In this document: in pieces, positions 1-64,000 of the stretch
How positions within the stretch are numbered: position 1 is the first letter of the stretch
How the letters are laid out: each line of letters opens with the position of its first letter
Assembly (NCBI RefSeq): GCF_032118995.1
Contig: NC_092665.1
Coordinates: 10,892,512 to 10,956,511, forward strand
Length of the DNA: 64,000 nucleotides
Origin: Asterias amurensis
Taxonomy: Eukaryota > Echinodermata > Asteroidea > Forcipulatida > Asteriidae
Reading direction: 5' to 3'
The notes under the pieces: model-generated
Seen by the model: only the letters and a program-made list of their open reading frames with translations
Told to the model about the DNA's origin: nothing
The model's database searches: none
Position numbers and translations under genes: made by a program

Positions 1-560
1 TGCAAACAACATAGAGAAATGACAGAGAAGTGAAGTCCCTGTAATTTTGTATCTAAAAACGAACTGTGGGGTATAGGCCTATGTGACTCGCAATTGCATA
101 CTATACTTACGCGGTAAACACGGTAAACGCCTCTGACATGTCTGAGCAGATGTTTTATTGAGAGGATGAATTCTCTAGCTGTAGTTTTGGTGTGGGAGGT
201 CATGACACGTCCATTTTCAACTCCACTCGCTAGTTAGTATACGGGTACTAGACATTCTTTCGTGTACAAAGTGTTCGCATTACTAGACTGGCCCCGCTAA
301 AATCCTACATCGTACGAGCAAGAACGGGGAGTTCACTGCGTCTGGGGAGGTCTGGCCGCGGGGGATGATGGCCCGCTGGACGGCAGCCGCTCGGCCCCGG
401 GACGTGGGCTGAACTTACTGCTTAGATAGATTAATAAAAAATTAATTCAACGTAGGCCCTTTTATTTTTGTTCATGAACTGTTTTTTTTTTTTTTGGAGT
501 AACCATGGAGGAAGAGATAGATACAAATGGGTTCGTAAAATTGTTAATAATTGCTCAGTC
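1..560. other. no gene recognised
   Basis: I see no coding exon here. There is a short GC-rich patch at about 345-420 and a poly-T run near 481-495. Neither matches a feature I can name. Confidence 0.4.
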
Positions 561-824
561 GTATAGTTCAACGGCTGCGACTGGAAATAAGACTAGTGAA
601 TTTGGCGGCCATTTATGGGAGTCAAAATCTTGACCCCCATAAATGGCGGAGCGTTTTGTTTCGAGAAAGTTAGCAAAAGTGAAGCAATTCTAAGGCATGT
701 TTGTGTAAATCATTATATTCTACTTTTTTAACATCTTTCCAACCGTAATCATTTTACATCAAACGCTTGTCATAGCCCAAAAACGCCCAACAAAGCGCAG
801 CCCGAAGGCAACGTGTTCCTTTAA
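560..824 (-). repeat. TTAA-flanked MITE with a palindromic core, reverse copy
   Basis: The right end (about 800-824) is the reverse complement of the left end of the element at 21497. It reads outward as TTAAAGGAACACGTTGCC. The core at 603-652 is an inverted repeat around GGCCATTTATGGGAGTC. The inner part (mirrored TTTGTGTAAATCAT and ACATCTTTCCAACC) also matches the 21.5 kb copy. It looks like a non-autonomous DNA transposon with a TTAA target. The left limit is uncertain. Confidence 0.6.
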
Positions 825-1099
825 AGACTTAATGTTAATAAACATAGGTTCGTTGTTTACCAAACATTTTAGAATCAAAGGGCTTCGGGTTACAGTTTTT
901 CGGTAAACTTGTTTAATTCCGGGCATATGTTCCTGACCTTTGGTTTGTTAATGAAGTATTTTGTCTGCCTCTAATGCCGATTAAATAACAAAAATAAATA
1001 ATAATAGTTTGGTCAAACAAGGTATGGATACTGGTGCTAGATATTTACAAATCGGACATGTGGTTTGATAGATAAGGACGCGATAAAAAAACATGAACC

Positions 1100-1365
1100 A
1101 ATTTCACCTGTTTAATGCGATAACTATTTGATTCACAATCGATTAAAACCTAGAAAAAATGCTTATCACATTTCAAGTTGTTTGCAGACGAGTCAACGCA
1201 TGTTATCAGTGTTCGTTGATAATTTTCAGCCAAGACAGGTGCAATATTTTCGTAAACGATACCATTGTTATTTGAAGTAAACAAAGACAACGAATCAACG
1301 GAATTTATCCATTGTTGTCAACTTTTCGAATAGCAACTGTGAACTCCAACCGAACCGTCTCACTT
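1100..1365. repeat. dispersed repeat, partner of 16165-16430
   Basis: The stretch shares long blocks with 16165-16430, including AATCGATT, GTTATCAGTGT and, at the end, GAACTCCAACCGAACCGTCT. Class is unknown. No coding potential is visible. Confidence 0.55.
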
Positions 1366-3590
1366 AATAAATAATAAATAAAACCAGCTCTTATAAAGCG
1401 CAAATCCAAAAAATGGACATTGCGCTTTACACACAAACAAAAGCAAATAATTATAATACACTAGAATAAATAAGTTTTGAGGTTGCGTTTGAAAGCAGAA
1501 ACTGGTGGAAAGAACCTGAGGGTACGTGGTAATGTGTTCCAGAGAGTTGGCCCGAAAACACTGAACGATCCATCGCCTATCCGCCTGCTACTCTTTGGAA
1601 TGGAAAGACGAGTAACGTCCCGGCTCGATCGCAGGCCTTCCCTAGATGGTACATGGGTGGCAATGCAGTCTTTCAGGTAGACAGGCGACAGACCGTTCAG
1701 AGCTTTGAAGATGTAGAGTAGTGTTTTGAACTTGATCCGTTTGTCAATTGGCAGCCAGTGTTGAGTGTTTAATAGAGAAGATGTGGAATGACGACGTGGA
1801 ACCTGGAATACAATGCGGGTTGCCCGATTTTGTAGGCGCTGCAGACGAGTAACATCTTTGTTCTTGGATCCCAAAAGGAGTGCATTGGCGTAGTCCATCT
1901 TTGAAAGTACAAGAGCCCGCATTGCATTTGAACAAGTACACGGTCCAGAAACCTGCGAATTCTCGCCAAGTTCCACAGAAGAAAGTTAATAGATTTGCAC
2001 ATCGATGTAACGTGATCTGACATGGTCATGGCTGTATCGAAAGTGACGCCAAGGTTCTTGATGGTAGAAGATGGAGTAATTGTAGCTGACCCAATCTGTA
2101 TGGTGGTGTTGGATAGCCTGTTCATGTTTGTGGGGAGGCAGCAATGAAGAACTCGGTCTTGGAGTCGTTAAGTTTGAACATGTTGTTCGCAAGCCAAATA
2201 CGAAGCTCCTCCACACAAGACGACAGTGTAAAGATGGCACAAACTGCGTCACATGGAACCTTAGAATTGACAATTATGTGAATCTGCACGTCATCTGCAT
2301 AAATGTGAAAGTTTAACCCATTGCGTCGAATTACACAAGAAACATGTTGAAAATACTTAGTGAAAACACTAGGGCCAATGACCGACCCTTGTGGAACCCC
2401 ACAGTTAAGACCAAAATTATCCGAAAGTTTACCTCTAACAGTAACTCTAAACTGGCGGCCAGTAATGTAAGATTTGAACCACCTGTGCACTGTACCCTCG
2501 ATAGCAAAGCCATGTTCCAGGCGGTGAAGAAGGATGTCATGGTCAATGGCATCGAAGGCAGCAGAGAAAGGTCAAGTGCAAGTAAGAAGGCAGCTCTGTT
2601 ATCATCAAGGGCCTGGGTGATATCGTTTTTCACCTTGAGCAATGCCATTTCAGTGCTATGCTTCTTTTTATAAGCTGACTGAAACGGCTCATCAAGATTA
2701 TTTGCTTGGATGTGCTCATTGACCTGGATAATGGCTGCCCTCTCAATTACCTTACCAATAAACCCGATGTTAGACACAGGCCTGTAATATTGTTTAACTC
2801 ATTACAATCCAAGTTGTTCTTTTTCAAGATAGGAGTAACAATGGCTTGTTTGAGGTACATTGGAAACACACCGCTTGTGAGAGAAGTATTGACAATATCA
2901 GTAAGCACTGGCAGTACAACATCAATATTATCTTTAAGTAACCATGTTGGGAGACTGTCAAGAATACAACTTTTGTTACCACAGCCCTTTACAATGCTAC
3001 TAACCTCGCTTTGGTCGAGTTCTTTCCATAATACTCTGAACTACAACATCATTGTACTTATAATTATCAATACTACCTTAGTTCCCTGGTATATTGGCTT
3101 TTATTCTGTCAACCTTTTCGACAAAAAAGTTGGCAAACTTGTTGCTGAGCACATCTGGCGTGTGCAGAGTGGGAAGGTTTTTTTTATTCTGGTTTAACAG
3201 AACACCAATGGTATGGAAAGTGTCTTTAGCCCCAGCTTCACGCAGTTTATCATTGTAATGTTTTTTTTTTGAAAGGTCCAACAGTTCATTATACTGTAGG
3301 TTTTGGGTGCGATAGGCATCCTTGTCAACCCTATAAGCCCACTTTTCCTCCACTTCCTTTCAAGCCTATGTTGCACCTGTTTCTCGGTTCTGATTTCCTC
3401 GGTATACCAAGGAGGTCTTGGTCGAAGTACTATAGCCCTAGTACTCATAGGCGCATGTTTTCTGGGCACTTCAGTAGACACATTGTTAAAATGCTGAAGC
3501 ATTAGATATACAGTAGTACCCCTAGGCGATTTAGCATTAAGTTGAGCCTCCAGATCACACATTTCCCCCGAAAACTGGATCGTCAATTGA
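1366..3590 (-). mobile_element. LINE (CR1/L2-like) remnant, RT and C-terminal part
   Basis: Several minus-strand reading frames in consecutive positions encode parts of one non-LTR retrotransposon reverse transcriptase. At about 2122-2490 there is VPQGSVIGP followed by the catalytic YADD box and NDSKTEF. At about 2331-2777 there is the upstream finger region with ALDLS. At 1461-1976 lies the typical C-terminal region (QNRATRI, LHWLPI-like QHWLPIDKR, LWNTLPRTLR, FKRNLKTYLF). The stretch 3078-3586 resembles the linker between endonuclease and RT. The 3' end near 1366-1385 carries an AATAAAT-type short tandem tail, as CR1/L2-like elements have. No endonuclease domain is visible, so the copy is 5' truncated. 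At least four frame changes break the RT, so it is dead. Confidence 0.8.
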
Positions 3591-3661
3591 ATTGGTGGGC
3601 TCTATCAAATACCGTATCGTGTTTAAACTGATATACACTTTATCGATTCGTGACATCATCC

Positions 3662-4835
3662 TTAAAGTCACCTGGAAGTGGTATTTTTTTTAAATAAAGC
3701 TTTTGTCACTAAAATATGTGTTTTTACGAGAGGAATGTGAATAAAAAGTTAACTAAGGTTTAAAATATTAGTTTTGATTGTATTTACAAATTTACGAGTA
3801 GGCCCCGACCCGAGAGGGCGCTGTTCGTGACGTATTTCAAGGCGCGATATTTGAAGAGAAAATTTGTAGTCAGGCCCCCGTACATTACGTCTGGGAACAT
3901 GGCACATCAAAACAAATTTAGACACGATTTTACACACATACGTACATTGAAACTTGAACATGTTGAACGCCTAGTGGTTTTTACAAAAGCTGTTGCTGCT
4001 ATTTTTATTTAACTATGAGACTTTTTAGTGACCAAATGGGTGGTAAGATGTGGGTCTGCCTACGTATTATTATAGAAATACGGCCACGGAGCAGACTGCA
4101 TGCACGCACTATGGCTGCTGTATAATGTGCGGACGGTCACATAGGACCTGCACGCACGGTGAATCGCATGCAGTACCAAAACAAATCGTGTCACTTGGCA
4201 AAAGCTAAAAACATACCCTCAAAGTTCAAACTTACCCGAATTTGTTCACGTTTAGCAAATGCTCCTCTGGGTTCGTCACGTCTTTAAGATACCTTCTTCG
4301 ATTTCCCACTAGCTGGAAAAAATTGTTGGGACGGCGTCGTGTTTAAGAATGGCTCTTCTCGTCATGTCAAATGAGTGGTGTATCCCGGATTCGAAGCACG
4401 ACGGCTCGAAGTCTTCGCTGCATAGCGCTGAAAAAGACGTCGGACCGGACCACTTTGCTCTAGTTAATCTGACTTTCGCAGCCCACAACCGCCTATACTT
4501 GGGATCTGCAGTAAATAGATGAAGACTGACCCCATCTTTAGTTGTTTTGCTGCATCCAGCAGCAATACACCTGGTCGGCATTGCCGGAAAAATGCCAGAA
4601 AAAAACCTTTTTCGCAGCGTACAAACTCACGTCTTAGAATTACATGTACTTTTGCACGTGTGTTTATCTACGCATCGATGCAAAGTCTTCCTTTTCCTAC
4701 GTCACAAAAGGGGTAGGCGGAGTCAACCCCCCAAGCACCTAATTAATTTTTTTAACATATAAATCGTGACAAACAGTTACTCAAAAAATTGTTTTATTGT
4801 TAATAAACATATACTCTTATGTTTAAAAGAAAAAA
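3662..4835 (-). mobile_element. TTAA-bounded THAP-encoding DNA element, truncated
   Basis: The element starts with TTAAAGTCACCTGGAAGTGG at 3662. A second copy of the same sequence family lies at 25203-25880, sharing the left end, the block CCCGACCCGAGAG and the 3' block TTACTCAAAAAAT. This copy contains a THAP-domain reading frame on the minus strand. A LINE fragment begins at about 4840, so the far end is missing. A TTAA target with a THAP protein fits the Kolobok superfamily (family knowledge), but no transposase catalytic domain is visible here. Confidence 0.5.
4309..4581 (-). pseudogene. THAP zinc-finger domain exon, degenerate
   Basis: The 90-residue frame is a near-complete THAP DNA-binding domain. 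It has the N-terminal MPTRCIAAGC (C5-x4-C10), a conserved Trp at WAAKV, the WSGPTSFSALCS block and a C-terminal AVPTIF box. THAP domains bind DNA through a C2CH zinc site whose last ligands have the pattern C-x2-H. Here that motif reads CSED, so the His ligand is Asp. The start ATG at 4581 is the natural THAP start. The frame ends right after the AVPTIF box, so any transposase or partner domain would need another exon that I do not see. It sits inside a TTAA-bounded repeat and is more likely a transposon relic than a host gene. Confidence 0.7.
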
Positions 4836-5765
4836 AATCCTATTTGCAGGTGCTTTTAAATTTAATCTGAATTACAATGTGTACGCAGACGACACTCAGT
4901 TATACATCACGTTTAAATCTCTATTAAATCATCTATTGCAAGACTTGAGAAATGCGTCAAGAGATTCGACGTTGGACACAACAAAACTTCCTGAAGTTAA
5001 ATGATGATAAGACAGAGTTCCTTTTATTTGAGTCACGTCAGCAGTTAACTAGGGTTTCAGTGCCATACATCTCCATCGGTGATGCTCGGATAGCTCCCTC
5101 GCTGAAAGCTCGGAACTTGGGGGTTATTTTTGATTCATCGATGACACTTCAGCCACACATCAACAACATTGTTCGTTTATCATCATATCACATCATGAAT
5201 ATAGGTAAGTATCGCAAGTACTTGAACAAAAGTGCCACTGAATAGGTCATTCGCGCATTTGTTACTTCTCGTCTTGACAACGGCAATGCTCTTCTCTACA
5301 GTTTTCCTAACAACCAAATTTCCCGACTTCAACGGCTCCAAAATACTGCTGCCCGCATTGTGACACTGTCTAGAAAATCCTGTGTTATCACCCTTGTTCT
5401 AAAACAACTACACTGGCTCCCTATCTCTCAACGAATCATCTTCAAGCTGATGCTCATTGTCCACAAAGCTCTTAATGGCAAAGCTCCCCACTATATTTCT
5501 GAACCGCTTCAAGTTTACACTCCATCAAGGAATCTTCGATCAAGTTCCATGCTTCTCCTCATTGAACCCAAGTTTCGACACTCATGGGGTGACAGGTCTT
5601 TTTCTTCAGCCGCGCCACGCATCTGGAACTCTCTACCACTTAATCTTCGATCTTGTGTTTGTACCGCAAAATTCAAGTCTCTTCTCAAAACTTATCTTTT
5701 GTCATAGGTTTTCAATGACTAATGTAATTTTGTTGTTCCTGTTTTACTTTGGAACATGCACAAAA
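4836..5765 (+). mobile_element. LINE (CR1/L2-like) 3' fragment
   Basis: Plus-strand frames encode the end of a reverse transcriptase: VYADDTQLY at about 4876-4906, then FLKLNDDKTEFLLF and NLGVIFDSSM at about 4985-5140, then KQLHWLPISQRI, KALNGKAP, IWNSLPLNLRS and FKSLLKTYLLS at 5400-5707. The copy is 5' truncated within the RT palm and has at least two frame changes, plus an in-frame stop after NKSATE near 5243. It is related to, but not the same copy as, the minus-strand LINE at 1366-3590. Confidence 0.8.
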
Positions 5766-6085
5766 AACATTAATAATTTATTTGTTTCACTTTTTTCAGT
5801 GAGCAGTAGTTTCAACGCAATTTTCTGAATATTGTTTGAATGAATTATTTCTTTAAAAAAAAGTCATTGATATTTCATCAATTACTTTTTTTAAATGAAG
5901 TACATATTTTACGCACTGTATATCTATACCGACTATTACTTACAAACTTGATTCAATTTAAATCTTCCACTTCAAATCATTTGAAGGCTAAACAGATAAA
6001 GGGAAAATACAATGGTATATTTATAAGGGTGTATTCACGAATAACAAATCTTCAAACTTTAAGCATCAAAAACAATGATTTTCGT
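5766..6085. other. 3' flank of the lectin gene, no gene recognised
   Basis: AT-rich sequence. It is the downstream side of the minus-strand lectin gene. I see no coding feature. Confidence 0.4.
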
Positions 6086-6091
6086 GTTTAA
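6086..6091 (-). terminator. possible poly(A) signal of the lectin gene
   Basis: On the minus strand an ATTAAA variant hexamer lies about 55 bases after the lectin stop codon. It is a common alternative to AATAAA. Position and strand fit, but no cDNA evidence is available. Confidence 0.4.
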
Positions 6092-6146
6092 TACAGCTCA
6101 AAATAGTAGCACACAAAGTGCACGTACATGACCGTTAATTTGTCAA

Positions 6147-6887
6147 CTAAAGATCAGAGAAGAAACAGTTATCTTCCTCGAGCACAACCACATCAGTCAC
6201 TTCGTGACGAGTCGCGTTGTTCAGCTGACAAACCGTCTTCCCTTGATGACCTTGCTTCATCAGCAGATTGAAGGAGCGACATCGGGGCTCTGATCGGCAC
6301 GCTTTCCCGCACAACACCACACCATCAGCCCGTAGCTCCTTCATGACGTGACCGACCAGACACTGGGACTTGATGCGACCATCGGGACCGGTCTGAAGGC
6401 AGAAAGAGTGAGGGGTGATGTCAACTTGGAGCTCACAGATAGCAAAATCAACTCGGTTGCATCTTCTGTCTGTCCATAAACCACCATTACTTTTTTTCAT
6501 AGCACCGCAATCCGTGGCAGGCTCGTTATTCTCTGGGTTATCTTCCTTCCAATTCTCATAGGTGTTAGACGCGTTCCTCAATGGACAGTTTTGCCATTCC
6601 CCAGCCTCCTGGTTGAAATAACAACCAATCCAGAGATTTTCAGTAGGCTAACTCCCGTTGAAAAACTCCAGGAACATCGACCAGATAAACGTTTGCTCTG
6701 TTTTTGAGTTCGGCACAGCTAGAGCTGCATCGTAATTGATGCAGGTATCATTTGCTTCAGTCCAGTTCATAGGTTTGGTTTTCAGAAAATAGCATGACTC
6801 GCCGTATCGCTGCCAGTCAGTAGGGCAGATAGCAGACAGAGCCGTATATGACCCAACAAGAAACAACAAAACAGCAGTGAGATACAT
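6147..6887 (-). pseudogene. secreted C-type lectin with PAN/apple-like tail, one in-frame stop
   Basis: The single-exon frame begins with a hydrophobic signal peptide (MYLTAVLLFLVGSYTALSA). It continues as a C-type lectin domain: CPTDWQRYGESCYF, an EAND..C helix, then GLWTDRRCN and FAICEL. After this come about 80 residues with six cysteines (SFCLQTG, CLVGHVM, VLCGKACRSEPRCRSFNLL, VCQLNN) that resemble a PAN/apple module. A TAG at 6648-6650 interrupts codon 80, but the frame stays open on both sides and the missing part between (LWIGCYF, WQNCPL) reads as normal lectin sequence. The canonical EPN/QPD calcium-sugar motif is not seen (NEPATD stands in its place), so sugar binding is uncertain. 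The start ATG is at 6887. It may be a young pseudogene, a null allele or a sequencing error; readthrough is less likely. Confidence 0.75.
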
Positions 6888-6922
6888 CACAAAAGGGCAC
6901 TACTATTTCTCTCAAGACAGGA

Positions 6923-6930
6923 TATTTATA
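6923..6930 (-). promoter_or_regulatory. TATA box of the lectin gene
   Basis: TATAAATA on the minus strand lies 36 bases upstream of the lectin ATG. A start site some 30 bases downstream of it would give a very short leader. The promoter therefore looks intact even though the coding frame carries a stop. Confidence 0.5.
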
Positions 6931-6939
6931 TCCACCAGT

Positions 6940-7756
6940 ACAATGCGAGAGAAAACTCCGAGAGAATATGAAATGTTTGCTCACTGTACTTTGGTTTTTT
7001 ATCTAAACAGACTTGACACTACAGTATTGCAGTCAAAATACCAATGAAAGCAGCTCACGCATATAAGGCTCCGTTGTATCAACGAGGACGACACGTTATA
7101 ATAATTACCTTTTCATCGATTCTGGACTTGGATTTCAATACCACCGTATCGATTAACCTTCCTCTGTTCCGCACGTTTTTACTAACAAGTATTAAAATCT
7201 CGAGCCCATGGTCTGCCATCGTGACCTTTAATCAGCAGAACCCTTACCGTGCAGTGTTGTGATTACTTATGACCTTTCTTCATAATACTGTCGATAATAG
7301 ATGCATAAAGTAACTATAAACATAGAAGCAGCAAGGGTTTAATTACACATTTATAAATACCCCAGACAGTTTCGCTATTCCTATTGGTGGAGAGCGCGTC
7401 ACGTAGGTGTGTATAAACCTTTGTTTATGACTATTAAAACGTGTTGAAACGTTGGCGTGACAAGCGAGCTTGCACCTGTTCTTATAAGACAGTTTCTACA
7501 TTCATATTGGTCGAGAGCAACGGCTGAAACAGTTGTGGCCACATCACGCGTTACGCGCGACGCGCACAGCATTCCCTTATAAGGAGTTGTTTAACCGAGG
7601 GCGACGGAGAGCTTTACCATTTCATAGCAAGAGGGGTGTTATGTTGAAAGAAATCAGTGAATAATTATTTCTTTTGCATTTGTTTTACTTTTTGACCAAC
7701 AAGTGTTGATGTTTTTGACCGAAAAGTTATTAACAAAAATGGGAATCCAAGTGTGT
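6940..7756. other. no gene recognised
   Basis: There is no coding exon. Two segments, around 7380-7410 and 7500-7530, share the pattern CTAT/CATATTGGT(G/C)GAGAGC and may be a short local duplication. Confidence 0.35.
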
Positions 7757-7892
7757 TTAATCGGTTTTCACCTAGTGGTTTAAACTCGTCCGGGCCTGGT
7801 TCTTGCTAATTTATCTCGTCTTTGTCTTCGTCTCGGTAATATTATTAAGAACCAGGCCTCGTTTGGATTAAACCACAAGTTGAAAACGTGAC
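7757..7892. repeat. short inverted-repeat (hairpin) element
   Basis: The left arm contains GGTTTAAACTCGTCCGGGCC and TGGTTCTT. The right arm contains the mirror AAGAACCAGGCC and GGATTAAACC, and the outer parts GGTTTTCACC and AAGTTGAAAACG also pair. The arms are separated by about 35 bases. This looks like a fold-back MITE. Confidence 0.6.
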
Positions 7893-8272
7893 GATATTTT
7901 GCTGTACGTCGAAGCACGAAGGTCTACCTCCATCGTCGAAGGATTTGCCTGCTCCGTAAATCTATGCTGGTTGTTTATAATACATGGAAATACTGGATCC
8001 TTATGCTGCGTCATAGTAAAATGTTGCTGTAAACAAAGCACCAGTCTACTTTCAACATTGTGCGACAATGTCACGATGATTTGACAATTGCAACGTCTGG
8101 AAACACGTATTTGCTGGCCTTTTACCGCTGTTTTTCTTTCTTTTTTTCATTTTTCGCTAACGTGATACTTTGATGATTTTATTTTACAGCAACCGTTATC
8201 AAAAACATTATGATTCAACACCCCTAAATTGCGTAAACGGTGAGCCGGTGTGTCCCTTTAATCATAAATCGA

Positions 8273-8656
8273 CATACGTACGTCGAAATAATACCTAGCG
8301 TGCCCACAACTTATTTATTACCTGTGGGTAACGTGCTTTGAACCTATGTCGAATGTACCTGACGTGTCCCGGTGTGGCGGTTTCAACTTTCCGCCGTGTT
8401 TAGTTTTGCGAATTACCAATAAATACGGTAATATTACGTCATGCGACGCCTGCGCACAGCAAGCGAAAGTAGTCAATTGTTAGTGCCATACTGAGTCCCG
8501 GAAAACTGAACACGGCCGAAGACTGAAACCGCCACACCGGACGACCACAGATTTTACTGAACGTGTTTCTAAAGAACAGCTACCGTATAACGGCGCAGTG
8601 ACAGTGTTAATGTAAATCGGTTTGTACAAATTGGGTCCGCATGAGGATGCGACGAT
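8273..8656. repeat. partial copy of the GGCCCTGTCACACC element, interrupted
   Basis: The flanks of the small element at 8373-8536 match 8960-9160 inside the neighbouring complete element: GGGTAACGTG, the block around ACGTGT..CCGGACGACCAC, and CAGCTACCGTATAACGGCG. So this is a truncated second copy of the element at 8660-9452, lying directly beside it. Confidence 0.6.
8373..8536. mobile_element. 164-bp MITE with CCGG target duplication
   Basis: Terminal inverted repeats read TGTGGCGGTTTCAACTTTCC on the left and the matching GACTGAAACCGCCACA on the right. CCGG is present on both sides (8369-8372 and 8537-8540). The homologous uninterrupted site at 9015-9035 has a single CCGG, which proves the insertion and the 4-bp duplication. 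TGT-type ends and a CCGG target recall the Ginger DNA transposons, but no transposase is encoded, so that link is tentative. Confidence 0.75.
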
Positions 8657-8659
8657 GTC

Positions 8660-9452
8660 AAGGCCCTGTCACACCTTGACGTTTTAGTCAGCGTACGCCG
8701 ACGTGTGCGAATTTTAGCGAACACGCTGGCGTTCGTCAAATAAGTTATGGGTAAGTTTTGTATAAATAAGAGAACGCTGAAATACGTCATTGTCAGGCGA
8801 GGTCGTCGATAAATGTTGTGCATGCACACAAATTATCGACGTATGCCAGCGTGTGGCTCATTAGTTCCGCATGTTGTAGGTTATACGATCGTTGACACAC
8901 GTTCACACACGTTACATGTACGTTAATCAAGTCGAGATAATGTCGATAATGGCGTACCCAAAACTTAGTTTTAACTTATGGGTAACGTGTTTTGAACTAA
9001 TGTCAAACGTATTTTACGTGTTCCGGACGACCACACAACTTACTCAACGTGTTTCTAGCTTACAGCTACCGTATAACGGCGTATTTGGCGCGTTTATAGG
9101 AACCGTTTATAAACTGTGGGTTCGCAGGAGGTTTACCACGATGTCTAGTGCAGTTTTTATTTCAATCGTCGAGAGGCACCCTCTTGTGATCGTCGGCATA
9201 CGCTGCCGCGCACTATGCAGTAGTTGGACTATCGTAGGAGTTGTGAACGCCGTGAACACGCAAGGCAATCGTTATGGAAACCCTCTTTGTATGTTTACGT
9301 ATACGGTATGCATACGTGCAACTTGTTATGAATACGGTTCGTACACGCTCAAAGTAAAAAAAAAATCGTTAGTTCAACGTATGCTAACGTTTTAGAGATA
9401 TATGCATTCATCGGCATACGCCGACTAAAACGTCAAGGTGTGACAGGGCCTT
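8660..9452. mobile_element. 0.8-kb inverted-repeat element (GGCCCTGTCACACC ends)
   Basis: The left end GGCCCTGTCACACCTTGACG (from 8662) and the following TTTTAGTC..GCGTACGCCGA recur as a reverse complement at about 9412-9450. The inside is full of short GTACGT/ACGTGT words and encodes nothing convincing. It is a non-autonomous DNA transposon of unknown superfamily. Confidence 0.75.
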
Positions 9453-10367
9453 TAGGTGGAAAGTTAAAGGTAAGGGGGTCCCGTGGGAAGAGATATTGAA
9501 GCATATCTTCCTCAATACCGTTGACATTGTAAAGTCTTATCTACACTTCACTGCAAAATACACAATAATAACTCTTTCCCATACACGGAGTACGGAGGGA
9601 TTTTGTTTAAACTTTCAGGAATGAAAGATCTGTCCGTCATCACAACATTTAGGAAAAAAATCAGAGGATGAACGATAATTTTTTTTACATTATATCGATG
9701 TTTATAGCCATTTTAGGGGTGACGTTTTGTAACAAAAATTCCGCCTGGACCCATTCATACACGTTGGCCGCAGCAATAACCAACGGAAAATTTCGGTAAA
9801 ATGTTTAAGCATTTCATGTAAAACTAACCAGTTTAACAATTGAAAATGCTCTTACAATAAGTACTGTTATGTTTTCAGTGCTGCCAAGAGAGAATTTCAG
9901 CGGTATTCATGTTATCTTTTCTTGTTTAATATTGTCATCACCTATTTTTAAAATGGAGTGTACCCAAAACGCGCTAGCAAATAATTGCGCAATACCCCTT
10001 CCGCCCCCCCCCCCCAAATAGTAGGCATTTCATAAGGTTCTTTCGTATCCATTTGTGTTATTTCATTTAATAAAATATATTGTCTTTGACTTTAAGTTAA
10101 CTTTTTTTCATCTATAAGGAAACAAAGGTAGTTTAGAATTAATTGTGTTTTCTGAGCCCGCTTTGGGTCCCAAATAAATGATTTTAATGAAAGGAACATC
10201 TTTGGCCTGATGTTTTGTAAAGCTTTGCAGCACAAGAATACAAAGTAATCATCAATCTGGCCTAGGCGTCAATAGTTGGACGACCTTGTCAAGGTGGAAA
10301 ACCTTTAAAAATATACATGTTTCTCAAAAAGTGAACGAGCGTTATTCAGTGAAACATCATTAACTAA
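9453..10367. other. no gene recognised
   Basis: I see no exon, and no element with clear ends. A poly-C run lies at about 10004-10015. Confidence 0.35.
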
Positions 10368-10753
10368 TTAAAGATGCTATGTCAGATATTTTGCCCTAAA
10401 CATTAAACATTGAGTGAATGGTATTTCAAAGATTATCACCCACTCTAGCGAAAACAAGTTTAACTTTTACTTTTCATGGTCAGGAACCACGACAAAAAAC
10501 AATTAAAACGTTTCTTATAAAACACATAAGAATTGGTCACGTGATATGTTGTCGGGATCCCGACAAAAACTAATTTTCACTGCTACTAATAATTGGCGGA
10601 CTTTTTCGAGCAATGGCTCAAATGAAAGCTTGTAACTTTCTCGACCCCCATCAAAATACCTTGATGGTTTGTATCTCAATTTTAAATGAAAAATGAATTT
10701 TAAATCAAAATATTTGGGTCAAATCGGCCAAAAATCTGACATAGCATCTTTAA
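10368..10753. mobile_element. MITE with TTAA on both ends (AAGATGCTATGTCAGAT ends)
   Basis: The left end is TTAAAGATGCTATGTCAGAT at 10368 and the right end is its mirror, ATCTGACATAGCATCTTTAA, ending at 10753. TTAA marks both edges. An inner near-palindrome surrounds GTCGGGATCCCGAC. There is no coding capacity. Confidence 0.8.
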
Positions 10754-11232
10754 CAGTCATCCAAACGGTTTTAAAAAGATAAAAAAACTAACAATCATAA
10801 CGCACCGTAACAAATTAATAGTTTCATCGCACTTTTTACCTCTTTAATTGTTCAAAAGTATAACAGGTTAAACAAAACATTAGGGTAATTTGAAGAGGCT
10901 ACATTCGTTCGAGGACGCTATACGTGACAACATGCATAGTTATTTGGATTTCTTGTCTTCTTCTGTTCTGGTTGTAGCAAATTCAATGATTCTCTTTGAA
11001 TTGTGTTCAGGCTCTGAGACACATTGTACAAAGTCTCAAACTGATGTTTTACATAAAGTTGTGTTTGGTCTTTTTAAAAGCTCAATTTTTATAAACCACT
11101 CTGGACGTCAGCCCGACACAGAAAAGACACAAAGAGTAAACTTGTAGCCGGATTGCGGGTAAAGTGTGGTCCGGGAGGTTTTTAGAGCGTACAACATAAA
11201 TCGCCAGAAATAATCAATCGTTGGATGCCAGG
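10754..11232. repeat. 3' flank of protease gene 1, duplicated at 19694-20440
   Basis: CCAAAC, TTCATCGCACTTT, TTGTTCAAAAGTAT and ATTAGGGTAATTTG recur in the same order at 19694-19820. They mark the downstream edge of the tandem duplication that made the two protease genes. No separate gene is seen. Confidence 0.6.
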
Positions 11233-11233
11233 C

Positions 11234-11239
11234 TTTATT
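11234..11239 (-). terminator. poly(A) signal of protease gene 1
   Basis: AATAAA on the minus strand lies about 25 bases after the stop codon of protease gene 1. It is absent at the matching place in gene 2. Confidence 0.6.
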
Positions 11240-11262
11240 AGACACTGCAGTAGATTTACGTT

Positions 11263-14200
11263 TTACACACATTTGACTTCGCCACTGGTTTTCTGGTTTA
11301 TCCAGTCACAATAGTTTGATATCTTGGTGTAGACTCCAGGTTGCCCGACCTGTGCGCAGCTCCTACCCCAGCTAATAATACCGTCGAGCAGTACACCATC
11401 ATGGTGGGAATCGGGTGCGAAGTTACTGACGATTGGTCCACCGCTGTCACCCTATTTAAAGAAATAAAGCCAATATTTATAAAGCAAAAGTAACGAGCGC
11501 TTGTGTTTTTTCTTCTTCTTTTTTAAATACTCTGATTGCGTTTCTGACTTAGGTCAAACAAATTGTATTACACAAAAAGTGATCATGCTGAGAAGACCAC
11601 CATTAATAAAAACGATTTGGCTGAGACCATTTGGGTGAGACAAATTGACTGAAGCGAGACCAACCTCCAGCAAAACGGCGCTCTGATAACTGAGCTTACA
11701 AGAAAACTTAAGTCAATATCTTTGTCTGGTGGGGCCAACATGTATCGGTACGTTCGATATCTTCCCTGAGTCGACCCCACGTTGCTCACTCGGGTTAACC
11801 CGTGACAAGAGCTAATCGAACGACCGCACTCGCCCTTTCGTGGTGACGTCATGCACCTCGCGCACGGCCCCAAGTGACCCACTCGACACGCAGGGCACTT
11901 GGGGCTGACCAGGTGTGGCGGTTTCAACTTTCCGACGTGTTCAGTTTTCCGAATGACCAAGTACGGTTACATTACGTCATGCAACGCTTGCGCACAGCAA
12001 GCGAAAGAAGTCAATGGACCCTTCCCATGAAATATGTAATTTTCACATAGCGCGTGCGCACTAACATTTTGGTTGGCAAAATGAGTGAATATCGCGCTGT
12101 TTTGTACACGGCTAATGGCTGCGTGACGCAGGCGCAATTCGCGTCTGCTTAGTGCACAACTCTATGGCGTTTGCCAACCAACAGGGTCTGTGTGCGCATG
12201 CGTGAAGGTAGTTAGCATATTTCATGGGAAGGGTCCATTGTTATATGCTTTACTGAGTCCCGGAAAACTGAACACGGCGGAAGACTGAAACCGCCACACC
12301 GGTAAGCCCCTGGAATGACGTCAAAGCTATTCCAAAGTACCGGGGCAGACCAGGGTCAACCCAGGGAACTCATCGAACGCACCCTATGGTTAACATTGTT
12401 GTAGCTCGTGGCCAGTTTAATTGTATTGATGCAGCAACTGGCCTCGACTCGTACATTGTACTGTGTATTTACCCGGCAAGAGTCTTTAATTTCTCCTGGA
12501 GCACTAGCGCAGAACATGTTATCACTGATAACCGAGCTTCCGTATGCTATTTTACACTCTTCGTCACTGTCCTTAAAAAGAGTCACCTCTTGCAGCACAT
12601 CTGGACGTACCCAGTTGATTGCTACATTATCCAAAAAAAGAAACAGTTTAATAGATGCTAACTTTGCAGCGGGATAAAAACATGTTTTTTTTTTTTTTTT
12701 TTTACCCACATGCACCGATACGTGTAGCACTGTATACTCAGTACTTACCCGAGTTATGTGAACAAAAATCACAGGCATATTACTTGGGTGGGATTCGAAC
12801 CCACGACCTTTGCAATTCTAGGGAAGTGTCATACTAATAGGACTGGCTATAGCTATCGGGCAGTCTCGGCAACATCAGTGCATGGGTCCCAAACCTGCAC
12901 TGTAGGATGTGGAAGATTAATCCTACATAACAACGCGTACGCTCACGAGGTCAACTTAATCATTTTATTTTGAGATTGTGGATACCGATGCTGCGCTGCG
13001 CATCAGACACTGTGTATTGTGTTCGTAAAGTGCGTGATGGATTTGTCTGCTACAATCCCGGCCAAAATGCTTGGGCCACCCTTTCCTAACGTTGTATTCA
13101 ACAATTCCCTGTGCCCTTCCCATTCACATTCAAAACATTTGTCCCCCCCCCCCCGCTTGACTGTATTAAACTCAGATACAATCGGCAATTGGGAAAACAA
13201 TCGGCAATTGAAACCAACATTGAAAGGGGGCAGGGGGCCCAACGAGATATGGCCGGGGTTGTAGGTTTGTTGTTATCAAGCGTCTGCAAAAAAATCCCCT
13301 ATAGAATAAATCTCCAAAGACTCCAGTAAGATTGCTTTATGCATAAGTAAACTAACTTACGGTCAATGCTTCCCCAGCCACTAACGAGCATTTCCAATCC
13401 CGTCTTTGGCTCGCTTGAAGCGATGCTGATGGCTTGCACGTCGCTGTTGGTAGAGGCAGGTGTGTGCAGATGAAGCAAGGCGATGTCGTTATCCATTGAG
13501 TTGAAATCATATTGGCTATGTACAGTCCAAGTACCCCGGATAAACTGCTGATTCGGACCACCGTGTTGATAAATGTTATGATACCCAAGGCCAACGTAGT
13601 CTTTGGAACCATCTCCGTAAAGGCTAATTACAAAATAATAGACCGAATAAAAACAAAAACAAATAATGTACCATCGGTTTGGACCCTTTGCACCACCTTT
13701 CAGCACAGCTATATAGTTATGGGTAAATTTGAAGCGTACGAATGTATGCACTGCCTAAAACGGGTGCTGCATTGCCCCCTGACTAAAGAGTATCCAGGTA
13801 AAAATTCGGGTTTAAATCGGCATTGACGTGCGTCAAAATGCTTTGAAGTCATGGTTGAGAGTTTGAATCGCTGTACCTCAATGCTTCAACAAAGCGGCCT
13901 TACAAGTTGGAGCTCCCAACTATGACGTAACGTGAGTGATGACGTATCAGAGCTTTTCACGAATCTTTCAGAATAAAACCTAATAAGGGTATTCACAATT
14001 AAAATATTTTATCCTCATATGACTCGATTTCCTTGTTGATTGAAAACATTTAACATGAAGACGAGCAGAGTATGTTTGAAACGTCGGGACTAAACCGGCT
14101 ATTTTCAGAGCCACCACTCCTTATAAGAGATTTTACCCATGGTTGTACCCGCAAGTTTACTATTAATATTCATATTTATAGTTACTTATTCTCCACACCA

Positions 14201-15087
14201 TGCAAAGCTTCAAACACCATTTATTCTACATTAAGTTCAGCATGGAACACGACTTATCGTTTTCGCTCAAGTATGTCTTTAAAAATTTGGTTATTGCCGT
14301 AAAAGTAGTAAAGGAAGTCTCTGAATACTTACGCGCAGTGTGCAACGCTGACAACCCAGTTGGGATGAACTAAAGTACCAGCACAGAATTGTTTTTTAGA
14401 GGACATCATGATAGCTGCCTGGTAGGGTCGGCTGTGTGGGGTAGACTCATGACCACCAATAATGAGTGAACCCAAACAGCTGGGAATCAGCACAGCTTAA
14501 GAGAAATAAATATCAAATTAAATAGCAGATGAACGAGCAGTGTTGCAGAGTTAATTACAACCGCCTCGATCAGCCGTGAAATGGAAAGATGGTTTTGGGT
14601 TCCGGCTTTAGCTCAGTCCGTAGTAATGGAGCATAATGTCAACGCCTCAGTTTCGAAAAGACCCATTTTTCTTTTAAAAACAACGGTTACGTGACTCCAA
14701 GAAAATTAAATCTTGAGTAGAACCCAAGCCGGAGCCTTATACCGAATAAAGGTATTCGAAGGCCCGGTTCATACTTCCTGTGAATGCGAATGCGACGTGC
14801 TGAAATATTGAGAAACATTCTCAACGAAAACGGCGTTGCGACGTAACAACAATCTTAAAGTATTCCCTTTTGCATTCGCAGGATATATGAGCCAGGCTTA
14901 ACCCCTACGGGTTTTTGGTTTTTCTCATCATATCTTTTGTAAATAATTACCAAATATTTACCATCCTTTGTAAGAGGCCAAGATCATTGAAACTTACACA
15001 CTGTCTGCTATAAGGATCAAGCTCACGTAAATTGAACGGTCCCCAAAATGAAAGAAACTCACCAAGCGCAAAAAGAAGGCCCTTCAT
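11263..15087 (-). CDS. trypsin-like serine protease (S1 family), copy 1
   Basis: Five exons on the minus strand, each with GT-AG edges and matching phases: 15087-15063, 14495-14333, 13623-13361, 12621-12473 and 11451-11263. Together they give 262 residues. A signal peptide ([18 protein letters not shown]) runs straight into the mature N-terminus IIGGHE. The catalytic triad is present: His61 in VSVAHC, Asp109 in DNDIALL, Ser203 in GDSGGP. Asp197, six residues before the Ser, plus the ISWG and PGVYTK glycines predict a trypsin-type pocket cutting after Lys or Arg. Six cysteines fit the usual S1 bonds. Unusually, no Lys or Arg precedes IIGG, so classical tryptic activation seems absent. It is probably a secreted digestive or coelomic protease. 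A TATA box and a poly(A) signal support an intact gene. It is the tandem partner of 20467-24333. Confidence 0.88.
11914..12298. mobile_element. second CCGG-target MITE, carrying an inner insertion
   Basis: It has the same TGTGGCGGTTTCAACTTTCC end and mirrored AAACCGCCACA end as 8373-8536. The left flank is CAGG and the right flank is CCGG, consistent with a diverged 4-bp duplication. The uninterrupted outer repeat at 32623 reads GACCCGGGTGAGCC, which fixes the insertion point. Confidence 0.75.
12015..12237. mobile_element. MITE with TGGACCCTTCCCATG ends, innermost of three
   Basis: The left end TGGACCCTTCCCATGAAATA mirrors the right end CATATTTCATGGGAAGGG. The copy of the host MITE at 8373-8536 has the uninterrupted sequence GTCAATTGTTAG, so the insertion is certain. 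Comparison allows a 2-bp AT duplication, or none. Confidence 0.75.
12680..12896 (-). repeat. tRNA-derived SINE
   Basis: On the minus strand there is a polymerase III B box (GTGGGTTCGAATCCCACC) at about 12786-12803, preceded by a tRNA-like A-box region (TAGCTATAGCCAGTCC). The copy ends in a poly-A run (poly-T at 12683-12702 on the plus strand). It lies in intron 3 of protease gene 1, just upstream of the exon 12473-12621. Confidence 0.65.
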
Positions 15088-15155
15088 AATGACGGTTGCA
15101 AGGTGGTCGATCGTTCAGTTCGGCTAAAGTGAATAGACTACTAACCGTCAGCTCA

Positions 15156-15163
15156 CTTATATA
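15156..15163 (-). promoter_or_regulatory. TATA box of protease gene 1
   Basis: TATATAAG on the minus strand lies about 70 bases upstream of the ATG. The matching place upstream of gene 2 also has a TATA box. Confidence 0.6.
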
Positions 15164-15230
15164 GACAAGATGTAACACGTGCGATTATGAAGATTTCGAT
15201 TTAATCTCACACCAGTTAACCTTCGTTATC

Positions 15231-16160
15231 ATCCTCAGAATGTTATCCAACATGTGGCACATTCACAGCCACACATTCTCTGGATACGCTATATAAATGT
15301 TTATTATTATTATTATTATTGTTCAAATGTCTCGCTACTGGTCCTTGCAAAGTTCCCAATGCTTTATCTTCGCCATTGTCAGCCCAGCCGCTCTTTTGAC
15401 AGGAGTCAGCAACTTCTTTTGCTTTCAGCTCACACTAGACTGATGTGTTGCTAAACAGCTTTGTCAGCTTTGGTTTTGGTTGTGCAACAGCAACACATTC
15501 CTGAGTCTACACAACGGTATCCAACTACTGTTTTTGGATTTCCCAAAATACTTGTGGGGACTTGAACCTGTTTTTAAACTTGTTGAAGAAAATCAACAAA
15601 TGCTTATTCCTGAAATATGTCAACTTAAGTTACTCGTTTAATCACCGAATACATAACCAGTTAGTCTCTGTGCGAGGGCAAACCTGACAACTCAATTTAC
15701 CCGTTTTCATGAGGTATGTAACTTGTACGTTCAATAGCCGCTAAAAATATGAATAATCATTACATTATTGATAAGCCCTGTATAGAAATGGGGGAAATGA
15801 AAAACGCTTCTATGTAGTGGCATTTTCCATTTGAGTGAACCCTGCCTAAATTCGCTGCTCGTTGGCTCAACTCAATCAAGTTCCCCTTATTCACCAAACA
15901 ATTCATTGCCATGCAGTGTAGAAAGTTTTAAAGTACAGCACAAAAAGGGTTGGTTTGTGGGGCATGTAATGCTTTTCATGTCTGTGTGTAGTTTCTGCTC
16001 GTTGAAAAGATTTTGTGTTGTTAGTCTTTTATTCGAATTTGGCTTTTTACCTTTTTTAACTTTGCTCTGTATCAAGAGTTTTTTTATAAATGTATGTGTT
16101 TGTAATTGCAGGGCATCTCTGAAAAAGAGCGTTTTACTGCGAGAATTACACAGGGTAAAA
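15231..16160. repeat. spacer between protease genes with duplicated 5' flank and a local repeat
   Basis: 15231-15290 (ATGTTATCCAACATGTGGCA, then CACAGCCACAC) recurs at 24485-24530 and marks the upstream edge of the protease duplication. A TTATTATT microsatellite lies at 15301-15320. The stretch 15374-15740 recurs at about 17400-17790. No exon is seen. Confidence 0.55.
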
Positions 16161-16164
16161 CAAC

Positions 16165-16430
16165 ATTAGCATACAATTATAAAAATAGGCGAATCCATTG
16201 TTTCAATTTATTAGCAATCGATTGCAACCTAGAAACGCTTATCAGAATGTATTTTTTGCAGACTAGACAGTTTGTTATCAGTGTATGTTGATAACATAGA
16301 TTCAGCCAAAACAGGTGCAAATTGCACAGTATTTCATAAAAGATATCAAATCAATGAAATTGTTGTGTCCCTTTTTAACAACTTGGATAGCAACTGATTG
16401 AACTCCAACCGAACCGTCTAATTCAGGTCA
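16165..16430. repeat. dispersed repeat, partner of 1100-1365
   Basis: It matches the stretch near the window start over about 260 bases, ending with GAACTCCAACCGAACCGTCT. The type is unknown. Confidence 0.55.
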
Positions 16431-16782
16431 AAAAACAACTCTCCTCAGCCACATTACTTTAAGATTTGATAGCGTTGTTTTTGTACTTTATTGTATTCAT
16501 GTATTTATTTATTTGTATGTATATACTTTTGTTTGCGTAAGCATCTAAGGACTTCAACCAAAAAGGGTTGTGTGGCGCTCCGTGCCCTAGTAGTATTGAC
16601 CACCATGCTGCCATCCTGCTTGCTGATTGTTTGCCCTCAGTCGCTTTGGCAGGACATTTTATCCTCCCAAAATGTTGTCACTCATAAGGAGAAATTTCGC
16701 CTAACAGCACCCTAGCCTGAAACTCGGACGTAACAATTCGACGCTCATATATTGCCGAATACCATTCAGATATTGCCAGGGG

Positions 16783-16925
16783 TATATTTCGAATATGAAT
16801 AGTCCTAACTAAGGACTAGGACTAGGAGATATTAACAACTTAACAAGGGTAGTCCTAAGTTAGGAAGAGTGACTCGTCCTAACTCGAAAAAAAGACTAGT
16901 CTTCACTCTTTGTGAGATCGACCCC
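16783..16925. repeat. palindromic ACTAGTCCTAA repeat
   Basis: The stretch is built of mirrored TAGTCCTAACTAAGGACTA words and ends with CTTTGTGAGATCGACCCC. The same family lies at 39745-39893 and 55443-55625. It can fold into a long hairpin and is probably a fold-back transposon. Confidence 0.65.
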
Positions 16926-18094
16926 AGATCCCCATTTGACCTTTGTCCTGCTTGTTGGTCTGAGCTATCATATTTAACTAACGCAATGGTCTAAAGCAGT
17001 AGTTAATTTATCTCGGGCGGTGGATGGTACATGATTAGTGGGATGATTGTGTCAGCCATAAGTTGGATAACGAAAACGCCTAAATTGAACTGGATGAGCC
17101 TGCGACCGTGATCTCCGACCCTTATCCCAAATGAATCTCCTCTATCCCATCTTACAAAGATTTGAAACTGCTTTGCTTATTATAGGTATGTGAAACTTTG
17201 ACTTTAAATTGAATTGATGGGATCTACAATCAACAGCGCCACCAAGAGATAACACTGGGTATTGTCATTATTGTGAACGTGTAGTGTGAACGTGAATAAC
17301 CACTCTTACTGCTGTACATTTGACTCCACTGGTCTTGTAATTCGACTAAGAACAATACTCTTAAATTCCAATGTTCTAGAAATTATTTACCTCAACAAAG
17401 GTAGGCCCAGCCGCTCTTTTTGTGACATTTTCATCAGGGTGACGGTGGTGGTCGGTTGGTTGTCCGTTGGTTAGCAACTTCGCTCCCAGCTAGCTCACAA
17501 TGTGGTGTGTTGCTACACGGCATTGTTAGCGTTGGTTTCGGTTGTGCAACAAAAGCACATCCCGTCTACACCAATATGTCCACCTACTGTTTTTAGGATT
17601 TCCCAAAGACTGATGGGGACTTGTTACAGCTTTAAAGATGTGTTTAAAGCTGTGGAAGAAAGTCAACAGTTGCTTAATATTGAAATTATCAACTTAAGTC
17701 TCTCGTTTTATTATTACCAAGAAATATATAACCCGTTAGTCTCTTTGCAATGGCAACCAGACAACTTTATTTATACACTTTTTCGTTTGATATGTTGCAA
17801 AAAACACCTGCTAAGTATGAATATTCTTGTTTACTCTATTGATGAGCCCTCATCAAAAAGAAAATTAAAACCTCTGGACCGGCGACGGATCCTTCGAATG
17901 TCTGCCCTATCAGGTTTCAATGATACGTTTATATGCGCCTACCATGTTCGTAACGGGTAACGAAGAATCAGGGTTCCACATTCAAGGAAGGCAGCAGGCG
18001 CGCAAACCCAACACAGGGAAATAGTGAGAACGGGGCTTGAATCAAGTCTATCAGGGTTAAGTGCAAGGCTCTCCAAATCTCGGGTGGCATTAAG
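16926..18094. other. no gene recognised, contains second copy of local repeat
   Basis: 17400-17790 repeats the sequence at 15374-15740 (CCCAGCCGCTCTTTT, TTTGTTGTGCAAC-like block, ACTGTTTTTGGATTTCCCAAA-like block, CAACTTAAGT). Open frames here lack any domain signal. Confidence 0.45.
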
Positions 18095-18097
18095 GTT

Positions 18098-18545
18098 CAG
18101 GTTTCGGGCTACATTTGGGTCCGGGCGACATTTGGGTACAGGTTTGGGGCTACATTTAGGTCCAAGGGGCCATTTAGGTACAGGTTTCGGGATACATTTG
18201 GGTCCAGGCGATATTTAGGTACAGGTTTGGGGCTTCAGTTAGGTCCGGGCGACATTAAGGTACATGTTTGGGGTTAAATTTAGGTCAGGGCGACATTGAG
18301 GTACAGGTTTGGGGCTACATTTAGGTCCGGGCGACATTTGGGTACAGGTTTGGGGCTATATTTAGGTTCGAGCTATATTTAAGTACAGGTTTGGTGCTAC
18401 ATTTAGGTTCGGCCGACATTTAGGTACAGGTTTGGTGCTACATTTAGGTCCGGCCGACATTTAGGTACAGGTTTGGGGCTACATTTAGGTCCGGGCAACA
18501 TTTAGGTACAAGTTTGGGGCTACATTTAGGTCAGGCGGCATTTAG
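18098..18545. repeat. 41-bp minisatellite, about 10-11 copies
   Basis: The unit alternates TTTAGGTACAGGTTTGGGG plus CTACA (24 bases) with TTTAGGTCCGGGCGACA (17 bases). Both halves begin with TTTAGGT, so the 41-bp unit probably arose from a shorter one. The copies are imperfect. It lies between the two protease genes. Confidence 0.8.
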
Positions 18546-18928
18546 GTCCCCTCGCACCTCACGTCGTCTTGAAAAAGCACGGTAATTCCCAACGAGGGGG
18601 GGGGGGGGCGCAGAATCTTCCGAGGACAGAATTTCCTGAGATATTGGCATGACGTTTGTAATGATACAATACATGAATTGTATGATAAAAATGAATAATG
18701 ATTGGCATGTCATTGTATCGAAGCAGCGTCATAACTACAACTGAACAAGTAACCCCAACGCACACTAACCATCCAACTCTTTGTTTAACATAGCTTTAAG
18801 TCCATGTTTTAACCGTATTGTTTTCTTAGAGAACATGCACTTTTCGTTCACAATCAGGGTTGATAATTCCGCCAGTTGTGCGTCCATTGTGGAGATAGTC
18901 CTGCACCGTTAAACTTGACAAGCGCTAT

Positions 18929-19313
18929 TTAAAGGCAGTGGCATTATTGTTAATTACTCAACATAATTATTAGCATAAAACCTGACTTTGTAACAAGTAA
19001 TGGGGAGAGGTTGATAGTATAAAACATTGTGACAAACGGCTCCCTCTGAAGTGCCATAGTTTTCTAGATAGAAGTAATTTTCCACGAATTTGATTTCGAG
19101 ACCTCAGATTTAGCATTTGAGGTCTCGAAATCAACCAGCTAAACGCACACAACTTAGCGTGACAAGGGTGTTTTTTCTTTCATTATTTTCTCGCAACTTC
19201 GAAAATCGATTGAGCTCAAATTTGTACAGGTTTGTTATTTTATGCATATGTTGAGATACACCAAGTGAGAAGACAGGTCTTAGACAGTTACCTCTAGTGT
19301 CCACTGTCTTTAA
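18929..19313 (+). mobile_element. AAGGCAGTGGACAC MITE, near full length
   Basis: This belongs to the commonest repeat of the window, about 340-400 bp long. The ends mirror each other (TTAAAGGCAGTGGACACTAT and its complement) and TTAA sits at the edges. In the middle is a strong hairpin, GATTTCGAGACCTCA..TGAGGTCTCGAAATC. No protein is encoded. This copy has diverged ends. Confidence 0.8.
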
Positions 19314-19404
19314 GCACTCTTTTGGATGTCATTACAATTTTAGGTATTAATGCGCATTGATCAAAGAATGCATCATTGTGACAAAAAAAATAACGATACG
19401 TCCT

Positions 19405-19693
19405 TATACATATGCATAAAATAATAAACCTGTGAAAATTCGAGCTCGATTGGTCGTCGGAGTTGCGAGATAACTATGAAAGAAAAAAACACACGAAGTT
19501 GTGTGCTTTGATGCTTGATTTCGAGACCTCAAATTCGTGGAATATCCTCTTTTTTCGGAAACTATGTCACTTGAGAGGGAGCCGTTTCTCACAATGTTTT
19601 ATACTATCAACCTCTCCCCATTACTCGTTACCAAGAAATGTTTTATGCTGATAATTATTTTAAGTAATTACCAATAGTGTCCACTGCCTTTAA
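19405..19693 (-). mobile_element. AAGGCAGTGGACAC MITE, reversed, partial
   Basis: It ends with AGTGTCCACTGCCTTTAA at 19693 and lacks the other end. It faces the copy at 18929-19313, forming an inverted pair. Its TTAA edge lies at the same paralogous site as the TTAA edge at 10753 beside protease gene 1. Confidence 0.75.
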
Positions 19694-20466
19694 CCAGTCA
19701 CCCAAACAGGTTTTCTTTAAGTAATAACAATCACACACCGTAACCAAACATTTATTTTCATCGCACTTTGTACCAGGTTTATTGTTCAAAAGTATTACAG
19801 TTTAAATAAAATATTAGGGTAATTTGGAGTTTTGACTTTTCAATGTTAAAGGTTACATTTTTCCATTTCAGGACGATGTACGTTGCAGCATGCACTGTTA
19901 ATTGGGTTTGTGTTTCTTGTTCTACTCCTGTTTTTCTTGTACGGTACCGTTGTAGAAAATGTAAAACTCCTTAAATTGTGCTCTTGCTCTGTGACACAAT
20001 GTTCGTATTAAATAATATACTCCAATTATTTTATGGATTATTTTGAAAATTGCACATTCATTCGAAAAATAAAAGATAGTTTTAATTATCTCCACAAGTC
20101 TACCGCTAATCTAAACAGCTTCTTGCGTCTACTTGGTCTCCCTGTTTTAATATATCATAGTAAACTGAAACACGGTACAGTTAGTTATTATCTAAAATAA
20201 AAACTCCCGTGTTGGGATCGATATGGGTTTCATGGACTCTGACCTAGTTGACCAGAAATCTAAGTCAAAAAAACCCAGAAAATGGTCATAGTGAAATGGT
20301 CATAAGGGTCTGAGCTAAAAATCCTTTTTATAACCACCGTCTGAGTCAGCCTGCGGTAAATTTTGGTCCTGGAGGTTTAATTAAGCGACGGTGCAACTTA
20401 ATTCACCACAAATAATCAGTGAGTAAAGAAATATCAGGCTGTTTTAGACAGCATTGAATTTATATT

Positions 20467-24333
<3,867 letters not shown>

Positions 24334-24395
24334 GGTGACGGTTTGCAAAGTGGTTGATCATTCGACTGAAGTGAAGGAATGCAAACCACGGCTCG

Positions 24396-24404
24396 CTTTT
24401 ATAG
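24396..24404 (-). promoter_or_regulatory. TATA box of protease gene 2
   Basis: CTATAAAAG on the minus strand lies about 65 bases upstream of the ATG, at the place equivalent to the TATA box of gene 1. The promoter seems intact. Confidence 0.6.
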
Positions 24405-24534
24405 ACAAGGCGTTCATGATGACGTCTGTCGTGGTTATGAAGAACAATGTTTAATCACACACCTTTTAACCTTCTTATTTCTTATCATCATCAAAATGTT
24501 ATCTAACATGTGGCACGTTCACAGCCACACGCTG

Positions 24535-25200
24535 TTTGTATAATTATACGAGTTAGAGAATCGTATCTGGGTTGGAAATTATTAGAGTAACGTACTAGTT
24601 TCCTATCTTTAATGCTTTTAAAACATTTTGCTGAATGTGTCTTCGTGTTCTTTGCAGCACGTATAATTTGTACAATTTGATCCCTGTGTATACATGGTCA
24701 CAGTGTCGTTGGTGGTAATGGTCTCGCCAACCTTTATCTCTGCAATGGACCTTTACGCACAGCGCTTGAACAGTATCGGGCCCTTTATTTGCATGTTGAT
24801 CAAGTGCCCGTGTGTCACGGCCCACTGGTAAAAGCCAAGTGTCCGGTAGTAAATTTAGTGAGCGCAGTTTCCAAACTGGTAGAAGCTAGAGTTCAAGCTA
24901 ATTAATTCAACCATCAGTAATGGTGACGTTCCATTTCCTGTGAACAAATAATCGGCGGAGTTACACTTCAAAGTTTAATGGCGTCTGTGGCCAATTGTTG
25001 GCACAAAAGTAATTTGTTAATGTAACTTCGTAGTTATTAAAATCTTAGTTATTAAAATGGCGCAAATAGATTGAAACTACACAAACAGACTCAATTAGCT
25101 GATGTTATCTGCACCGTATCTTGTTTCCACAAACAGTAACAAACTGTTATCACCTGTGAGAACATGTACAACAAACGCACCTGTTTCCATAATTGCGGAG
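24535..25200. other. no gene recognised
   Basis: There is no exon or element with clear ends. The stretch ends where the second THAP-type repeat starts. Confidence 0.35.
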
Positions 25201-25202
25201 GT

Positions 25203-25880
25203 ACTTAAGTCACCTGGAAGTGGTATTTTGTCAAAATAAAGCTTTTGTCGTTAAAATAATTGTGTTTTGATGAGTGGAATATGAAAAAACAACTAACTAA
25301 AGTTCTAATAAATTAGTTTCCATGTTATTTACAATTTTAAAAGTAGACCCGACCCGAGAGTGCACTGTTCGTGACGTCAATCGAGGCGCGATATTCGAGA
25401 GAAAATGTGTAGTCTGGCCCCGTACACTACGTCTGGGTACCTAATCGGTATGATACCTACATACTGAACTACGGTCGCGGAGCAGCAGACAGCAACCACT
25501 GTATGGCTACTGTGCGGACGGTCCACTCGGGTTACCAAGCACGGTGATAGTGACGCTTGGTGCAAGCTAAAAACATGCCTTGAAAGTTTAAACAATACCC
25601 ACATTTTTTGACGTTAGGCAATACACCTAGTTGACATTGCCGGAAAAATGAAAGAAAAAACTGTTGTTTTCGAAACGTACAATCTGACGAGTAGGACTTG
25701 CATGTACTTACGCGTACGTGTGTTCGATGTTCGATCGGGGCAAAGTCTGCCTCGATTAACGTCACAAAAGGGGATAGGCGGAGTCACATATAAATTGTTA
25801 CAACACTTACTCAAAAAAATATTTTATTGTTCATAACATGCACTCTGATGTTTGAAGAAAAACAAATATATTTCTACCAT
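25203..25880 (-). mobile_element. second copy of the THAP-type TTAA element, mostly without its THAP frame
   Basis: It shares with 3662-4835 the left end (CTTAAGTCACCTGGAAGTGG), the block around CCCGACCCGAGAG, the stretch CAATACACCTAGTTGACATT and the right part (TTACTCAAAAAAATATTTTA). On the minus strand only the first residues of the domain remain (MSTRCIA). The rest of the THAP frame is deleted. Confidence 0.6.
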
Positions 25881-26326
25881 AGTGAGTTTAAGTTCACAGT
25901 TACTGGGTTGTCAGCGCCGTGCAATGCTCTTAGGTACTCAAACTACTTCGATACTTATTTTTTAATAAATATAGCTTTGGGTTCCACTTTAATTGGATAG
26001 CAGAAAATTTTCTTGACGTTACTCTAGGCACCTTTAATACTGGGGTTTGAAATTGCTTATTATCTGTTGGGGAAACCTGTTCCGTATGTTTAATTTGGGG
26101 GCTGTCGAATATAGAGTGCCACCAAGAGTTTAATCTAGAAGTTATCGTTATTGTAAGATAGGTGGGTGAAGTCAAAATGTGAAATCAGTGCCCATCTTGA
26201 GTGAACGTAAAAATGTATCTTTAGGGACTGGATTGTGGTTGTAAATTAGTACTCCATGCTGACTAAACCTAGAAGGGCTAGATAATTTTTTAGAATACCG
26301 ATTTACCGAAATTAATCTCGGTGGGA
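25881..26326. other. no gene recognised
   Basis: The stretch directly upstream of the LRR relic shows no NACHT, Death-domain or other NLR exon. The breakpoint to LRR sequence lies at 26325-26327. Confidence 0.45.
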
Positions 26327-28117
26327 GGTAGTGTAACGACACTTGTTCTAAAGGATAACGATCTCCATGGTATTAAGGGGGACCAGATAACTCAAGTTTC
26401 TTCCTCGAAGGAATTGCATCTTTACGCGTGTGGTTTACAGAGTGATGATATTAGGTCAGTTTTCTCCATCGTGGCTGCTGCTGGTAGTGTAACGACACTT
26501 GTTCTAAGGGATAACGATCTCCATTGTATTAAGGGGGACCAGATAAGTCCTGTTTCTTCCTTGAAGAAATTGTATCTAGGTAAGTGTGATATACAGAGTG
26601 ATGATATTGGGTCAGTTTTCTCCATGGTGGCTGCTGCAGGTAGTGTAACGACACTTGTTCTAATGGATAACGATCTCCATGGTATTAAGGGGGACCAGAT
26701 TACTGCTGTTTCTTCCTTGAAGGAATTGCAACTTTACTCGTGTGGTTTACAGAGTGATGATGTTGGGTCAGTTTTCTCCATCGTGGCTGCTGCAGGTAGC
26801 GTAACGACACTTGTTCTAATGGATAACGATCTCCATGGTATTAAGGGGGACCAGATTACTGCTGTTTCTTCCTTGAAGGAATTGCATCTTTACGCGTGTG
26901 GTTTACAGAGTGATGATATTGGGTCAGTTTTCCCCATCGTGGCTGCTGCAGGTAGTGTAACGACACTTGTTCTAAGGGATAACGATTTCCATGGTATTAA
27001 GGGGGACCAGACTACTGCTGTTTCTTCCTTGAATGAATTGTTTCTGAACGCTTGTGGCTTAAAGAGTGATGATATTGGGTCAGTTTTCCCCATCGTGGCT
27101 GCTGCAGGTAGTGTAACGGAACTTGTTCTAATGGATAACGATCTCCATCGTATTAAGGGGGACCAGATAAGTCCTGTTTCTTCCTTGAATGAATTGCAAC
27201 TAGTGAAGTGTGATATACAGAGTGACGATGTTGGGTCAGTTTTCTCCATCGTGGCTGCTGCTGGTAGTGTAACGAGACTTGTTCTAGAGGATAACGATCT
27301 CCATGGTATTAAGGGGGACCAGATAAGTCCTGTTTCTTCCTTGAATGAATTGCAACTAGTAAAGTGTGATATACAGAGTGATGATATTGGGTCAGTTTTC
27401 TCCATCGTGGCTGCTGCTGGTAGTGTAACGACACTTGTTCTAAGGGATAACGATCTCCATGGTATTAAGGGGGACCAGACTACTGCTGTTTCTTCCTTGA
27501 AGAAATTGCATCTTTACGCGTGTGGTTAACAGAGTGATGATGTGGGGTCAGTTTTCTCCATCGTGGCTGCTGCAGTAGTGTAACGACACTTGTTCTAAAG
27601 GATAACGATCTCCATGGTATTAAGGGTGACCAGATTACTGCTGTTTCTTCCTTGAATGTTTTGTTTCTAAACGCTTGTGGCTTAAAGAGTGGTGATATTG
27701 GGTCAGTTTTCTCCATCGTGGCTGCTGCAGGTAGTGTAACGACACTTGTTCTAAAGGATTACGATCTCCATGGTATTAAGGGGTACCAGATAAATCCTGT
27801 TTCTTCCTTGAAGGAATCGCAACTAGTGAAGTGTGATATGCAGAGTGATGATATTCGTGTCTGCTGCAGGTAGTGTAACGAAACTTGTTCTAAAGGATAA
27901 CGATCTCCATGGTGCTTTGGAGACCGGGGACCAGATAGGTCCTGTTTCTTCCTTGGAGATCTTGGATTTGGCTGATTGTGGTCTGCAGAATGATGACTTC
28001 AGGGCATTTTCTCTTGCCCTGAATATGCGAATCAATGGTTCCGCTCTTTTAAGACCAACGGCCACTCACTCCAAAACTTCACATAATCCACACTCCAAAA
28101 AGGAACAAGAAGTGTAA
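26327..28117 (+). pseudogene. LRR-only relic of an NLR gene, about 11 repeat units
   Basis: The sequence starts abruptly at the first base of an LRR unit (GSVTTLVLKDND) and runs through about 11 units of 52 codons. It ends with the same C-terminal cap (GDQIGPVSSLEILDLADC, NDDFRAFSLALNM) as the intact NLR at 41211-52686. No NACHT or Death part precedes it. Decay is clear: a TTA-to-TAA change at 27527-27529 in unit 8, a one-base loss near 27575, and a loss of about 17 bases in unit 10 near 27855. The units differ from each other more than those of the intact gene, mainly at exposed beta-strand positions (HLYACG, YLGKCD, QLYSCG, FLNACG, QLVKCD). The 3' flank is duplicated downstream of the intact gene, so this is a 5'-truncated paralogue. 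Confidence 0.85.
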
Positions 28118-28318
28118 CATTTCGTAACAGTTTGCTGTGTAAAACTGCTGGGTACAAACTTTTTGTACATTTGCCATTTCATGTTCTCAGTAACAAAACG
28201 ACATTTTTTTGTTGTACCCCTCACTCGTTTTATATACAAGGAATATGTAAAACAGTACCCAAAATCGTGTAGGAAATCAAAGCTTCACATCGAGATTTGT
28301 ATAACTTAAGAAGTGGGT

Positions 28319-28748
28319 ATCAAAGGATGTGGGTACTTTTTCAAAGTATTCATAGATTTTCATTAAACTTACAGGGTTTGAAGATAATCATAGTGGAAAG
28401 CTTCCCTTCAAATATAACTAACTGAGGTTCTGTGTTTTTCTAGAAATGTGTAAAACAAGTGACAAAGTTATGTTCGTCTTAAGTGAGACGGAAATTATTT
28501 TAGCATGTAAATCCCCATTATCCAGTTATGGTTATACCAAAAACACAGCATAACTGGTTAATATGCTTTTTTTCATGCTGAAACTGAGACGAAAATTATT
28601 TGTTTTACTCATTTCTCAAAAACTACAGCACCTCAAAGTACAATTTTAAGGGAAGCTTCTATTATCATAGTCTTCGAACTGTGTAAGTTTAATGTAAATC
28701 TGTGGACATTTTGTTTTGTGTTAGGAAAAAAGTACATAGACCCTTTAA
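28319..28748. mobile_element. TTAAAGG(A/G)T MITE, copy A
   Basis: The left end (AAAGGATGTGGGTACTTTTT, then TAGATTTTCATTAAACTTAC) mirrors the right end (GTAAGTTTAATGTAAATCTG, then GTACATAGACCCTTTAA). TTAA closes the right edge. In the orthologous copy at 54872-55284 both edges are TTAA. Confidence 0.75.
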
Positions 28749-29199
28749 TAGCAAAATAATGTGAACCTCGAATACTGTAACTAAAAACGATGCAAATTGC
28801 TCGACATGGGAACATTTTTCCCATTTTGCAGAAATGTGCTCCATATACACTCGTGCACGTCAAAAATCACAACCAAAGGCTGGTGGACGTTATGCTGACA
28901 GTACAGGGCGTTGATGTTTGATGTTCATGGATCCAAAGTTGTGATTATACAGAATTGACAACTGGAGCAATGTTCGCAGCCTCTGATCCATTTACATACT
29001 GCACATTAATTTACAAAAATCAACAACACAATAAGAATCTATAAATATTTGTGGTTATAATGACCATGAGTTGATATTATTGCAATATCATGATCAAATA
29101 AAATGTTTAAAACTACGGAGATATAGTTTGGTATCCTCACCTGTTGAAGATTGTGCAGGAGGTGACCGCCGCGCATCCTCAGCGGGGAGAGATTCAACC
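28749..29199. other. no gene recognised
   Basis: Part of the segmental duplication. It holds the empty site (around 28905-28915) of the hairpin repeat found at 55443-55625 in copy B. Confidence 0.45.
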
Positions 29200-29563
29200 A
29201 AAGGCAGTGGACACTATTGGTAATTATTATTACTCAACCTAATTAGAAGGATAAAACCTTACTTGGTAATGAGTAATGGAGAGCTGTAGTATAAAACATT
29301 GTGAGAAACGGCTCCCTCCGAAGTACTGTAATTTTCGAGAAAGAAGTACTTTTTTACGAATTTGATTTCGAGACCTCGGATTTAGAATTTGAGGTCTGCA
29401 AATCAAGCATCTGAAAGCACACAGCTTCGTGTGACAAGGGTGTTTCTTCTGTCATTATTATCTCGCAACTTCGACGGAGCTCAAATTTTCACAGGCTTGT
29501 TATTTTATGCATTATGTTGAGAAGACTGGTATTTTATCACCAATAGTGTCCAGTGTCTTTTAA
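29200..29563 (+). mobile_element. AAGGCAGTGGACAC MITE
   Basis: Forward copy with both ends; the right end has diverged to CAGTGTCTTTTAA. The equivalent copy B element is 55925-56221, which has lost part of its inside. Confidence 0.75.
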
Positions 29564-29867
29564 CTTTACGTCAATAAAACACTAGACTTGATTCCTGTCT
29601 GTATTAGCCTCGAAGAATGACGTCAGACGTTCACCAGGCTAATAAAGCACAGGCTCCTTAGAACCCGTCCCCGCCTATACTATTAGCAGACATCTTCTCT
29701 TGATGGCCAGGGGTGTGGTCTCGTTAGAGCAGGGGAGAGAGAATAATTTTTATAATGTTAATAATTAACTAAACGTAAAAAAAAATCCTCACATTACCAT
29801 AGAGCAAGGATTCTTTTATGGCTCTTTTTTCTTTTTTTTTTTAATTCAATTAACGTTTTTTATATAA

Positions 29868-30090
29868 TAATAATAATAATATTTATTCGGGCAATCACAT
29901 TTACAAGCACATGTACATGTACATTAAGAATATTTAAGAAAACAAAGTAAAACATCAATGGGCTGCCCAGGAGATCATAAGTATTTACATGTATATATAG
30001 ACCATGTGAACTTTGTTTACAATAAGTGTGACCTTGTAAATTCTTTAGCAAGTCTGGCAGGCAAGATACTGCACTTGTCATAATGGGAAA
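29868..30090 (-). mobile_element. LINE 3' tail fragment
   Basis: An AATAATAAT microsatellite is followed by ATTTATTCGGGCAATCACAT and a run ending with AAGATACTGCACTTGTCATA. This layout fits a reversed CR1/L2-like LINE 3' end. A matching copy lies at 56513-56745 in the duplicate. The call rests on layout only. Confidence 0.4.
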
Positions 30091-30413
30091 GTTGACATTT
30101 TGTGTTAACTTAAGTAGGTCTACTCTGTAAAAAAATAAATAAAATATTTTTATTCCAAATGATTTTTTTTATTGATGTAGGCCCTACGTTGTCTTTATTA
30201 AAGGCGACAATGGTGAAATAAAATAAGAGGGAAACAATTTACAAAATGTATTTTCTGTAATGTGGTAATTTCTTTGAATGTGCAGCGTATATCTCTAAAA
30301 TAACAAAATTAGAAAGCGTTAAAGAAACAAGTATAGCAAATAAGCGGAGCAACAAAGCAATCACTAGTCATGGTCCAAGACGTGACTATATCTTGTCACG
30401 TGACTATCTTGGT

Positions 30414-31815
30414 TTTGCAAGAGTACGGATGCAGATGCAGATACTGATGTGTGACGTCGACACTTTGTGTGTTCACGTGACGCGTATCGGCGACTATCGT
30501 ATTTTGCATACACGTTAGCAAAAAAAAACCATTTCCCACGAAATTGCTTTCACTGGTATCATGCTTGATACAGATAGACATTGTTAGTCATTTGCAAGCA
30601 AAACGATGAGAAAATGCAGTGTATAAAACACGGTCTCTATCGCATCGGTCATGTTTGTCAGGAAAAAACTCATGATGAATGCGAGCGCACTCAAGTGAAA
30701 CGTACCTATAGTTTGCGAAACAAAATCCAAAGCGGCTGACGTGTGAACGGATATAGCCTTGATCAAGGCGCTCCAGCCAGCCGCAACCTGCAAAATCCCA
30801 GTCCCCATCCCTGAATTCCGCCAGCGCACCCCCCATACATAACACACAGCGTGCATATAACACGTGTGCATACACGTACGGTACATGAGTACTTTCTAAA
30901 AGTAGCCACACACACGCGGTTGAAGACACGACCGCACTCATGACTACACTATACTGTTCTCGCTGTACAACAGCCTTGCTCAAGGCAGTCGCATTATTCG
31001 CTCCGAAAATACGCCGCTGTAAACACACCCGTATACCCTGTGCGTGCGATCACACCGCATGACCCACCCGTATACACACTGTCACATCGTACGAATACTG
31101 TGCACACAAGTTATCCGCACTCGTACAACTAACCGCATGCGGAGGCCGTCCGGGTTTAATGTGTTGTATTGAAAAATTTCCACAAGTGGAAAAAAACGGG
31201 GGGGGGGGCTCTCGGAGATGCTAGTATGCAGTCCATGAATATGTATCTTTCGTCAGACCTATCAGACAACACAGGATGTGAGGCAAATGAATTATTCATT
31301 TTGACGTCCAATCACGCACGCCTTTCATGCTCGCTGAGCGTCCGTGGTGGTGGTGTGTGATGTAGACATGTCTCGTCTTTCGCGGGCATTATGGTAATGA
31401 GCTGACCATGGGAACTCTTCGCTTGTTATAGTAATGAGGTCAGTGGCTTCAACACAGACCCTACAAGGCTGTCGGCCTAACGGCCTCCGCATGCGGATAG
31501 TGTACGGGGGCATCGTGTCGTGCGATGTTACGCACAGTGAATACGGGTGGGTTTTTATACAGCGGCGGTCTTTTTTTCGGAGTGAATAATTCGACTGCCT
31601 TGAGCAAGGCTATGAGCAAGGCTAGCTGTACAATGTACAGTGTACTGCACATACAATGTATACGTTGTTCGTGTATACACTGCGTGCAGTTTTTGTTGCC
31701 GAATCGTGCCGCGCACCGGGCCGGGGCACACTACGCCAACAGCCTTGAATCAAGGCTAGAACGGATATAGTTATCATATCCGTATCTGTATCTGTATCCG
31801 CACGCTTGCGAAACC
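30414..31815. mobile_element. 1.4-kb imperfect long inverted-repeat element, copy A
   Basis: The left arm (GCAAGAGTACGGATGCAGAT, GGATATAGCCTTGATCAAGG, GCCTTGCTCAAGGCAGTCG, CTCCGAAAATACGCCGCTGT, CCGCATGCGGAGGCCGT) recurs as reverse complement in the right arm: ACGGCCTCCGCATGCGG at 31480-31498, CGACTGCCTTGAGCAAGGC at 31591-31609, and GTATCCGCACGCTTGC near 31795-31810. The centre is about 320 bases. Each arm carries mirrored GCCTTG..CAAGGC words. The arms encode nothing clear. It is likely a fold-back DNA transposon, though a divergent regulatory region cannot be ruled out. Confidence 0.6.
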
Positions 31816-32455
31816 TCTACTCGTGAAAACCCGACAGAGGGCCTGCTCTCCGTTCTAGTGGGTGCACCAAACTCAACAAGTCCCATCATAATTCCAATGC
31901 TAAAAATATTCAAAAATTCTCAAAAAATAGTTTAAGTCTGACCCCCAAAAGGCGTTATTATAAAAGATATTAAGGACAAACCAAAAAGTGATAATCTTGG
32001 CACGCGAACATTTTGTCGATTCTGAGGTTTAGTGCACCATAATTAATCGGCATGGCTGTTGTGCACCACACTAATTAACTATTGGCCGTCTTTCATGGGC
32101 CAAGCTCATATCATAATGTGTATGCCCCAAACATCTTTTGAAATAGCGTTTTGGGGGTCAAACAAATTAATAGATAGTGCATGGTAATCTGGGGGCTCTA
32201 CTGTGCTTCAACTTTTGAGGAGATTTGATAATATAGTTGGTACTATTTCGCTTGGAAATGGGAGGATATGCTTCAAGAAGTCGGTTTCAAAAAAAGAAAA
32301 AAACACGGGTGTGTTTTTGTTTTACATGTAGTGCCCCCGAACTTTTTAAAGTATACTGTCGACCCGCTCGACCCCGTCGCTTCATTGGTTTGGCTTTCAT
32401 ATAAATGCATACCAAAATGGTAGCAGAAACTGAGAAACCCAAAGTTGTAAGTATG
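31816..32455. other. no gene recognised
   Basis: Part of the segmental duplication, nearly identical to 60056-60693. I see no gene or element with clear ends. Confidence 0.4.
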
Positions 32456-32720
32456 GGTACGTTCGATTAGCTTCCCTGAGTCGACCCCAAGCGGTGCTCA
32501 CTCGGGTGGGAGCCCCTGATGACAATTAAGAGCTAATCGAACGATCACACTCGCCCTCTCGTGGTGACATCATGCACCTCGGGTCACCCCCAAGTGACCC
32601 ACTCCACAAGCAGGGAACTTAGGTCTGACCCGGGTGAGCCCCTGGAATGAAGTCAAAGCTATTCGAACGCACCGGGGCAGACCGGGGTTGACCCAGGGAA
32701 TTCGCTAATCGAACGCACCC
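32456..32720 (+). repeat. CGTTCGATTAGC-type repeat, uninterrupted
   Basis: It starts at GGTACGTTCGATTAGCTTCC and ends with CGCTAATCGAACGCACCC. The ends mirror each other (CGTTCGATTAGC and GCTAATCGAACG). It is the intact reference for the interrupted copy at 11748-12385. Confidence 0.7.
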
Positions 32721-32884
32721 TAAGAGAAACTCGTGGCGAGTCGCCATTGCGTGGTCTCCCCTTCCTGTCGTTAATTGGAATAACGACTCTACTACGAAAC
32801 TATTCAAGCCATAAAAGGCCTTGGGAAAAAAGACTTATCCATTTCATTCATTCGCAAATTTTCTACACGGATTCGTAGAATTCT

Positions 32885-33262
32885 TACAGTGGATCATTAC
32901 TCAAAATAATTATTAGCATACAACCTTTGGTAACGAGTAATGGGGAGAGGTTGATAGTATAAAACATTGTGAGAAACTTCTCCCTCTGAAGTGACATAGT
33001 TTTCGAGAAAGAAGTAATTTTCAACACAAATTTGATTTCGAGACCTCAAGTTTAGAATTTGAGGTCTCGAAATCAAGCATCTGAAAGCACACAACAACTT
33101 CGTGTATAAACAAGGGTGTTTTTTCTTTCATTTATTATCTCGCAACTTTGACTACCAATTAAGCTCGAATTTCCACAGGTTTGATATTTTTTGCATATGT
33201 TGAGATACACCAAGTGAGAGGACTAGTCTTTTACAATTACCAAAAGTGTCCAGTATCTTTAA
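32885..33262 (+). mobile_element. AAGGCAGTGGACAC MITE, left end lost
   Basis: It begins at ACAGTGGATCATTACTCAAA and ends with AGTGTCCAGTATCTTTAA. The same left-end change is seen in the copy at 61121-61500, so it predates the segmental duplication. Confidence 0.75.
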
Positions 33263-34718
33263 ACCAAATTTGTAAAGAACTTGAACAAAATTTTCTGATA
33301 AATCATCATAGTGATGCGATCGAGGCCTAGGCCTATCAGAACTCCATTCATTAACATAGTACTTGGGGTTGTGATACTGCTCCTCAGAACAATATCATAA
33401 CGATTTACTCAATACAAAGACTCACGGAAGACGATTTGTTGTTAAGTCAACTTGACCCGGAAATAGGTAATGTGTTGTGCATGGGCGTCGTTATCACTAG
33501 TTAGTAAACAGCAACAATAAAATTATCGGGCTGTTTGCCTACCCAAAGTGACGACAGAAAAACTCACACGGTAGAATTGTAAGTACAATTAAATAAATTT
33601 AATAAATAAACAATGCAAAATAATAAACATATACATGATCAATTCTGTTTCATCCCTCACAATCCCCATAAAATCCAGGCTACCTTACTGGAGTTGGACC
33701 CCGTAGTATTTGTTGCGGCCAAGTATACTAATAACACAAGGCTTTAACAACACAATTGGTCACACAATACAAAGGAATTACACTTGTCTTTGCTGTTGTT
33801 GTAACCAAAACACAATAATAAAAGTATTGGCTCGGCAGACCCGGTACCCGTTAATTGTTGGTTATACCAAGTATATTAAGGATACAAGGCTTAACCCAAA
33901 CATCGATCCCACAAAAAATATTTAAGCACAATAATATATTATAAATTAATGAAATACCATCACCACAGTATCCTAGTTATAGTTCATTTCGGTATTCAGT
34001 TCATCTTCATCCAAAAGATACTTGCGAGGTTCGCTGTCTGTCCTCAAATTATCACAAAACACATGCAGCACACAGCCACAGTTCACATGGTGGTAGCCCG
34101 ACTACTCGGTCGCCTCTAGCGCCCTCAACGGTAATGGCTTCAAGGGGTGTCCTCTGTCTCAGCATGCAACCCGTTTGCCAATCCCCACGTAAAAGCCGTC
34201 TAAGAAAAGAGAACAATAATATACCATAACCAGTTACTTAGCCCTAGCTTTATAAACACTAAAATCTTGTGAACCACATCGGGTGGTGCCCCTCCGTTTT
34301 ACAGTACACACAATATCTATTAAATCACAACCTTATATATACATAATAACACAATGAAATAAATCAACTTACTGTTTATCATCTCAAGATGATCGCAAAA
34401 GCAAAACCGGCACAAAACTTGGGCAAAACCAAACACGCAGCAATACAAAATGCTGGCCGGCTTCTCAGTCGACTGTCACAAGGCTTCTCTGTCCCCTTGC
34501 AAAACACACATTTCCACACTCCACTATTACACCCTACTAGTACCCCCATATTACATAATACAAGAAAAGGGTGGTTAATGACCTGAAGTACCAAATAAAG
34601 GCAACATATTACAAGGAGTAGTGAATAATCTATCCACTAGTGTAGACACTCTGATCTAAGAGAGGGGTATAAGAAACTCTATCGATAATTAGTATACAAA
34701 TAGGAGAGCATTGTCACA
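33263..34718. other. no gene recognised
   Basis: AT-rich, nearly identical to 61501-62931 in copy B. It includes TATTAAGGATACAAGGCTTA and the block GCGCCCTCAACGGTAATGGC. It is repeat-like in feel but I cannot classify it and see no exon. Confidence 0.4.
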
Positions 34719-34880
34719 GCCCTTTTCGAAACCACGGCTTCGGCTTCGGATTCTACTGGGCTCACGGTCCGAAACCCTGAGCGCGTATACGCAAAGCACG
34801 CGCAAATTATAAACAACCGGCGAGGCCAAGCTAGCCCGCTAAGCCGAATCCAAAGCCGAAGCCGTCGTTTCGAAAAGGGC
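34719..34880. mobile_element. short MITE with GCCCTTTTCGAAAC ends, copy A
   Basis: The left end GCCCTTTTCGAAACCACGGC and TTCGGCTTCGGATTC mirror the right end GAATCCAAAGCCGAAGCCG and TCGTTTCGAAAAGGGC. It is about 162 bases long and non-coding. Confidence 0.75.
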
Positions 34881-35037
34881 CTATGGTTCTCATCACGTGG
34901 ATAAAAACAAGCAATTCAACGGAGCTCTCGTAGGCTACAACGAGATCTCGCGTAAAACCATGACTCTATAAAAAGAAGCATTACATCATGCTCAACGGGA
35001 CTCGGGATCCGGGTCAACTCCAATCTGACCCGGGAGT

Positions 35038-35376
35038 TTAAAGGCAGTGGACACTATTGGTAATTACTCAAAATAATTATTAGCATAAAACTTTTCTTGG
35101 TGACGAGTAATGGGGAGAGGTTGATGGTTTAAAACATTGTGAGAAACGGCTCCCTTTGAAGTGCCATAGTTTTCGAATTTGATTTCGAGACCTCAGATTT
35201 AGAACTTGAGGTCTCAAAATCAACCATCTAAACGCACACAACTTTTTGTGACAAGGGTTATCTCGCAACTTCGATGACCGATTGAGCTCAAATTTTCACA
35301 GGTTCGTGTTATTTTATGCAACACCAATTATGCAAGCTAGTCTTTGACAATTACCAATAGTGTCCACTGCCTTTAA
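35038..35376 (+). mobile_element. AAGGCAGTGGACAC MITE, both TTAA edges
   Basis: It has TTAA at 35038-35041 and at 35373-35376, and the mirrored ends are well kept. The middle is shorter than in other copies. Confidence 0.85.
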
Positions 35377-36765
35377 TAGCACATCTGGGAAAATTTAGAC
35401 TCAAATGATCATCAAACGTGGTCACGGTGATAGAGAAGGAAAGGAAAAACACCATTTAATCATGCACAAACCTTGCTTTCAGATGAATCCCAATTGATGA
35501 CGACCCGAGAGATTCCCTCAAAAAAAACTTTTTAGGGTTCAAATCCATTTTTGTATGAGACAAGATCTTGTGCATGGAAACGTTTCTCAGGTGTTTTTCC
35601 ATTAACGGAAAAACAGCAAGATCATTGTCAGTGATATCTCAACTTTTGAAATGAATTTTGTCACGTTGGGTAACGATAGACCTAACGTTCACAAAGTGTT
35701 CACACTTATACAAGGATCAATCAATCTACGGGTTTAAAAAAATAACTGAAACATTAGACCCCCTTACAACGTTTGTATTTATTAAATCAGATATGATGCG
35801 ATTTTAATCACCGGCCTGCGCTTGTTCCTATTTGCAAACCCAAACAGTTCCTTATATAGTCATGTCGGCAATGGACAATAAACATAATTGTGATGTAAAT
35901 TTCAAACTTACCTAGTAGGTATTGTGGACCTGTAGGTTTTCTATACTGCATGAACTGGGGGTACGTGCGCGGGTTTGGGTTTACGCCCATTTATGTAAAG
36001 TAGCCCATCGTTAACGGTTAGAGGCAAGAGAGGTATACGGAATAAACGACAAGCCCACACTCGCGGTAGCAGATCTGAGCTGTCCAGTACGACCATGGAG
36101 CTATATAACGATGTAAATGTTTTAATTTAAATACGACACGAGGCGTTTTCGACCAACGTTTAAGTCAGAAAATTTCCAAGAGTAGCCTGTTGATTACGTA
36201 AGAACGCAGAAGGGACATGGTGAATTACTGTTCAAAGTTGGCAACAAGTTTACTTTATATGGTGTCGTGTATGGCGGCCTGGTTGATAGCAGGGGAGAGT
36301 GTCACCTACGCTGTATGACTGACTCAGTCACTCTATTTCAACGGCAGCTTTTACTAGCTAAAGGTAAATGAGTCACGTTCTTAAGATCATAAAGTACCAA
36401 TAGAACCAAATTACTTAATTCAAATTAATCACAAGTTCGTACTATTAAAGTTACACATTGTTATTACAACTATTGTGAATGGAAATGGATAAAACATGTT
36501 TCTTAATTTTCCTACTTTCCGATTTTAGTAAAACTGGGATTAAAGAACAAATTGTCTTTTCGATTGGACCCTTTCAGTATAAACAGTACTGTCCAAGGCC
36601 CACACTTCGTGCATCACAAGTTCTATATAAAATAACAAACCTGTGAACATTTAGACTCAATCGGTCATCGGAGTCGGGAGAAAATAACGGGAAAACCCAC
36701 CCTTGTATCCGCACGATTCGCCGTGTCATGACATGATTGTGTTTCAAATAAATCCGTAATTCTCG
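35377..36765. other. no gene recognised
   Basis: The segmental duplication with 63589-64000 can be followed to about 35796. The rest is unique within the window. I see no exon. Confidence 0.4.
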
Positions 36766-36937
36766 ATTTCGAGAACTGATATTATTTTACTGTTTTCTCA
36801 AAAAGTAAAGCATTTCATGGACTAATAATATTTCAAGAGAAGTCTTTCACCACTACCTTCCGTAAACCCTGTAAGTTATTTGTAAATCTGTGAACTTTTA
36901 TTTTGTTTTCTGTACCGAAAGGGTCCAATGGCTTTAA
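36766..36937. repeat. fragment related to the TTAAAGG(A/G)T MITE
   Basis: It contains CTCAAAAAGTAAAGCATTTC, CTGTAAGTTATTTGTAAATC and GGGTCCAATGGCTTTAA, resembling the right half of 28319-28748. It is diverged. Confidence 0.45.
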
Positions 36938-37520
36938 ACCGATGATTCGAATTTATTGTGCAATAAGTTCCAAAACCTTTTCCACATCAAACCTACTGCA
37001 GTGACGGTGTTTACAATTGACTTTTCATTTGGGGTTGGGCAATCCTGCCTGCAGGACGACCCATCAGGGTCCAAAAGGTACACCCCCAACGTCCCCTCAG
37101 ATAAAGTAAAGTTTGTTTGAAACAAAATAAATTGTCATGTGCGTTAATACAGCGTTATTTTGATGAAAATGTTATATACGACGAATGTAATCCACTTGGT
37201 CCGCGAATAAACTCTAAACATTAATAACAAACCTCATTGCTCAAATTTATAAGCACTGCCGTGCATGCTGTATCCATAAAAGTATACCTTTGGTACAGAC
37301 TCCACAAATTAGTGACCATTAAAAAAAAACCTTATAGGTGAAGATAATACACCCTGGCAAAACCGTCATGGCCCACATTGGACTCTGGCGCTGCAGTCGA
37401 GCGAATTTGTCATTCTTTGGCTGTACAAACTTAGGATTACTGTTTTATTCTAATTTGGAAAATAAACCTAAAAGTTTTCGCTCCTCCCCTTTTGAAAACC
37501 CTGAATCTGTCTTTGAAGAT
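36938..37520. other. no gene recognised
   Basis: Short open frames lack any domain signal. Confidence 0.35.
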
Positions 37521-37529
37521 GCCTTCTGA

Positions 37530-37790
37530 TTATGCCTTTGAACGTGGCAACATTTGGAACAGGCCCTATAGGACAATTTAAGTCTAATTTAAAGACACAC
37601 CTTTTTGTTGAATAACTTTATTCTTTGTATGTATTTCGTAGTTCTTTCTGTATTTTCTGTATTTTTGTCTTCAACAGTCTTGGTAACTCTTTCACTTTCC
37701 AACAGCGCTTTTAGACTTCATTGTAGTTTTGCGATAAATTAAAACTGTTCATATTGTTGTTCTTAATATTATATAAAACTATAATAATCA
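37530..37790 (+). mobile_element. LINE 3' end fragment
   Basis: In one plus-strand frame, GQFKSNLKTHLFVE is the typical last piece of CR1/L2-like reverse transcriptases (compare FKSLLKTYLL at 5670-5703). An AT-rich 3' tail follows. Only the C-terminal piece and tail remain. Confidence 0.5.
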
Positions 37791-38152
37791 ACCTGTAGTA
37801 TAAAGTGTAGATGTATAAAATAAAATTAGCCTGTGAAAATGTCATGATCGCATTTTTGAGATATCGATCGCCCAAAAACTCCGGAGCGAATCATATTACC
37901 GGGAAGGATAAAACTCCTATAGGAATACACAATCTAAGAAGCGTGATGGCGGTATACGCTTCTATAATTTTAAGTTTTTAGAGGATAAAATGTGATCATC
38001 TTTTTCCATAACTGCAGTATAGAGCCTATACTTCAAAGTGACATGTTTCTTAAAATACATCGTACTATCCAAAATGGCTGTATCTCTTACCACGTAAGAT
38101 TTTTTTAGTTTTGCCAGTAATTTTCAACCTGACACGTCACCGTTACTGGCAT

Positions 38153-38550
38153 TAAAGACACTGGACACTATTGGTAATTGTGAAAGACTAGTCTTCACAG
38201 TTGGTGTATCTCAACATATGCATGAAATAACACACATTTTTGAGCTTAATCGGACATTTGAGCTTAATCGGACGTCGAAGTTGTGAGATAATAATGAAAA
38301 GGAAAAACACCCTTGAAACACGAAGTTTGTGCGCTTTCAGATGCTTGATTTTGATACATCAAATTCTAAATCTGAGGTCTCGAAATCAAATTTGTGGAAA
38401 ATTGCTTCTTTCTCGAAACTACATTACTTCAGAGGGAGCCGTTTTTCACATTGTTTTATACTATCAACCTCTCCCCATTACTCGTTACCACGAAAGGTTT
38501 TATGCTAATAATTATTTTGAGTAATTACCAATAGTGTCCACTGCCTTTAA
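38153..38550 (-). mobile_element. AAGGCAGTGGACAC MITE, reversed, full length
   Basis: TTAA lies at 38153-38156 and 38547-38550. The mirrored ends and the hairpin around GAGGTCTCGAAATC are all present. It is the best full-length copy in reverse orientation. Confidence 0.85.
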
Positions 38551-39744
38551 GCCAAACCTTCCTTTAATATTGTACTGCAACCATTTTGTAAAACTTAGCA
38601 GTAAACAAGTTCAAAGGCATGCAGCCATGCGGAAACAGTCTGTAAAGGTCATAGAGCTATATATATAGCTCTATGGTAAAGGTACTACTCTGAGCTCTGA
38701 GCTTGAACAGATCAAGTCTGCAAAATTCAGCATACAATACGCTGTTTAACAATGTAGTTTAAAACCTATGATAGTCGCCAATACCAACACAACTAAAATA
38801 AACTTCCTGTGTTATATTTTGTTTCTTTTAGGAGTTTTTATTTATTTAGGAAAGATTATTGGGTAGTTATAAGTTTGCCTCAAAACATAAATCTTATATA
38901 GGTTGAGAAAGCGGAAAAGAAATAGGTCTATGGCTACATATGAATTAGCAAAATGTTTCCCAGGGTCGCTTTGCGGCCCCTTGAATTTTTTGCTTCATAC
39001 AAAACAACACCTTTTCATAAATTTTCATCCATGTTTGCCCAAATAATAACACGCTTGGAATGTAAATTTTTGGCATTGTCATGGTAATCATATTTTTGGT
39101 TCAGCGTACCAGCCTCTTCTATTGTACCTTGGATCGGCCTTGGCAATAAACCCTGAAGTTAACAACAACACATATTTTTCTTTCATCAGTCTTGTTATGT
39201 ACAAACGTTTTGACATAAATCAAAATCAATGATTCAAGATTGGGAATATAGGCAGGGAATGCACAAAAGGATTACTTTAACCCGCGATAGTTTCCCGGGG
39301 TCCTTCCGTGAGCCCTGGGGCATATCGGCTTCGCTGACGCTCAAGTTCTTTCAAAACAACACAATACTTTCAAAAACTGTCGTCCATTTTTAATTGTTGA
39401 CGCTGGCGCTTTTTCTTCATACAAAACAACACAATATGCTTTCAAAACTGTCGTCCATTTTTGCTCAATTTAACATAAAAGCACTTATAGGGAATGCAAG
39501 TTTTGCAATTTTTAGCGCTACATGATCGGTCTGCGCAGTGCGCATTGTTTGTCTGCGTAAGAATTCTTTTTAGGAAAGTTCTAGACTTGATTTGCAAGAC
39601 AGGTATTTGCTACCCAGAACCAGTAATTCCATACAATGATGTCATTGGATAAAATAATGCTGTGACTAAAAGCTTCCGTATCTGTGTTTTGATTGTTCCC
39701 GGGTAATGTATGCGCAGCCAAACACATACGTCGACTTCACAAAA
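38551..39744. other. no gene recognised, with one perfect palindrome and a short repeat
   Basis: A perfect 26-bp palindrome centred on TATATATA lies at 38650-38675. The phrase CATACAAAACAACAC recurs at about 38997 and 39420, with a related TCAAAACAACAC near 39350, which suggests a decayed local repeat. I see no exon. Confidence 0.45.
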
Positions 39745-39893
39745 CTCTTCCTAACTTAAGACTAATCTTAGGACTTTAGGACGAGTCCAAACCCTGCAAA
39801 GTCGCATGCAGACCTTAAGATTAATCCTAAGTTAGGACGAGTTACTCGCCCTAACTCGAGATAAGACGAGTACTAACTCTTTGTGAAATCGAC
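39745..39893. repeat. palindromic CTAACTTAGGA repeat
   Basis: It is made of mirrored CCTAACTTAAGACTAATC / TTAAGATTAATCCTAAGTT words and ends with ACTCTTTGTGAAATCGACG. It belongs to the same family as 16783-16925 and 55443-55625. Confidence 0.65.
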
Positions 39894-40807
39894 GGCTGGA
39901 ATTAGGCAGTCTGCATGCTGTGTCCACGTGTGTACTATACAAATATTGACTGCTTCGAGGTGATCCCCGGAGATAGTATTAACCATTGCACGAGTAAAAG
40001 CAGTCAATATTTGTTTTATAACACCCAAACATTTATAAATACTGTACTATTAGGTTACAGACCTGAATGCTACATACAATCCACGGACGACGCGAAAACA
40101 GATTGCGAAAACTTTTACTGTGCTGCATGTTGTGTCATATAATCCGAAATGGTTACAGACCTTTAATTTATCATCCTCGTACACGCAACGGACGTCTGGG
40201 TACTGCACGCCTTGTCATAGTCTTCGGACTAGCGCACGGCAAACCGATGCACTATCACACGCCCGTCGTCTAGTAAAACTAAGACATATCATGGTGACGC
40301 GCTCTAAACCAATGAAAAGGCAGAATAGTGGTAAGGGGTGTTATAAACAGTATTGTACATGCATGTGGATGTACTTGGATGTAAAGTTGGTGTAGAATTT
40401 GACTTCGTATCACTATGTCAAATGAATGTAGGTGAAAGGTGAAGATACACGGGGCTATAGGAGGCCACTCTCTGGCGTTATTCACGAGCCTCGAAGTGTG
40501 ATCACGCGCCGGGTGATCGTAGGCTTTGCTCGGCCCCAGCGGCCAGTCTATCCCGGACCGCTGGGATGGGCTAATCGCTAGCACAGATTCTTGTTCAGGA
40601 AGTACGTCATACATACAATGCATAGAAATATGGTGCAGTGTGAGTGTGATGCATGATGGGACTGCGCATTATTAAACCAATAACAGTGCATGATACGTTT
40701 GCCCATCCCTGCGCCTTTGGTTAAAGCAAGGCACTGGGGACGAGCGAAATCGTAGGCTAGATAGACGGAGGTTATCTGCAAGAGGGCGCTATTCCAGGCA
40801 ATAAATT
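39894..40807. other. no gene recognised
   Basis: Several short open frames overlap here, but none has a recognisable domain or a supported exon structure. Confidence 0.35.
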
Positions 40808-41058
40808 GGTGCGTTCGTTTAGCTTCCCTGGGTCGACCCCGGTCTGCCCCGGTACGTTCGAATAGCTTTTTACGTCATTCCAGGGGCTCACCCGAGTAAG
40901 CCCCAGTGCCCTGATTGTGGAGTGGGTCACTTGGGGGCTGGCTCCATGTGCATGATGTCACTACGCGAGCGGTGAGTGATCGTTCGATTAGCTCTTGTTA
41001 GGGGCTCACTCGAGTGAGCAACGCGGGGTAGACCCATAGAAGATAATCGAACGCATCC
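40808..41058 (-). repeat. CGTTCGATTAGC-type repeat, reversed
   Basis: It begins GTGCGTTCGTTTAGCTTCCC and ends GATAATCGAACGCATCC, the mirror of 32456-32720. It ends about 150 bases before the NLR start codon, next to the likely core promoter. Confidence 0.7.
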
Positions 41059-41090
41059 AATGTATTGGTGGCTATCGGGTAGATAAAAGC
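41056..41090 (+). promoter_or_regulatory. possible core promoter of the NLR gene
   Basis: A palindromic CCAATGTATTGG (a CCAAT box on each strand) begins at 41057, right at the edge of the upstream repeat. A TATA-like AGATAAAAG follows at 41081-41089. This would put transcription start near 41110, some 100 bases before the ATG at 41211. No transcript data are available. Confidence 0.35.
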
Positions 41091-41210
41091 CACGATCACT
41101 GATTGGGAACCAAGTCTAAGAAAGTTCATACAACTGATTGGCTCAATTCCATTTTCAGAACATTGAGCATTGATCATTCTTCAGTGATTGCATCCCAAAG
41201 CGCCGCCAAC

Positions 41211-44200
41211 ATGTCCCAGCCATCTTTAAAACAGTGGTATGAAGACCGGAAGAGGTTAAGGGTCTTCTATGATCATTCCAGGGCAAAACCAGTAGAGAGG
41301 AAAAACAAAATCAAGAAGAGTAGACAGGCGGCTTTTAAGTCTGCATTAGCAGAGAGGACAAAGCCATCGGGACAGCATCAATACACCAAGACAAACACGT
41401 CAGATTCATCATTGGGCAAAGAACAATGCGGAGCACAAGCAAAAAGGTACCGTAGTGCATTCACTCAACAGTATCGAGAGTAGAGGGTATAGGCGTACTA
41501 TGGAGTTTTCATGAAGTTCGAAGTTCCACAATGCCCAAACACTACATTTCTAAGGGGACGATTGTGTTGAGACAAAAATATTTGTGTTATGATGGTGAAG
41601 TTCCTTGAGCAAAATGTTTTTCAGCTCAACTGCTTTACGCAAGTTTTTTCTGACTTTGATTTAAATTCAATTGTTAGTACGAACAAAATATCTTTATTGT
41701 CTACTAGCAGAAGTAATTGAGGTATTGTCATTTTTTAAGACATCAAATTCTAATTCTCATCTCTACAGAGACGAAGCCTCATCTTATAGAAGCAAAGACA
41801 CTTATCACATGATACAGATCTTTATCAAGACGCCCATCAACCCCAAAACCCTCTGTCTACGACTCGATCATAAAACAACCGTCTCTGACCTGAAAGACAC
41901 CATTCACAGGAAGTTGGCCATTCGTCCTGCATTGCAAAATCTGTACACAAACAACAAAAGGTTCAAGGTATGGTCTATACGTAATACTTGATTTATGAAC
42001 CATTCACCTTTGCATTTATCAATTTTTCTAAATGAATCAAAGTGGTTTGTTTTATCTCACTTCGGGGAGGGACAAAATGGGACCAAGAGTTGTTTTCACA
42101 AAGGTTACTAAATGGAAAAACAAATACTGGATGGTTACAACGACGGCTCGTATTATATCTTGAAATAAAATTATGAAAATAAAAGGTTGATCTGCGAAGA
42201 TATAGAACAAGAATGAAACCCGCACTGAAAACAACGAAAATAATCCAAGCAGAAATGTGAGAATTCAAGGACCATCGTTCATATAAGTTTTACAAAAGTT
42301 TCTTTCCCCCTTTATTTTCCCAGTTGTGTGACGCTTTGACTCTTCTTGATCTTGGCATTAAACCGGAGACAAACATTGATCTAACACTAGCAGAAGGTTT
42401 GCTTGGTGGCGCCCCAACACGTGAGTAGTCCATTTTCATGACGTGTCAGTCTTTGTGCTGTTTTTCTCCACACAGTCAAATGAAATTCGTCTTTGTTTAC
42501 ACCTTTTAATTGATTGATTATCAATAAAATGAAACTAAGGAACATTTAACCTAACGAAATCTCAAATTCAGTGACATTGTTTTGTTCAAGCTGCTTTTGA
42601 TTTTTCGTAATACTATTTGAAACAATTAGCCGAACGACTGGCAGGGTCATTTTGTGCTAGGAAGTTTGTGGGATTGTGCAGAGATAACATTCTAGAACCA
42701 ACGTTCATAAGATGGAAACAAATCTTTACATTTATACGAATTTCAATCCCTATTGATTTATTTTGTTTTTACAAAAATCTTACATTCTTGCATTCTTACA
42801 TGTAACAGTAAGATTGTTCATTAGTGTTTCATTCTCTAAAATGTTTTGGCCTAAAGCAGTAGACGAGACATTCCTACGGACTTTAGCGGTAAGCCTCGGC
42901 AAGGACTGGCAGCAACTCGCAGTCAAGCTTAAGTTCATACCAGCAGAGATTGGCAAGTTTGAACGCCTCGCTGAGAGCAACCCAGAAGAACAGGCTCATC
43001 AGATGTTAGTTTCTTGGTGGAGCAAGCAATCTGATAGTAAGGAAGAAGCGGGGGAATGGTTGAGAAGTGCATTGGCTCAAATAGGTCGTCCAGATTTAGC
43101 TGCAAAGATCCCAGGTTAGAATATGGTTGGATTATTTTTGTTTTTAAATATGAAACACCAAAAACCGTCTCTCTGTAGAGAAAAAGAAACCCGCGCGTAA
43201 TGTTAATTTTATTCTTACCTGAATACAATATTATTGATGACAAAAGAAGTCAGCGCATCATGGAAGTTAAGTCTGTTTTGGGTTTTTTTTTTTCTTCTTT
43301 AATTACCAAATATAAACATCAGGATAACAAATGAAAATTGACAACATAATATGAGGGACATATACTGATGTTGATAGGTAGGCCTATTGGTAAGGCGGTC
43401 TTGAAGTGGTGTATTTATTAGACACGAACTGAGCGCTGCTCTAATTAACCCTGATCTGCATTGCTGTTGTGTTAAGATATGGGAATAAGAGATTTAAATC
43501 TTGAACCCAATTTTTTTATTTTACTGAATATTTATATCACCAGTTGTTTCTATTTGTCGTATCACAATGAGCAGCTGACTTAACATTCTTATCAAAAGAA
43601 AGTCCATCATTAAAGGCAGTGGACACTATTGGTAACTACTCAAAATAGTGATTAGCATAAAACCTTACTTGGTAACGAGTATAATGGGGAGAGGTTGATA
43701 GTATAAAACGGTGTGAGAAACGGCTCCCTTTGAAGTGACGTAGTTTTCGAGAAAGAAGTAGTTTTCCACGAATTTTATTTCGAGACCTCAGAATTAGATT
43801 TCGAGGTCTCGAAATCAAGCATCTGAAAGCACACAACTTCATGTGACAAGGGTATTTTTTTCTTCCATTATTATCTCGCAACTTCGACGACCAATTGAGT
43901 TCAAATTTTCACAGGTTTGTTGTGTTATGCATATGTTGAGATACACCCAATGAGAAGACTAGTCTTTGACAATTACCAATAGTGTCCAGTGTCTTTAAGT
44001 TTCTTGTATTAAAGTGAACACTACACTAGATTTAATTAATGCAACAGACAGGACTGGTTTACAATAACATTTACAGGTTAATCTTACAAGAAAGATATGA
44101 ATTATGCCAGCAATACTTTGTGCCAAAATAAATTGCAGCATCATTTTATAAACACAACTTTAAGATACCTTTGTATGCGGTTGTCATTCTTCTTGTAGGT

Positions 44201-47200
44201 TATAAACCCACATCCCCAAGACCAGGTAACAAGAGAAAGTCATCTGAACATCGGTCTGATGCATCAGGAACTATTGAGAAGAAACTACGAGTCCCTGGGG
44301 CAGACAGAACTGGTTTGCCACAAACCTCAGGTAAACCTCCCACTCATGAATTGTGTCATCAATACGTTGAAACAAGTAAAATTGCGGCAGGCATGTTAAC
44401 TTATAATTAAAAATTATAAGATAAAACCCTTTGTGTGGTTGTAATTCTTCTTATATAGGTTATGTACCCACAGCCTCAAGAGCAGGTAGCAAGAGGCAGT
44501 CACCGGAACATCAGTCAACATCCGATGCATCAGGTATTGATGAGAAAAAGTTACGAGTCCCTGAGGCAGACAGGACTGATTTGCCACAAACCTCAGGTAA
44601 ACATTCCAATCTTGAACTATGTCAGGAATACGTTGAAACAAGTAAAGTTGCGGCAGGTATTTTAATTTACTTATAAGATAAAACCCTTTGTGTGGTTGTC
44701 ATTCATCTTGTAGGTTATGTACCCACATCCCCAAGAGCAGGTAGCAAGAGGCAGTCACCGGAACATCAGTCAACATCCGATGTATCAGGCATTAATGAGA
44801 TGTTAGGAGTCGTAGCTGAGAATATTGGAAAAGATTGGAAGCAACTCGGCACTTCTTTAGGCATTAAAGCTGCACAGATTGACACATATTCAATTGACGA
44901 TCCAAATGCCGTCAGAGAGCAGATCTATCAAATGCTGCGTGATTGGGTCAGGAGACAAACAAGCCGAAAGGAGGCTGAAGACGGGTTGATAGAGACGCTT
45001 GTCAAACTCGCCCGTGCTGACATTGTCCAAAAGTTACCAGGTAAGTAAAATCACACCTTGTTGCTCCTGTTTGTCTCCGGGGAACATAGTGTCGTTGCCC
45101 CTTGGCTTAACTTTACTAGTGAGAATTGTCAGCGACATCTTTCCTTCGATTCGAATTTAGTAAGCAAAACTTTATCGAATAAAATGCAGACCAGGTATAT
45201 TATTTTATTGATAGGATTGAATAAAACGACAGTTCTGGTTGCTTGTCTCCGTTAAGGTTGTGCAAACACATCCCAAGGAGCAAGTAAGATAGACGAAGTT
45301 CACTGCAAGCAACTAAAGGAACACCAGTCAATAACCGATGCATCAGGTATTGGTGAGAAGAAGTTAGGAGACCTCGCAGAGCACATTGGAAAAGATTGGA
45401 AGCGACTCGGCAATTATTTGGGTATTAAAGCTGCAAAGATTGACACATACCAACTCGATTATCCAAATGACCTCAATCAACAAGTCTTTCGGATGCTACT
45501 GGATTGGTTTAGAGGGCAACCAAACCAAGAGGCGGCTGAAGACGGACTGAAGAAAGCGCTTAAAGAAATCGGCCGTACTGACATTGTCAGAATATTAGGT
45601 ATGCATTATTTTAACAACCAGTTAAGTTTCCCTTTTGGTTTATTACTTAAAAGTTGATATAAAAAGTCCCATTCCCTTAAGGTGATCCCTCTGTTGGCGG
45701 AACGCAGATTGCACACAAAAATCCCCGGCTTCGTGGCTTCTGACTTGCACGTCCCCTGAACAAAGAGATTAACAAAATATTTAGACCGTAGGCATTTTAA
45801 GAGCTATAGATTGTTGACTATCTGCAAGTTCCACACTAGTTAATTTTCCTTGAATAACCCAGAATTGCTAAATACTTATACAGGTGAGATGGAGCTGCCC
45901 TCCAAAGCGTTGGTTGAAACTTTGGTGATTCATTACAAGGAGACGATGAAAGTGAACACACATCCTACTGTTAAGCATTTGGCTCGTGATATGGATAAAC
46001 TTTATGTAAGTTTAGAACTTTTGCAAGAAACAAACGAACTTGATAAGCCACTCATATTGCAGTCAGGTTTAGTTAAGGGAAAACATGAAACAGATCACAC
46101 AATACACATTGACATTGAAGGCGAACACGAGACCGATAAAACCCAAACAGAGTATAAGAAAATTCCTCTCAAGTCATACAAAGACATTTTAAGCTTTGAT
46201 AAGAACAGAATCTTAATCACTGCTGAAAGTGGGTATGGTAAATCAACACTTCTAAAGAAGATAGCTTATGACTGGGCTGTTTTAAAGAGTGATACACACG
46301 TGACTCAACAAAAACAAAAGTCGCCTCTGTCAAAGTATGAGCTTGTCTTTTTGTTGGAAATAAACAAAATGGACGCAAAGTTCAACATTACGGATGAAAT
46401 ATCTTCTCAAATATTGCCTCAAAACGAATTTGGAAAGAAGAGTTTTGAAAATTATATGAAACAAAACCCAGAGAAAGTTCTCATCTTTCTTGATGGAGCA
46501 GATGAAGTCTCATTTAAGACACTACAAAATGCAAACGGAGACTTCAGTGTTAACAACGTCCTCTCGTTCAAGTCGCTTAAACGCTGTAAGGTTATCGTAA
46601 CAAGTCGTCAATCTACGGCCCTTAAATTACTTGCTTGCAATCCAGATTTCACAAGAGTAAACATACTTGGGTTCGATGACAAAAATAAGAAAGAATATAT
46701 CCGCAAATACTTCAGCAACCATGATTCCCAACACCATGATCATGTATTTTCTGAAATAAATAAGTGGGAAACACTACAAAGTTTAGGGGCGATTCCTCTG
46801 TTTCTTTGGCTGATGTGTTCGTCACTAACACAGGCCGGAAGTCAACTACCTGACAGGATTACAGAACTGCTTAATAACGCAACCAGCATAATCCGTAAGC
46901 AAAAGATGGGCAAAGATTGTACATCCAATCTCCCAGAGAAAATAACCAAAAATGAGTTTAATGAGCTGATGTTTAAACTTGGGCAAGTTGCACTTGAAAG
47001 TTTGGTGTTAAAAGGCTACGCACAAAATTCCTTCGTGGTTTCAGAGCTTGGTTCAGAGGACCTTGTCAATTTGGGATGTGAAGTCGGCTTGCTGACCCGA
47101 GTTAAATTCATGCACGGTATAGAAGAGGTCGAACGCGTCCACTTCTACCACATGATATTCATGCAGTTTTGTTGTTCTGTTTACCTTTCTGGTATGGCAG

Positions 47201-50200
47201 AGTCAAATCCTGATAAGTTCAATGAGTACATGTCGCAATTGATAGACGGCGACGTAGAAAGATATGGATACTTAATCCGTTTCTGCAGCGGGAGAAACAG
47301 AAAGGCTGCAGAATGTGTCATAGAACTGACCAAAAATCACCTTTCAGCTTACAGTAAACACACTCCTGTTGAGTGTGAGAGGTATGTATGTTTACATAGG
47401 ATAATGATGCTGGCTTTGTTTGAAGCCAAGCTTGGTTCGACTGTAAAAACCCTCGCGCTGGATGAATGGGTAAGATTCCAATATGAGTTGAAAGGAGAAG
47501 ACCTCTTAGCTGCACATTATTTCATTAAAAACCTACCGGAACGATCCAGTCTTCGCCATGTTTCAGATATATCGATAGCGTGTCAAGGAACAACCGACTT
47601 AACTCTGCTAGAACAAATAATGGCTAGCACCAGGTGTGATTTATCATTACAAGTAGTTGGAGTCAATATGAACGACAAGATTCATCAACTCAAAAGCATT
47701 TCTGCATTTGTAACATCACTCACGTTAAAAGATTGTCAGTTAAGCAGTGTCTCTGTTCCTCAACTTTTCAAGTTATTTCAATCAACTACCAAAGTGAAGA
47801 AAGTGTGCTTGGTGGGAAACGACTTGCACGGTTTAAAATCAGACCACATACCTCACATTTCGTCCTTAGAGGTCTTGTTGTTGGATAGATGTAAGCTTAC
47901 GAATGGTGACATTGGGCCAGTTTTGTCCATTGTGGCTGTTGCAGGTAGTGTAACGACACTTGCTCTAAAGGATAACGATCTCCATGGTATTAAGGGGGAC
48001 CAGATAGTAGCTGTTTCTTCCTTGAAGGAAGTGCATCTATACGCGTGTGGTATACAAAGTGATGATATTGGGTCAGTTTTCTCCATCATGGCTGCTGCAG
48101 GTAGTGTAACGACACTTGCTCTAAAGGATAACGATCTCCATGGTAATAAGGGGGACCAGATAGTAGCTGTTTCTTCCTTGAAGGAAGTGCATCTATACGC
48201 GTGTGGTATACAAAGTGATGATATTGGGTCAGTTTTCTCCATCATGGCTGCTGCAGGTAGTGTAACGAAACTTGCTCTAAAGGATAACGATCTCCATGGT
48301 ATTAAGGGGGACCAGATAGTAGCTGTTTCTTCCTTGAAGGAAGTGCATCTATACGCGTGTGGTATACAAAGTGATGATATTGGGTCAGTTTTCTCCATCG
48401 TGGCTGCTGCAGGTAGTGTAACGACACTTGTTCTAAAGGATAACGATCTCCATGGTAATAAGGGGGACCAGATAACTCCAGTTTCCTCCTTGAAGGAATT
48501 GCATCTATACGCGTCCGGTATTCAGAGTGATGATATTGGGTCAGTTTTCTCCATCGTGGCTGCTGCAGGTAGTGTAACGACACTTGTTCTAAAGGATAAC
48601 GATCTCCATGGTATTAAGGGGGACCAGATAAGTCCTGTTTCTTCCTTGAAGGAATTGCATCTATACGCGTGTGGTATACAGAGTGATGATATTGGGTCAG
48701 TTTTCTCCATCGTGGCTGCTGCAGGTAGTGTAACGACACTTGTTCTAGATGATAACGATCTCCATGGTATTAAGGGGGACCAGATAACTCCTGTTTCTTC
48801 CTTGAAGGAATTGCATCTATACGCGTGTGGTATACAGAGTGATGATATTGGGTCAGTTTTCTCCATCGTGGCTGCTGCAGGTAGTGTAACGACACTTGTT
48901 CTAGATGATAACGATCTCCATGGTATTAAGGGGGACCAGATAACTCCTGTTTCTTCCTTGAAGGAATTGCATCTATACGCGTGTGGTATACAGAGTGATG
49001 ATATTGGGTCAGTTTTCTCCATCGTGGCTGCTGCAGGTAGTGTAACGACACTTGTTCTAGATGATAACGATCTCCATGGTATTAAGGGGGACCAGATAAC
49101 TCCTGTTTCTTCCTTGAAGGAAGTGCATCTATACGCGTGTGGTATACAAAGTGATGATATTGGGTCAGTTTTCTCCATCGTGGCTGCTGCAGGTAGTGTA
49201 ACGAAACTTGTTCTAAAGGATAACGATCTCCATGGTAATAAGGGGGACCAGATAACTCCAGTTTCCTCCTTGAAGGAATTGCATCTATACGCGTCCGGTA
49301 TTCAGAGTGATGATATTGGGTCAATTTTTTCCATCGTGGCTGCTGCAGGTAGTGTAACGAAACTTGTTCTAGAGGATAACTATCTCCATGGTATTAAGGG
49401 GGACCAGATAACTCCTGTTTCTTCCTTGAAGGAAGTGCATCTATACGCGTGTGGTATACATAGTGATGATATTGGGTCAGTTTTCTCCATCGTGGCTGCT
49501 GCAGGTAGTGTAACGAAACTTGTTCTAAAGGATAACGATCTCCATGGTAATAAGGGGGACCAGATAACTCCAGTTTCCTCCTTGAAGGAATTGCATCTAT
49601 ACGCGTCCGGTATTCAGAGTGATGATATTGGGTCAATTTTTTCCATCGTGGCTGCTGCAGGTAGTGTAACGAAACTTGTTCTAGAGGATAACTATCTCCA
49701 TGGTATTAAGGGGGACCAGATAACTCCTGTTTCTTCATTGAAGGAATTGAATATTTTCTCGTGTGGTATACAGAGTGATGATATTGGGTCAGTTTTCTCC
49801 ATCGTGGCTGCTGCAGGTAGTGTAACGACACTTGTTCTAGATGATAACGATCTCCATGGTATTAAGGGGGACCAGATAACTCCTGTTTCTTCCTTGAAGG
49901 AATTGCATCTATACGCGTGTGGTATACAGAGTGATGATATTGGGTCAGTTTTCTCCATCGTGGCTGCTGCAGGTAGTGTAACGACACTTGTTCTAAAGGA
50001 TAACGATCTCCATGGTATTAAGGGGGACCAGATAAGTCCTGTTTCTTCCTTGAAGGAATTGCATCTATACGCGTGTGGTATACAGAGTGATGATATTGGG
50101 TCAGTTTTCTCCATCGTGGCTGCTGCAGGTAGTGTAACGACACTTGTTCTAGATGATAACGATCTCCATGGTATTAAGGGGGACCAGATAACTCCTGTTT

Positions 50201-52686
50201 CTTCCTTGAAGGAATTGCATCTATACGCGTGTGGTATACAGAGTGATGATATTGGGTCAGTTTTCTCCATCGTGGCTGCTGCAGGTAGTGTAACGACACT
50301 TGTTCTAAAGGATAACGATCTCCATGGTATTAAGGGGGACCAGATAAGTCCTGTTTCTTCCTTGAAGGAATTGCATCTATACGCGTGTGGTATACAGAGT
50401 GATGATATTGGGTCAGTTTTCTCCATCGTGGCTGCTGCAGGTAGTGTAACGACACTTGTTCTAGATGATAACGATCTCCATGGTATTAAGGGGGACCAGA
50501 TAACTCCTGTTTCTTCCTTGAAGGAATTGCATCTATACGCGTGTGGTATACAGAGTGATGATATTGGGTCAGTTTTCTCCATCGTGGCTGCTGCAGGTAG
50601 TGTAACGACACTTGTTCTAAAGGATAACGATCTCCATGGTATTAAGGGGGACCAGATAAGTCCTGTTTCTTCCTTGAAGGAATTGCATCTATACGCGTGT
50701 GGTATACAGAGTGATGATATTGGGTCAGTTTTCTCCATCGTGGCTGCTGCAGGTAGTGTAACGACACTTGTTCTAGATGATAACAATCTCCATGGTATTA
50801 AGGGGGACCAGATAACTCCTGTTTCTTCCTTGAAGGAAGTGCATCTATACGCGTGTGGTATACATAGTGATGATATTGGGTCAGTTTTCTCCATCGTGGC
50901 TGCTGCAGGTAGTGTAACGAAACTTGTTCTAAAGGATAACGATCTCCATGGTAATAAGGGGGACCAGATAACTCCAGTTTCCTCCTTGAAGGAATTGCAT
51001 CTATACGCGTCCGGTATTCAGAGTGATGATATTGGGTCAATTTTTTCCATCGTGGCTGCTGCAGGTAGTGTAACGAAACTTGTTCTAGAGGATAACTATC
51101 TCCATGGTATTAAGGGGGACCAGATAACTCCTGTTTCTTCATTGAAGGAATTGAATATTTTCTCGTGTGGTATACAGAGTGATGATATTGGGTCAGTTTT
51201 CTCCATCGTGGCTGCTGCAGGTAGTGTAACGACACTTGTTCTAGATGATAACGATCTCCATGGTATTAAGGGGGACCAGATAACTCCTGTTTCTTCCTTG
51301 AAGGAATTGCATCTATACGCGTGTGGTATACAGAGTGATGATATTGGGTCAGTTTTCTCCATCGTGGCTGCTGCAGGTAGTGTAACGACACTTGTTCTAA
51401 AGGATAACGATCTCCATGGTATTAAGGGGGACCAGATAAGTCCTGTTTCTTCCTTGAAGGAATTGCATCTATACGCGTGTGGTATACAGAGTGATGATAT
51501 TGGGTCAGTTTTCTCCATCGTGGCTGCTGCAGGTAGTGTAACGACACTTGTTCTAGATGATAACGATCTCCATGGTATTAAGGGGGACCAGATAACTCCT
51601 GTTTCTTCCTTGAAGGAATTGCATCTATACGCGTGTGGTATACAGAGTGATGATATTGGGTCAGTTTTCTCCATCGTGGCTGCTGCAGGTAGTGTAACGA
51701 CACTTGTTCTAAAGGATAACGATCTCCATGGTATTAAGGGGGACCAGATAAGTCCTGTTTCTTCCTTGAAGGAATTGCATCTATACGCGTGTGGTATACA
51801 GAGTGATGATATTGGGTCAGTTTTCTCCATCGTGGCTGCTGCAGGTAGTGTAACGACACTTGTTCTAGATGATAACAATCTCCATGGTATTAAGGGGGAC
51901 CAGATAACTCCTGTTTCTTCCTTGAAGGAATTGCATCTATACGCGTGTGGTATACAGAGTGATGATATTGGGTCAGTTTTCTCCATCGTGGCTGCTGCAG
52001 GTAGTGTAACGACACTTGTTCTAGATGATAACGATCTCCATGGTATTAAGGGGGACCAGATAACTCCTGTTTCTTCCTTGAAGGAATTGCATCTATACGC
52101 GTGTGGTATACAGAGTGATGATATTGGGTCAGTTTTCTCCATCGTGGCTGCTGCAGGTAGTGTAACGACACTTGTTCTAAATGATAACGATCTCCATGGT
52201 ATTAAGGGGGACCAGATAACTCCTGTTTCTTCCTTGAAGGAATTGCATCTATACGCATGTGGTATACAGAGTGATGATATTGGGTCAGTTTTCTCCATCG
52301 TGGCTGCTGCAGGTAGTGTAACGACACTTGTTCTAAAGGATAACGATCTCCATGGTATTAAGGGGGACCAGATAACTCATGTTTCTTCATTGAATGAATT
52401 GAATATTGTCTCATGTGGTATACAGAGTGATGATATTGGGTCAGTTTTCTCCATCGTGGCTGCTGCTGGTAGTGTAAGGAGACTCGTTCTAAAGGATAAC
52501 GATCTCCATGGTGCTATGGAGATCGGAGACCAGATAGGTCCTGTTTCTTCCTTGGAGATCTTGGATTTGGCTGATTGTGATCTGCAGAATGATGACTTCA
52601 GGGCATTTTCTCTTGCCCTGAATATGCGAATCAATGGTTCCGCTCTTTTAAGACCAACGGCCACTTTACTCCAAAACTCCACATAA
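41211..52686 (+). CDS. NLR receptor: ubiquitin-like, three Death domains, NACHT, LRR array
   Basis: Nine exons with GT-AG edges and matching phases: 41211-41446, 41769-41967, 42324-42420, 42860-43114, 44199-44330, 44459-44596, 44714-45040, 45257-45598, 45884-52686. The model is 2842 residues. The start ATG has a strong context (GCCGCCAACATG). Order: basic tail (1-92), ubiquitin-like domain (93-174), Death 1 (about 179-262), two linker exons, Death 2 (about 379-461), Death 3 (about 493-575), NACHT (Walker A near 690-698), LRRs (1211-2842). The acceptor of exon 4 could instead be 42808/42809, adding 17 residues in frame. NLRs of this type are cytosolic sensors; Death domains recruit partners after NACHT-driven assembly. 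There is no signal peptide. The ubiquitin-like part could belong to a separate transcript, but splice phases join it well. Confidence 0.85.
41769..42420 (+). other. ubiquitin-like domain of the NLR (two exons)
   Basis: Residues 93-174 align along the whole length of ubiquitin. MIQIFIKT stands for MQIFVKT, then KTLCLRLD, SDLKDTI, LQNLYTNNK (Lys at the K48 position), ALTLLDLGIKPETNIDLTL for the TLSDYNIQKESTLHLVL part, and a closing LLGG for LRGG. The intron 41968-42323 splits the domain in phase 0 after NKRFK. The Ile44 patch residue is Tyr. After the Gly-Gly the chain continues APT into the first Death domain. Confidence 0.8.
42860..45598 (+). other. Death-domain exons and duplicated linker exons of the NLR
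   Basis: Death 1 (exon 42860-43114) has LAVSLGKDWQQLAVKL. Death 2 (44714-45040) has VAENIGKDWKQLGTSLGI. Death 3 (45257-45598) has LAEHIGKDWKRLGNYLGI. All keep the G-K-D-W core and the C-terminal LARADIV / IGRTDIV helix. Exons 44199-44330 and 44459-44596 encode only the Ser/Pro/Arg-rich linker (PTSPRPGNKRKS, PTASRAGSKRQSPE) and end before the Death fold. Their preceding introns share TTTGTGTGGTTGT(A/C)ATTC with that of exon 44714, so the three exons are tandem duplicates. All joints are in phase 1. Confidence 0.8.
43610..43998 (+). mobile_element. AAGGCAGTGGACAC MITE inside NLR intron 4
   Basis: TTAA edges lie at 43610-43613 and 43995-43998. Mirrored ends and the central hairpin are kept. It sits in the 1.1-kb intron after the Death 1 exon and does not touch the splice sites. 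Confidence 0.85.
46180..47787 (+). other. NACHT module and linker of the NLR
   Basis: The nucleotide-binding module shows Walker A ILITAESGYGKSTLL (46206-46253), Walker B VLIFLDGADE with Asp at 46492-46494, and the sensor-1-like KVIVTSRQ at about 46588-46611. LGFDDKNKKEYIRKYF and IPLFLWLMC belong to the following helical and winged-helix part. All catalytic motifs are intact, so ATP or dATP binding is expected. Around 47590-47787 the first diverged LRRs begin (VTSLTLKDCQL). Confidence 0.85.
47788..52623 (+). repeat. LRR array: 30 in-frame units, period 156 bp
   Basis: The phrase GGTAGTGTAACG starts units at 47944, 48100 and so on. The last unit starts at 52468, exactly 29 x 156 bases later, so there is no indel in 4.5 kb. 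Each unit is 52 codons and holds two ribonuclease-inhibitor-like LRRs (SVTTLVLKDNDLHG and SLKELHLYACGIQSDD). A diverged unit (47788-47943, TKVKKVCLVGNDLHG) precedes them, and unit 30 is a diverged cap. Units 11-16 and 20-25 encode identical protein and are 1404 bases (nine units) apart. Units 13-18 alternate two types (LDDND with ITP, LKDND with ISP). Confidence 0.95.
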
Positions 52687-52813
52687 TCCACACACTCCAA
52701 AAAGGAACAAGAAGTGTAACATTTCGTAACAGTTTGCTGTGTAAAACTGCTGGGTACAAATATTTTGTACATTTCGTCACCGTCTTCACGAAGGGACAAT
52801 ATTGTAAAAAATC

Positions 52814-52819
52814 AATAAA
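52814..52819 (+). terminator. likely poly(A) signal of the NLR gene, inside a transposon
   Basis: AATAAA lies 128 bases after the NLR stop codon and is followed by a T/G-rich stretch (TTTTGATTTTGATC). It belongs to the element inserted at 52775, so the ancestral locus lacked it. Confidence 0.5.
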
Positions 52820-53238
52820 AACTCATTTTGATTTTGATCTAACAACTCTCTAATTTATAGACCTAAAAGTCGTCTAGTTTCTTAGATATGCTAAGATGGT
52901 GAAGGTTTTCACGAACAGACAGTTTCCTTTTTGTGCGTTAAAGACACGGCTGGCACAGCGCCAAAAACGAGTGCTCCGGTTTATACCTGTGACCTACATT
53001 GTTTTAGGCGCGCGCGCCCCAAACGGGCACAAATGGCCACAACTTGTTTTTTTCGTTTTCACGAACAGCCACTTTGTGTATTGCTCTAACGCGTGGAAAT
53101 TTCCCCTTGCACAGCAAAAAAGTAGGAGATCCGGCTTTTGCGTTTCACGAACAGCAACACGACGCGCTGCACACAGACCACATTTTGTACAGTTTTCACG
53201 AAGAGGCACTTTTGTTAATTGAATAATTACTCATTAAT

Positions 53239-54511
53239 CAGTGGCGTAACTAGACATTTTCATTTGGTGGGGCAAGTGGGGGCAAAGATTAAATTTGGGG
53301 GGGGGCCAAAGAAGTGCAAGATACTATTAAATGTGTTAACTGATATATAGTTGATACACACCAATGCAGTTCTAAAACAGTCTACATAGTCAGCTGGTAA
53401 CAAAAGATTGCGAAAACAACAAAATCTTAGAAAACATGATAAGATAAAACTTTTTGTATAAAAGGATTAAATTACCAACTGTGGTCACCAATTACCAATT
53501 TAGAGTTGTACACGGCATTCTCAAATAGGCTCTGCGGGTGTGTAAATACCCAAAACATAATAATATTAGGCCAAGTAAAAATAGAAAAATAGAAATGTTT
53601 AGCGTCCCCGCCCGCTTCCTTTTTACAGGACACCTCTATTTTTTGCACATTTTATTTTATTTTTCTTTTGAAAAAGGGTTATTTTAAATGATCTCAGCAA
53701 AAAAAAAAATCTGAATGTCTCGTCTGAATGTCTTTACCATACTGTTTCATTAATGTTTTGTGTATTTCAGCAGCAGAAAAAAACAGTTGATTTTTGACAT
53801 TTATGGCGCCATCTTGAAATAAAAAATAAAAAGCCCCTCTTCCTTTCTTTTTTTGAGAAACCCAGACACTAAACATGTTTCTTTTTTGTACTCGGCCTTA
53901 TTGTAACAAGTGTAAGCCATCAAAAAAAAAATACAGGATCGAAATTGTGGGTGTTTAATAATCACATTTTAGTTATGAAACGGATTTTAAAATAGGCCTA
54001 CCTCTCAATTGCACCGCTTGCTTCAAAGGAGAAGAAATGGTCTAAGCAACCTTTTTCGCTGGCCATTTGTTTGCTGTAGTAAATTTCTCTGTAGTGCATC
54101 TGACCATGGAATTTCTACCTCCATGATCTGACTTTGTGTTTACGGAGCTATTAGTATTGGTCTGCGTTCAGACCACCACGTATTTAACAGAACTTTGTCA
54201 CATCCTGCACTCTCTGTAACCGCAAAACCACAACAAACATTTACCGCCAATACGATTGCGCGCGCGTTTCCACGCATTTTTCATTTTATAGTCCACATAG
54301 GGCCTACTGATATGAATAAAAGTTTTCCTTTTTACGACAGCATTTTATGCAGCCTTAAACGATTTATATATAAGGCCTATAAGAATATACTTATCTCTGA
54401 TTTCATATGGGGGGGGGCAAGAGGGGGGGCAAGGGTTCTGAGCGGGGGGGGGGGGGGGCGCCAGCCCCCCTGCCCCCCCCCCCCCCCCCCCCCCCTCTGG
54501 TTACGCCACTG
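53239..54511. mobile_element. hAT-like non-autonomous element with 8-bp duplication
   Basis: The ends are CAGTGGCGTAACTAGA and the mirror TCTGGTTACGCCACTG. The 8-bp flank TCATTAAT is present on both sides (53231-53238 and 54512-54519), the hAT signature. The ends carry long G and C runs (about 53297-53306 and 54410-54495). No transposase frame is visible. Confidence 0.85.
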
Positions 54512-54721
54512 TCATTAATTGAACCATTATAAACAAAATTGGATACAGATTTGTATGATTTAGGATCTCTACTTTCCTGATATGTAAAAATTTCAAAGAT
54601 TAAACATCGAAAAGTCTACGAACCAGTGATTTCAAAATTAGCTTAACTTCAAACGCGATGTTTTCCAAACATACATTTTGGGCTGCAGGGGACAAATTGT
54701 CCCTTCGTGAAAACGGTGACG

Positions 54722-54871
54722 ATTTGCCAATTCATGTTTTCAGTAACAAAACGACAATTTTTGTTGTACCACTCACTTGTTTTATACACAAGGAACGTGT
54801 AAAACAGTACCCAAAACTGTGTAGGAAATCAAAGCTTCACATCGAGATTTGTATAACTTAAGAAGTGGGTA
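54722..54871. other. duplicated 3' flank of the NLR
   Basis: It continues the copy A sequence at 28175-28318 after the insertion. No feature of its own is seen. Confidence 0.5.
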
Positions 54872-55284
54872 TTAAAGGATGTAGGTACTTGTTCAAAGTA
54901 TCCATAGATTTTCATTAAACTTACAGGGTTTGAAGATATTGATAGTGGAAAGCTTCCCTTCAAATATAACTAACTGAGGTTCTGTATTTTTTTAGAAATG
55001 GGTAAAACAAGTCACAAAATAATGTTCGTCTTAAGTGAGACGGAAATAGTTTTAGCATGTGAAACCCCATTATCCAGTTATGGTTATACCAAAAACACAG
55101 CACACTGATTTTACGTGCTGAAACTGAGACAATTATTTGTTTTACTCATTTCTCAAAAACTACAGCACCTCAAAGTACAATTTCAAGGGAAGCTTCTACT
55201 ATCATAATCTTCGAACTGTGTAAGTTTAATGTAAATCTGTGGACATTGTGTTTTGTGTTAGGAAAAAGTACATAGACCCTTTAA
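54872..55284. mobile_element. TTAAAGG(A/G)T MITE, copy B
   Basis: TTAA is present at both edges (54872-54875, 55281-55284). The ends mirror each other (AAAGGATGTAGGTACTTG and AAGTACATAGACCCTTTAA). It corresponds to 28319-28748. Confidence 0.8.
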
Positions 55285-55442
55285 TAGCAAAATAATGTGA
55301 ACCTAAGGTAGTGTAACTATTGCACAACAAGTATAGTAATTACGTAACTAAAAATGAGGCAAAAATGTGTTCCATATACACTTATGCACAGCACGTGACA
55401 AACCACAATCAAAGGCTGGTGGACGTTATACTGACAGTGCAG

Positions 55443-55625
55443 GGGTGGTTCACAAAGAGTTAGGACTAGTCTTATCTCGAGTTAGGACCAGTTACTCGTC
55501 CTAACTTAGGACTATCCATGCAATTTGTTTATCTCTTAGGACTAGTCCTTAGTTAGGACTAGTCCTTTAGTTAGGACTAGTTCTTTAGTTAGGACTAGTC
55601 CTTACTCTTTGTGAAATCGACCCCA
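55443..55625. mobile_element. palindromic GGACTAGTCC repeat, absent in copy A
   Basis: The ends GGTTCACAAAGAGTTAGGAC and ACTCTTTGTGAAATCGACCC mirror each other. The inside repeats TTAGGACTAGTCCTTTAG several times. The uninterrupted site in copy A reads CAGTACAGGGCGTTGATG at about 28899-28916, so this insertion is younger than the duplication. Confidence 0.8.
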
Positions 55626-55924
55626 GGGCGTTGATGTTTGATGTTCATGTATCCAAAGTTGTGCTACAGAATTGACATTGGAGCGAAGCTCACAAACCCT
55701 GATCCACTCACATACTGCACATAATTATTCACAAAAATCAACAACACAGTAAGAATCTATAAATATTTGCGGTTATAATGAACATGAGTTAATATTATTG
55801 CAATATAATGATCAACTAAAATGTTTAAAACTACGGAGAAAGTTTGGTATCCTCACCTGTTGAAGATTGTGCAGGCGGTGAGCCAAAGTGCGCCACCGCG
55901 CACCCTCAGCGGGGAGAGATTCAG

Positions 55925-56221
55925 TTAAAGGCAGTGGACACTATTGGTAATTATTACTCAACATAATTAGTAGGAAAAAACTTATTGGTAATGAGTAATG
56001 GAGAGCTGTAGTATAAAACATTGTGAGAAACGGCTCCCTCTGAAGTAACGTAGTTTTCGAGAAAGAAGTAATTTTCCACGAATTTGATTTCGAGACCTCA
56101 TCACAGATTTAGAATTTGAGGTCTGGAAATCAAGCATCTGAGAGCACACAGCTTCGTGATATATGTTGAGATACACCAAGTGAAAAGACTGATCTTTGAT
56201 AATTACCAATAGTGTCCTTTA
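55925..56221 (+). mobile_element. AAGGCAGTGGACAC MITE with inner deletion
   Basis: It starts with TTAAAGGCAGTGGACACTAT and ends CCAATAGTGTCC. About 70-90 bases present in its copy A counterpart (29200-29563) are missing. Confidence 0.75.
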
Positions 56222-56512
56222 CGCCAAAAAAATACTAGACTGAGCTCCTGTCTTTATTAGCTTCGAAGAATGACGTCAGACGTTCATCATGCTAATAAAA
56301 CACAGGCTCCTCACAGCCCGTCCCCGCCTAATACTACTAGTAGACACCTTCTCTTGATGGCCAGGGGTGTGGGCTCGTTAGAGCAGGGGAGACAAAATAA
56401 CTTTTTATAATGTTAATAGCTAACTAAACGTTAAAAAAGACTCCTCACATTTGACCATAGAGCAAGGATTATTGTATTGTTGTTTTTGTTTGTACATTCA
56501 ATTAATGTTTTG

Positions 56513-56745
56513 TATATAATAATAAAAAATATTTATTCGGGCAATCACATTTACAAACACATGTACATACATTAAAAGTATTTAAGAAAACAAAGTAAAT
56601 CAACAGTGGGGTGCCCATGAGAGCATATGTATTTACATGTATATATAGACCATGTGAACTTTGTTTACAATAAGTGTGACCTTGTAAATTCTTTAGCAAG
56701 TCTGGCAGGCAAGATACTGCACTTGTCATAATGGGAAAGTTGACA
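56513..56745 (-). mobile_element. LINE 3' tail fragment, copy B
   Basis: Counterpart of 29868-30090, with an AATAATAAA tract and ATTTATTCGGGCAATCACAT. Confidence 0.4.
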
Positions 56746-56751
56746 TTTTGT

Positions 56752-57285
56752 GCTGTAATTTCCACAAAAATCCAAGAGTTATGAAAGTAAAAGCTGGACA
56801 AAAGTGTTTCGAGATGTGCCCCATTTCATCATACCAAAAGTTGATAAGAATTGGACAGTGCAATATCTCCATAAATTATAAGATTTATGTTCCTTTCCAT
56901 TAGGCTGTGTACAAATCGTGCCTGTAGTAAGTCCGGGCTTGGTGGCTCTTCTGTAAACATGTGATGTCACAGGTCACATCCTATAATTTTTATACTGTCG
57001 TGGATTCAACTACTTTCATGAGTTTTGTTTATTAGTGTAAATTGTCATAAATCTTTATATTTAATAATAATTGGATAATGTTTATATCTAGAACTGTTGA
57101 TCTTTGACCTGTACTAGTGTAATCTGCCTGTAAAGGCTTGTTTTATGAATAAGTTTAAATTTTATTGGGATCGTTTGTTTTGCAAATATCGATGTTTCAT
57201 TTAAGAAGATACATTTTTATAACATAGGCCTATACTTGCAAACAGCACAACATTTAAACGTTAGGTGGAGAAAGGTAGAAAGGAA
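56752..57285. other. sequence only in copy B, no gene recognised
   Basis: Copy A passes from ATTTTGTGTTAACTTAAGTAG at about 30095-30117 directly, whereas copy B has about 1.59 kb more (56752-58340). This first part has no exon and no element with clear ends. It may be an insertion in B or a deletion in A. Confidence 0.5.
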
Positions 57286-57919
57286 TTAAAGGCATTGGAC
57301 ACTATTGGAATATTACTCAAAATATGTATTAGCATAACCCTTACTTGGTAACGAGTAATGGTGAGAGGTTGGTAGTATACAACATTGTAAGAAACAGCTC
57401 CCTCTGAAGTGGAGTAGTTTTCGAGATAGAAGTAATTTTCCATGAATTTGATTTCGAGACCTCAGATTTAGGATTTGAGGTCTCGAAATCCATCATCTGA
57501 TGACACACAACTTCGTGTGACAATTTTTTTTTTTTCTTTCATTAATATCTCGCAACTTCGACGACCGGGTTTAAGTTTGCACAGGTTTGTTATTTTATGC
57601 ATATGTTGAAATACACCAACTGTGAAGGCTATCTCTGATCCTTTAAGTGTTGGTATGTGTTTGTGTGTTGTGTATGTGTGGGGATGTAGTGGTTGGGCAG
57701 GGTGGAAAACATTCTAATTTTGTTAACGTGATCTCTGTTACCATTTTTTTTTTTTTTTTTTTTTTTTTTGGGGGGGGGGGGTATTATTTTCATGCAACTT
57801 CGACGAACCTATATTGAGCAAAATTGTCACGGATTTGTTATTTTTGTGCATTTTGGGATATACCACTTGAAAATATTTGTAACAATATTACCAATAATAT
57901 GTTGTCCAGTGCCTTTAAA
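57286..57919 (+). mobile_element. AAGGCAGTGGACAC MITE, rearranged
   Basis: It starts TTAAAGGCATTGGACACTAT. The right half occurs twice: once up to about 57646 and again at 57780-57919 (CAACTTCGACGAAC to GTCCAGTGCCTTTAA). Between them is a GT-rich tract and a long T then G run (57745-57780). Confidence 0.65.
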
Positions 57920-57965
57920 CTGAACCATTCTACGGATCATGTAGGAGTGTTCCAGTAATGAAGTG

Positions 57966-58340
57966 TTAAAGGCAGTGGACACTATTGGTAATTACTCAAA
58001 ATAATTATTAGCATAAAACTTTACTTGGTAATGGGTAATGGGGAGAGGTTGATGGTATAAAACATAGTGAAAAACGGCTCCCTCTGAAGTGACATAGTTT
58101 TCGAGAAAGAAGTATTTTTCCACGAATTTGATTCCGAGACCTCAAGTTTAGAACTTGAGGTCTCGAAATCAACAATATAAAAGCACACAACTTGGTGTTT
58201 TTTCTTTCATTATTATCTCACAACTTCGACGACCGATTGAGCTAAAATTTTCACATGTGTGTTATTTTATGTATATGTTGAGATACACCAAGTGAGAAGA
58301 CTGGTCTTTGACAATTACCAATAGTGTCCACTGTCTTTAA
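57966..58340 (+). mobile_element. AAGGCAGTGGACAC MITE, both TTAA edges
   Basis: TTAA lies at 57966-57969 and 58337-58340. Absent from copy A. Confidence 0.85.
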
Positions 58341-58666
58341 GAAGTGTTAACGCAAGTAGGTCTACTCTGTAAAAAAGAAAAAAAATATTTTTATTCCAAA
58401 TGATTTTGTATTGATGTAGGCCCTACGTTGTCTTTATTAAAGGCGACAATGGTGAAATAAAATAAGAGGGAAACAATTTACAAAATGTATTTTCTGTAAT
58501 GTGGTAATTTCTTTGAATGTGCAGCGTATATCTCTAAAATAACAAAATTAGAAAGCGTTAAAGAAACAAGTATAGCAAATAAGCGGAGCAACAAAGCAAT
58601 CACTAGTCATGGTCCAAGACGTGACTATTTCTTTAAGATATAGTCACGTGACTATCTTGGTTTCGC

Positions 58667-60055
58667 GAGCGTACGGATGCAGATACAGATACTGATGTGT
58701 GACGTCGACACTTTGTGTGTTCACGTGACGCGTATCGGCGACTATCGTATTTTGCATACACGTTAGCAAAAAAACACATTTCTCACGAAATTGCTTTCAC
58801 TGGTAACGTGCTTGATATAGATGGAAAATTGTTAATCATTTTGCAAGCAAAACGATGAGAAAATGCAGTGTATAAAACACGGTCTCTATCGCATCGGTCA
58901 TGTTTGTCAGAAAAAAAATCATGATGAATGCGAGCGCACTCAAGTGAAACGTACCTATAGTTTGCGAAACAAAATCCAAAGCGGCTGACGTGTGAACGGA
59001 TATAGCCTTGATCAAGGCGCTCCAGCCAGCCGCAACCTGCAAAATCCCAGTCCCCATCCCTGAATTCCGCCAGCGCACCCCCATACATAACACACAGCGT
59101 GCATATAACACGTGTGCATACACGTACGGTACATGAGTACTTTCTAAAAGTAGCCACACACACGCGGTTGAAGACACGACCGCACTCATGACTACACTAT
59201 ACTGTTCTCGCTGTACAACAGCCTTGCTCAAGGCAGTCGCATTATTCGCTCCGAAAATACGCCGCTGTAAACCCACCCGTACACCCTGTGCGTGGTGCGT
59301 GCGATCACACCGCATTACCCACCCGTATACACACTGTCACATCGTACGAATACTGTGCACACAAGTCATCCGCACTCGTACCACTAACCGCATGCGGAGG
59401 CCGTCCGGGTTTAATTTGTTGTATTGAAAAATTTCCACAAGTGGGGGGCTCTCGGACATGCTAGTATGCAGTCCATGAATATGTATATCTTTCGTCAGAC
59501 CTATAAGACAACACAGGATGTGGGGCAAATGAATTATTCATTTTGACGTCCAATCACGCACGCCTTTCATGCTCGCTGAGCGTCCGTGGTGGTGGTGTGT
59601 GATGTAGACATGTCTCGTCTTTCGCGGGCATTATGGTAATGAGCTGACCGTGGGAACTCTTCGCTTATTATAGTAATGAGGTCAGTGGCTTCAACACAGA
59701 CCCTACAAGGCTGTCGGCCTGACGGCCTCCGCATGCGGATAGTGTACGGGGGCATCGTGTCGTGCGATGTTACGCACAGTGAATACGGGTGGGTTTTTAT
59801 ACAGCGGCGGTCTTTTTTCGGAGTGAATAATTCGACTGCCTTGAGCAAGGCTATGAGCAAGGCTAGCTGTACAATGTACAGTGTACTGCACATACAATGT
59901 ATACGTTGTTCGTGTATACACTGCGTGCAGTTTTTGTTGCCGAATCGTGCCGCGCACCGGGCCGGGGCACACTACGCCAACAGCCTTGAATCAAGGCTAA
60001 AACGGATATGGTTATCATATCCGTATATGTATCTGTATCCGCATGCTTGCGAAAC
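58667..60055. mobile_element. 1.4-kb imperfect long inverted-repeat element, copy B
   Basis: Near-identical counterpart of 30414-31815, with the same mirrored GCCTTG..CAAGGC words and the CCGCATGCGG edges of the centre. The two copies differ only by scattered changes and by a shorter G run in the centre. Confidence 0.6.
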
Positions 60056-60693
60056 CTCTACTCGTGAAAACCCGACAGAGGGCCTGCTCTCCGTTCTAGC
60101 GGGTGCACCAAACTCAACAAGTCCCATCATAATTCCAATGCTAAAAATATTCAAAAAATCTCAAAAAATAGTTTAAGTCTGACCCCCAAAAGGCGTTATT
60201 ATAAAAGATTTTAAGGGCAAACCAAAAAGTGATAATCTTGGCACGCGAACATTTTGTCGATTCCGAGGTTTAGTGCACCATAATTAATCGGCATGGCTGT
60301 TGTGCACCACACTAATTAACTATTGGCCGTCTTTCATGGGCCAAGCTCATATCATAATGTGTATGCCCCAAACATCTTTTGAAATAGCGTTTTGGGGGTC
60401 AAACAAATTAATAGATGCATGGTAATCTGGGGGCTCTACTGTGCTTCAACTTTTGAGGAGATTTGATAATATAGTTGGTACTATTTCGCTTGGAAATGGG
60501 AGGATATGCTTCAAGAAGTCGGTTTCAAAAAAAGAAAAAAACACGGGTGTGTTTTTGTTTTACATGTAGTGCCCCCGAACTTTTTAAAGTATACTGTCGA
60601 CCCGCTCGACCCCGTCGCTTCATTGGTTTGGCTTTATTATAAATGCATACCAAAATGGTAGCAGAAACTGAGAAACCCAAAGTTGTAAGTATA
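60056..60693. other. no gene recognised
   Basis: Counterpart of 31816-32455; nothing further seen. Confidence 0.4.
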
Positions 60694-60959
60694 GGTACGT
60701 TCGATTAGCTTCCCTGAGTCGACCCCAAGCGGTGCTCACTCGGGTGGGAGCCCCTGATGACAATTAAGAGCTAATCGAACGATCACACTCGCCCTCTCGT
60801 GGTGACATCATGCACCTCGGGTCACCCCCAAGTGACCCACTCCACAAGCAGGGAACTTAGGTCTGACCCGGGTGAGCCCCTGGAATGAAGTCAAAGCTAT
60901 TCGAACGCACCGGGGCAGACCGGGGTCGACCCAGGGAATTCGCTAATCGAACGCACCCT
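60694..60959 (+). repeat. CGTTCGATTAGC-type repeat, copy B
   Basis: Counterpart of 32456-32720 with nearly the same sequence. Confidence 0.7.
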
Positions 60960-61120
60960 AAGAGAAACTCGTGGCGAGTCGGCATTGCGTGGTCTCCCCT
61001 TCCTGTCGTTAATTGGAATAACGACTCTACTACGAAACTATTCAAGCCATAAAATGCCTTGGGAAAAAAGACTTATCCATTTCATTCATTCGCAAATTTT
61101 CTACACGGATTCGTAGAATT

Positions 61121-61500
61121 CTTACAGTGGATCATTACTCAAAATAATTATTAGCATACAACCTTTGGTAACGAGTAATGGGGAGAGGTTGATAGTATAA
61201 AACATTGTGAGAAACTTCTCCCTCTGAAGTGACATAGTTTTCGAAAAAAGAAGTAATTTTCAACACAAATTTGATTTCGAGACCTCAAGTTTAGAATTTG
61301 AGGTCTCGAAATCAAGCATCTGAAAGCACACAACAACTTCGTGTATACCATGGGTGTTTTTTCTTTCATTTATTATCTCGCAACTTTGACTACCAATTTA
61401 GGTCGAATTTCCACAGGTTTGATATTTTATGCGTATGTTGAGATACACCAAGTGAGAGGACTAGTCTTTTACAATTACCAAAAGTGTCCAGTATCTTTAA
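61121..61500 (+). mobile_element. AAGGCAGTGGACAC MITE, left end lost, copy B
   Basis: Counterpart of 32885-33262, with the same altered left end and a TTAA right edge at 61497-61500. Confidence 0.75.
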
Positions 61501-62931
61501 ACCAAACTTGTAAAGAACTTGAACAAAATTTTCTGATAAATCATCATAGTGATGCGATCGAGGCCTAGGCCTATCATAACTCCATTCATTAACAAAGTAC
61601 TTGGGGTTGTGATACTGCTCCTCAGAACAATATCATTACGATTTACTCAATACAAAGACTCACGGAAGACGATTTGTTGTTGGGTCAACTTGACCCGGAA
61701 ATAGGTAATGTGTTGTGCAGGTGCGTCGTTATCACTAATTAGTAAACAGCAACAATAAAATTATCGGGCTGTTTGCCTACCCAAAGTGACGACAGAAAAA
61801 CTCACACGGTAGAATTGTAAGTACAATTAAATAAATTCAATAAATAAACAATGCAAAATAATAAACATATACATGATCAATACTGTTTCATCCCTCACAA
61901 CCCCCATAAATCCAGGCTACCTTACTGGAGTTGGACCCCGTAGTATTTGTTACGGCCAAGTATACTAATAACACAAGGCTTTAACAACACAATTGGTCAC
62001 ACAATACAAAGGAATTACACTTGTCTTTGCTGATGTTGTAACCAAAACACAATAATAAAAGTGTAGGCTCGGCAGACCCGTTAATTGTTGGTTATACCAA
62101 GTATATTAAGGATACAAGGCTTAACCCAAACATCGGTCCCAAAACAAATACTTAAGCACAATAATAATTATAAATTAATGAAATACCATCACCACAGTAT
62201 CTTAGTTATAGTTCATTTCGGTATTCAGTTCATCTTCATCCAAAGGATATTTGCGAGGATCGCTGTCTGTCCTCAAATTATCACACAACACATGCAGCAC
62301 ACAGCCACAGTTCACAGGGTGGTAGCCCGACTAGTCGGTCGACTCTAGCGCCCTCAACGGTAATGGCTTCAAGGGGTGTCCTCTGTCTCAGCATGCAACC
62401 CGTTTACCAACCCCACGTAAAAGCCGTCTAATAAAAGAGAACAATAATATACCATAACCAGTTACTTAGGCCTAGCTTTATAAACACTATAATCTTGTGA
62501 ACCACATCGGGTGTTGCCCCTCCGTTTTACAGTACAAGCAATATCTATTAAATCACAACCTTATGTACATCATCACAATGAAATAAATCAACTTACGGTT
62601 TCTCTTCCGTAGATGATCGCAGAAGCAAAACTTGGGCAAAACCAAACACGCAGCAATACAAAATGCTGGCCGGCGTCTCAGTCGACTGTCACAAGGCTTC
62701 TCTGTCCCCTTGCAAAACACACATTTCCACACTACACTCTTACACCCTACTAGTACCCCCATATTACATAATACAAGAAAAGGATGGTTAATGACATAAA
62801 GTACCAAATAAAAGCAACAGATTACAAGGAGTAGTGAACAATCTATCCACTAGTGTAGACACTCTGATCTAAGAGAGGGGTATAAGAAACTCTATCGATA
62901 ATTAGTATACAAATAGGAGAGCATTGTCACA
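61501..62931. other. no gene recognised
   Basis: Counterpart of 33263-34718, with small gaps and changes. No exon seen. Confidence 0.4.
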
Positions 62932-63092
62932 GCCCTTTTCGAAACCACGGCTTCGGCTTCGGATTCTACTGGGCTCACGGTCCGAAACCCTGAGCGCGTA
63001 TACGCAAAGCACGCGCAAATTATAAACAACCGGCGAGGCCAAGCTAGCCCGCTGAGCGAATCCAAAGCCGAAGCCGTCGTTTCGAAAAGGGC
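62932..63092. mobile_element. short MITE with GCCCTTTTCGAAAC ends, copy B
   Basis: Counterpart of 34719-34880, with the same mirrored ends. Confidence 0.75.
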
Positions 63093-63248
63093 CTATGGTT
63101 CTCATCACGTGGATAAAAACAAGCAATTCAACGGAGCTCTCGTAGGCTACAACGAGATCTCGCGTAAAACCATGACTCTATAAAAAGAAGCATTACATCA
63201 TGCTCAACGGGACTCGGGATCCGGGTCAACTCCAATCTGACCCGGGAG

Positions 63249-63588
63249 TTTAAAGGCAGTGGACACTATTGGTAATTACTCAAAATAATTGTTAGCATAA
63301 AACCTTTCTTGGTGACGAGTAATGGGGAGAGGTTGATGGTTTAAAAAATTGTGAGAAACGGCTCCCTTTGAAGTGCCATAGTTTTCGAATTTGATTTCGA
63401 GACCTCAGATTTAGAACTTGAGGTCTCGAAATCGACCATCTAAACGCACACAACTTTTTGTGACAAGGGTTATCTCGCAACTTCGATGACCGATTGAGCT
63501 CAAATTTTCACAGGTTCGTGTTATTTTATGCAACACCAACTATGCAAGCTAGTCTTTGACAATTACCAATAGTGTCCACTGCCTTTAA
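63249..63588 (+). mobile_element. AAGGCAGTGGACAC MITE, copy B
   Basis: TTAA lies at 63249-63252 and 63585-63588. Counterpart of 35038-35376. Confidence 0.85.
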
Positions 63589-64000
63589 TAGCACATCTGG
63601 GAAAATTTAGACTCAAATGATCATCAAACGCGGTCACGGTGATAGAGAAGGAAAGGAAAAACACCATTTAATCATGCACAAACCTTGCTTTCAGATGAAT
63701 CCCAATTGATGAAGACCCGAGAGATTCCCTCAATACAAACTTTTTAGGGTTCAAATCCATTTTTGTATGAGACAAGATCTCGTGCATGAAAACGTTTCTC
63801 AGGTGTTTTTCCATTAACGGAAAAACAGCAAGATCATTGTCAGTGATATCTCAACTTTTGAAATGAATTTTGTCACGTTGGGTAACGGTAGACCTAACGT
63901 TCACAAAGTGTTCACACTTATACAGGGGTCAATCAATCTACGGGTTTAAAAAAATAACTGAAACATTAGACCCCCTTATAACGTTTGTATTTATTAAATC
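63589..64000. other. end of the segmental duplication, no gene recognised
   Basis: Matches 35377-35788 to the last base of the window. Confidence 0.5.

Follow-up and report, generated by a model that had tools for sequence, protein, structure and literature searches.

Does the locus at positions 41211–52686 of the window, the 64,000-nucleotide stretch of Asterias amurensis DNA analysed here, encode a single NLR with a ubiquitin-like domain (UBL) in front of its Death domains, and what might such a domain do at the front of a receptor? Our analysis covers this one genome at the level of DNA sequence alone. Nine exons with GT/AG sites and matching phases join into a frame of 2842 amino acids, in which a helical N-terminal exon is followed by the UBL, a Death domain, two linkers, two further Death domains, the NACHT domain and the LRRs. 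The features are listed below by window position.

41211..41446, + strand: exon 1, a basic N-terminal module of 78 amino acids with two predicted helices and a low-confidence tail
41769..41967, + strand: exon 2, first part of the UBL, which starts at Met93; GT/AG, phase 2 in, phase 0 out; PF00240
42324..42420, + strand: exon 3, remainder of the UBL, up to GLLGG-APT; phase 1 out
42405..42410, + strand: conserved diglycine codons, Gly173-Gly174; tail G-L-[LM]-G-G in 21/21 loci read
42860..43114, + strand: exon 4, Death domain 1; PF00531, E 8.9e-12
44199..44330, + strand: exon 5, linker repeat 1, resembling exon 6 and the beginning of exon 7
44459..44596, + strand: exon 6, linker repeat 2, resembling exon 5
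44714..45040, + strand: exon 7, linker repeat and Death domain 2; PF00531, E 2.3e-15
45257..45598, + strand: exon 8, Death domain 3; PF00531, E 1e-14
45884..52686, + strand: exon 9, NACHT NTPase and LRRs through the stop codon; PF05729, E 6.2e-18; LRR_8
47907..52512, + strand: LRR array, a 156-base unit repeated 29.5 times with 95% matches, in the NACHT frame

The junctions 41446/41769, 41967/42324 and 42420/42860, which the initial annotation had read as phase-matched, are all GT/AG, with cumulative phases of 2, 0 and 1. The five later introns are all phase 1, and one stop closes the joined frame, ending at 52686. Searched alone against Pfam, the Death domains give three PF00531 matches, each above the cut-off. 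In the joined protein the NACHT domain matches PF05729 at 65.6 bits against a cut-off of 26.7 (69.5 bits in the genome scan), and the motifs AESGYGKST (Walker A) and LIFLDGADE (Walker B) are read in exon 9. LRR_8 reaches 78.2 bits against a cut-off of 27, with residues from 47485–49401. For exon 1 no Pfam family passes its threshold, and the PDB gives nothing better than E 0.25; folded alone by single-sequence AlphaFold2 (mean pLDDT 76, pTM 0.31), the exon is predicted to form helices at residues 6–23 and 28–49.

The gene belongs to a multi-copy family of predicted UBL-Death-NACHT-LRR receptors. Exons 1–3 recur at 11 more loci of the same clade (clade A), with a Death exon next in 10 of the 11 and a NACHT in the same fetched stretch in eight. 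Exon 1 is intact in 11 of the 12 clade-A loci, its frame being broken in L041, and the other ten intact copies show 86–99% amino acid identity. The number of linker repeats differs between paralogues. Across the genome we count 26 UBL loci. Within 10 kb, 20 of them are followed by a NACHT exon on the same strand and six are without a NACHT; upstream and on the opposite strand, the same distance holds no NACHT exon at any of the 26. This count takes the exon-2 type matches of two genome searches, leaving out those of exon-3 type, an apparent polyubiquitin gene on C9 (11 matches in each search), C2:17921693 (E 0.5, internal stops) and C1:14724077 (E 3e-5). There are 58 NACHT matches, fragments among them; as only the best candidates were scored, all genome match counts are lower bounds.

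The UBL was found to recur upstream of NACHT exons in several predicted NLR lineages. Family UBLs also precede NACHTs only 27–28% identical to that of the window (two copies compared), and no Death domain was detected in the UBL copies with these NACHTs. All copies read from clades A and B have the intron inside the UBL at one and the same position. In the UBL exons of clade B no Met precedes the UBL, suggesting that reading begins in an upstream exon; a distant homologue of exon 1 lies 5' of the clade-B UBLs in L036, L051 and L052. L054 and L055, whose NACHTs fall outside the UBL clades, have no UBL in the upstream 10 kb, and for the other NACHTs outside these clades the absence of a UBL rests on the genome searches. 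Phase, selection and the 20 UBL loci just upstream of a NACHT exon support the proposal of the initial annotation that UBL, Death, linker, linker, Death, Death, NACHT and LRR lie in one gene, and the window locus is very probably a single gene of this order.

Substitution patterns show the predicted N-terminal and UBL exons to be under purifying selection. The dN/dS ratio is 0.20 in exon 1 (95% interval 0.12–0.34; 11 copies, L041 being excluded for its broken frame), 0.27 in the UBL (interval 0.12–0.61, overlapping the NACHT value; 11 copies, L049 being excluded from the bootstrap for an indel) and 0.37 over the whole of exons 2 and 3 (12 copies). Five independent pairs, a modest sample, hold 14 synonymous changes over 303 sites and 16 non-synonymous changes over 987 in the UBL. 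Death domain 2 is little constrained (dN/dS 0.88, 7 copies). In the distant copies L042 and L049, identity is 0.47–0.60 in introns 1–3 as against 0.84–0.98 in exons 1–3. The introns of several clade-A copies are near-identical too (up to 0.97), so part of the likeness within this clade comes from recent duplication or gene conversion.

The UBL spans residues 93–174 and ends in Gly173-Gly174, a diglycine of the kind at which ubiquitin-like domains are commonly cleaved or conjugated. A profile search of these residues, named beforehand as a check on the ubiquitin fold, was positive: alone, the domain matches PF00240 at E 3e-7 (30.6 bits against a cut-off of 25.4), and single ubiquitins in the PDB at E about 1e-5 to 3e-4. 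Inside a piece of 1100 amino acids the PF00240 score is 24.8 bits, slightly below the cut-off. A profile of 12 paralogous UBLs finds PDB chains of single ubiquitin with E near 1e-9, and each of the 12 aligned sequences shows PF00240 when E up to 0.1 is admitted. UBL and ubiquitin are identical at 28 of 76 aligned residues. At 14 listed positions of the ubiquitin beta-grasp core, lineages A, B and B2 have hydrophobic residues throughout, and C has them at 13 (D lies outside the alignment).

The surface of ubiquitin is not preserved in the same way. None of the four lineages aligned (A, B, B2 and C) keeps the Leu8/Ile44/His68/Val70 patch. Its positions read P/Y/D/T in lineage A, and the call at Leu8 hinges on gap placement (an Ile stands there in the PDB-ubiquitin alignment). 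We reject binding by ubiquitin readers of the Ile44 type on this ground, and the link to ubiquitin-binding proteins suggested by the initial annotation finds no support as far as the usual face of ubiquitin is concerned. Its other suggestion, a putative link to ubiquitin-removing proteases, fits the predicted tail: all 21 loci read, from lineages A, B, B2, C and D, end the UBL in G-L-[LM]-G-G. These 21 are the loci, out of 26, whose tail letters were inspected individually; the remaining five lie on C2. It is common to clades A and B, yet their UBL bodies are only 42–44% identical. Gly-Gly is followed by Ala in clade A (12/12), by Ala or Thr in B and B2, by Gly in C and by Cys or Gly in D, and never in these clades by the Lys found there in Sde2 processing. 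Directly after Gly-Gly, clade A reads AP[TAK], and B, B2, C and D have short basic runs; with these patterned residues, conservation ends less cleanly than a pure cut site would leave it.

The Gly-Gly tail in every locus read, together with the lost Ile44 patch, speaks less for docking by ubiquitin readers than for a removable N-terminal cap that, like the UBL of Sde2, would be cleaved off after Gly-Gly; we put the cap forward tentatively, at slightly below an even chance. The receptor would first exist as a precursor, UBL-GG-(Death)-NACHT-LRR. Recognising the UBL fold and the G-L-x-G-G tail, a deubiquitinase-like protease would cut after Gly-Gly, releasing the Death domains (clade A) or, in clades B and C, whatever separates UBL from NACHT, with a new N-terminus. 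Receptor assembly or turnover would hang on this cut, as activity does for Sde2. The LRRs would then sense a ligand, the NACHT would oligomerise, and the three Death domains would recruit Death-domain adaptors or caspases. Against the cap, Arg72 and Arg74 of ubiquitin, which help ubiquitin enzymes hold its tail, are replaced by Gly and by Leu or Met, and the match of the window UBL to the Sde2 UBL family PF13019 is below cut-off (19.5 against 26.4 bits). A genome profile search with PF13019 gave no match anywhere, controls included, and so carries no weight either way.

The Gly-Gly can also be a plain flexible hinge. The UBL would then stay on the receptor as an integral docking domain that binds the proteasome, p97, a kinase or an E3 through a surface other than Ile44 and controls stability or signalling, a reading that we find reasonable, if on balance improbable. 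Many docking UBLs are single-copy and N-terminal, as this one is. Sacsin, in the accessible part of its description (PMC3710099), has a UBL at its N-terminus. The purifying selection on the UBL body agrees with docking, and the basic stretch behind Gly-Gly in B, B2, C and D could extend the linker. However, docking UBLs usually retain a hydrophobic Ile44-like face and require no Gly-Gly, whereas here none of the four aligned lineages has that face and Gly-Gly stands in all loci read.

A role for the UBL as an immune modifier like ISG15, free or conjugated, is improbable; it would be encoded as the front part of the receptor or made alone from shorter transcripts. The UBL does terminate in Gly-Gly, exon 3 left unspliced runs into a stop two codons on in 11 of 12 clade-A copies, in L039 the 6.8 kb after exons 1–3 show neither a Death nor a NACHT match, and six UBL loci are without a nearby NACHT. 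However, an ordinary phase-1 GTGAGTA donor is enough to explain that stop, which we reject as a weak sign of a short UBL form; Arg72 is lost, and L039 and L044 may be mere partial copies. The same stop and the same six loci could point to a separate short gene co-duplicated upstream of the NLRs, a reading that we reject as very improbable on sequence grounds, since arrangement and strand are constant across the 20 loci, which are spread over C18, C20, C3 and three sites on C2, the exon 3 GT donor in phase 1 matches exon 4 after its AG in the 11 copies having both, and clades B and C keep the UBL paired with NACHTs distant from those of clade A.

One gene with a removable cap is the best explanation overall, and we judge its chances to be even. 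N-terminal domains control NLRs, and proteolysis controls NLRP1. If true, a Gly-Gly UBL before Death-NACHT-LRR puts a whole receptor class under direct deubiquitinase control, comparable to NLRP1, and the cap predicts one specific cut site. That NACHT lineages carry the module whether they have Death domains or not also bears on the exchange of NLR N-termini. A broader and rather unlikely proposal is that an entire class of animal NLRs are ubiquitin-fusion-like precursors, in which a dedicated UBL, common to divergent NACHT lineages whether or not they have Death domains, is removed by a deubiquitinase cut behind Gly-Gly that would arm (or limit) the receptor, the freed UBL being immune-active in its own right.

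The order Death, NACHT, LRR is common to the window gene and the NLRD proteins of sea urchin, amphioxus and sponge, as far as their accessible descriptions go. These describe no UBL at the front, whereas the window gene adds a helical exon and a Gly-Gly-tailed UBL before its Death domains; unlike NLRD, related NACHT genes here carry the UBL without a detected Death domain. We found no description of a UBL in front of Death-NACHT-LRR in the literature that could be searched.

ISG15 and FUBI have a UBL fold, Gly-Gly and then an extension. The precursors of ubiquitin, ISG15 and FUBI-eS30 share this layout with the window gene, whose UBL, in contrast to theirs, lacks the Ile44 patch and Arg72/Arg74. 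Marine-invertebrate TRADD-N/Death-like families have variable partner domains, those of the ubiquitin system included, but these expansions are of TRADD-N proteins, and the accessible part of the report describes no UBL-NACHT-LRR receptor among them (PMC8195603). Sde2, as the accessible part of its description states, is an inactive precursor whose N-terminal UBL is cut by deubiquitinases at a GG-K motif (PMC9508853). It is no immune receptor, Gly-Gly here is followed not by Lys but by Ala, Thr, Gly or Cys, and the PF13019 likeness is weak and under cut-off, but both proteins are built as an N-terminal UBL, Gly-Gly and a longer chain.

The gene lies on contig C18 of a 23-contig, 491.5-Mb genome and comprises the nine exons below. 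Every intron between them is of the GT/AG type, and the phases run 2, 0, 1 and thereafter 1 throughout.

41211-41446 (+), exon 1
41769-41967 (+), exon 2
42324-42420 (+), exon 3
42860-43114 (+), exon 4
44199-44330 (+), exon 5
44459-44596 (+), exon 6
44714-45040 (+), exon 7
45257-45598 (+), exon 8
45884-52686 (+), exon 9, encoding NACHT and the leucine-rich repeats (LRRs)

Spliced together, exons 1-9 yield an open frame of 2842 amino acids. Read from its N-terminus, Pfam assigns ubiquitin first, then three Death domains, then NACHT, with LRRs behind NACHT. The exon 1-8 coordinates and the domain order of the initial annotation are thus confirmed and extended; its stretch, 41211-45598, covers exons 1-8 and ends before the NACHT-LRR exon. 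This last exon terminates in an LRR array of 29.5 copies of a 156-base unit with 95% matches (47907-52512). The opposite strand of the array likewise carries long open frames. A second, LRR-only open frame at 26294-27529 (+), built on the 52-aa repeat of the main gene, represents a partial NLR copy or remnant. Other frames in the window include a pair that resemble each other, each with a trypsin domain and separated by about 9 kb (13299-13754 and 22046-22462, both minus strand), one with a C-type lectin and a PAN domain (6147-6647, minus) and a retroelement reverse transcriptase fragment (2122-2571, minus).

The ubiquitin-like domain (UBL; residues 93-174, exons 2 and 3) had been proposed from the sequence, and profile searches bear this out. 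Searched alone, it scores 30.6 bits against PF00240 (cut-off 25.4); inside a 1100-aa piece it falls slightly under the cut-off, at 24.8 bits. Against the PDB, the single sequence retrieves single ubiquitins at E values of about 1e-5 to 3e-4, and a 12-row paralogue profile does so at about 1e-9 to 1e-11. All 12 paralogue rows match PF00240 (E up to 0.1). In the alignment, 28 of 76 residues are identical to ubiquitin. The beta-grasp core, taken as 14 ubiquitin positions, is hydrophobic at every position in UBL clades A (that of the window gene), B and B2, and at 13 in clade C.

Whether the NLR gene includes the UBL exons was examined through genome context and copies in the same genome. The clade A query finds 12 loci, ten on C18 and one each on C20 and C3, and the clade B query contributes additional loci on C2 and C14. 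Exon 1 is intact in 11 of the 12 clade A loci, the copy at L041 being broken, and the order exon 1-2-3-Death with matching splice sites is constant in the 10 other loci having exons 1-4. A same-strand NACHT follows the UBL within 10 kb at 20 of 26 loci and within 20 kb at 21; within 10 kb, no locus has a NACHT upstream of the UBL or on the opposite strand. Conversely, 20 of 58 NACHT matches have a UBL within 10 kb. Independent UBL-NACHT places are fewer than 20, because most loci are tandem copies; they are the C18 region, C20, C3, and C2 near 4.8, 9.7 and 19.1 Mb.

Several clade A copies differ in extent. L039 holds exons 1-3 only, with no recognisable feature past exon 3 within its 6.8 kb, and L044 runs from exon 1 to Death 2, with NACHT not found in the examined stretch; these are truncated duplicates or genes for short UBL and UBL-Death proteins. 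The linker-repeat exon (exon 5/6 type) is multiplied before the Death 2 exon, with seven matches in L044 (C18:12.82 Mb) and six in L047 (C18:14.07 Mb); the window gene has two. Open frames of clade A NACHT exons on C18 range from 507 to 2404 aa, a spread that may reflect LRR copy-number change via unequal exchange and, in part, broken frames.

Selection on the exons was compared by dN/dS. Exon 1 (0.20, 95% 0.12-0.34; 11 copies) and the UBL core (0.27, 95% 0.12-0.61; 11 copies) have the lowest point values, with copy sets differing between regions and the UBL interval overlapping the value for NACHT (0.41; 8 copies). Exons 2 and 3 entire, including the stretch preceding the UBL, give 0.37 (12 copies), and Death 1, 2 and 3 give 0.55 (11 copies), 0.88 (7) and 0.39 (6). 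L042 and L049, which are distant copies, retain 0.84-0.98 identity in exons 1-3 but only 0.47-0.60 in introns 1-3. Close copies are little informative on selection, since their introns are up to 0.97 alike. The conserved exon 1 is predicted by single-sequence AlphaFold2 to form helices at residues 6-23 and 28-49 (mean pLDDT 76, pTM 0.31), with a low-confidence tail ahead of the UBL. No relatives were found in Pfam or the PDB; clades B and B2 have one.

Of the 26 UBL loci, 11 belong to clade B on C2: ten are at about 4.8-5.0 Mb, and the remaining one, B2, is at 19.1 Mb. Clade C is a single locus at C2:9.675 Mb. Eleven of these 12 loci have a NACHT no more than 10 kb downstream; at L051, a 479-aa repeat-rich frame separates it from the UBL. 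In the copies read, the UBL carries an intron at the corresponding phase-0 position. Death matches, of which the genome has at least 105, were not detected near clade B or C loci. A NACHT tree with 22 rows places clade A in a single group (100/100), distant from B and C; of the four clade B rows, three have as their closest neighbours three genes for which genome searches found no UBL nearby. The module has therefore either undergone repeated loss or been moved from one NLR lineage to another, and the tree favours neither. Death-NACHT genes lacking a UBL in their upstream 10 kb also occur (L054). On C14, lineage D comprises two UBL loci on opposite strands (15.90 and 15.92 Mb) with a PGLMGG tail and no NACHT found nearby; these may represent different proteins that employ this module.

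The tail G-L-[LM]-G-G is present in all 21 loci read, across A, B, B2, C and D, the UBL bodies of A and B being 42-44% identical. It is followed by AP[TAK] in A and by short basic stretches in the other lineages. Most ubiquitin binders use the face formed by Leu8, Ile44, His68 and Val70. This face is lost in the four aligned lineages, the assignment at Leu8 hinging on gap placement (the PDB-search alignment pairs an Ile). The initial interpretation is partly supported: for the UBL-NLR as one gene it is backed by the phases, the selection and the 20 of 26 loci, and for a link through the usual ubiquitin-binding face it lacks support.

We tentatively propose that the UBL could act as a removable cap, which a protease would detach after Gly-Gly, because this accounts for both the kept tail and the lost face. 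Against such a cap, ubiquitin Arg72 and Arg74 are replaced, and the basic stretches after Gly-Gly in B, B2, C and D blur a clean cut. A docking domain that stays on the receptor and binds a partner is somewhat less likely, as it accounts poorly for both the tail and the face. That a UBL with this tail serves as a free or conjugated modifier is improbable.

Among the open-licence PMC papers listed, no title or abstract opening shows a UBL-NLR; predicted proteins with this domain order may already be present, unremarked, in RefSeq. The literature compared includes PMC3710099, PMC8195603, PMC11508797, PMC2575513, PMC8913654 and PMC13133943. In the main text of PMC11508797, PMC2575513 (whose partner-domain tables are additional files) and PMC13133943, the term ubiquitin is absent. 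A passage on a sea cucumber counts six NLRs 'with other domains', not all of them named there (PMC8913654). A precedent for the putative cap is Sde2, whose N-terminal UBL is taken off by DUBs at GG-K, as required for Sde2 activity (PMC9508853).
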